Origin: a virus
DNA length: 32,931 nucleotides
Reading direction: 5' to 3' (one strand)
Virus record (IMG/VR): IMGVR_UViG_3300050016_000096
Location: 1 to 32,931 of that record
Shown: positions 1-32,931 of the stretch, piece by piece
Layout: each line of letters starts with the position of its first letter
Position numbering within the stretch: the stretch's first letter is position 1
The notes under the pieces: generated by a model
Databases searched by the model: none
Told to the model about the DNA's origin: nothing
The model's input: the letters and a program-made list of their open reading frames with translations, nothing else
Made by a program: the position numbers and the translations under genes

Positions 1-659
1 TATTTTATTTCACAAGCTAACTTCAGTGTTTCCACCGAAATATCTGCCATTTCCGATTTCACCTTACGCCTAGCGGCGGCGGCGGCGGCGGCGGCGTAGG
101 CGGCGGCGTAGGCGGCGGCGTAGGCGTAGGCGGCGGCGTAGGCGTCGGCGGCGGCGTAGGCGGCGGCGTAGGCGGCGGCGGCGGCGTAGGCGGCGGCGTC
201 GGCGGCGATTTTCCTAATAGCGTTTTTATTTTCGCGAATATATTTCGCTGCAGCGCTCATTCCTTCGATGGAATTCGGAAATGCGCGGACAATTGCAGCG
301 TGATCCTTTGCGTTAACCAAATCGAGAAAATATGGAAACGTAACCGTTATGCTCCGATAAATCATCAGCCGGGCCCGTGCTATTTCAATTTGCCGCGTGC
401 TTCGGGTTCCTACCAGCAAAGGAATCAGCGGCTTTAGCTTCTGACGGTCTTTATCGCCAAATCGATCATTCAGCCGGATCGCGAACCGGGTCAAAACAGG
501 ACAAGCACATTCGGGATGATCCTCTATTCCGCCGCTCGTGATATAATCGACCGCCTGCATTATACACAAGCCCTTAGCGAGATTCCCCTTCCCCTGAACA
601 AGAGCCTTGTCAGAGATTTCTTTCCATTTTTCTTCCGAAATTTTTACGACAGTGTGCAT
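1..659 (-). CDS. Alanine-rich hypothetical phage protein, 3' end cut by window edge
   Basis: This reading frame opens with ATG at 659, one base after the stop of the NAMPT-like gene, and runs off the left edge after about 219 codons without a certain stop. The N-terminal 140 residues form a normal mixed domain containing HPECACPVLTRFAIRLNDRF and PLIPLLVGTR. It resembles a widespread unnamed family of phage and plasmid proteins that often carry Ala/Tyr-rich tails; that is a recollection, not a search result. After residue ~150 comes a 45-codon run of Ala broken by Tyr and Asp, then an Arg/Lys-rich stretch and a short normal tail. Function is unknown. Its position as the last visible gene of the NAD cassette operon suggests co-expression with it. 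Confidence 0.75.
   Translation of the reverse strand, partial: MHTVVKISEEKWKEISDKALVQGKGNLAKGLCIMQAVDYITSGGIEDHPECACPVLTRFAIRLNDRFGDKDRQKLKPLIPLLVGTRSTRQIEIARARLMIYRSITVTFPYFLDLVNAKDHAAIVRAFPNSIEGMSAAAKYIRENKNAIRKIAADAAAYAAAAAYAAAYAAADAYAAAYAYAAAYAAAYAAAAAAAARRKVKSEMADISVETLKLACEIK
72..206 (-). repeat. Triplet repeat tract (GCC with TAC/GAC interruptions)
   Basis: There are 45 in-frame codons on the minus strand. Every alanine codon is GCC except the final GCT; TAC occurs seven times and GAC twice. The codon homogeneity points to growth by replication slippage or unequal recombination rather than independent selection of each residue. Length changes of whole triplets would keep the frame open. 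The tract could also be compressed or expanded by short-read assembly. Confidence 0.9.
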
Positions 660-660
660 T

Positions 661-2115
661 TTAATTCCTTCCGTTTTTAAGCGTTTTGCGAATCTGAGCC
701 AAAGTTTGAATATTCTGCTGAATTCCGTTGTGGAACACAATTTTAAGGGCTCCCAGCGTCTCCTGGTAAGGAGTTTGACTTTCCCTCAGAGTCAGATCGT
801 CTTTCACGCGCAAAAGCCCCCTAGCGGAATTCTTAGTCCCGTCATCAGTGGCCGGGGCCTTGAAGAGCTCCGCGGGCTGATCATTGATGATCCCGTAAGT
901 CGCTTTCATGGCGAAGCCGAAGGTATCTCGCGTTACGTATTGGTAAGTATAGCTGCCGATTCCGAAAACCACATTTGTCGACGCAAAGCCTTTCTCTTTC
1001 AAACCCCGGCATATAGCCTCGGCACGCTCAAGCGTAATCGAATCGCCGTAAATCAGCCCAATATGCGGATCCAGAACCTTGTAGCCTTTGCGATTTGTGG
1101 TTCCTCCGAAGACCCCCCAGAGCAGTTCAACAGCCCCCCGCCCCTTCGGAGACGCATCAATCCCATCTCCACAAATGATCTTTACCGGATCTCCACTATC
1201 TGGACGAATCACCACCTTGCCCTCTCGAGCCAAGATCTTGCTTTTCAATTCGGGAAGCGTCTTCGTCAAAACGTGCCAGAAGTCCCAGGTATCAGAGACA
1301 ATCGAAACAATTCCGTTCGGATATACCTTCGAAATCAACCGGTCGAAAGTTTCGAGCTCCGTCTCCATGCCCCCCATGCACATAACCGCGTGCTCCGTAG
1401 CGGGAACGGAACCCGCAATCAGCTCTTTCTCGCAATCGGCCCCGTAGTATTGCTCCAAGAAATCAATCGCTGGAATGGTATCGGAGCCTGTAAAACTCAG
1501 GAGATGCCCGGCGCCCGAAGCAGCCGCGGCCCCCACCCCAACCTGGCCTCGCATTGAGAAATCGTGGCCCTGCCAGTCAACAAATTCCGGTGTTTCGCTG
1601 GTCAGCTTCGCATATTCGTCCAGGAGCATGCGGTATTGGTGCGCGATCGTGGCGCTCGTCATTGGATGCCAGAGCTCACAGGAAAGGAGGGTTTCGAGGA
1701 AATTTGGCACCCAATAGAATACCATGGCCGTATTGCAGATCGTCAACACCGGAGTTTTCAGCGGACACAGCGTGCCCTCCGGAAGTGCCTTGATTGTCAC
1801 CGGGAGGTAGCCGAGTTTGTGAAGGTCTTCTAGGTGGTCCATCTTGATGGCCCCCTTCCCCAGGCTGTTGTCCATTCTTCTCTTATATTTGCCCAGGACT
1901 TCGGCTGCCGGTCTTTGGAAGAAATTCCTGTTGAATCCGTTGATCAGGTGTTCCTGGATGAAGGCCTGGATTCCGAAGACCACTACTTCCTTGACCCCTG
2001 GGATTCGGCTTACTCTTGGGGTGAAGTTGGAGTAGCAGAATTGTGTGCCCTCCGGGTATTGCCTGCGGTGATCGGTCTTGTAGAAATCTGTGAATAGTGT
2101 TGGCTGGAGATTCAT
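661..2115 (-). CDS. Nicotinamide phosphoribosyltransferase family protein; candidate Namat of NARP1
   Basis: At 484 residues this is the usual length for NAMPT/NadV proteins. Conserved family positions are visible: TDFYKTDH near residue 12 (human Tyr18 region), HDFSMRG at 184-190 (Phe193/Arg196), GSDT with Asp212 (Asp219), SVPATEH with His242 (catalytic His247), VSDTWD at 273-278 and IRPDSGDP at 303-310 (Arg311/Asp313). The glycine-rich phosphate loop reads FGIGSYTYQ at 384-392, unlike the human FGSGGG. NAMPT makes NMN from nicotinamide and PRPP. The NARP1 relative Namat instead joins nicotinamide to ADP-ribose pyrophosphate and gives NAD+ directly. The ATGA overlap with the Prs-like gene, and no visible NMN adenylyltransferase in the window, favour Namat but do not prove it. 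Family assignment is firm; exact substrate is inferred. Confidence 0.93.
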   Translation of the reverse strand: MNLQPTLFTDFYKTDHRRQYPEGTQFCYSNFTPRVSRIPGVKEVVVFGIQAFIQEHLINGFNRNFFQRPAAEVLGKYKRRMDNSLGKGAIKMDHLEDLHKLGYLPVTIKALPEGTLCPLKTPVLTICNTAMVFYWVPNFLETLLSCELWHPMTSATIAHQYRMLLDEYAKLTSETPEFVDWQGHDFSMRGQVGVGAAAASGAGHLLSFTGSDTIPAIDFLEQYYGADCEKELIAGSVPATEHAVMCMGGMETELETFDRLISKVYPNGIVSIVSDTWDFWHVLTKTLPELKSKILAREGKVVIRPDSGDPVKIICGDGIDASPKGRGAVELLWGVFGGTTNRKGYKVLDPHIGLIYGDSITLERAEAICRGLKEKGFASTNVVFGIGSYTYQYVTRDTFGFAMKATYGIINDQPAELFKAPATDDGTKNSARGLLRVKDDLTLRESQTPYQETLGALKIVFHNGIQQNIQTLAQIRKTLKNGRN

Positions 2116-2909
2116 ACTGGGATTATTCCTTTTTTTCTTTTAAAGTTATTGTGAGGGAGGCTATTTGTGGTATAAAGATCGATTCCCCTGTCGGTGAGTA
2201 CTTTTCTGCCTTTTGAGAAGATTCCATGTGTAACGAAAAGCGAGATTTTGGAATCCTTCCCATAGAACTCCCGGATCGTCTCTTCGATACCAAGGAAAGT
2301 CGCTCCCCCATCGCAGATATCGTCGATAATCAGGAAATGTCCGCACTCGATCGAAATCGAGCTGCATTCCTGATTAATCTTATGGGCGAGGATCTTGCCC
2401 GTCCCTGGATCACGGCACTTATTGAAAACCAGCTGACTTTTGAAATTATGTTTGTATCGGTCCCGTGCCCCAGCATCTGGAAACACGAGAGTATTTGGCT
2501 TGATTCGAGCTATTAGCCTTTGCTGCATTGCGTGCGGGTTGATATTCTCGAAGTTTTCGAAGGGAAGCACTTCCCGCACCACCTTGGGATTATGAGCGTC
2601 GAGTGTCGAAAAAATATCCGGCCTGGCGCTCTTTATCAGCTGCAAAAAGATCCGCAAATTGAAAGTCGATTCATTGGAAATCGGCTTGTCCTGACGCCCA
2701 AAAGGCAGGTAGGGAACGTAAAGATCCATGAAGGCCTCCGGCTTTAAGGCCCTAAGCGCCAACAGGTCGTAAATCTCCCGCTCTTCCTCAAAACGCCAGT
2801 CGACCAGCAGCGTTTCTGCTTCCATGATTTCCTTGGGGAGATGCCAAAGCTGACTTGTCTTATCCGGAAAGAAGGTAGGGCCAAGCCGGATTTTATTCAC
2901 TGTGATCAT
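2112..2909 (-). CDS. Short PRPP-synthetase homologue; candidate ADP-ribose pyrophosphate synthetase (Adps)
   Basis: Ribose-phosphate pyrophosphokinases transfer pyrophosphate from ATP to C1 of a 5-phosphoribosyl substrate. Visible motifs are PFGRQDK at 69-75 (the ARQD ATP-binding segment of Prs), LDAH at 103-106 (metal/ATP site), Lys164 in the flexible-loop region and IIDDICDGGAT at 194-204 (the PRPP-binding loop). At 265 residues it is clearly shorter than cellular Prs (about 310-320), so the allosteric or hexamer surfaces may be reduced. Phage Adps enzymes of NARP1 belong to this family and pyrophosphorylate ADP-ribose. The start ATG overlaps the upstream stop (ATGA at 2906-2909), and the stop overlaps the NAMPT-like start (ATGA at 2112-2115), so the two enzymes are translationally coupled. 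Family is secure; Adps versus ordinary Prs cannot be settled from motifs. Confidence 0.9.
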   Translation of the reverse strand: MITVNKIRLGPTFFPDKTSQLWHLPKEIMEAETLLVDWRFEEEREIYDLLALRALKPEAFMDLYVPYLPFGRQDKPISNESTFNLRIFLQLIKSARPDIFSTLDAHNPKVVREVLPFENFENINPHAMQQRLIARIKPNTLVFPDAGARDRYKHNFKSQLVFNKCRDPGTGKILAHKINQECSSISIECGHFLIIDDICDGGATFLGIEETIREFYGKDSKISLFVTHGIFSKGRKVLTDRGIDLYTTNSLPHNNFKRKKGIIPV

Positions 2910-3094
2910 TGTGAGAATCCCCCGCGGACTTCCTTCATAGCCTGCAGGAGCTCATCGAGAGTGTTTTTGCGCACCGGATACCCCTTTAGGAAGTTGTAAA
3001 TTGTTGCGGTCGTCAGAGACCGAGTAAAACGTGAGAATGTATAAACCCCCATGGAATGCTCCTTCAGGAAGGCTTTGAGTTCTTCGGGAGTCAT
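2906..3094 (-). CDS. Small HTH-like protein in the NAD cassette
   Basis: This is a 62-residue protein. The pattern TPEELKAFLKEH / YTFSRFTRS / TTATIYNFLKGYP / NTLDELLQAM fits a compact helix-turn-helix of XRE/Cro type, with TTATIYNFLKG as the recognition-helix candidate. An alternative ATG lies six bases upstream at 3100. I prefer 3094 because it forms an ATGA overlap with the upstream stop and leaves the GGGGA ribosome-binding site 8 bases away, whereas 3100 would leave only about two. It may regulate its own operon; the paired dyads near 3618-3643 are candidate operators. The DNA-binding role is inferred from pattern only. Confidence 0.6.
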   Translation of the reverse strand: MTPEELKAFLKEHSMGVYTFSRFTRSLTTATIYNFLKGYPVRKNTLDELLQAMKEVRGGFSQ

Positions 3095-3276
3095 TTGCAT
3101 TTTCCCCAGTCTTGCGAAATTTTTTTACTCAAAACATAGACTCGAAACCCACCCTCCGAAATATAGGTTTCATGAGGAAGATGACTAAACGCGCATTGCA
3201 AAGCTAGATGCTTCGCGGCGATTTTCTTGGGAAAGCAAATCATCAGCTTTCCATTGGCTAAAATATTGAGTTTCAT
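3091..3276 (-). CDS. Hypothetical 61-residue protein in the NAD cassette
   Basis: Unrecognised basic protein beginning MKLNILANGKLM. The frame is open further upstream, but ATG 3276 gives an ATGA overlap with the preceding stop (3273-3275), the same arrangement used throughout this operon, so the longer version overlapping the preceding gene is rejected. The C-terminal half (ETYISEGGFRVYVLSKKI) looks like a small beta-rich unit. It lies between the 100-residue gene and the HTH-like gene, and its stop overlaps the next start. Confidence 0.65.
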   Translation of the reverse strand: MKLNILANGKLMICFPKKIAAKHLALQCAFSHLPHETYISEGGFRVYVLSKKISQDWGKCK

Positions 3277-3575
3277 TGTGCACCATGCTCGCTGGCATAT
3301 TTTACGGCTTGCAAAAGCGCAATCTTCAAATTGTGTTTCTGCTGTTCCGCGTCGTGGTGAAAAAAGAGGGCTTGCTCTTCTGTTGGGCATTTCGATGGAA
3401 GATTCAGATAGGTGATTAAAGCACGAAACTTAGCCCGACCGTGCATATCATAGGCTTCGATGTGATCATCAATCGTGAAGTCATCAGTACCGCCCCCGTC
3501 TGCCCAAACGGTCTTTCCCGATTTTGTGTGGCCTAATTGAATATCATCTTTGACTACTGGTTTATTGTTTTCCAT
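3273..3575 (-). CDS. Hypothetical 100-residue protein, first gene of the NAD cassette operon
   Basis: Unrecognised acidic protein. The first ~35 residues are hydrophilic with a Gly/Asp-rich segment (WADGGGTDDFTIDDHIEAYD); the C-terminal part is helical (EEQALFFHHDAEQQKHNLKI). An AAGGAG ribosome-binding site lies about 9 bases before the ATG but sits inside a perfect short hairpin (3584-3599). As first gene of a tightly overlapped series ending in the Prs-like and NAMPT-like genes, its translation probably gates the operon. No function is assigned. Confidence 0.7.
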   Translation of the reverse strand: MENNKPVVKDDIQLGHTKSGKTVWADGGGTDDFTIDDHIEAYDMHGRAKFRALITYLNLPSKCPTEEQALFFHHDAEQQKHNLKIALLQAVKYASEHGAQ

Positions 3576-3583
3576 TGGCGAGT

Positions 3584-3599
3584 TCTCCTTGAAAGGAGA
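3584..3599 (-). promoter_or_regulatory. Hairpin that contains the ribosome-binding site of the 3575 gene
   Basis: On the minus strand TCTCCT, TTCA and AGGAGA form a perfect 6-7 bp stem with a tiny loop. The 3' arm is the AAGGAG ribosome-binding site of the gene starting at 3575. Long transcripts from upstream would fold it; a transcript starting inside or after the 5' arm would not. This is inference from base pairing. Confidence 0.6.
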
Positions 3600-3643
3600 T
3601 TTATCGCCCCGGATCTACTTTGTCAAAGTTTATTTTGTCAAAA
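3600..3643 (-). promoter_or_regulatory. Promoter/operator candidate for the NAD cassette
   Basis: The minus strand shows two copies of TTTGACAAA, each with a consensus TTGACA -35 box and each at the centre of an 11-bp dyad (plus-strand CTTTGTCAAAG at 3618-3628 and TTTTGTCAAAA at 3633-3643, 15 bases apart). A GATAAA -10-like hexamer (3600-3605) lies 15 bases past the nearer box, a short but usable spacing. The farther copy overlaps the end of the preceding lipoprotein gene. The paired dyads may bind a repressor, possibly the HTH-like protein of this operon. Confidence 0.55.
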
Positions 3644-3995
3644 TTAAGGCTTCACGGTTGGACCGGATCGTGCGACCTACTTCCTGACTAATCTGATTCA
3701 CCATCTGGGCCTGGTCATAGGTGCAAACCGTCACAGAGCAGAGTTTTTCTATCTCTCCCTTGAGCCATACAGCAGCCTGGTCACTCGTGCACTGTGTTAC
3801 CTTCCAGCTCGCTTGGAGGGCCTTCCATTGGACGTCGGACAAGCGTTGCGGATTGCTCGTAAGAAAATCATCGCAATGGGCCCCCGAATTACCACCGGGA
3901 TAGGGAGCGCAGAGAGGGAAATTATGGATGACCGTGGCACAGCTATTGAGGAGTAGCGCTGCCGTCATCGTTTGCCACAGCTGACTGAGCCGCAT
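3630..3995 (-). CDS. Small lipoprotein, outer-spanin candidate
   Basis: The 121-residue product begins MRLSQLWQTMTAALLLNSC, a short signal peptide ending in a lipobox-like LLNSC, followed by a Pro/Cys-rich start of the mature region (PLCAPYPGG). A strong GGAGG lies 9 bases before ATG 3995, so the longer arginine-rich upstream extension of this frame is rejected. It overlaps the end of the preceding gene by 53 bases. The mature part has several Cys residues and a helical C-terminus. Its place next to a holin-like gene suggests a lysis or envelope role such as an o-spanin, but there is no diagnostic motif beyond lipidation and no recognised i-spanin partner. Confidence 0.7.
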   Translation of the reverse strand: MRLSQLWQTMTAALLLNSCATVIHNFPLCAPYPGGNSGAHCDDFLTSNPQRLSDVQWKALQASWKVTQCTSDQAAVWLKGEIEKLCSVTVCTYDQAQMVNQISQEVGRTIRSNREALILTK

Positions 3996-4326
3996 CGAAT
4001 TCGTCCTCCGCGTTTGCGATCGCCTGGGCGTTTCCGGAAGCCAGCGCCGTCTGGAGATCGGCTGACGCCTGGTCCATTTTCGAATCCTCAGACCCCGTCT
4101 GCAGGTCAATTACCGCGAACGTGGCTCCGGTCTCCACAATTTTGGTAATGTAGTTTTCAAAAGCAGCTTCAATATCGCCCGTGATCTGCTTAATTACCGG
4201 AAGGCCTAAAGCAGGCAAATATCCGATCAGGATATTCTGAATAACCGGCTGCAGCACAGTATCGATCCCCTTTAGAAAGGTATCGAGCTGCGCTGCGGTC
4301 GAATTTATTGTGGTCGGGCCGCTCAA
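3943..4326 (-). CDS. Hypothetical 127-residue protein beside the lysis genes
   Basis: Unrecognised protein. The N-terminal half is amphipathic or hydrophobic (TVLQPVIQNILIGYLPALGLPVIKQIT), with no clear charged-flanked membrane helix; the C-terminal half is an Ala/Asp/Gln-rich helix (MDQASADLQTALASGNAQAI). The likely start is TTG at 4326, overlapping the upstream stop as TTGA; no in-frame ATG lies near the N-terminus. TTG starts in stop overlaps recur elsewhere in this window, which supports the choice. Function is unknown. Confidence 0.6.
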   Translation of the reverse strand: MSGPTTINSTAAQLDTFLKGIDTVLQPVIQNILIGYLPALGLPVIKQITGDIEAAFENYITKIVETGATFAVIDLQTGSEDSKMDQASADLQTALASGNAQAIANAEDEFDAAQSAVANDDGSATPQ

Positions 4327-4517
4327 ACGAGAGAGGCGAGCACATCCGGAATTACTGCGATGATGAAAGCGGCCAAGTCCTTCTCAGCGGCATTCAGTTC
4401 TGGAGAAGCGCTGACCAGCTTAGCCTTCACGATTGGCGCCACCACCGACTGGAATTCTGCAGTCGCGAAAGGAACCAAGGCTTGGAAAATTGCTTTTTCA
4501 GTTGCACTCATTGGCAT
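4323..4517 (-). CDS. Hypothetical 64-residue protein beside the lysis genes
   Basis: Small protein rich in Ala and Val: FQALVPFATAEFQSVVAPIVKAKL in the N-terminal half and a C-terminal hydrophobic segment LAAFIIAVIPDVLASLV that could touch a membrane. An AGGAG ribosome-binding site lies about 9 bases before ATG 4517. It follows the holin-like gene by 15 bases and its stop overlaps the next start (TTGA). It may belong to the lysis group by position only. Confidence 0.65.
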   Translation of the reverse strand: MPMSATEKAIFQALVPFATAEFQSVVAPIVKAKLVSASPELNAAEKDLAAFIIAVIPDVLASLV

Positions 4518-4532
4518 AAAACTTCACTCCTA

Positions 4533-4718
4533 TTATTTTTTGTAACTCAAATATGCTATCAAAGTCGCCCAAAGACCACCAAGAATTTTTTTGGCCATAT
4601 CGAATTCCGCGCGCAGTTTCGTCAGCTTGGAAATGCTGCCGCCCTCTTCGAAATGGGGCACCATGAGATCCAGCTTGGTTTCGATTCTGGCAAGTCTATC
4701 CGTGAATTCCTTTTCCAT
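4533..4718 (-). CDS. Holin-like small membrane protein (XhlA type)
   Basis: The 61-residue protein has an N-terminal charged coil (MEKEFTDRLARIETKLDLMV) followed by one C-terminal hydrophobic segment (ILGGLWATLIAYLSY) and a KK end. This layout matches haemolysin XhlA-like proteins, small phage proteins with a coiled coil plus one membrane helix that act with holins in lysis. ATG 4718 directly follows the stop of the preceding tail gene. The neighbouring lipoprotein supports a lysis cassette. Length and pattern are family-typical, but with no endolysin in the window the role remains probable, not proven. Confidence 0.6.
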   Translation of the reverse strand: MEKEFTDRLARIETKLDLMVPHFEEGGSISKLTKLRAEFDMAKKILGGLWATLIAYLSYKK

Positions 4719-5081
4719 TTAGTACCCTTGTGTTGCCACCGCAACAGTGAGAGTTCCTGCGGCGCCAGTTCTGGTCCACGATACCCTGATCCAATTATAG
4801 CAAACCGGGTTTGTGGGAACAAGCACCGTCGTCGCGCCCGATGCCACGGTCGCGCTAGCGCCCGGAATTGTAACCCAAGTGGTCGGAGCAAAAAGAGACG
4901 GATCCAGGCCTTTTGCCGGATCATTGCTGCCCTGTAAAACGAGACTTCCCGCCGCCGCCCCATCGCTAAATGTCGCAATGGCCGTAATATTGAAAATCTG
5001 ATTCGCCAGAATCGGAGCGCTGGCCGCGGGCGTCGTATTGTTTGCCACTGCATTAATTACTACCTGATTGATCGTTAGCAT
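4719..5081 (-). CDS. Small beta-rich tail/adhesin accessory protein
   Basis: The 120-residue, Thr/Ala/Val-rich protein contains the patterns GSLVLQGSNDPA, TTWVTIPGASATVASG and WIRVSWTRTGAAGTLTVAV. These resemble short beta-sandwich (galactose-binding-like) proteins found in phage tail regions, and parallel the 8130-8534 protein (GTIKLQSSDD, GTWTDLPLTV, YALRLVFTFTSGTGRLQATF). The two are probable structural paralogues flanking the fibre genes. A strong AGGAG lies 5-6 bases before ATG 5081. Confidence 0.65.
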   Translation of the reverse strand: MLTINQVVINAVANNTTPAASAPILANQIFNITAIATFSDGAAAGSLVLQGSNDPAKGLDPSLFAPTTWVTIPGASATVASGATTVLVPTNPVCYNWIRVSWTRTGAAGTLTVAVATQGY

Positions 5082-5090
5082 AAAAATCTC

Positions 5091-6047
5091 CTAAAGAGCC
5101 GTAACCTGCCAAGAGCCCGAACTTGTGCAGTCCCAAACATCGCAACTCGCAGAGCCGCATGTGCCCGTCGAAGTAGTGGAATGAGCACACCCGCTTGTGG
5201 TTACCGATAATTTACCGGCTTGAGCTGTGAAAACAACTTCCCCCGCGCCTCCCGCAGCGCCTGCAAAACCCGTGACGCCGCCCGCACCAACCGCGCCGCC
5301 GCCGCCGCCGCCGCCAAAAGTTCCAGCTACGGCATTATTCCCATTTAATCCGCCCGTGCCCTGGCCCCCAACCCCGCCGCAACCGCCTTGCGATGCGCCG
5401 CCCGATCCGCCAAGGTTAAACGATCCGCCGCCGCCGCCGCCGCTCCAGCAAACAGAAGTGCCAGTGATCGAAACATTGGTGCCCGTGCCGCCATTTCCTG
5501 CACCGGTCGTAGGAGAACCGCCCGTATTTGCCGCCGCCGCAGTCGCGCCGCCGCCGCCCGCAGAACTTGCGTTGCCGGTATTCGTATTCCCGCCGACATT
5601 TCCTTGGCCCGCTGTGCCAGTTCCCCCGGAACTCCCCGTAACGTCAGTGAACGATGAAGATGCACCGCCGCCAGATCCGCCATTTCCGCCCGCCGAACCG
5701 CCGACTGTGCTGGTAGTCAGACCCCCGAAACCCCCGCCCACAGCAGTCGTAAGCCCCGTAACGGTAGTATTTCCCCCCGCAGTAGCCGGAGCACCATTGG
5801 TTCCCGCCGCACCTATGCCGACAGTGAGCGTACCGATCGCGGCCGTGAACGTTCCTTGAACTAAGCCACCGGCGCCGCCGCCGCCTCCAGGGTAATTACT
5901 GTTAACCCCATTTGCGCCGCCGCCCCCGCCGCCCGCCATCAAAAAAGTTACGGTAACCGGAGCAGCCCTGGCTGAAAAAGAAAGAAGGAAGCCCGGAGAA
6001 CAAAGCCCTTGGGAAACTGCGAATAATGCCGCGAGCAAACGGATCAT
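5091..6047 (-). CDS. Glycine-rich tail adhesin with signal-like N-terminus
   Basis: The 318-residue protein is dominated by glycine runs ([33 protein letters not shown]), the composition of polyglycine-helix phage adhesins such as T-even gp38 and Gly-rich tail-fibre domains. It begins [16 protein letters not shown] and continues through a hydrophobic stretch to [11 protein letters not shown], which reads as a signal sequence or N-terminal membrane segment. ATG 6047 overlaps the previous stop as ATGA, so the upstream in-frame start at 6074 is rejected. The C-terminus is Cys-rich ([21 protein letters not shown]), possibly disulphide-stabilised. It is probably the receptor-binding tip downstream of the fibre gene. 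The signal on a virion protein is odd. Confidence 0.75.
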
Positions 6048-7837
6048 GGGCCAAGGTTCCCTGCTAGAAGCCAAGTATCTGTGGCCGTTTTAATCAATAC
6101 CGCCGTGGCATATCTTGCCGAAAGCGCCAGGCCCGCAGAGATGCTATGGATCGTCACGCCTCCCGCCCCCGCAATGGTAAGCGCCCCCGCCCCGTCCTGC
6201 TCTAACTGGATCGAATCCATCACCGGGAAGGCCACAGAAGCGTTAGTGGGGATCGTGAAAGTGGTCGCCGAACCGCTGGTCGACTGCACAAGCGTATTTC
6301 CTCCCGCGTGGACCCCATCTGACAATACGAAGGTGTAAGTGGTTCCACTTTGGGCATTTGCCGTATAATCCAAGCCAACATTGGCTTTTGGCAAAACCCC
6401 GGTTACCCCCGTGGTCAAAGGAAGCCCCGTGGCATTCGTGAGCGTTCCAGAGGCTGGGGTACCAAGCACCGGAGCAATAAGCGTCGGCCCGTTGTTCAAT
6501 ACCGCTGTGCTTCCCGATCCGGTAGTGGTGGCCGCAGAAATCGCCGTTCCGTTTCCAGCTAGAAGCGGGGAATTGACCGTAGTGGTCAAAGTAAGAGCCG
6601 GGGTAGCGCCACCGGAAGAGCTGCCGGCGAAGCCATTGGCGGATGCTACCGAAACCGCTGTAACCGTCCCCGCAGCACAGCTCGATCCCGTCGAAGTGAT
6701 ATTTCCGGACCCATCTGCCGTCAAGCAGCCGGAAACCGCGCCAGAATCCTGAATATTTTTAATAAAAAGCTTACTGCTAGAGTCAATCTTCCAGTTATTA
6801 GTAGAATTATCCGCCTGATTACCGTCGATATAATCACTCGTTTGCGACGTGATCAGGTTCATGGCGATAGTCGGAACAGTGGTTGCCCCAGCTTGATTTT
6901 TGATTACTAAGCTAGCAGAAGGAGAGCCAAGGGATGCGCCAGCAATTGCAACGGTTCCTGTGGCTCCATTAAACTTTTCCGTATAAAGATTTTGATTAGG
7001 GTTATAGAAAACCAACTGCCCTTGCGGGGTGGTATACTCAATATTACAGCCATTATTGGAAAACGTTCCGCTTTGACCACACAAAAGCAAGCTACTAGCA
7101 AAAGAATCGCTTACGTTTGTAAGCCGTAACCCACCCTGAAAATCAACGTAAAAATTAGGCACCCCGTTTAAATCAGCCTCAAAAGCGTGCCCCGTAAACC
7201 CGCTTGGAGAGTTAACGCCTACCATGGTCCCAGTGGTCTGCCATCCGGTGGAGGTGGTTCCGGTTGGTTCTACAAGAAATTGCGGTTTTGTTGTAGTTGA
7301 GCTGCCCCCACTAAAAACGGTGCCCACAATAGAGACGGGAGGAGTGGAGGCTGCTCCATTATCGGAATCTATCAATTGTCCGGTGAATGTTTTAGCTCCA
7401 GAAAAGGATTGCGCCACAACACTCACGCCACCGGCATTTGAAGCATCGGCAGGCTGAAGCGTAGCCACGGTTCCAGATACAGAAGCTCCATTTGCGTTTG
7501 GCGTGCTTCCATATGCTCCAAAGGAAGTAAAACCAGCCCCCGGAGGGGCAGCCCAGGTTCCATCGGCCCGCAGAAAGTTCGTGGTACCGCCACCCGAAGC
7601 CGTACACGCCCCAGAGAGGCTCGAGGTAAAAGTATTGATTAATGCTGTGAGCTGCGTGGTGGTAAGCGCCACGGGAGTCGCCGTGCCGCTGATATTTCCT
7701 AATACTGTATTGTTTCCGTTTGTTTGCAGCTTGGAATCGGAAATCGCCGCTCCGGAGAAAATATCCGCATTGGTGATTTTCCCGTCTGCAAAAGCAGTCC
7801 AAGAAAAGAGAAAAGAGAGAAAAATAAGATTTTTCAT
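6044..7837 (-). CDS. Large tail fibre-like protein with an N-terminal signal peptide
   Basis: The 597-residue protein starts [20 protein letters not shown], a textbook signal peptide with cleavage likely after FA. ATG 7837 forms ATGA with the previous stop. The body has repetitive Gly/Thr/Ser segments typical of phage fibres: [19 protein letters not shown] near residue 85, [20 protein letters not shown] around 390, [19 protein letters not shown] around 465, and a beta-rich end ([17 protein letters not shown] ... [17 protein letters not shown]). These modules are widespread in phage and environmental tail fibres. It lies between a fibre-tip-like small protein and the glycine-rich adhesin, so it is likely part of the receptor-binding apparatus. 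The signal peptide is not expected for a cytoplasmically assembled tail protein. Confidence 0.8.
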
Positions 7838-8130
7838 GAGTAAAACGCCCACAAGGTTTGAGGAATAGGCACCGCGACTGGCGCGACTGCCATGGTAATT
7901 GTTTGACCGGCTACCGTATATTGACCGGAAACGCCCTGGTCCTGCTCCACCCCATCCAGGAAGAGAAGCACGTTCGCGTTTGCGGTGGGCACATTGGCCA
8001 GGGAATAAGTCACGTTAGACCCGTTGACGAGGCCCGCAGGCGTCTCCTGATGAAAAGTCACTGAGCCCCCTCCCCCTCCGCCGCCAGATCCACCACCGAA
8101 AATCCCCGCATATTGCGCCCAGAAGCTCAT
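7834..8130 (-). CDS. Small tail-fibre-associated protein
   Basis: The 98-residue protein has a glycine linker ([14 protein letters not shown]) then a beta module: [47 protein letters not shown] and a final LWAFYS. This ETP-G-NG-x-T ... L-x-L(D/N)G-x-x-Q ... YT pattern recurs in the C-terminal parts of many phage fibre and hinge proteins. The start overlaps the previous stop by one base (TAATG), and the stop overlaps the fibre start. It is likely a fibre subunit or attachment module. Confidence 0.7.
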
Positions 8131-8534
8131 TAGGCCACCTTCCCGTTAAAGGTCGCTTGGAGCCGGCCAGTTCCGCTCGTGAAAGTAAAAACTAGACGCA
8201 AGGCGTAAGCGCCGGTGCTCCATTCAATCCAGCCTGTTCCCGTATTGCCCGAGACCGGAGCGGAAAAGGCACTGGCCAAAGCGCCATCATTCAGGCTCAC
8301 CGTAAGCGGGAGATCCGTCCAGGTACCCGCGTTATTCACCAATCCGGATGCGAAAACGCTGTAATCATCAGAAGACTGCAGCTTGATCGTTCCCACCGGA
8401 GAAGTTCCGGCCCAGGAAAGGCTATAGGAGCCTAGCGTTACAGATTGGAGAATTGTGACCGCGGAAGTGATATTTCCGGACATGTCCCCGTTGGTAATGA
8501 CGGGATTTGGTCGTAAATTTGTCCTGGTCGACAT
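8130..8534 (-). CDS. Small beta-rich tail/adhesin accessory protein
   Basis: The 134-residue protein has GTIKLQSSDDYSVF, GTWTDLPLTVSL and TGAYALRLVFTFTSGTGRL, a probable beta-sandwich resembling the 4719-5081 product. ATG 8534 is preceded by GGAG at ~6 bases; the frame extends to a TTG at 8546, which I reject as the start. It is the first gene after repeat copy 1 (8575-8594), so it may begin a transcription unit covering the fibre and lysis genes. Confidence 0.7.
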   Translation of the reverse strand: MSTRTNLRPNPVITNGDMSGNITSAVTILQSVTLGSYSLSWAGTSPVGTIKLQSSDDYSVFASGLVNNAGTWTDLPLTVSLNDGALASAFSAPVSGNTGTGWIEWSTGAYALRLVFTFTSGTGRLQATFNGKVA

Positions 8535-8574
8535 TGGGATCTCCAATTCATGGCCCGGGGTCCCCGCGCCTCAT

Positions 8575-8594
8575 TAGATTCCCAAATGATGCTT
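8575..8594 (-). repeat. 20-bp regulatory repeat, copy 1
   Basis: The minus strand reads AAGCATCATTTGGGAATCTA. It begins at the stop codon of the 1076-residue protein gene and ends 40 bases before ATG 8534. The same element occurs at 15529, 21710 and 28465, always in the orientation of transcription and before a gene block. Flanks on either side are not conserved. Confidence 0.8.
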
Positions 8595-11500
8595 ATTCTT
8601 CAATATGCGACTGCCGGGCCTGTGCCGCTTGCTCCTGCGTTCGGTATTGCCCGGCCGCTTCTCCCAGCTTCGAAGTGTCTTTTTTGTTTTTCGTCACCGG
8701 AGGGGACATGCCCTGGGCCCCTCCCATTTGATTAAAGGTGCCCTGTGCGGCCGCTAGGGAGGCCTGGGAAAAGGTGCTATCCATCGGCTGACCGTGGAAA
8801 AGGCTCAAACCATGGACCAGGTCATAAGGAACCTTGTTCCCCTCGGCCAGGTGATCCGTCATCGCCTGCGTGAGCTCCTTGCCAATCTTATCGTAAAATG
8901 AAGGGTAGAGTTTTTTCGCAATGGCCACATGCTGAGGGAGAAGCGATGAATTCTGGATGTGGTGGAGCAGCATGAGCGGCTGCTGCGCAACTCCCAGCGT
9001 ATCGTGGAAATCAGATTTTTCAAAGTCAGAGGGCTCAATTTCTTCATCTAATGGTGCCATCCTGGGGTTATAGGGGCGAATCGCGGCTATATTCCCGGCA
9101 GCGGCAGAGCCTAGCTTGGCAATCGCAGTCCCGTGATTAGGCATATAATGACCGACTTTTCCCCCAAAAGCATACATGCTGGATGGATTTCTTTGGGCGT
9201 CCTTCAGATCCTCATCCGTCTGCTCGAGCTGTTTTTTGTCCGGCATCATCTCCGAAGGGATCACCTTCGTGCCATTGAAGAGATTTTTCGCTCCGCGCTT
9301 CAGCAGGCCATCGCCCTGTTTGGCGTTTTTTATGTAATTGACACTTGCCTTAAAGGCCGCAGGATCTGGCTTCGCCCCAGAATCGAGCATATGAATAACC
9401 CCGGCCTGAGTGTTTTCCGAGGTTGCGCCCACTGCTTTTGGCAGGTTCCCGAACATGGAAATGTATTTGTCTAGGATCGCCTTAGTGCGCCAGGCTCCCG
9501 AGGTATCTAGATCATGGCCTATTTCCGCACCAAAACCTTGTCCCAGCGACTGTCCCAGCCACCCCGTGCCAGTCAAATGAGATACAAGCGCCCCTATTCC
9601 CCCGAAAATCTTTGACCAACGGTTCACCGATCGAGATCCGTTAATTGCGTTCCTTGGCTGGAACCCATAGAGCGGCGATTTTTCAAAAGCATAACGCGTG
9701 CTCAGGAGATCCAGAATCTCTGGAATAGAGCGTCCCCCAATGCCCGGAATATGTGCCAGCTTCTCTTTTGCGTATTGGGAACGATCATAAGTGACCGATT
9801 TAAGCGTGTTCTCCACCGTCGCGGGAGTTAGGCCTTTTAGGTTTTCTTTCGCTTTTTCCGCAGCTGCGAGGTTCTCCTGGGCTACCTGCAGTTCCCGGGC
9901 AGGCTGGCCGATCGCTACAGCCTCATTCATCATTTGACGCGTGCGAGGATCTCGCAATGTTGCGAGATCCTGCGAAGTTTTTTGGGATACCGCAAACGTG
10001 GGATCTGCCTCCGTTGCGGCTTTGGTCAAAGCGGGAGAAGCGTATTGGTCAATCGGCCATGTAAACTTAGTCCCGGTCTTTTGCTCAAGTTCCCTCAAAA
10101 GCGGCATTTCGTTTACATAGGTCGCTTTATTTGAGCCCAGAGCCTGGATTGCTCGCACCGCTTCATCCGGCGCTCCGTATTTGGAAATAGCGGATTTAAG
10201 CGTCATATTTTCGTCTACCGGAAGCATGGCCTCCCCGTATTTTGGCACCTGCTGCTTTAGGTAGCCGTTTAGGGCTCCTTCAAGGCTTTCAAAATAGGGA
10301 ACCAGGCCTTTAGCAACGTCTTCGTTTTGCCCAAGCCACTGGCCCCGCTTCTGGAGACCTTGAACAAGAGTTTTGGCATCGGGAAAGGAAATTGTATTCC
10401 CATTTTCGGTAATGATTCCCTCCATCACCTTTGTCAGCGCGGCGGCGCGTTCCGGGAATCCCTGCTTATTCAGCTGCTCAATCATCGGGTCCGCGGCTTG
10501 GTAGAAATCTCTCAGGCTCATGGTGCCCGGCGTCTTATTCAGAATGTCCCAGGCTTTTCCTGAATCGGCGCCGATGATATTTCCTAGTTTCTGATATGCG
10601 TCGACAGCTCCCGGAGCTGCGTCAAAAGCGTTCTGCTGCAATCCATCCGTAATTCTTTGAACTGCCTGCCTATAGAGCCCCTGCGCAGCGTCGTTCGCGT
10701 CATCGGCGGCGTAGCCCATAAATTTAAAATTGTCTCTCAGGCCCTGTTGAATAGCATTGACGTTAGCCTGAGCGGCATCCAGTTTCTGAGTGCCCGTTCT
10801 CACGCCTTCCAGCACATCATTTACATGGTCAGTTACGATCGGGAGAATATCTTCGATGCCAGGAACTGAATTAATGGCTTTTTGACGCGCAAGATAGTCC
10901 TCAATCTTTTCGTCCGGGACCCCGCCAAATTTCGTCAGCACCCGGCGCAGAAGCGGGGCCATCGTGATTCCATCATCCGGAAGCGGGCTCCCCAGCTTCC
11001 AGTTGGCTTTGATCTTATTAAGCATCTCCCCGACCGCTTCCCCAGCATCGGAGTCCGCGAAGGCTTTACCACCAGCCATGAGAGAAGATGCCCCAGCCCC
11101 ACCCACAAAGCCCAAGGCAGCACTCAGGCCCATATTCACAGCCACAGAACCGGCGGTCTGGTCCGGATCTTTCTCGATGGACTTCGTCATCTCAGCGCCG
11201 CCCTGGATCGCTGCCAATTCTGTTGCGGCCTTTACCCCTGTCGCGATTGCTTTCGCGCCCCATGGAGAGAATTTGGAAACTCCGGTTAGGGCCTTTGCCC
11301 CCTCCCCCAATGCTCCGACTGCTTCCCCAAATGGGCCCATGGCGAAGCCGGCTATGTCCGCCGGGATTCCCAGCCAATTAGACAGGCCTTTTTGCCTGCG
11401 AAGCATTTCCTCGGGAGTCGTCAGTGATGTAAGCTTATTCCCCGCATCAATACTTTCTTGGTCCAGTGGAAGGAAAATCTTTGCGGTTTCAAGAGCGGGA

Positions 11501-11823
11501 GCCAGCGGGCCAATAAGCCCTTGCCCGACCCGCTCCGCTACTGCTCCCAAGGTTTCCCCAGGGGATAGCGGCGTACTGTCATCCTTGAAATTCTCTACCG
11601 GTACGGCTCCTGAAGGAGCTGCATCGTCTTTAAATTTCTCGATCGGGATCGCCTGCCCGATATCTGGAGAAGCTGCAGCCGTTCCAGGCGCATGCGAAGG
11701 GTAGGGCGTCCCTGATTGGTCAGTTTCCAGAGGAGCGACGTAATCGGCCGCAGGAGCCCGCTCAGGAGCTGCGTCTTCCTGGAACTGGTCTACAGGAACC
11801 GCCTCCTGGGGTATTTCGTCCAT
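8593..11823 (-). CDS. Large internal-virion / DNA-ejection-type protein
   Basis: The 1076-residue protein has no enzyme motif I can identify. The N-terminus carries three copies of a short motif, [VI]P[VI][DE]xF[KQ][DE]D[AST][AT]P, at residues 9-20, 59-70 and 74-85. Then come a Gly/Ala-rich hydrophobic region (~180-240: MGLSAALGFVGGAGASSLMAGG) and long helical stretches with charged repeats. A SMYAFGGKVGHYMPNHG segment near residue 870 matches the GG motif of other virion proteins here. Size, helix content and position after the tail proteins and before the fibre genes fit the internal core/ejection proteins of podoviruses (T7 gp15/gp16-like in role). ATG 11823 shares one base with the previous stop (TAATG). 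Confidence 0.6.
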   Translation of the reverse strand: MDEIPQEAVPVDQFQEDAAPERAPAADYVAPLETDQSGTPYPSHAPGTAAASPDIGQAIPIEKFKDDAAPSGAVPVENFKDDSTPLSPGETLGAVAERVGQGLIGPLAPALETAKIFLPLDQESIDAGNKLTSLTTPEEMLRRQKGLSNWLGIPADIAGFAMGPFGEAVGALGEGAKALTGVSKFSPWGAKAIATGVKAATELAAIQGGAEMTKSIEKDPDQTAGSVAVNMGLSAALGFVGGAGASSLMAGGKAFADSDAGEAVGEMLNKIKANWKLGSPLPDDGITMAPLLRRVLTKFGGVPDEKIEDYLARQKAINSVPGIEDILPIVTDHVNDVLEGVRTGTQKLDAAQANVNAIQQGLRDNFKFMGYAADDANDAAQGLYRQAVQRITDGLQQNAFDAAPGAVDAYQKLGNIIGADSGKAWDILNKTPGTMSLRDFYQAADPMIEQLNKQGFPERAAALTKVMEGIITENGNTISFPDAKTLVQGLQKRGQWLGQNEDVAKGLVPYFESLEGALNGYLKQQVPKYGEAMLPVDENMTLKSAISKYGAPDEAVRAIQALGSNKATYVNEMPLLRELEQKTGTKFTWPIDQYASPALTKAATEADPTFAVSQKTSQDLATLRDPRTRQMMNEAVAIGQPARELQVAQENLAAAEKAKENLKGLTPATVENTLKSVTYDRSQYAKEKLAHIPGIGGRSIPEILDLLSTRYAFEKSPLYGFQPRNAINGSRSVNRWSKIFGGIGALVSHLTGTGWLGQSLGQGFGAEIGHDLDTSGAWRTKAILDKYISMFGNLPKAVGATSENTQAGVIHMLDSGAKPDPAAFKASVNYIKNAKQGDGLLKRGAKNLFNGTKVIPSEMMPDKKQLEQTDEDLKDAQRNPSSMYAFGGKVGHYMPNHGTAIAKLGSAAAGNIAAIRPYNPRMAPLDEEIEPSDFEKSDFHDTLGVAQQPLMLLHHIQNSSLLPQHVAIAKKLYPSFYDKIGKELTQAMTDHLAEGNKVPYDLVHGLSLFHGQPMDSTFSQASLAAAQGTFNQMGGAQGMSPPVTKNKKDTSKLGEAAGQYRTQEQAAQARQSHIEE

Positions 11824-13748
11824 TATTTCACCGGTATCATGAATTTGCCGGTCGGATCCAGCTTATAGGGCTTGCCGCCCATATAACGAATGCCAGACTT
11901 GGCCCCCGAAGCCTTTGATAATGCAGCTGCGGGAGCGGCCGAAGCTGGGAGCCCGTATCCCTTTTTCAGAGAATTCAATGTGGCCAAATTATCGCGGCCA
12001 AGTTCTTTATACCCCTGCCCCGAACGATAGGCATTGAAAAACTGCGTCGGGTTGGATCCTACGATAGAGCCCACAAAATTCTTCTCGCCCTCTCTAAAGA
12101 CACCCTGGGCATTCGCTCTGCGATAGGCATCCTGAACCAGCGCGGCCTTGGCCGATCCTTGATTGATCACAGCTGGGTCAAGGGATCCGCTGTTTTGCGC
12201 GGCAAATTGCTGCAGATCGCCCACTTTATTTTGCAGCTCTTGCCGGGCAATCATCTCTTCCCGGACCTTATCAGGAGGCGGGATTGACGCCTGACCAACT
12301 CCGGGCACATGAAGCTTCTGCAAAGCGTCTGCATCCTTATCCTGGCCGTTCATGCGCAGGAACTGCATACGTCTCTGAAAATCCTGCTCCGGATTAGAGC
12401 CGGGCTGGGGCCCAAGCATGGCATTTTGCACGGCCATATTGTGCTGGAGCTCAGCTATCTTTCCATCGAAAAGGCCCGAAACCTGAAGTGCCTTTGCTGA
12501 TTCCTGTGCTTGGGTACCGAAATCGGCAATTTGCTTGAATTTGGACGCGAAAATCTGCTGCGTCTGCATATTCGTCATATCCATCGCCTTGTTCAGATTC
12601 TGGGTATTTTGCAGATTATTGCTCAAAAGGCTTTGCTCGGAGCCTAAATTGTCCTTTTGGGCCTGGATATCTCTATTGATATTGTTTTGCAAAGCTTCAA
12701 ACGCGAGATCGGGACGACCGGCTCCGGAACCCATTCCCCCCAGCATTAATCCTATGCCGGTCATCAGTTTTTTGCCGGTCGACATGCTGTTAATATAATG
12801 ATCCGGGTCAATCTGCCCGCTTTGAATATCCTGAATCATCGCCTGGCGTTCTTGGCCTGACTGCTGCATATCATCATGATAAGCTTGCAGCTGCTGCTGT
12901 TGCTGCGTCGCCTGTGTTCCCGCCATGCTTCCAGCCCGCTGCGCAGTAATGGATTCCTGCACGTTCTGCTGAAGTTGGCCCTGCTTAATCTCTTGAAGAG
13001 CCTTCACTTGTGCCTGCATGGCTGCCTGAGCCCCGTAAGGGTCATTCGTCAAAGCTACTGCAGCGGGTGCAGTCTGGTCGGCAACGGTTTGATCTGGAAT
13101 CCGCGGATCTCCCACCTGAACCTGGCCCTGGGGTACACTCGCAGGAGCCGGGCCCTGATCGGCGGGAGCTGCTGCAGGCTGAGGATCAGCGGGAACATCA
13201 GGCCCCCCACCCCCAGCCATCATGACCGGCTCATGGGGATCCTGAGGCGCTGGCTTCACCTGGGAGGTTTGATCGGGCTGCATCGGTGCGCCGCCCATCT
13301 TGTTCTCTTTGATCGGAATTTGGGAATAATCCTGAATTGGCTGCTGGGGCTGCTGCTCCGCCTGTCCGCCATCTTTATAAGATTGGCCTGTTCCCACTCC
13401 GACATTTGGATTTGGAAGTGGTCGCGCCGGAGGGGTGAAAGATTGCTGATCCGCAGGTGCCGGCCGCTGCTGCATATCCTTCATCATCTTCTGCGGCATC
13501 TGAAGATTCTTTGCGCTCTGATTTCTGGCTTCGGTTCCAGTCAGATCGGTTGCTGGTTCCATTTCGGCACTCGTATCAATCGAGCCGCCCTTGGCCTCTT
13601 TCTTCGGGCTCATTGGCAGCGCGTCTAAAGCTTTGCGGAGCCCAGTGGACAGGCTATTCCTGGCTATGCGGATTTCATGGCCCTTTGGATGCTGGAGTAC
13701 CGTGGACGCGTGATCGCTCGAGATCTTTTTGAATCCGTCGAAGTTCAT
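11823..13748 (-). CDS. Gln/Pro-rich internal-virion-type protein
   Basis: The 641-residue protein begins with SSDHASTVLQHPKGHEIRIA, an N-terminal pattern I associate with phage structural proteins. A disordered Pro/Gln/Ala region (~90-250), a Gln-rich coiled region (~255-420) and a helical C-terminal domain ending YMGGKPYKLDPTGKFMIPVK follow. GYKDGGQAE adds another GG motif. It sits between two similarly low-complexity proteins with ATGA/TAATG overlaps at both ends, so the three are probably made and packaged together. A role in the internal core or DNA ejection is inferred from context and composition. Confidence 0.6.
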   Translation of the reverse strand: MNFDGFKKISSDHASTVLQHPKGHEIRIARNSLSTGLRKALDALPMSPKKEAKGGSIDTSAEMEPATDLTGTEARNQSAKNLQMPQKMMKDMQQRPAPADQQSFTPPARPLPNPNVGVGTGQSYKDGGQAEQQPQQPIQDYSQIPIKENKMGGAPMQPDQTSQVKPAPQDPHEPVMMAGGGGPDVPADPQPAAAPADQGPAPASVPQGQVQVGDPRIPDQTVADQTAPAAVALTNDPYGAQAAMQAQVKALQEIKQGQLQQNVQESITAQRAGSMAGTQATQQQQQLQAYHDDMQQSGQERQAMIQDIQSGQIDPDHYINSMSTGKKLMTGIGLMLGGMGSGAGRPDLAFEALQNNINRDIQAQKDNLGSEQSLLSNNLQNTQNLNKAMDMTNMQTQQIFASKFKQIADFGTQAQESAKALQVSGLFDGKIAELQHNMAVQNAMLGPQPGSNPEQDFQRRMQFLRMNGQDKDADALQKLHVPGVGQASIPPPDKVREEMIARQELQNKVGDLQQFAAQNSGSLDPAVINQGSAKAALVQDAYRRANAQGVFREGEKNFVGSIVGSNPTQFFNAYRSGQGYKELGRDNLATLNSLKKGYGLPASAAPAAALSKASGAKSGIRYMGGKPYKLDPTGKFMIPVK

Positions 13749-15517
13749 TTATTCTTCCGCTTTGCCATAATTCTGGCCACGAAGTCATGAGCGCCCTGGG
13801 CAGGATTGCCGCTCTGCATGATGCTATTTGGAATGACTATTCCACCAACTTCTAATTTCTTTGGCACAGTGTCGTTTGCGTACGAATTCCCCTGAACTTT
13901 TGGTGTACCCGCAATCCGCTCGCCCACAGAAAGCGCATTTTTCCCTTTTGCTACCAGCTTTGCCTTTTTTGGAGTCAGCCATACTTCCCCCGGAGATACT
14001 AGGGCGTCAACCTTGCCGCCTTTTGCGTATTCATCACTCGGGGCTGCGGGAGCCGGCGACGAAGTGTCAACCCCACTCACAACCGCGTCAACCTGACCCG
14101 GAGCCATCACAGGAGCCCCTGCTTGGTCCAGTTGATTTTGGGTCGATAACTGGTCGGCCGCCCCCTGGGATCCCTTATCAATGAAGTTCGGCCCCCCGGC
14201 TTGCTGGGATTGCGGCGTTTTTGCAGTCGCGGCCGGCTTTGCAAAAAGCTTCTTAAAAGCGCCCCCGATGCCTGAAACTGCCTTATTTGCGCCCATGCTC
14301 GATGGCTGCTGATTGCTTAGCTGCATTCCGGGAATCGAAACAACGCCGCCCTGAGTGCTCCCCACCCCCGCCAGAAACTGGCCGAAGCGAGAAGCAGGCC
14401 CGTCTTCCGGAGCCGAAATACCGCCGGTCATTCCCATAGGGGCAATGCTTGCGCTGTAATTAGCTGGAGGCGCGAAAGTCGGCACCGGACCCCCATCCGC
14501 GAAAAGAGCTGCTAGCCCGGCTATCGCCCCCGCCCCGCCGCCTGATTTTCCCTTCGCTGCCGGAGCCTGAGGCGCCGCAATCGAGGCGTTATCAGAAGGA
14601 GCCTGAACTGTCGCGGCATCCGAATCATTGGAGAAATTGGCGGATTCTACATCCCCGCCATCATCGTATCTCTGAACCATGCCGCCTTTGGCTCCCATAA
14701 CGAGGGATCCGCCCCCGGTCAGAGCTCCGGTCATCAGGCTATTCTGCTGGCCCATGGTTTGGCCGGCCAGCATTCCGTTAATATTGTTGATATTGCCCTG
14801 CATTGCGATCGCGCCCTGGTTCGCTGCGCCGGCCGCATTAAGCACATTGCCTTGCTCTGCCAGCTGGGAGCCCGTATTCGCGTTCTGCTGGCCAATTTGA
14901 TTGGCTGCCATGGTATTCGCCATTTGCCCGGACTGTTGCATGGCCCCGAGTTGCTGAGCTGCTGTGTTGGCTTGCCCTTGTGCCGCCGCGTTCTGCATGG
15001 CCGCGCCGCCCTGCTGGGCTATTTCTCTGTTCGCCAAGGCCGGGCTGATTCCCTTTTGACTGGAAATTGCTCCCGCCTGCTGGGCTGCGATATTTTGGAT
15101 ATTCGCCTGATATTGCGCCTGGGCCGGATTTGGCCCTGTCCCGTTGGCTACCCCTTGGAGCTGACCGTAAACCTGGGACTGGTTCCCTAAACCATTCTGT
15201 TGCTGGAGCGCTTGAAGAAGACCGGCTTGGCCTCCTAAGTTTTGCTGCACCCCTGCATAAGAATTCATGATTTGCTGTTCGTTTGTGGTCCCGAAAAGAC
15301 TTGAAGGCCCACCGGGAGCCGCGAAGCCGGTTCCATTAATCCCGCCATTCAGCCCAAATTGGCTTCCCATGCCGGTCCCGGTCGTGTCAGTGAGACTTCC
15401 GCCCCCAACCACGCCTCCGCCTAGGATTGCACCCGTGCTAAGCTTGCCGCCCGATACATCACCGCCAAGATCAAAATGCGGTCTCAATTTGCGAACAAGA
15501 GTTGGGCGTAGGGCCAT
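13745..15517 (-). CDS. Gly/Ala/Gln-rich virion protein with VSPGE-type C-terminal module
   Basis: The 590-residue protein has an N-terminal Gly-rich segment, then a long Gln/Ala/Asn-rich helical region (~95-265: QQLGAMQQSGQMANTMAANQ), then GGMVQRYDDGGDVES. The C-terminal module contains DALVSPGEVWLTPKKAKLV, GNSYANDTVPKKLEVGGIVI and a final AHDFVARIMAKRKNK. This C-terminal combination is one I recall from many environmental podovirus-like structural proteins; its function is unassigned. ATG 15517 has AGGAG 6 bases upstream, and repeat copy 2 ends 11 bases before it, so it starts a translation block (13745, 11823 and 8593 genes). Confidence 0.65.
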   Translation of the reverse strand: MALRPTLVRKLRPHFDLGGDVSGGKLSTGAILGGGVVGGGSLTDTTGTGMGSQFGLNGGINGTGFAAPGGPSSLFGTTNEQQIMNSYAGVQQNLGGQAGLLQALQQQNGLGNQSQVYGQLQGVANGTGPNPAQAQYQANIQNIAAQQAGAISSQKGISPALANREIAQQGGAAMQNAAAQGQANTAAQQLGAMQQSGQMANTMAANQIGQQNANTGSQLAEQGNVLNAAGAANQGAIAMQGNINNINGMLAGQTMGQQNSLMTGALTGGGSLVMGAKGGMVQRYDDGGDVESANFSNDSDAATVQAPSDNASIAAPQAPAAKGKSGGGAGAIAGLAALFADGGPVPTFAPPANYSASIAPMGMTGGISAPEDGPASRFGQFLAGVGSTQGGVVSIPGMQLSNQQPSSMGANKAVSGIGGAFKKLFAKPAATAKTPQSQQAGGPNFIDKGSQGAADQLSTQNQLDQAGAPVMAPGQVDAVVSGVDTSSPAPAAPSDEYAKGGKVDALVSPGEVWLTPKKAKLVAKGKNALSVGERIAGTPKVQGNSYANDTVPKKLEVGGIVIPNSIMQSGNPAQGAHDFVARIMAKRKNK

Positions 15518-15528
15518 CAGATCTCCTA

Positions 15529-15548
15529 TTGATTCCCAAATGATGCTT
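15529..15548 (-). repeat. 20-bp regulatory repeat, copy 2
   Basis: The minus strand reads AAGCATCATTTGGGAATCAA, 19/20 identical to the other copies (second-last base differs). It lies just upstream of the AGGAG and ATG of the gene at 15517 and about 95 bases after the stop of the tail protein gene. Confidence 0.8.
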
Positions 15549-15563
15549 CTGTATAAAGTCGGA

Positions 15564-15640
15564 GGCGGGTTGCGCGAAAGCGAAACGCTGAGCTGTGGGA
15601 TATGTTTGCCCTAAAGGATAGCCGCTATGGGTCACCCGCC
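15564..15640 (-). other. Possible structured RNA: 77-nt element closed by a 7-bp inverted repeat
   Basis: The minus strand starts GGCGGGT and ends ACCCGCC, pairing perfectly over 7 bp, in the gap right after the stop at 15642. Length is tRNA-like, and a small ATAG-CGG-CTAT hairpin lies inside, but there is no T-loop consensus or canonical anticodon arm. There is no U-run, so it is not a standard terminator. It may be a decayed tRNA or chance pairing. Confidence 0.25.
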
Positions 15641-15641
15641 A

Positions 15642-18600
15642 CTAACCAACAGATTCGGCAGCCGAGAAGGTTCTGAAGCTGGACTTCACGCCTACGGTCA
15701 GGTTTAGGCCGCTGATCGTTAAGGCTGCGCCTGGAACCGTGCTGAGCTCCTGAATCGTCAATTGGAAGGCCTGGCAGCGCTGTTTTGCCAGGAATACCCG
15801 CCAGTTTTCGAGAGAATTGCCGTTTGGCGTAATAATCGTCGTTTGCGCGGGGATCCCGATTGTGGGAGTGCCGCTGAGCGGGTTCACGTTAAAGTCGTAA
15901 CTGATCTGCACCTGAAGCTGATGGGCGCTTAGATACTCGGCCAGGATATAGAAGAAAAAGGCCCGCTGATAGCCCTGCAGGCCCGCTAGCTTGATCCAAG
16001 AAGTCGTGAAGCTCATCTGATAGGCTGTGTTGGTCCCATCAGCAAAGACCCCGGGAGTTTCCTGGAAAACCGTTCCAGCCGCGTTTACGAAAGTATGCAG
16101 GTTATTGTATATGCAATCGCCAATGCCAGCAGGATTGCTAAATTGACCCCACTCCCCATAAAAATAATCGTACATCAGGGTCGAACCACCCGAAAGCATG
16201 AACCTTACCTGGTTCGCGTTCGAGATCAGCTGCCCCCCCACCACTCCCTGCGAATTAAAGGCTTCCGCTGGAGCCCCGAGGTATTCCACGCTGAGATCCC
16301 GGCCGCAGATATAGATCCCCTTCAGGCTCTTGAAGAAAAGACCCATAGGGCTGTAAACGATGGATTGCTGATTCACTATGCCGGCGTCCGCCGTAATGAA
16401 GATGGGGTTCGAGAAGTCGTTGTTTGCGCCGCTCGCCGCGGGCCCGTCCCCCACGATGTAAAGCAGGTTGGTTTCCGTTCCGAGAATGATCTTGTCATCC
16501 AGCCGGGCTCCGGCCGTGAGATTCCCGAACATCGTGCCCACGTTCAGCACGAAGAGATCCGACATTTCCACGGGGCTTCCCGGGATTACCTGCTTGGAAT
16601 ACCAGATCTGACTAGGAGTGTCGGCCGGGATCAAAATCAGGCGGTTTTTGTAGGTGAATAGCGCGAGTGCGGCCGGAGGCCCGATATTTTCCACTTCCCC
16701 CGTCGTATAGATCTGCTCATTGGCCAGCAGCGTGTTGTCCGCGGCTATATCCGTAAAAGTCCATACGGGCGGATTCGCGTTCAGGATATTTGCCTGTGTC
16801 GCTGGAACGGGGAGCAGGCGGAAGTAAATATCTCCGTTCGCAATGGTGCGATAGGCCACAATGGTGCTGCCTTGCTTCTGCGTCAGCGTCAGAAAAGGCA
16901 CCGAAATCTGAACCGCCTGGCCGGCAGTCACCGCTATGCTGATCACCGGGCTGGGAGACGATCTGTTCACCTGGCCCTGGTTGTCTGTCCATTCGTAAAC
17001 GAACTGATAGCCGTATTGCCCGGTCGAAAGCCCGGAACCCGTCGTAACGAACTGGGAAACTGAGATCTGCACGTTTTCTGGATAAATATGGAAGTTATTT
17101 TCCACCACATTTTGCCCGTCGTACTGAATCACAGTGCCGGAAGCGATATTTAGGTTTTCCCCCAGCGCTACCGCGGAAGGATTCGAGAGAAAAAAATCTA
17201 TCACATCCGAAACTACTCCGAAATTCGCATAGGTATTCACCTTGCTAATGCTGGGCGTAACACTGCTCGGCGTAGTCGAAGTGAAAAGGAGATCCTGCTG
17301 CAGGAAGGCTATCTGGAAGGCCGTCGCGCTCTGCTGGTTCACTCTCGGCAGAATATTGAGCGCCGGAGTTCCTCCCGCCTCCGACTCGCATACCTTGACC
17401 GCCAGGTTCGCGTTCAGGAACTGGCTGGGGATATTTGGGTAATTGTACAAATTCGAGATGAAATAAGTCGGCTGGAGCTGGGCTGAATGGACAATGCCCA
17501 GAGTTGGAATTCCGAGATACGCCCAGGCCTTCGAAGCTAGGTTCGCCTCGTTGGCGTAAAGCGTCGGCGTTCCCACCGCCCCGGCCAAGGTCAGCGTGTT
17601 GAAATTAATCCAAGCATATTGCACAGTCGAAAAGACTTCATAGGCAAATTGGCTACCCTGAGCCGTCGCCGTGATATTGGAGCCCGCTGTCGCATTTCCG
17701 GCCGTTCCTAGATTCGTCAGGGAAACCGCTTCCACCTCGAGCTGGGAGTTTGCGAGAACCGTCAGAGTTGCATCGCCCGTCCCACTCGTTTTTGTTAGAG
17801 TGCCCTGCGGCCCCGGGCTGATAAAAGGATTGAGGGAGGGCGAAGTGACCAGAAAAGAAGTTCCGGCCGCTACCGTATTTACGATCGTGAAGAGATTGCC
17901 GCTGGCATCATGATAGACCGCGCCCGCGGTCGCGCTCGAGGCCCCGGTAGTCGAAAAGATCCAGCCGTGACCTAAGTCGGCCGAGATTGTGTAAAAGCCG
18001 CCAGTCGGAATGAAGACGGTCGAATTCAACAGGGTCGAGCTCCAGAAAATATAGGAAAGGCCCACATTCACTGAACTTCCAATGGCCGGCTGCACGAAGC
18101 CTACCGCAGTATCGGAAAGACCCGTCTCCACTTGAATTGCCTGCGCAGGGCTTACGTTCTGGTCATAGAAAATATAGGCTTGGTTCGTAACCGTCGAAAA
18201 GCATCCGGTAATATTGTAGGTATTCGTGCCCGTCGCCGTGCTATCGACAGTCGTTTGCGCGAGAACCGTGGTCGTTACCGTTGGATCGACCACAAAAGCC
18301 ACAACCGAAGTGCTGGCCCCGTAACAGACCCAAACATTGTTCGACGGATCCCCGAAAATCGAGATGCATTCCGCCGAAGCCGTTTTCGTGATCGTATTCC
18401 CCTGCACCAAGGCCGTGCTGATTGCGCTGATCTTTATGTGTTTCGGAGACCCGTTCGAAGTGAAATAGGCAAGATAGATATTGCCGTTGATTATATCCGC
18501 GTCATAAGTGCCGCCCGGAGCCGTGGAATTCACATCCGTCACCACGGTCAGAATCGTCACAGGCCCAAGGGAATTTATGATTACGCCCTTGAGAAGATTC

Positions 18601-19190
18601 GTCCCGGGCTCATACCAGATGACATAGAGATTGCCGCCCACTGAAAGGCAGCGGGGCTTTACGCCCGTGGCAGAAAGCTGAACCGGGGGCAATAGGATCT
18701 GGCCGGTCGCCTGGTCCACAATATCGTAGGTAAGACCCACAACGGAATCGACCCAGGCGAAAACATTCCAGCCCAGCGTATTATTCTGAGCGCTGTCCTG
18801 CTGCGAATCGCTATTGATCCCCTTGTTGATATTGCTCTGCACAAGACTGGCAAGTGTCGCGCGGCCTTTGTAATTCCATCCAGGATCCCCGGCGCCGTTC
18901 GTGCGGCTATAGAGATTGATCCCGTCGCAGAGCACAAGTTCTTCATTGTATTCCGCTACCAGGCGCCCCACGCCGACATTTGCAGGAATCACGTTTAGGC
19001 TGAGCGTTTGCTCGTTGATCGTATTGGTCGACAAGGAGGCGAAGCCATTGCGCTTGCCGATCCGGCCGCCCGTCTGGAAAATCGCGTTCTCCATTGCCAG
19101 GAAGCTTTGCGGGCCTACCTGCCAGGGATCCGTCTTGGTATCGATCCCCTTTGCGAAGTTGATCTGAACTGGTTGCTTTTGGGGTTTCAA
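15642..19190 (-). CDS. Large tail / packaged-DNA stabilization-type protein (P22 gp10 / T7 gp12-like role)
   Basis: The 1182-residue protein begins with QINFAKGIDTKTDPWQV and FLAMENAIFQTGGRIGKRNGF, the N-terminal pattern of podovirus tail-nozzle or stabilization proteins. Long beta-rich repeats follow. Around residues 420-480 lies an inserted module (GAVYHDASGNLFTIVNTVAAG ... GTGDATLTV) also found in other phage structural proteins. Later parts contain YQFVYEWTDNQGQVNRSSP and GDIYFRLLPVPATQANIL, typical of beta-propeller-like nozzles. The start is apparently TTG at 19190, overlapping the previous stop as TTGA; no ATG occurs before residue 33, and TTG overlaps recur here. It follows the small 126-residue tail protein and the adaptor, matching the order adaptor, tail factor, nozzle. 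Confidence 0.7.
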   Translation of the reverse strand: MKPQKQPVQINFAKGIDTKTDPWQVGPQSFLAMENAIFQTGGRIGKRNGFASLSTNTINEQTLSLNVIPANVGVGRLVAEYNEELVLCDGINLYSRTNGAGDPGWNYKGRATLASLVQSNINKGINSDSQQDSAQNNTLGWNVFAWVDSVVGLTYDIVDQATGQILLPPVQLSATGVKPRCLSVGGNLYVIWYEPGTNLLKGVIINSLGPVTILTVVTDVNSTAPGGTYDADIINGNIYLAYFTSNGSPKHIKISAISTALVQGNTITKTASAECISIFGDPSNNVWVCYGASTSVVAFVVDPTVTTTVLAQTTVDSTATGTNTYNITGCFSTVTNQAYIFYDQNVSPAQAIQVETGLSDTAVGFVQPAIGSSVNVGLSYIFWSSTLLNSTVFIPTGGFYTISADLGHGWIFSTTGASSATAGAVYHDASGNLFTIVNTVAAGTSFLVTSPSLNPFISPGPQGTLTKTSGTGDATLTVLANSQLEVEAVSLTNLGTAGNATAGSNITATAQGSQFAYEVFSTVQYAWINFNTLTLAGAVGTPTLYANEANLASKAWAYLGIPTLGIVHSAQLQPTYFISNLYNYPNIPSQFLNANLAVKVCESEAGGTPALNILPRVNQQSATAFQIAFLQQDLLFTSTTPSSVTPSISKVNTYANFGVVSDVIDFFLSNPSAVALGENLNIASGTVIQYDGQNVVENNFHIYPENVQISVSQFVTTGSGLSTGQYGYQFVYEWTDNQGQVNRSSPSPVISIAVTAGQAVQISVPFLTLTQKQGSTIVAYRTIANGDIYFRLLPVPATQANILNANPPVWTFTDIAADNTLLANEQIYTTGEVENIGPPAALALFTYKNRLILIPADTPSQIWYSKQVIPGSPVEMSDLFVLNVGTMFGNLTAGARLDDKIILGTETNLLYIVGDGPAASGANNDFSNPIFITADAGIVNQQSIVYSPMGLFFKSLKGIYICGRDLSVEYLGAPAEAFNSQGVVGGQLISNANQVRFMLSGGSTLMYDYFYGEWGQFSNPAGIGDCIYNNLHTFVNAAGTVFQETPGVFADGTNTAYQMSFTTSWIKLAGLQGYQRAFFFYILAEYLSAHQLQVQISYDFNVNPLSGTPTIGIPAQTTIITPNGNSLENWRVFLAKQRCQAFQLTIQELSTVPGAALTISGLNLTVGVKSSFRTFSAAESVG

Positions 19191-19567
19191 AAGACCGCCA
19201 AATCTATCACGACGGGATTAGACGCGGTTCCCTGTGTGCAGAAAAGAATCAGTGTGTTTTGCGGCGTCGAGTTCGCCAAAACCTTCGGAGAGACAAGAAG
19301 ATCCTGGTCCTGTTCGTCCATCACATCGTAGGAAGTAATCACTCCACCGGTCTCCCAAATGCGTTTGCGAATGATCTGCCAGCCGGTCAAGGGATACCCC
19401 AAGCCATGGGAAATAGTATTCACCCCGGAAACCAGTTTCTGCTGCGTCAAAATCACCGGGGCGCTGATCGATTGCTTGAAAAACGGATTCAGTACTTTAA
19501 ACCAGCCACTCTGGAGAAGCTGAACGTCTTTGCTTACCCCCTGGAAATATGGAAGGCCTTGTGCCAT
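19187..19567 (-). CDS. Small tail-completion-type protein
   Basis: The 126-residue protein has VKAPVIL-like beta segments (SAPVILTQQKLVSGVNTISHGLG, PLTGWQIIRKRIWETGGVI, NTLILFCTQGTASNPVVIDLAVF). The layout resembles the small beta proteins between adaptor and nozzle genes in podovirus-like phages. ATG 19567 shares one base with the adaptor stop (TGATG); a GTG at 19573 is a less likely start. Role is inferred from place and size. Confidence 0.6.
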   Translation of the reverse strand: MAQGLPYFQGVSKDVQLLQSGWFKVLNPFFKQSISAPVILTQQKLVSGVNTISHGLGYPLTGWQIIRKRIWETGGVITSYDVMDEQDQDLLVSPKVLANSTPQNTLILFCTQGTASNPVVIDLAVF

Positions 19568-20631
19568 CACCACCCCGCGTTGTTTCCGCCGCCGCCAAAA
19601 CCATTGCCGCCAAAGACGGGGTCTTGCCGAGTAGCAGAAATCGTGTCGGGCATCGAAATATCGCGATTAGAGGCGGATTGCTCAATCCTGGTCTTCAGAA
19701 ACATCAGCTCCGCATCTAATTTGGAAGTGTCCGCGCCTTCTTCTTTGTCGAGGGCGTATTTCGCGGCGCGAACGATAGGGTAGCGGAGCCAGCCGGAATA
19801 TCCCAGGGTCGTAAGATCGGTATCTTTAAGAAGACCTGGGAGTTTAGGAGCATACCACATCCGGATTTGTTGATTCCCAGCCGGCGTCGGAATGATATTA
19901 ACATTGTTCCCCATGAGCCGATAACGCATATTGTAAACTCCATAGATCGTGCTAGTGGAGTTCGGATACACGTATTTGTTGCGCTCAATGAAATCGAATT
20001 TTAGAAGAGTAACCCAAGCGTTATTGCTAGTATTAATGCCAAGGTCCATCCCAGCAAGCTTATAAAAAGCCAAGGCAGGAACACCACTGGCACCGCCAAA
20101 TACGCCACCAAGGTAGTTAGTAACTCCGTCAGGAACGGGGTAGTTTTGTGTGGTTCCGTTGGTGTTGATGAATACGAAGTTTTGGGAGAAAAGGTCTTCA
20201 TAGACCGTGATCAATAGATCATAAAGCTCGTACATTGCAAGCCTTAAAAAGCTATTCCACTCCGACTGAATCACGAACTGGCTTTGCGCCGGCCGATCCG
20301 CGGTTTCCTGGGCCCGCAATCTCAGCTCGAAAAGGCTCATTTCACTCGGCGGGGCCGCTACCATTTGGACCGTAGCACTGGCCGCGCTGTAGGTAATCCC
20401 GTCAGAGCTCGCAGTCACCTGATAGAAAAACATCGCCCCAATGCCAGGCAAAGAATCCTGGGCCTGGAGCGCTAGCCCGACCGTGGCCAGCAAAACAAAG
20501 CTTCCCGGGATTCCCGTCGGGCTTTTGTAGACCTGGTAGCTTACCGCTCCAAGGGAGGCAGTCCAAGAAACCAATATATTGCCGTCCGATTGTTCGGCGG
20601 CAACATTATTCGGTATCGAAGGTACTGCCAT
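19567..20631 (-). CDS. Head-tail adaptor with N-terminal fibronectin type III-like domain
   Basis: The 354-residue protein has two parts. Residues ~3-95 read as one FN3-like beta-sandwich: VPSIPNNVAAEQSDGNILVSW, AVSYQVYKS and GAMFFYQVTASSDGITYSAAS. From ~98 comes a helical adaptor region, MSLFELRLRAQETADRPAQS then SEWNSFLRLAMYELYDLLI, a pattern found in podovirus head-to-tail adaptors (gp4/gp11-like role). The C-terminus is Gly/Asn-rich (NGFGGGGNNAGW). Many adaptors of this type begin directly at the helical part, so the FN3-like fusion is unusual and could decorate the neck. ATG 20631 has a good AAGGGGA upstream. Confidence 0.75.
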   Translation of the reverse strand: MAVPSIPNNVAAEQSDGNILVSWTASLGAVSYQVYKSPTGIPGSFVLLATVGLALQAQDSLPGIGAMFFYQVTASSDGITYSAASATVQMVAAPPSEMSLFELRLRAQETADRPAQSQFVIQSEWNSFLRLAMYELYDLLITVYEDLFSQNFVFINTNGTTQNYPVPDGVTNYLGGVFGGASGVPALAFYKLAGMDLGINTSNNAWVTLLKFDFIERNKYVYPNSTSTIYGVYNMRYRLMGNNVNIIPTPAGNQQIRMWYAPKLPGLLKDTDLTTLGYSGWLRYPIVRAAKYALDKEEGADTSKLDAELMFLKTRIEQSASNRDISMPDTISATRQDPVFGGNGFGGGGNNAGW

Positions 20632-20646
20632 TAAATCCCCTTAAAG

Positions 20647-20717
20647 CGGTAGGCCCCGGAATCGAACCAGGCTCCGGAGCGGGAATGAAGGACCGCACCG
20701 GGGCACCTGCGCCCACC
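20647..20717 (-). tRNA. tRNA-like sequence, degenerate or atypical
   Basis: The ends pair as a 7-bp acceptor (GGTGGGC with GCCTACC, one G-U), and the T arm is good: CCTGG, loop TTCGATT, CCGGG. Total length is 71 nt with discriminator G and no encoded CCA. The D arm cannot be folded convincingly. The anticodon arm shows only GCGG/CCGC around a 10-base loop TCCTTCATTC, so no anticodon can be assigned. It fills the gap between two structural genes. It may be a decaying tRNA or a tRNA-like element. Confidence 0.4.
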
Positions 20718-20722
20718 CCAGA

Positions 20723-21631
20723 TTAGATCCCGTCGACCGTTACGGAAGAGCCGTCAAACCAGAAGCTCATTCCCAGCGTGCATCCGTTATTTGGAGCGGT
20801 CGGGATCATCGGTTGGCCATACGCATTCGTGCTAAGCGTCGGGGCCAGCATCTGCACAATCAGAATCGCGCCGGCATTCCTTCCAATGCTGGAATTATTC
20901 ATAGTCTTGTTCGGATCGCCCATCGCTTCGAAAGTCAAAATCCCAGAAGCTTTTGGGATTTCCACCCGGGAAGTCGAAGTATTCGCTTCCCCAGGGACGC
21001 CTACCGCTGTCGCGATGAAGTTCGAGCCAACTGCCGGCACGAAGCCCACCGGGAAACCGATCGATTGCCAGTCGGCCAAAGTCGAGTTCCCAAGGGTCAC
21101 AATCGTATAGGCCTGGCCGGCGGTCAAAGCGCTGTTATCGACCTTTAGAGCGGATCCAGAAACCGTGCTCACGAAGCCGGAAAATCCGCCCAGATAGTAA
21201 TTGAAATTGTTTTTGAACTTCACCTGGATAAAACCAGCAGCAGGATTCGGGCTTCCTACGCCCTGATAGGTGATAGATCCAGTCGTGCTGGAAGTCGTCG
21301 CGGCGCTCAGCGTAATGGAGCCTGAGCTGACAATGCTCGCGATCGTGGTATTGGCCGGGATTCCAGAGCCCTGCACCGGCATTCCCACAACAAAACTCGA
21401 AGTGCCCGATGCAATGCCGTCAATTAACGTCGAAGTATGGGAAGTGCCCGTGAAGGCGGCGGAGGTATTCAGGTAGACCTGCTCAATATAGCCATTACTC
21501 TTAAGAGAACGCTGCCCCAAGCCATCGCCGTTAGTGGAGTCAACCACGAAGTTCGCAAACACGAACTGAGGCTTGCAAATGTTGCCGTAGATTGATTTCC
21601 CGTTGAGCCCAAAACCGCGTGCTACGCTCAT
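20723..21631 (-). CDS. Virion structural/decoration-type protein
   Basis: The 302-residue protein starts MSVARGFGLNGKSIYGN; ATG 21631 has TTGGAG five bases upstream. The frame is open to a GTG at 21709 abutting repeat copy 3, which I consider less likely. Residues ~55-105 contain an inserted adhesive-type module (TSSFVVGMPVQGSGIPANTT, ASIVSSGSITLSAATTS). Another segment (~165-195) reads AGQAYTIVTLGNSTLADWQS then FIATAVGVPGEANT, a small domain reused in phage structural proteins. It lies between coat and adaptor and is probably a head decoration or neck component. Identity is uncertain. Confidence 0.55.
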   Translation of the reverse strand: MSVARGFGLNGKSIYGNICKPQFVFANFVVDSTNGDGLGQRSLKSNGYIEQVYLNTSAAFTGTSHTSTLIDGIASGTSSFVVGMPVQGSGIPANTTIASIVSSGSITLSAATTSSTTGSITYQGVGSPNPAAGFIQVKFKNNFNYYLGGFSGFVSTVSGSALKVDNSALTAGQAYTIVTLGNSTLADWQSIGFPVGFVPAVGSNFIATAVGVPGEANTSTSRVEIPKASGILTFEAMGDPNKTMNNSSIGRNAGAILIVQMLAPTLSTNAYGQPMIPTAPNNGCTLGMSFWFDGSSVTVDGI

Positions 21632-21709
21632 GAATACTCCAATTACCGGGAATTTCTCTCCGAAAGGCCCCAGCGCACCATTCCGGCAGTATGCGATTTC
21701 TCGCTTCAC

Positions 21710-21729
21710 TAGATTCCCAAATGATGCTT
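21710..21729 (-). repeat. 20-bp regulatory repeat, copy 3
   Basis: Exact AAGCATCATTTGGGAATCTA on the minus strand. It lies 13 bases after the encoded CCA of the Asn tRNA and ~78 bases before ATG 21631. Together with the terminator after the coat gene, it looks like the start of a new transcription unit. Confidence 0.8.
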
Positions 21730-21742
21730 AAAAGAAAAGGAT

Positions 21743-21827
21743 TGGCTCCAGGGAAACGACTTGAACGTTTAGGTGCTTTCGCGGCACGTTAACAGCGTGC
21801 TGGGTCTACCAATTCCCCCACCCCGGA
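21743..21827 (-). tRNA. tRNA-Asn (anticodon GTT) with class II-like extended variable region
   Basis: The minus strand folds as acceptor TCCGGGG/CCCTGGA (7 bp, one G-U), T8 G9, D stem GGG/CCC with loop GAATTGGTAGA, anticodon stem GCACG/CGTGC with loop CTGTTAA (anticodon GUU), a 13-nt variable region CGCGAAAGCACCT, T stem AAACG/CGTTT with loop TTCAAGT, discriminator G and an encoded CCA. The canonical Asn loop CTGTTAA, TCC...GGA acceptor ends and G73 agree with asparagine identity. The D arm (GGTAGA) and long variable region are more like tRNA-Leu. All stems pair, so it is probably functional. Confidence 0.88.
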
Positions 21828-21883
21828 ATTTCGCTTTTTCCTGCACTAAATTCTAGTTCTCCCCCGCACCAATTTCTAGGAAA

Positions 21884-21913
21884 TAAAAAGGCCCGGATTT
21901 TATCCCGGGCCTT
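21884..21913 (-). terminator. Rho-independent terminator after the coat gene
   Basis: On the minus strand AAGGCCCGG pairs with CCGGGCCTT (9 bp, loop GATAAAAT) and is followed by TTTTTATTT. It lies ~43 bases past the coat-protein stop. It should end or attenuate transcripts of the packaging/capsid block before the tRNA and the next genes. Confidence 0.85.
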
Positions 21914-21955
21914 CGGAGAAGCATGGCTTGTTAATGGAAGCCGGAGCGTAGCAGG

Positions 21956-23251
21956 TTACGCGCTGAGCGCAACTGCCATATTATAACCCGGCGCAGAATT
22001 TATCACGTTTCCGTATGACGCGATGCGTATTTCGAGGGCATCGGCATTTCCGACGCGGAGCCCCTCAAGGCCTTCCATGCCATATGTCAAAATATGGGGT
22101 GCCTTGCCTAAAGTCCTTAATTTCCAAGTACTTAGCGTCATTGCCCAGGCGTTTTGAGCCTGTGCGCTGCGGTCAGCCAATACCGGGATTTTGCCGTATG
22201 CGCTGTGGAAATGGATCGCTTCGAAAGCTACTTCCACTTCGTCGTGCTCGAGCTGCACATACTGCACCTTCGCGCCGAGTTCGTTGATCAGCGTCGAATA
22301 GCTGACGAAATCCAGCACGATCAGATCGAAGGCCGCGCCTTCACGGTTTCCGAATGCCAATGCATTAGTAATTCCCTCGGAAATTGACTGGGCAGAGGCA
22401 TTATAACGCAATCCGCCGAGCCTAGTGGGATCAGCCGACCGATTCACGCCCCAGAAGTTATCGGTCGAAATAGGATCCACAAAAGGAACCCAGGCAGCCA
22501 GACCACTGAGCCCCAAAAGGCCCGCAATCGTGGAAGCACCGGCAGAACCGATATCCCCTAGCACCTGCAGAAAGTCGCCGACCACGAAGCTTGCGCCGGT
22601 TCCCTGAACCACAGTTCCGACAATTACGCCGGTTCCGCGGTTTACGCTGGTCAACTGGATCGCATCGATCACGCCGCCTTCAAGAAGCGCAGCGCCGCCA
22701 TCCGTTGCAGAGTTCTGCAGAGTCATCCCCACTTCGAACTGCACCACGTTCTGGGCATTGTTCAGAGTGATCGTCACCACCGTACCGACCAGCGAAGCTA
22801 CGCCGATCTGGCCGCGAGATGCGGTTCCACCGAAAAACAATTCAAACGCCATGTTGTTCGAGATGTTGCGGAAACCGTTATCCAGCGTGCGGGAAGCTTC
22901 GTCCACGAAGGCACCAGCATTGCTCTTGGTTTGCTCCATGAGCAGGTTGGTGATCGTAACAAGCTGGTAATCCTGGATGGCATACACGAAGTAGCTGACC
23001 ACATCCGATGCGGTTTGTTGATTCTGCGCATTCGCGAAGGTATGGCTTCTTCCCTGCGGATTGCCGTACTCCAGGGGCACAGGAATATATTTCCCGGCAA
23101 AACCATCCGGGCTTTCGTTTTTGGGAATCATCGCCAGCAAAGGGTTCTTTGCGTAGACGATATTCTTCATGTAATCCTTGTCATCGGTATACAGTTCTTT
23201 CAACGCCGCAATCTGATTGCTTGAATTGGCGTATACGGGTGCAATTGCCAT
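21956..23251 (-). CDS. Major capsid (coat) protein
   Basis: The 431-residue protein has the coat-like layout of podovirus HK97-fold proteins: N-terminal arm (IAALKELYTDDKDYMKNIVY, NPLLAMIPKNESPDGFAGKYIPVPL), long backbone helix (LLMEQTKSNAGAFVDEASRT, NNMAFELFFGGTASRGQIG), an inserted beta region (~170-260), and a C-terminal segment with FDLIVLDFVSYSTLINEL and DALEIRIASYGNVINSAPG. It lies directly downstream of the scaffold gene, six bases after its stop, with AAAGG before the ATG, and is followed by a strong terminator, as expected for a high-dose product. The fold is inferred from pattern and position. Confidence 0.88.
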   Translation of the reverse strand: MAIAPVYANSSNQIAALKELYTDDKDYMKNIVYAKNPLLAMIPKNESPDGFAGKYIPVPLEYGNPQGRSHTFANAQNQQTASDVVSYFVYAIQDYQLVTITNLLMEQTKSNAGAFVDEASRTLDNGFRNISNNMAFELFFGGTASRGQIGVASLVGTVVTITLNNAQNVVQFEVGMTLQNSATDGGAALLEGGVIDAIQLTSVNRGTGVIVGTVVQGTGASFVVGDFLQVLGDIGSAGASTIAGLLGLSGLAAWVPFVDPISTDNFWGVNRSADPTRLGGLRYNASAQSISEGITNALAFGNREGAAFDLIVLDFVSYSTLINELGAKVQYVQLEHDEVEVAFEAIHFHSAYGKIPVLADRSAQAQNAWAMTLSTWKLRTLGKAPHILTYGMEGLEGLRVGNADALEIRIASYGNVINSAPGYNMAVALSA

Positions 23252-23257
23252 TTTTAA

Positions 23258-24214
23258 TTACCTTTTCAGTGTGCCGCGAAACGCCGCCATCGCCCGGGTC
23301 TTACGATCCATGGGAGGCTGTGCTGTGTCGCGTGCGGTTAAAGTTGTCATTCCTCGCGGCTGTGTCTGCAGCGGTACTTGAGCGGGTGCGCCAATTCTGT
23401 TGCGCACTTTGTCGATGCCTGCAAGCTTCTCGGCGTCTAGGATGAGCTCTTCCTCAACCAGCCCCATTGCCTCCGAAACGTCCAGAATCGTCTGACCCTT
23501 GGATTCTTTATAAACCCGCTTGATCAGCTCCCGAACATCCCCGAAAGCATTGGTTTCGCGGACTAAGGCAAAAGAATCGCCCTCCTTGGCAAGAACCTTG
23601 GCGTCCCGGACCATTTGGTCCAAGGCCGCTTCTTCGTTCTCCTTCTCCCGGCTCTGAAACTTCTCGTCAACGCCTTTTTCAAGGGAATCAACCTTCGCCT
23701 TCAGGGCCTGCAGCTCCTCGTTCTGAGGATTTGCCAGAATGGCTTGAGTCAGCTCGTCATAAGACAATCCGGCCTCTTGCATCACGCTCAGGGACTTGGC
23801 TTTAAGTTCGGCCAGAAACTCCTGGCGCGAAATCTTTCCGCTGCCAGCCATCTCGGCTTTCTGCTTCTCCAATGCCGCCCTCTCTATCTGGAGGGCCCGC
23901 TTTTGCCGTGCAAGAGCGGCGAACTGAGGGCTCAGTGGCTGCGTAGCTTCGACAGCCGCTGGCTCTACTGATTCCGGAATGATGCTTTGCGGCTCCTGGT
24001 AGTCGCTAGATGTGGTTTGATTCGTTTTGAGCCGGATACTGCGGACATTTGGCCGCTCGCGTTCCTGGGGCTGGACTTCTTCCCTCGGCTGCTGGCCCCG
24101 TGCAATCTGCCGGGCCCTCTCCAGCTTCATTGGACTGGCCGTGCGGCCTACTTCGACATTACCTAATACTTGGCCTGGCTGGCCGCCTTGATTCGGAGCT
24201 GCGCTGATCTTCAT
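23258..24214 (-). CDS. Capsid scaffolding protein
   Basis: The 318-residue, highly charged, mostly helical protein has a Gln/Pro/Arg-rich N-terminus (~1-80), SPQFAALARQKRALQIERAA followed by a Lys/Glu coil, more coiled coil (ELQALKAKVDSLEKGVDEKF) and a basic C-terminus ending AAFRGTLKR, the usual coat-binding type of end. The order portal, scaffold, coat is standard for podovirus-like heads. A degenerate copy of the 20-bp repeat (18/20) falls inside the gene at 23968-23987. There is no protease motif, so scaffold is expelled or cleaved by something not seen here. Confidence 0.82.
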   Translation of the reverse strand: MKISAAPNQGGQPGQVLGNVEVGRTASPMKLERARQIARGQQPREEVQPQERERPNVRSIRLKTNQTTSSDYQEPQSIIPESVEPAAVEATQPLSPQFAALARQKRALQIERAALEKQKAEMAGSGKISRQEFLAELKAKSLSVMQEAGLSYDELTQAILANPQNEELQALKAKVDSLEKGVDEKFQSREKENEEAALDQMVRDAKVLAKEGDSFALVRETNAFGDVRELIKRVYKESKGQTILDVSEAMGLVEEELILDAEKLAGIDKVRNRIGAPAQVPLQTQPRGMTTLTARDTAQPPMDRKTRAMAAFRGTLKR

Positions 24215-24250
24215 TCATTCTCGGGGATCCTGTGTCTGCAGGGATTGTGT

Positions 24251-26167
24251 TTAAGCCGCTTGTACGGCATTGGGTACCAAAGGAGATTGCGGCTGAGGCA
24301 TCGGGCTTGCCTGGGGCACCGGTTGCGCCATAGGAGGCGGCATGGAAGCCTGGATGATCCCCTGGGCCTGCTTGAAGAACCGGCGCAACAGGTTGGCCTT
24401 TTTCTCTTCCAGGTTCGCGGCCATATACAGATTGTAATATTGGACGCAAAGCTGAGCGGCCAGCACGTTATCCATGAAAGGATCCGGGCTTGTATATTTG
24501 CCGTCCTGCACAATCGCGTCGAGGTATTTGAAGATCCGCTCTTCGGATGCGTTATCCAGCTTCTCGTTCTGCTCGAGATCCGGGAAGCGCATGAGCCGGC
24601 GGCCTTCCTTAATCGTAAGCATACCCGCCTGGACCTGTTCCGTAACCGTCTGGATCCGGCCAGCCGGCGTTCTCGGCAAGCTGGATTCGGAGAAGCATTG
24701 GATCACGAAAGGATCTTCCATGAACTTCATGGCAGGCAGGTCGATTTCTTTCGTCCCATCCTTGTTCGGGTAAACCGTCTGATATTTCCCGTCCCGGCGG
24801 GCAATATCCATGGCGCATTCGGCCACTAGATAAGCCAGGTCCACGTAAGCGTCCGAGTATTTCTTTGACAGTGTAGCCATGCGATCGGTAGAAATGTCAT
24901 CGAAGGAGCGAATGGACGCTCCAGAATTGAGGCCCTGAGGCTTCTGGGAGCTCGCCTGCATCATACTGACGCCGCATTGCTGGAAGCCATACTGAATGAG
25001 CTTATCCCGTTCGGAATAGAGCTCAGGGGCGTTGCAAGGAGCAACTTCATAGCTCGGCTTTACGCCCGTATAGGTACACATTACCCCGAGTTGATTATTG
25101 ATCGCGGTCTTACTGACCTTGGAATTTTGCTCGATAAATACCCGGGGAACACCGACGAGGGTGATCGCCTGCGCAATCGTATAAAGTATGCGGTTGAGCG
25201 TGAGCTGAGTTCCGAAAAGCTGAGTCGCCAGGGATTGTCCGAAGAACCCTAGGTAAGGATCCGAGTAATTCATAAAGACGAAGGGGAACTTCATCTTATG
25301 ATATGGCTCGTCGAAGATTACTCCGTTGACCGTAGCAATCGTGTGACGGCCCGCAATATAGCCAGGCGCTTCTTTGTCGGGACCGCTTGGAAGTTTCCAT
25401 CCCTCAACAACCATAACCTGATCGGCAGTTGTCCTTCCAGAATCAGGTGCGTTGTCAGGGTAACTTTGCGGTGTCGCTTTGATGATTTCTTCGGCTTTTT
25501 TATCTGGCGCATTTGCCCTCAGCTTATCACGGTCCATCAGCTTTAGCTGCAGCATCTGCTGGGGCGTCCCGTTGATCGCGTCGTTATCGTCCACAAAAAG
25601 ATCCGTAGCCATGACCCGGTCTATGCAAACCCGCTTATCATCGCCTTCGTAAACCTTGAGCACACCGGTCCCCATGACGATTGCGTCCCGCAGGAACTTG
25701 ACGCCCTTCTCATAGGCCTTCGTTTGGTAGAATTCGCCCAAAATGAAATGATTGAGATCCTGGGCTAGGTGCCTTTGATGATAATCTGCGCCGTCAGTCA
25801 GGAACTTTGGCTCTGGCCGATCTTGCCCGATTCTTGATACTAGCGTATCGGTGCATGCCTGGATCAAATTGAACGTAGGCCGGTCCTCCGGCAATGTCTT
25901 TGTTCGATTCATCTGCGAAACATTGCTTCCAGCATACGAATACACCGACAGACCGCAGTAAAGCCGCACATTCGCTGCAAGCTGTCTTGCACGGTAGGTC
26001 TGATTCGTTTTTAGGTAAGTTGCTGTTCCGCATAATTCCATCGCCAGGGCCATGTCAGAAGGGGCTTTCCACCATTCTTTGAGCTCGCCTTTGCCCGCAT
26101 TGTCCCCGCGGCTCTTCGTCTGCATGACGATCTTCTGCACCTGGGGCTTTGCTGGCTTAATCTTCAC
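24251..26167 (-). CDS. Portal protein
   Basis: The 638-residue podovirus-type portal contains RPTFNLIQACTDTLVSRIGQ then QDRPEPKFL near residue 100, FLRDAIVMGTGVLKVYEG, and FPFVFMNYSDPYLGFFGQS leading to NRILYTIAQAITLVGVPRVFI. The helical wing and barrel follow, then a Pro/Gln-rich tail (PPPMAQPVPQASPMPQPQSP). It forms the DNA-passage ring at one capsid vertex. The frame is open to TTG 26194; I choose GTG 26167, which overlaps the stop of the preceding 48-residue gene, while ATG 26125 is a third option. It is followed by the scaffold gene and preceded by tiny genes. Confidence 0.88.
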   Translation of the reverse strand: MKIKPAKPQVQKIVMQTKSRGDNAGKGELKEWWKAPSDMALAMELCGTATYLKTNQTYRARQLAANVRLYCGLSVYSYAGSNVSQMNRTKTLPEDRPTFNLIQACTDTLVSRIGQDRPEPKFLTDGADYHQRHLAQDLNHFILGEFYQTKAYEKGVKFLRDAIVMGTGVLKVYEGDDKRVCIDRVMATDLFVDDNDAINGTPQQMLQLKLMDRDKLRANAPDKKAEEIIKATPQSYPDNAPDSGRTTADQVMVVEGWKLPSGPDKEAPGYIAGRHTIATVNGVIFDEPYHKMKFPFVFMNYSDPYLGFFGQSLATQLFGTQLTLNRILYTIAQAITLVGVPRVFIEQNSKVSKTAINNQLGVMCTYTGVKPSYEVAPCNAPELYSERDKLIQYGFQQCGVSMMQASSQKPQGLNSGASIRSFDDISTDRMATLSKKYSDAYVDLAYLVAECAMDIARRDGKYQTVYPNKDGTKEIDLPAMKFMEDPFVIQCFSESSLPRTPAGRIQTVTEQVQAGMLTIKEGRRLMRFPDLEQNEKLDNASEERIFKYLDAIVQDGKYTSPDPFMDNVLAAQLCVQYYNLYMAANLEEKKANLLRRFFKQAQGIIQASMPPPMAQPVPQASPMPQPQSPLVPNAVQAA

Positions 26168-26303
26168 CGGCTGCCTGCTCTTCCTTAAGGCCAATCAAAG
26201 CCAAACGCAAGATTTCCCGAAGCCATTCCCCTGGCAAAGTTGCTTCCGCGCACATTTCCGCGCGAACCATTTGGGTTTTAATATCTTTCACAGTGATTTT
26301 CAC
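26157..26303 (-). CDS. Hypothetical 48-residue protein
   Basis: Small frame starting GTG at 26303 with a GTGA overlap to the previous stop and ending TAA within the portal start region. It begins VKITVKDIKTQMVRAEM and is helical and amphipathic (EWLREILRLALIGLKEEQAA). The exact overlaps at both ends support translation. Function is unknown; it may be a portal-associated or regulatory small protein. Confidence 0.55.
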   Translation of the reverse strand: MKITVKDIKTQMVRAEMCAEATLPGEWLREILRLALIGLKEEQAAGED

Positions 26304-26560
26304 TGCTCTGCTCCAATTTCCGCAAGCGGATCAGGCTGGGAGGAATAAAAAGCCATCTGGTCGGCGGTAACCCCGGGAGGCAATACGGTCCCGTCGGGAA
26401 GGGTTTCTTGCTCTGCATCCTCCGCGGATCCGGCTTTCCTTGGGAGATCCCCGAATTTCACCTTCAGGGAGCCCACTTCAATTGTGTCGACGCCCTGGCG
26501 CCGGCAGACCTTGAAGATCGCATCCAGCTGCTTTGCGGAAGGTAATGAGAATTCGCTCAT
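26300..26560 (-). CDS. Hypothetical 86-residue phage protein
   Basis: The start is ATG 26560 (MSEFSLPSAKQLDAIFKVCR), forming ATGA with the preceding 51-residue gene; an upstream in-frame extension is rejected. The mid part IEVGSLKVKFGDLP and the C-terminal DGTVLPPGVTADQMAFYSSQPD resemble small conserved proteins encoded before portal genes in other phages (recollection only). It is acidic and partly disordered. Role unknown. Confidence 0.65.
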   Translation of the reverse strand: MSEFSLPSAKQLDAIFKVCRRQGVDTIEVGSLKVKFGDLPRKAGSAEDAEQETLPDGTVLPPGVTADQMAFYSSQPDPLAEIGAEQ

Positions 26561-26712
26561 CCCCACCCCAGAATCAGTTTTATACGCTCCCAAAGGCTCA
26601 TAGGAAGCTTGAAATCTTTACTGAAGCGGAAGGCCGGCATCTCCCGATTTAAACCGAAAAAAGGCGGATCCGCACTCGTCGGCGTCCAATCCTGTAGTCC
26701 TTCAAACTTCAA
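26557..26712 (-). CDS. Hypothetical 51-residue protein with TTG start
   Basis: The frame opens with TTG at 26712, overlapping the previous stop as TTGA, and closes with TGA overlapping the next ATG. The N-terminus FEGLQDWTPTSADPPFFGLN is Pro/Phe-rich, and the C-terminus LPMSLWERIKLILGWG is an amphipathic helix that may touch a membrane. Two in-frame ATGs at residues 25 and 38 are weaker alternatives. Coherent codon use and precise overlaps argue it is real. Confidence 0.6.
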   Translation of the reverse strand: MKFEGLQDWTPTSADPPFFGLNREMPAFRFSKDFKLPMSLWERIKLILGWG

Positions 26713-27572
26713 GCAGGCCTCGGCATGCGATCGCGCTTGGCGAGAGACCGCATGATGCGGGTAACAACATCTTCGCGGCGCATATCTTCGTGCTCGTCGC
26801 CGAGTTCATCCCCGGAATTCTCGCCCGTATATTCACTCTCGAGATCATCCCGAAGCGCCAGGTCATCGAATTCGTTTTTGCGGAATTCAGCAATGGGATC
26901 ATCTTCGTTCGCAACTCGGCCGCCCATCGAATAGCATCCAGCTCGCTTTGCCATTACCCGATCGACAATGCCGCGCTCGACCCCAGAATCCTCTTCAGAT
27001 TCGACCTGGCCGCCCTCAGCATGCGATTTTGTGGATTGGATCATCCTTTTGGTTTTCTGTGCTTGCGTATTCTCGGACACATCCATATCCTCTTGATCTT
27101 TATCGCCCGCATCCGTGGAATCGAACATTAACGCCGGGCCTACTTCTGGTCCCTCAAACTCCATCAAAGGATCAGGCAATAGGCCCCCCATCGCCATTCT
27201 CCGCTTCTTCATGATCCGGTCAATCATTCCTGGTCTCATAATGCCGCCCTTTGCTGCCATATAATCGTCATCACTTGTGACAAAATGCGGATCCTCATTA
27301 TCGGAATCGATCTTGTCCTGCACATCCTGGGGCGCTTCCGTGCCCTGCATCTCTGGATGGGTCTCCAAAAAATCGGTATAATTCGGCACAGATTCGTGCT
27401 CTTCATCAGAAGTAGGGCTGACCCGGCCACCGCGAGCCATCTTGTGTTTTTGAGCCCTGCGCTTGGTCGCGTAGGCAATCGCCAAAGCCTGCTTCTGAGG
27501 CTTCCCAGCATGCATCTCGGTCGAGACGTTCGTGCTGAAGGATTTGGCTGATTTACCCTGGACCAATGGCAT
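26709..27572 (-). CDS. GG-motif phage protein with conserved basic N-terminus
   Basis: The 287-residue protein starts MPLVQGKSAKSFSTNVSTEM then AGKPQKQALAIAYATKRRAQ, an N-terminal segment I recall as common in phage proteins. The rest is acidic and low-complexity with repeated basic/GG islands: HKMARGGRV, AAKGGIMRPGMIDRIMKKRRMAMGGL, HAEGGQVES and YSMGGRV. The segments GMIDRIMKKR, GIVDRVMAKR and VVTRIMRSLAKR are an internal three-fold repeat. ATG 27572 shares a base with the previous stop. It lies among head genes upstream of the portal; it could be a minor head or internal protein. Function is unknown. Confidence 0.65.
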   Translation of the reverse strand: MPLVQGKSAKSFSTNVSTEMHAGKPQKQALAIAYATKRRAQKHKMARGGRVSPTSDEEHESVPNYTDFLETHPEMQGTEAPQDVQDKIDSDNEDPHFVTSDDDYMAAKGGIMRPGMIDRIMKKRRMAMGGLLPDPLMEFEGPEVGPALMFDSTDAGDKDQEDMDVSENTQAQKTKRMIQSTKSHAEGGQVESEEDSGVERGIVDRVMAKRAGCYSMGGRVANEDDPIAEFRKNEFDDLALRDDLESEYTGENSGDELGDEHEDMRREDVVTRIMRSLAKRDRMPRPA

Positions 27573-27907
27573 TAGTTCACGCCCTGGCTAATTGCCAGCG
27601 TCGCTTTCACCGCATTGAGAACCGCGTCAACCGCATTTGCGCTGGAAAGAGTAAAGGTCAGTACATCGCCGGCCGCACAAAGCGTATTCGTCGAACCGCC
27701 TTCAGCTCCCGCAGTTCCCGTGAATACGGTTACCGGGCCTGTGCCGTTCACAATCGTCATAATGCAGGCGCTTTGACCGCCGCCGCCTACCAGGGTAGGA
27801 AGGCTGATCTTCCAGTCCAGGTTATATGGCCCAGCGTTCGGGCAGCTCACCACGAAAGAGGATAGGCCTACGATGCTGCCAGATTGATTGAAAGGTGCAT
27901 TTGCCAT
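27572..27907 (-). CDS. Small virion-like beta protein, paralogue A
   Basis: The 111-residue protein contains AGPYNLDWKISLPTLVGGGG, VTVFTGTAGAEGGSTNTL and AAGDVLTFTLSSANAVDAVL ending NAVKATLAISQGVN. It is related in layout to the next gene upstream (GPYSVHVELTEVPP ... NNVKATVTIQQGF); both belong to a type of small phage protein thought to decorate the capsid or tail. The start directly follows the previous stop with no gap. Confidence 0.6.
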   Translation of the reverse strand: MANAPFNQSGSIVGLSSFVVSCPNAGPYNLDWKISLPTLVGGGGQSACIMTIVNGTGPVTVFTGTAGAEGGSTNTLCAAGDVLTFTLSSANAVDAVLNAVKATLAISQGVN

Positions 27908-28237
27908 TTAAAACCCCTGCTGAATGGTTACCGTTGCTTTTACGTTATTTGCGACCAAATCGATTGCCGCGGCCGAAGAGATCACCACCTGGATCGCATC
28001 CGCATCAGCGGCCAGAAAGCCAAATTTGAACTGCTGCGCAATCTGAGTTGCCGTAATCGTCGGAGCCGTGAACTTGGTTACCGTGTTCTGCTTCACCACT
28101 GCCGATAGGCCCGTAGGAGGAACTTCGGTCAACTCCACATGCACGCTATAAGGCCCCGCGCCGCCCGTAGGCACCGTGTAATTCCAGGTATCGAGCCCAG
28201 AGATCAAAGCTTGGTTGATTAGGAGATTTTGAGCCAT
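27908..28237 (-). CDS. Small virion-like beta protein, paralogue B
   Basis: The 109-residue protein (MAQNLLINQALISGLDTWNY, GAGPYSVHVELTEVPPTG, DAIQVVISSAAAIDLVANNV then KATVTIQQGF) is a tandem divergent relative of the 27572-27907 product, sharing the GPY, SSA-A-D and NVKAT landmarks in the same order. ATG 28237 shares one base with the previous stop (TAATG). It is probably a decoration or accessory head protein. Confidence 0.6.
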   Translation of the reverse strand: MAQNLLINQALISGLDTWNYTVPTGGAGPYSVHVELTEVPPTGLSAVVKQNTVTKFTAPTITATQIAQQFKFGFLAADADAIQVVISSAAAIDLVANNVKATVTIQQGF

Positions 28238-28461
28238 TAGATATGCTCCCCTTCTTCATGTGGTTGGGAATCGAGCATTTCGAATGCAGCGCGTAGGGCG
28301 ACGCAAACGCCCTTAACGTCTTTGGAATGGACTGCCGCAATCAGATCGTGTGCGGCGCTTTCCAGCATATCATATTCCGGCTCTTCGTCTGGCTTGCGCA
28401 TCTGGGATTCCAGTGGCGCCGAAACAGAAGCTTCTTTGGTATGCTTAAGAAAGGGAATCAT
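28237..28461 (-). CDS. Hypothetical 74-residue phage protein
   Basis: It starts MIPFLKHTKEASV; the N-terminal half is charged and disordered, and the C-terminal half is a helix pair (LESAAHDLIAAVHSKDVKGV, CVALRAAFEMLDS). Similar small proteins with MIPFLK starts and an AAxDLIxAVHxKD helix are common near phage head genes (recollection). ATG 28461 lies 3 bases after repeat copy 4, whose GGGAA could act as a weak ribosome-binding site. It begins the head gene block. Confidence 0.6.
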   Translation of the reverse strand: MIPFLKHTKEASVSAPLESQMRKPDEEPEYDMLESAAHDLIAAVHSKDVKGVCVALRAAFEMLDSQPHEEGEHI

Positions 28462-28464
28462 TAC

Positions 28465-28484
28465 TAGATTCCCAAATGATGCTT
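28465..28484 (-). repeat. 20-bp regulatory repeat, copy 4
   Basis: Exact AAGCATCATTTGGGAATCTA on the minus strand. It directly abuts the TAA stop of the preceding 35-residue gene and lies 3 bases before ATG 28461. It separates the small accessory genes from the head gene block. Confidence 0.8.
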
Positions 28485-28592
28485 TTAGCGTTTCCGCTTA
28501 GGATACTTGCTATTGATTTCCATGTCCTGGCGCCAGCTCCAATAAGCTAGCCAGAGAATAAAACCCAACACCCAGAATATTCCTTGTATCAT
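28485..28592 (-). CDS. 35-residue single-pass membrane peptide
   Basis: The start ATG overlaps the previous stop (ATGA). The product begins MIQGIFWVLGFILWLAYW, one hydrophobic Trp-rich segment, followed by a polar tail ending KYPKRKR, so N-out/C-in insertion is expected. Such micro-proteins are often lysis or envelope effectors, but no family is recognised. Confidence 0.6.
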   Translation of the reverse strand: MIQGIFWVLGFILWLAYWSWRQDMEINSKYPKRKR

Positions 28593-28879
28593 GATTTCCC
28601 CTCATTCCCCTTCCGGTACTCCGCGAGCGCCTTTTCCGCAAATACTTTCCAGTCGGCGTATTGCGATTCATCGCCAAAGAACCAACTTAGACTCTCTAGG
28701 GTATATATTAATTTCACCGCGCGGGCGCGTTCGGCGGTTAGCTCAGCCTCCCGCAATTTCCGCTCCTTTGCTGCGCCCGCTAGGTACGCCATTTTGGCGT
28801 CATCAAAATTTACATCCTCTTGAACTTCGCGCCCATATTGCTCTGCCGCTTCCTTCAACTTCTCTTCGTGTGTGCTCAT
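28589..28879 (-). CDS. Hypothetical 96-residue accessory protein
   Basis: Charged helical protein (STHEEKLKEAAEQYGREVQE, AKMAYLAGAAKERKLREAEL, ESLSWFFGDESQYADWKVFA) typical of small phage accessory genes. ATGA overlaps occur at both ends, so translation is coupled with its neighbours. It is part of the row of tiny genes between terminase and head genes. No function is assigned. Confidence 0.6.
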   Translation of the reverse strand: MSTHEEKLKEAAEQYGREVQEDVNFDDAKMAYLAGAAKERKLREAELTAERARAVKLIYTLESLSWFFGDESQYADWKVFAEKALAEYRKGNEGKS

Positions 28880-29196
28880 TTCTCCTCTTTCCCGGCCAGG
28901 GCGTCACGTGCCACCAATATAATTCGCTCATAAGCCGCATCGTATTCCGCTGACTCGTGATCAAACCCCTCTACCTCTTCTAATTCTTCCGGGGTCTTTT
29001 GGGCCGCTAAACGATTCAAGGTTCCTCTCAGCCGCTCCACTTCGGCTTGCCGCTTCTCTTCTCCGCGAAGGACGCCTGCAAGGAAGGCGGGTTCTCCCAC
29101 TCCATAGCAGTTTGAAAAGAAGGGAAACTTCTCTTTCAGCCAAGCCCTTGCAGCTAAATCATCCCCGCTCGAAGGGGCTTTCGCCTGGTCGCTCAT
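28876..29196 (-). CDS. Hypothetical 106-residue accessory protein
   Basis: It begins MSDQAKAPSSGDDLAARAWL then KEKFPFFSNCYGVGEPAFLA, with a coiled C-terminal half (GEEKRQAEVERLRGTLNRLA). Its first codons (MSDQAK) lie in a 24-bp sequence repeated before two other genes in this block, where they form only 10-codon micro-ORFs. ATGA overlaps are present on both sides. Function unknown. Confidence 0.65.
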   Translation of the reverse strand: MSDQAKAPSSGDDLAARAWLKEKFPFFSNCYGVGEPAFLAGVLRGEEKRQAEVERLRGTLNRLAAQKTPEELEEVEGFDHESAEYDAAYERIILVARDALAGKEEK

Positions 29197-29201
29197 GGCT
29201 T
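29178..29201 (-). repeat. Gene-junction repeat type 1 (copies at 29178, 29398, 29690)
   Basis: The 24-base plus-strand unit begins CTTTCGC[CA]TGGTCGCTCA and ends TGGCTT. Copies lie at 29178-29201, 29398-29421 and 29690-29713, with one mismatch in the second. On the minus strand it encodes the start MSD(Q/H)AK. The second and third copies continue into CTCCCCACC, giving the ribosome-binding site for the next gene. Confidence 0.8.
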
Positions 29202-29384
29202 CCTCTTTGATTTTTTATTCATCGTCCATTCTAGCTTTGTTCCATCGTCTAAACGCAAAACGAGTCTCTCTATTATGGGATTTTTAAGAGTCGCTAAGAA
29301 CTTTGCGAGCGCCATTCCAGAACTTGGGTTTTCAAAATAATCCTTAATTCCTGATTCAATTTCCTGAGTTTGCTTATCGTTCAT
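29193..29384 (-). CDS. Hypothetical 63-residue accessory protein
   Basis: The start is ATG 29384 (MNDKQTQEIESGIKDYFENP), forming TGATG with the upstream micro-ORF, in preference to the GTG one codon earlier. The C-terminus is basic (LEWTMNKKSKRKP). It has a mixed alpha/beta look and no recognised domain. The GGGGAGGGG just upstream, part of the junction repeat, provides the ribosome-binding site. Confidence 0.6.
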   Translation of the reverse strand: MNDKQTQEIESGIKDYFENPSSGMALAKFLATLKNPIIERLVLRLDDGTKLEWTMNKKSKRKP

Positions 29385-29416
29385 CACCCCTCCCCACCTT
29401 TCGCATGGTCGCTCAT
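29384..29416 (-). CDS. Micro-ORF (10 codons) bridging two genes
   Basis: It reads MSDHAKGGEG. ATG 29416 overlaps the previous stop (ATGA), and TGA overlaps the next start (TGATG). Its sequence equals the first codons of the 106-residue gene fused to the tail of the KGGE type seen in two other genes. It may be a coupling relay or a deletion scar; translation is not proven. Confidence 0.4.
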   Translation of the reverse strand: MSDHAKGGEG

Positions 29417-29679
29417 GGCTTCACTTCCTTTAGTCGCGGCCTTATGGACTTGCACGCTGATTCAAGATGATTAGAGGCGAAATCCGTGAGTGCCGCGCCC
29501 ATTCCCAGAAGATGCTGCTTGGCCATTTCGATTGCTTGGGGGCGCGTAAATCCCTTCTTTTCTGCGTCGGCCAATATCCATCCCGTCATTTCGGCTGCCT
29601 CTAAATAAAGAACACGCTCTCCTTCTTTTTGGCAGCGGCGAAACGTAGTAATTATTTTTTCTTTATCCAGCTCCCTCAC
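29413..29679 (-). CDS. Hypothetical 88-residue accessory protein
   Basis: It starts GTG 29679 (MRELDKEKIITTFRRCQKEG), overlapping the upstream micro-ORF stop as GTGA, with GGGGAG immediately upstream. The middle ETAEMTGWIL-like segment (EAAEMTGWILADAEKKGFTR) and PQAIEMAKQHLLGMGAAL are helical. It may be a small DNA-binding or enzyme-modulating protein, but no family is recognised. Confidence 0.6.
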   Translation of the reverse strand: MRELDKEKIITTFRRCQKEGERVLYLEAAEMTGWILADAEKKGFTRPQAIEMAKQHLLGMGAALTDFASNHLESACKSIRPRLKEVKP

Positions 29680-29708
29680 CGCTCCCCACCTTTCGCCTGG
29701 TCGCTCAT
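29676..29708 (-). CDS. Micro-ORF (10 codons) bridging two genes
   Basis: It reads MSDQAKGGER. ATG 29708 overlaps the stop of the 37-residue gene, and its TGA overlaps the GTG start of the next gene. Near-identical to the micro-ORF at 29384-29416. It carries the ribosome-binding site of the downstream gene within its last codons (GGTGGGGAG). Confidence 0.4.
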   Translation of the reverse strand: MSDQAKGGER

Positions 29709-29818
29709 GGCTTTACCCCTATTAACCAGAATCCAAACCTGGCCACCAAGAGCCAGCATAAAATGGCAAAGGTGATAGATATTGCTGAACGAATATAAAA
29801 GATAAATGGAATCTTCAT
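29705..29818 (-). CDS. 37-residue single-pass membrane peptide
   Basis: ATG 29818 overlaps the previous stop (ATGA). The product begins MKIPFIFYIRSAISITFAIL and continues CWLLVARFGFWLIGVKP, nearly all hydrophobic with a few basic residues, so one membrane helix is predicted. A GGGGAGGGGAA ribosome-binding site lies just upstream. It resembles the 35-residue peptide gene at 28485 in size and layout. Function unknown. Confidence 0.6.
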   Translation of the reverse strand: MKIPFIFYIRSAISITFAILCWLLVARFGFWLIGVKP

Positions 29819-30219
29819 TTCCCCTCCCCACCTTTCTCACATTCCAGCTTCCTGCGGGCTACATTGCCATTGCGCATTTTATAGCGAATGTCGATTATAT
29901 CACGCGGCGTTAACCAGCGGGCTCCTAAATCGGGCTCTCCCAGCGTCCTATGTTCTTCTCCATAGTCGAATCCCTTGGTTTCAAAGCGGGCACATAAACA
30001 GTGTTTATGTGCATCATTAAGAAGTTGTTCCAGCTGATTTATCTTGGCAGTCAATTCACGCCGCGCCGCATCCAGCTTGGCCTTCGGGGAATATTCAATT
30101 GGCCCGAACTCTTTCTGCACATTACAAATCTCTTCCGGTAAGCGAACCATCCAGCCATAAAATGAGCTGTAGGTCACAATCACATTCGGCAGCTCCTGCT
30201 CCTTGGGGGCTTCGGTCAT
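29815..30219 (-). CDS. Hypothetical 134-residue accessory protein
   Basis: The N-terminal part reads NVIVTYSSFYGWMVRLPEEI; then comes a helix (KLDAARRELTAKINQLEQLL), a CLCARFETKGFDYGEEH segment and a C-terminal RRKLECEKGGEGK. The last residues lie in a 31-base repeat shared with the 30410 gene (type 2 junction). ATGA overlaps both neighbours. The Cys/His residues (HKHCLC) could bind metal, but no motif is complete. Confidence 0.6.
   Translation of the reverse strand: MTEAPKEQELPNVIVTYSSFYGWMVRLPEEICNVQKEFGPIEYSPKAKLDAARRELTAKINQLEQLLNDAHKHCLCARFETKGFDYGEEHRTLGEPDLGARWLTPRDIIDIRYKMRNGNVARRKLECEKGGEGK
29824..29854 (-). repeat. Gene-junction repeat type 2 (copies at 29824 and 30416)
   Basis: Exact 31-base repeat at 29824-29854 and 30416-30446 (plus strand begins CTCCCCACCTTTCTCACATT). 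On the minus strand both copies encode the C-terminal RKLECEKGGE of otherwise unrelated proteins and the ribosome-binding site of the next gene. It shares its CTCCCCACCTTTC core with the type 1 junctions. Confidence 0.85.
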
Positions 30220-30410
30220 GGCGACTCCTTCTTATCTTTTTCCATAGCTGCTTGAAGGATGGCCACACAAACTTGGTTTACTGAAACCGCGTGCAGTTCC
30301 GCCTTGCGCACTAGAAATGCGCAAACATCTTCGGGCGGCCTGACCATTACGGCCTTGATTGTTCTAGCAATGGGTTTTCCTTTCGGTAGAAACTTTTCAA
30401 ATCCACCCAT
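30216..30410 (-). CDS. Ribbon-helix-helix (Arc/CopG-like) small protein
   Basis: The start is ATG 30410 (TGATG overlap with the previous stop); the 64-residue product reads GKPIARTIKAVMVRPPEDVC then AFLVRKAELHAVSVNQVCVA and ILQAAMEKDKK. A short strand (AVMVRPP) followed by two helices with SVNQ at the turn matches Arc/CopG-type DNA-binding dimers. It is a likely transcription regulator of this accessory block, though the target is not visible. Confidence 0.6.
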   Translation of the reverse strand: MGGFEKFLPKGKPIARTIKAVMVRPPEDVCAFLVRKAELHAVSVNQVCVAILQAAMEKDKKESP

Positions 30411-30703
30411 CACCTCTCCCCACCTTTCTCACATTCCAGCTTCCTGTAGGCTGAGAGTGCGGCGCGGGCTTTTGCATTATTACAAAGCGCGTGCCAGTCG
30501 CAGTAGTGGCTCCCGCAGTTTCGCGCTGATGCGTAATATTCCAACGCCTCCACCAGCCCATCCCGCTCCTCCTGCAAGAGCCTCTCGCGGGCGCACCACC
30601 CAGCATCGAAGCAATAGTGCCTAGCGCTTGTTTCATGAAGACCGAGAAAAACAGCCCTATCCGAAGCCATCTCGCGGGCCTTGATTAGTTGTTCGGGGGT
30701 CAT
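30410..30703 (-). CDS. Hypothetical 97-residue phage protein
   Basis: It begins MTPEQLIKAREMASDRAVFL, with a helical centre (RDGLVEALEYYASARNCGSH) and the pattern EALEYYA ... NNAKARAALSAYRKL, a small phage protein type seen widely near accessory genes (recollection). Five Cys and several His residues might bind metal. The C-terminus lies in a type 2 junction repeat (KLECEKGGER). ATGA overlap at the start. Confidence 0.6.
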   Translation of the reverse strand: MTPEQLIKAREMASDRAVFLGLHETSARHYCFDAGWCARERLLQEERDGLVEALEYYASARNCGSHYCDWHALCNNAKARAALSAYRKLECEKGGER

Positions 30704-30936
30704 TGGCCATTCACGCTTTCGTCGTAAACTACTTTTCCGTGGCCCTCAGTCCACTGCGTGGAACCATGGCAGTTGGTAAAATATCGCTGACCACCATCCC
30801 GGAAACGGTAAACCGTGCATCCTTCATGCGTGAAAAGCGTGTCAACTTGATAACCCGGTCCCTCGATCTTGCTAGACACCGCTGGATTCGGCGCACAACC
30901 AAATACAAGCATCGATCCGAAAAATAAATATTTCAT
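30700..30936 (-). CDS. Small lipoprotein with conserved VYRFxDGG core
   Basis: The 78-residue product begins MKYLFFGSMLVFGCAPNPAV, a signal peptide with lipobox VFGC. The mature part contains YQVDTLFTHEGCTVYRFRDG then GQRYFTNCHGS, a compact beta domain with two Cys; the LF-x-x-x-GC-x-VYRF-x-D pattern is familiar from phage and prophage lipoproteins (DUF4884-like, tentative). ATG 30936 overlaps the terminase stop (ATGA), so the basic upstream extension is rejected. It could act in superinfection exclusion or lysis at the envelope; this is inference. Lipidation implies a Gram-negative host. Confidence 0.75.
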   Translation of the reverse strand: MKYLFFGSMLVFGCAPNPAVSSKIEGPGYQVDTLFTHEGCTVYRFRDGGQRYFTNCHGSTQWTEGHGKVVYDESVNGQ

Positions 30937-32396
30937 AAATTCCCCCAAGGATTCGGCTGCTCTTCGGGCCAGCCGGCGCTTTCTTCCGCAACTAATTTCT
31001 CCCTCTCGGCTTCCCAAGAGATTTCATTCTGCTTTAGGTACCATTCTTTAGAGCCGATCGCGTGCTTAGGAAGCAAAGGATCCGTAATCGTCGGCCTGGT
31101 CATCAGCCCGTATCTGGTCATATCGTAATCGTCATCGCCTGACAAAGCATCATTTTCGCTGGCGTCAACTTTTAAAACATCCTCCAGCTTATCTGGATTA
31201 TGAATCATCCGGGCTAGGCATTCGAAAACGTCCTGAGCCTCCTCGAACACGAAAAATCTCGGCTTTAGTTTAGGCTTCCCCTCCCACGCCATATAGGCCC
31301 GGACCTGGGCAGCTCCCTGGATCCTGTCAATTACCGCCTTCTTCAGAAGCAATCCGTAATCCTTGGGATCCTTCTCATTATACGATGCAAACTGATCGGC
31401 TATGGTTGGCGGCTGGGCCTCGTCCCTCAGCGTCCCTCGGATCGTCCAGCAGTCATGCCCCGCGACTATCGGGTAGAGCTTCTTAGTGTCCGGGAACTTC
31501 TTGAGCTCCCGCACGAAATCTTCCACCATCGTTTTTCGCTTCAGAATCCTGCGATAGAGATAGACGTTCCCATCCTCATCCGTCGCGAAATAGCCAAAGC
31601 TGGCCGGGTGGTTGAACCCATAATCGTAAGCGCCGAACCGGTTCCAGTGGTCCGGAATCGGAAAACCCCTGATCACATGCTTTTCCCTGCTGGCCTGCGC
31701 GAAGTATTGCCCGGCGAATACGTTCCAGTCCCCGTCACGATAGGCCTTGCGCAGCGCGAGATTAGGGTTCGATTCAAGCTTCCTCACGTAATCAGGGTCG
31801 TTATCCATAAGGGCTGCGTTATCCTCGACTTTCGCCTGCACGAAGGCGTAATCCTCCGCTCTTTCTTTGTCCCGGTATTTCCGATCCACAAATAGTCTTT
31901 TAAGCCAGCCATGGCCTATTCCGCCCGGGTTTCCTGTCAGCAGGAGCCTGGGCTTGATTCCGGGCACGCTCGAGCGGTTAGATCCCTTGAGCGTCGTATA
32001 CATCGACTCCGGCCATTCCCCGGCCTCGTCAATCGCCAGATCATTGTATTCCTGGCCCTGATGCTTGCCGAGATCCATCTCATACTGGCAATAGGCGAAT
32101 TTCAGCGTGCTGCCGTTGGGGATATTGATCGTTTTGTGCTCGGCGCTCCAGTATTCCTGGAGCATCGGATATTCTTCGAAAAGCTTTTTAATATGGTTAT
32201 TGTAGAGCTCTTCGTAGGTGCGGCGAAAGATTACCCCGTGGCTCTTCGGGTATTTGAAACGCCGAATCAGCAGGATCCGGCGAAGGCCCCCAGACTTTCC
32301 TCCGCCCTTCGCGCCACCGTAGAAAGTCTCGAGAGTTGTTTCTACCTTGTTGAGGAAATCCCGCTGCTTAGGCTGGAGTTCTATTCGAAGTTTCAT
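30933..32396 (-). CDS. terL: Terminase large subunit (ATPase/nuclease)
   Basis: This is the packaging motor. Walker A is FYGGAKGGGKSG near residues 25-36, Walker B is YNDLAIDEAGEW near 120, followed by a coupling LLLTGNPGG. The C-terminal RNase H-like nuclease begins at RFGAYDYGFNHPASFG with its first acidic residue in YDYG, and a later DLYDMTRYGL-like end (DDYDMTRYGLMT). I use ATG 32396 because LRIELQPKQRDFLNKV is the normal family N-terminus; a TTG at 32450 would add 18 residues. The 487-residue size is normal. It follows the small subunit gene and precedes the lipoprotein by ATGA overlap. Confidence 0.93.
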   Translation of the reverse strand: MKLRIELQPKQRDFLNKVETTLETFYGGAKGGGKSGGLRRILLIRRFKYPKSHGVIFRRTYEELYNNHIKKLFEEYPMLQEYWSAEHKTINIPNGSTLKFAYCQYEMDLGKHQGQEYNDLAIDEAGEWPESMYTTLKGSNRSSVPGIKPRLLLTGNPGGIGHGWLKRLFVDRKYRDKERAEDYAFVQAKVEDNAALMDNDPDYVRKLESNPNLALRKAYRDGDWNVFAGQYFAQASREKHVIRGFPIPDHWNRFGAYDYGFNHPASFGYFATDEDGNVYLYRRILKRKTMVEDFVRELKKFPDTKKLYPIVAGHDCWTIRGTLRDEAQPPTIADQFASYNEKDPKDYGLLLKKAVIDRIQGAAQVRAYMAWEGKPKLKPRFFVFEEAQDVFECLARMIHNPDKLEDVLKVDASENDALSGDDDYDMTRYGLMTRPTITDPLLPKHAIGSKEWYLKQNEISWEAEREKLVAEESAGWPEEQPNPWGNL

Positions 32397-32453
32397 TGGG
32401 TCCGCGGCGCTAACGATCCCTGTCCGCGTCTCAAGCAAGGGAATTGCCAAGCC

Positions 32454-32747
32454 TTAACTAGGGCTTGGCTTAGATTTACCATAATCGCAGATCTCAATGG
32501 TGATCTTTCCTCTTTCAGCTAAGTCCGCCAACTCCGAATGCTTCTTCTTCGGCTCGATATACATGCAAAGTTCTTTTAATGCGTCAAATTGGCGCGGGTG
32601 CGCTTCCTGCTGAGCGATCTCCGCCATCGCCTTGAAAGGCTCAAGCCCCATACCACGGCAAATCTCTTCAACAGTCTGACGCTTATTCAGACTGCCAGCT
32701 TTTCTTCCGGCCTTGGCCGGTCTTGATTGACCTTTTTTGAATCCCAT
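32454..32747 (-). CDS. terS: Terminase small subunit-like DNA-binding protein
   Basis: The 97-residue basic protein starts with GRKAGSLNKRQTVEEI, a G-R-K-x-G-x-x-NK signature found at the N-terminus of many phage small-terminase-type proteins, then CRGMGLEPFKAMAEIA and FDALKELCMYIEPKKK. Small terminases recognise phage DNA and start packaging. It lies directly upstream of TerL. There is no clear ribosome-binding site before ATG 32747; the -10-like box lies only ~16 bases away, so the transcript may be nearly leaderless. The name rests on context plus pattern. Confidence 0.75.
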   Translation of the reverse strand: MGFKKGQSRPAKAGRKAGSLNKRQTVEEICRGMGLEPFKAMAEIAQQEAHPRQFDALKELCMYIEPKKKHSELADLAERGKITIEICDYGKSKPSPS

Positions 32748-32760
32748 ACGTTATTTGTGC

Positions 32761-32792
32761 GTTATAATAACATACCGCGTTGTATAATACAA
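32761..32792 (-). promoter_or_regulatory. Promoter with two adjacent dyads upstream of terS
   Basis: Odd palindromes GTTATAATAAC (32761-32771) and TTGTATAATACAA (32780-32792) lie back to back. On the minus strand TTGTAT, 17 bases, then TATTAT fits a sigma-70-type promoter with a strong -10 and a weak -35. The dyads overlap both boxes, so a repressor or activator binding there would control the packaging operon. Confidence 0.5.
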
Positions 32793-32796
32793 GAGG

Positions 32797-32931
32797 TTAC
32801 CATTTCCTTTTGCCGGTAGTTCCATCGCCATTATTCACCTGGCCCCCCACAATCCGTGCGGCAACGGGAACAATGGGTTTCTGAGGAGCAAGGATCGCCG
32901 GCGGTAAGATTCCGGCAAAAGGAAATGGTAA
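32797..32931 (-). CDS. 3' end of an unknown gene, 5' part outside the window
   Basis: A 44-codon open tail ends TTGKRKW then TAA at 32797; it contains GILPPAILAPQKPIVPVAA, a Pro/Ala/Val-rich stretch. The first codons of the fragment lie in the terminal inverted repeat and may be unreliable. There is too little sequence to assign a function. Confidence 0.5.
   Translation of the reverse strand, partial: LPFPFAGILPPAILAPQKPIVPVAARIVGGQVNNGDGTTGKRKW
32797..32931. repeat. 20-bp perfect inverted repeat at the right end
   Basis: TTACCATTTCCTTTTGCCGG at 32797-32816 is the exact reverse complement of 32912-32931, the last 20 bases. Pairing stops at the inner side and is cut by the end at the outer side. 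The exact coincidence with the sequence end favours an assembly fold-back, but a real terminal hairpin is possible. Confidence 0.8.

Follow-up and report, generated by a model that had tools for sequence, protein, structure and literature searches.

We report that the window, by which we mean the whole 32,931-base virus record analysed here and classed as linear, carries on its minus strand two overlapping genes that very probably constitute a NARP1 module, a pair of enzymes rebuilding NAD+ from ADP-ribose and nicotinamide as a counter to NAD-depleting defence. This reading, already advanced in the earlier note, is supported by the trees of both proteins, by the clamp residues of the enzyme called Namat and by the substrate loop of its partner, Adps. 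By homology with the characterised NARP1 systems of SPbetaL1, Bas63 and DyoEdafos, a host defence of TIR, SIR2 or SEFIR type would cleave NAD+ to nicotinamide and ADP-ribose; Adps would transfer pyrophosphate from ATP to ADP-ribose, forming ADPR-PP, and Namat would combine nicotinamide with ADPR-PP to give NAD+ directly, so that the phage would re-form NAD+ from precisely these cleavage products and finish its cycle. Its host, as the earlier note proposed, may possess NAD-depleting immunity. NARP1 was reportedly described by Osterman et al. (cited in PMC11559045 and PMC12774641); such pairs are already widespread in phages, and Namat is already characterised structurally.

Organization of the Gene Pair

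The gene for Adps, a predicted ADP-ribose pyrophosphate synthetase of 265 aa, spans positions 2112-2909, and that for Namat, a predicted nicotinamide ADP-ribose transferase of 484 aa, spans 661-2115, both on the minus strand and joined by an ATGA stop-start overlap at 2112-2115, as the earlier note had described for a Prs-family and a NAMPT-family gene. Both open reading frames (ORFs) start with ATG and contain no internal stop. The Namat ORF matches phrog_448 (nicotinamide phosphoribosyl transferase) with E 8.9e-193, as well as Pfam NAPRTase and NAMPT_N, while the Adps ORF matches phrog_619 (ribose-phosphate pyrophosphokinase) with E 2.5e-46; these matches rule out chance. Our Pfam search of the Adps ORF returned no match, which marks it as a strongly divergent Prs homologue. 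Its length, called short in the earlier note, is ordinary, since the Adps-type ORFs of related loci span about 241 to 300 aa.

The pair lies at the end of a co-directional run of small genes with overlapping ends, all on the minus strand: an ORF of 100 aa at the head (3273-3575), one of 61 aa (3091-3276) and one of 64 aa (2906-3100) that overlaps the Adps start and has a weak match, below cut-off, to a Cro/C1-type HTH domain (PF13443, E 0.024). Namat has a G+C content of 0.525 and Adps one of 0.472; that of the whole window is 0.533. One base past the Namat stop begins a further minus-strand ORF (3-659) which runs off the contig end and has a long Ala/Tyr/Asp repeat close to its own end. A conserved three-gene cassette including the upstream HTH gene was considered and discarded, given that the small HTH-like gene directly upstream of the pair in the podovirus ctKR88 has no detectable homology to the 64-aa ORF; for the other small neighbours of the window pair, the fetched loci contain no homologue. 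RyDEP acts together with the NARP1 of DyoEdafos (PMC13232231), and the RyR match by which we sought it beside the window pair was absent from the window, but also from every control genome.

Namat Has the Substrate Clamp of NARP1 Enzymes

The window Namat is 55.5% identical over 472 residues to that of the Bacillus phage SPbetaL1, and its best matches in the PDB are 9w5w and 9w5x, the structures of SPbetaL1 Namat with NAD+ or nicotinamide. Its AlphaFold2 model (pLDDT 94) superposes on 9w5x/9w5w with a TM of about 0.95 and an rmsd of 1.2-1.6 A, the TM with human NAMPT being 0.88. The residues of Namat that touch nicotinamide, ribose-phosphate and adenine have been named, together with a clamp formed by a beta1-beta2 loop that bears Arg, Lys or Tyr and by a helix with the motif GSX-phi-X-phi-X-phi-TRD (PMC12774641). 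When the window protein was aligned to native SPbetaL1 numbering, the same or an accepted residue was found at 22 of the 22 sites checked. The catalytic core of NAMPT (D13, Y15, F189, R192, D215, R306, D308, G360 and D361 in SPbetaL1) is entirely conserved; in window numbering the residues kept are D10, Y12, R37, F186, S187, R189, D212, A239, R304, D306, G357, D358 and S359, and in the clamp helix G387, S388, Y389, Y391, Y393, T395, R396 and D397. The stacking residue of the clamp loop is R37 (codon 2005-2007, minus strand), equivalent to SPbetaL1 R40, and the helix reads G387-S-Y-T-Y-Q-Y-V-T-R-D397 (codons 925-957, minus strand), which follows the published motif, the third and seventh residues being aromatic; its further correspondences are F392 to Y389, Y396 to Y393, T398 to T395, R399 to R396 and D400 to D397. 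The segment GIGSYTYQ, to which the earlier note had pointed as a place to look for specificity, was thus well chosen, for it lies on this clamp helix.

Could the pair instead perform canonical salvage, with Prs making PRPP from ribose-5-phosphate, NAMPT making NMN and the host NMN adenylyltransferase completing NAD+? Both proteins do belong to the superfamilies of these enzymes, and Namat is reported to keep PRPP-dependent NMN synthesis in vitro (PMC12774641), yet we consider this route highly improbable. Canonical NAMPT enzymes, NadV included, have non-aromatic residues at both clamp-helix positions where the window has Y389 and Y393, and lack the equivalent of R37 as well: our negative controls read GGGLLQKLTRD in human, GGALLQKVDRD in Xanthomonas (Xcc) and GAQTYQRNTRD in NadV of H. 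ducreyi, and the human, Xanthomonas and phage ValKK3 and RB43 proteins have GGG or GGA and K, Q or E at these two sites. The window, moreover, contains no match to the NMN adenylyltransferase family, even if the contig may be a fragment and such a gene could lie elsewhere.

In the phylogenetic tree, the window protein lies inside the Namat clade, nearest to viral contigs and ctKR88, while human, Xcc and other NAMPT proteins split off with support of 100. The NadV of H. ducreyi (PDB 9ke8, 9keo), which is 49% identical to the window Namat, also falls inside the Namat clade, so the clade by itself does not fix the substrate and the clamp is its better predictor. Besides its missing clamp aromatics, NadV has no adjoining Adps in the stretch read, and its structure (9ke8) holds NMN. 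The NadV of H. ducreyi pNAD1 (locus L252, 259-1746) branches near Kayvirus and SPbetaL1 within the clade, and NadV looks like a Namat that has reverted to NMN synthesis. Annotation is misleading here, for the NCBIfam equivalog NF006629 names the window Namat, SPbetaL1 Namat and NadV all as nicotinate phosphoribosyltransferase.

Adps Is Separated from PRPP Synthetases by Phylogeny and Substrate Loop

The solved chains nearest to the window Adps are archaeal and bacterial PRPP synthetases of low identity, and its model has the Prs fold (pLDDT 91, TM 0.78 vs PRPS1). Active-site residues R72, H106, D145, G147, K164 and R166 are kept, and alignments of both proteins therefore bear out the earlier statement that the main catalytic landmarks are intact. 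Our alignment of the window Adps comprised 132 Adps-type proteins of viral or phage origin, 71 from bacteria, and PRPP synthetases. The Prs loop that binds the 5-phosphate of ribose-5-phosphate has the form [DS]-T-x-G-T-[IL] in nine of nine Prs proteins. Adps-type proteins mostly have C-D-G-G-x-T-F instead: the Phe is invariant (132/132 viral or phage, 71/71 bacterial), and Gly replaces the Thr of Prs in 124 of the 132 and 70 of the 71, respectively. The loop is CDGGATF in the window (DDICDGGATF, residues 196-205, codons 2295-2324, minus strand), SSFGGTF in SPbetaL1 and CDGGRTF in Bas63. A DGGATF sequence in place of [DS]TxGT[IL] speaks against canonical salvage; the definition of DGGxTF as an Adps feature is derived here, not from the literature.

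The phylogenies of both proteins had been set beforehand as a check of the NARP1 reading, to which grouping with Prs and NAMPT would be fatal. In a careful IQ-TREE analysis of 39 rows (30 Adps-type, 9 Prs), the Adps clade, which includes the window, SPbetaL1 and Bas63, separates from the nine PRPP synthetases at 100/100, paralleling the separation of Namat from NAMPT. The window Adps groups with eight viral contigs (100/97), and SPbetaL1 Adps is the sister of this group (96/91, 12-row set). A larger, quick tree agreed with this. The AU test on this under-searched tree did not reject a grouping of the window with Prs, a result favourable to canonical salvage; however, the constrained tree scored above the free one, and for this reason our assignment draws on the loop as well as on the careful tree. 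The window protein is divergent, with 24-41% identity to the relatives compared and a long branch of 1.52.

The window and nine Adps kin have FPD[KGN]T[SQ]QxW in 10 of 10 cases (FPDKTSQLW in the window, residues 14-22, codons 2844-2870, minus strand), with a one-residue insertion and an extra Trp, and the fifth position, Thr in all 10, is occupied by Glu or Gln in 185 of the 194 remaining Adps-type proteins. In Prs, such as that of B. subtilis, this stretch contacts the adenine of ATP. The window Adps belongs to a subtype with an altered ATP-loop motif, and there is a small chance that this subtype uses another nucleotide donor or binds ATP differently, with the DGGxTF loop conferring ADP-ribose selectivity across the family.

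Two loci, L086 (5920-8889) and L092 (5851-8757), have Adps kin of the window near NAMPT-like proteins that lack the clamp (helix GGLLLQxHSRD); the subclade is thus not always paired with a clamped Namat, and an Adps with such a clamp-less partner is possibly an intermediate form. Swapping of Adps between related Namats was also considered. A grouping of the window with the loci that carry its Adps kin is rejected by the Namat data (p-AU 0.00035). A grouping with the type of ctKR88, however, is compatible with the Adps data (p 0.766, in a quick tree where constrained trees scored above the free one), and consequently neither incongruence nor swapping is established.

Comparison with Known Systems and Occurrence in Viruses

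SPbetaL1 NARP1 (Adps WIT26982.1, Namat WIT26983.1) has the gene order of the window and a Namat with the same clamp, catalytic residues and fold. It differs in several ways: its genes overlap by one base instead of ATGA, its Adps is only 30% identical to that of the window, with FPNGE in place of FPDKTSQLW in the ATP loop and DDLSSFGGTF in place of DDICDGGATF in the substrate loop, and its record is of 134 kb, whereas the window is a podovirus-like record of 33 kb. The NARP1 of Bas63 (Escherichia phage JohannRWettstein, MZ501086) shares with the window the Adps loop DDICDGGxTF and the Namat motif GSYTYQYxTRD, with 36% identity in Adps and 47% in Namat, but its genes lie 45 bases apart. The closest named phage relative of the window Namat belongs to the podovirus ctKR88 (MW202524, Manatee Spring), with 62-63% identity; here, too, Adps precedes Namat with an ATGA-type overlap, even though its Adps (30% identity) falls in a different subclade from that of the window.

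More generally, an Adps-type ORF was found within about 6 kb in 72 of 80 Namat-seeded viral loci, no more than 100 bases away in 29 of these 72, and four of the eight loci without it are short or cut contigs. One viral contig (L128, 5959-8370) has a natural Adps-Namat fusion of 803 aa, which shows the loop of Adps as well as the motif of Namat. NAMPT/Namat relatives were found by tblastn in 1,917 of 50,697 phage records, and a published survey of small phages detected NadV-like genes in only about 2% (PMC9503650). NrsAB of ICP1 are probable NARP1 members (PMC11559045). Acinetobacter phage MD-2021a has three consecutive genes (L263, 2099-5316), for Adps, for Namat and for a bifunctional NMN adenylyltransferase/ADP-ribose pyrophosphatase, and may thus have both NAD+ routes together.

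Bacterial Relatives

Chromosomal NARP1 has already been published, including that of Paenibacillus foliorum (PMC12774641). Our analysis retrieved 80 genome loci (L170-L249), nearly all of Bacteroidota, with a Namat 58-63% identical to that of the window, the full clamp in 80 of 80 and Adps of DGGGTF type. Near the pair are encoded an NrtR-like NUDIX regulator (67/80), KptA (36/80) and a macro domain (29/80), neighbours that suggest a bacterial operon for recycling ADP-ribose to NAD+. The eight genomes tested each have two Prs-domain matches, a strong one to canonical Prs and a weak one of Adps type.

Such chromosomal homologues, of about 60% identity and apparently metabolic, raise the question of whether NARP1 chemistry in the phage mainly recycles ADP-ribose and NAD+ for infection metabolism instead of opposing defence. 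We regard this as quite unlikely. In contrast to the bacterial operons (e.g., L170 and L173), the window pair is phage-borne and lies in a phage gene run without NrtR-like, KptA or macro-domain partners, and several NADase defences are countered by the phage NARP1 systems described so far (PMC12774641). The distribution of the pair among related phages, considered below, also favours counter-defence.

The Carrier Phage

The window phage is podovirus-like, according to weak matches for portal and adaptor, and has a clear terminase, the matches of which are distant and from mixed hosts; a host search with two structural proteins found no named-phage match for either, and a PADLOC run gave nothing of use. 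A tRNA-Asn (gtt) lies at 21743-21827, amid phage structural genes. The gene at 21956-23251, taken as the capsid gene from its position, has relatives at 59-91% identity in viral contigs. Neither Namat nor Adps has a match in any of 50 contigs bearing a related capsid, although 28 of them exceed 33 kb and the same Namat query does match the record of the window; this indicates that the cassette is accessory, as would be expected of a counter-defence gene. Might the contig be chimeric? The structural block is largely common to eight relatives, by full or near-full reading, and one of these (contig G022, L379) has a homologue, 52% identical over 124 residues, of the ORF downstream of Namat, because of which a chimera is not supported.

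The structure of Adps has been stated to be unresolved, for which reason its choice of ADP-ribose is listed as unresolved too (PMC12774641); the replacement of [DS]TxGT by DGGxTF offers a family-wide residue hypothesis for the acceptance of ADP-ribose by this enzyme. The window adds a lineage of small podovirus-like phages to the carriers of NARP1, in which the cassette is seen as an accessory gain.
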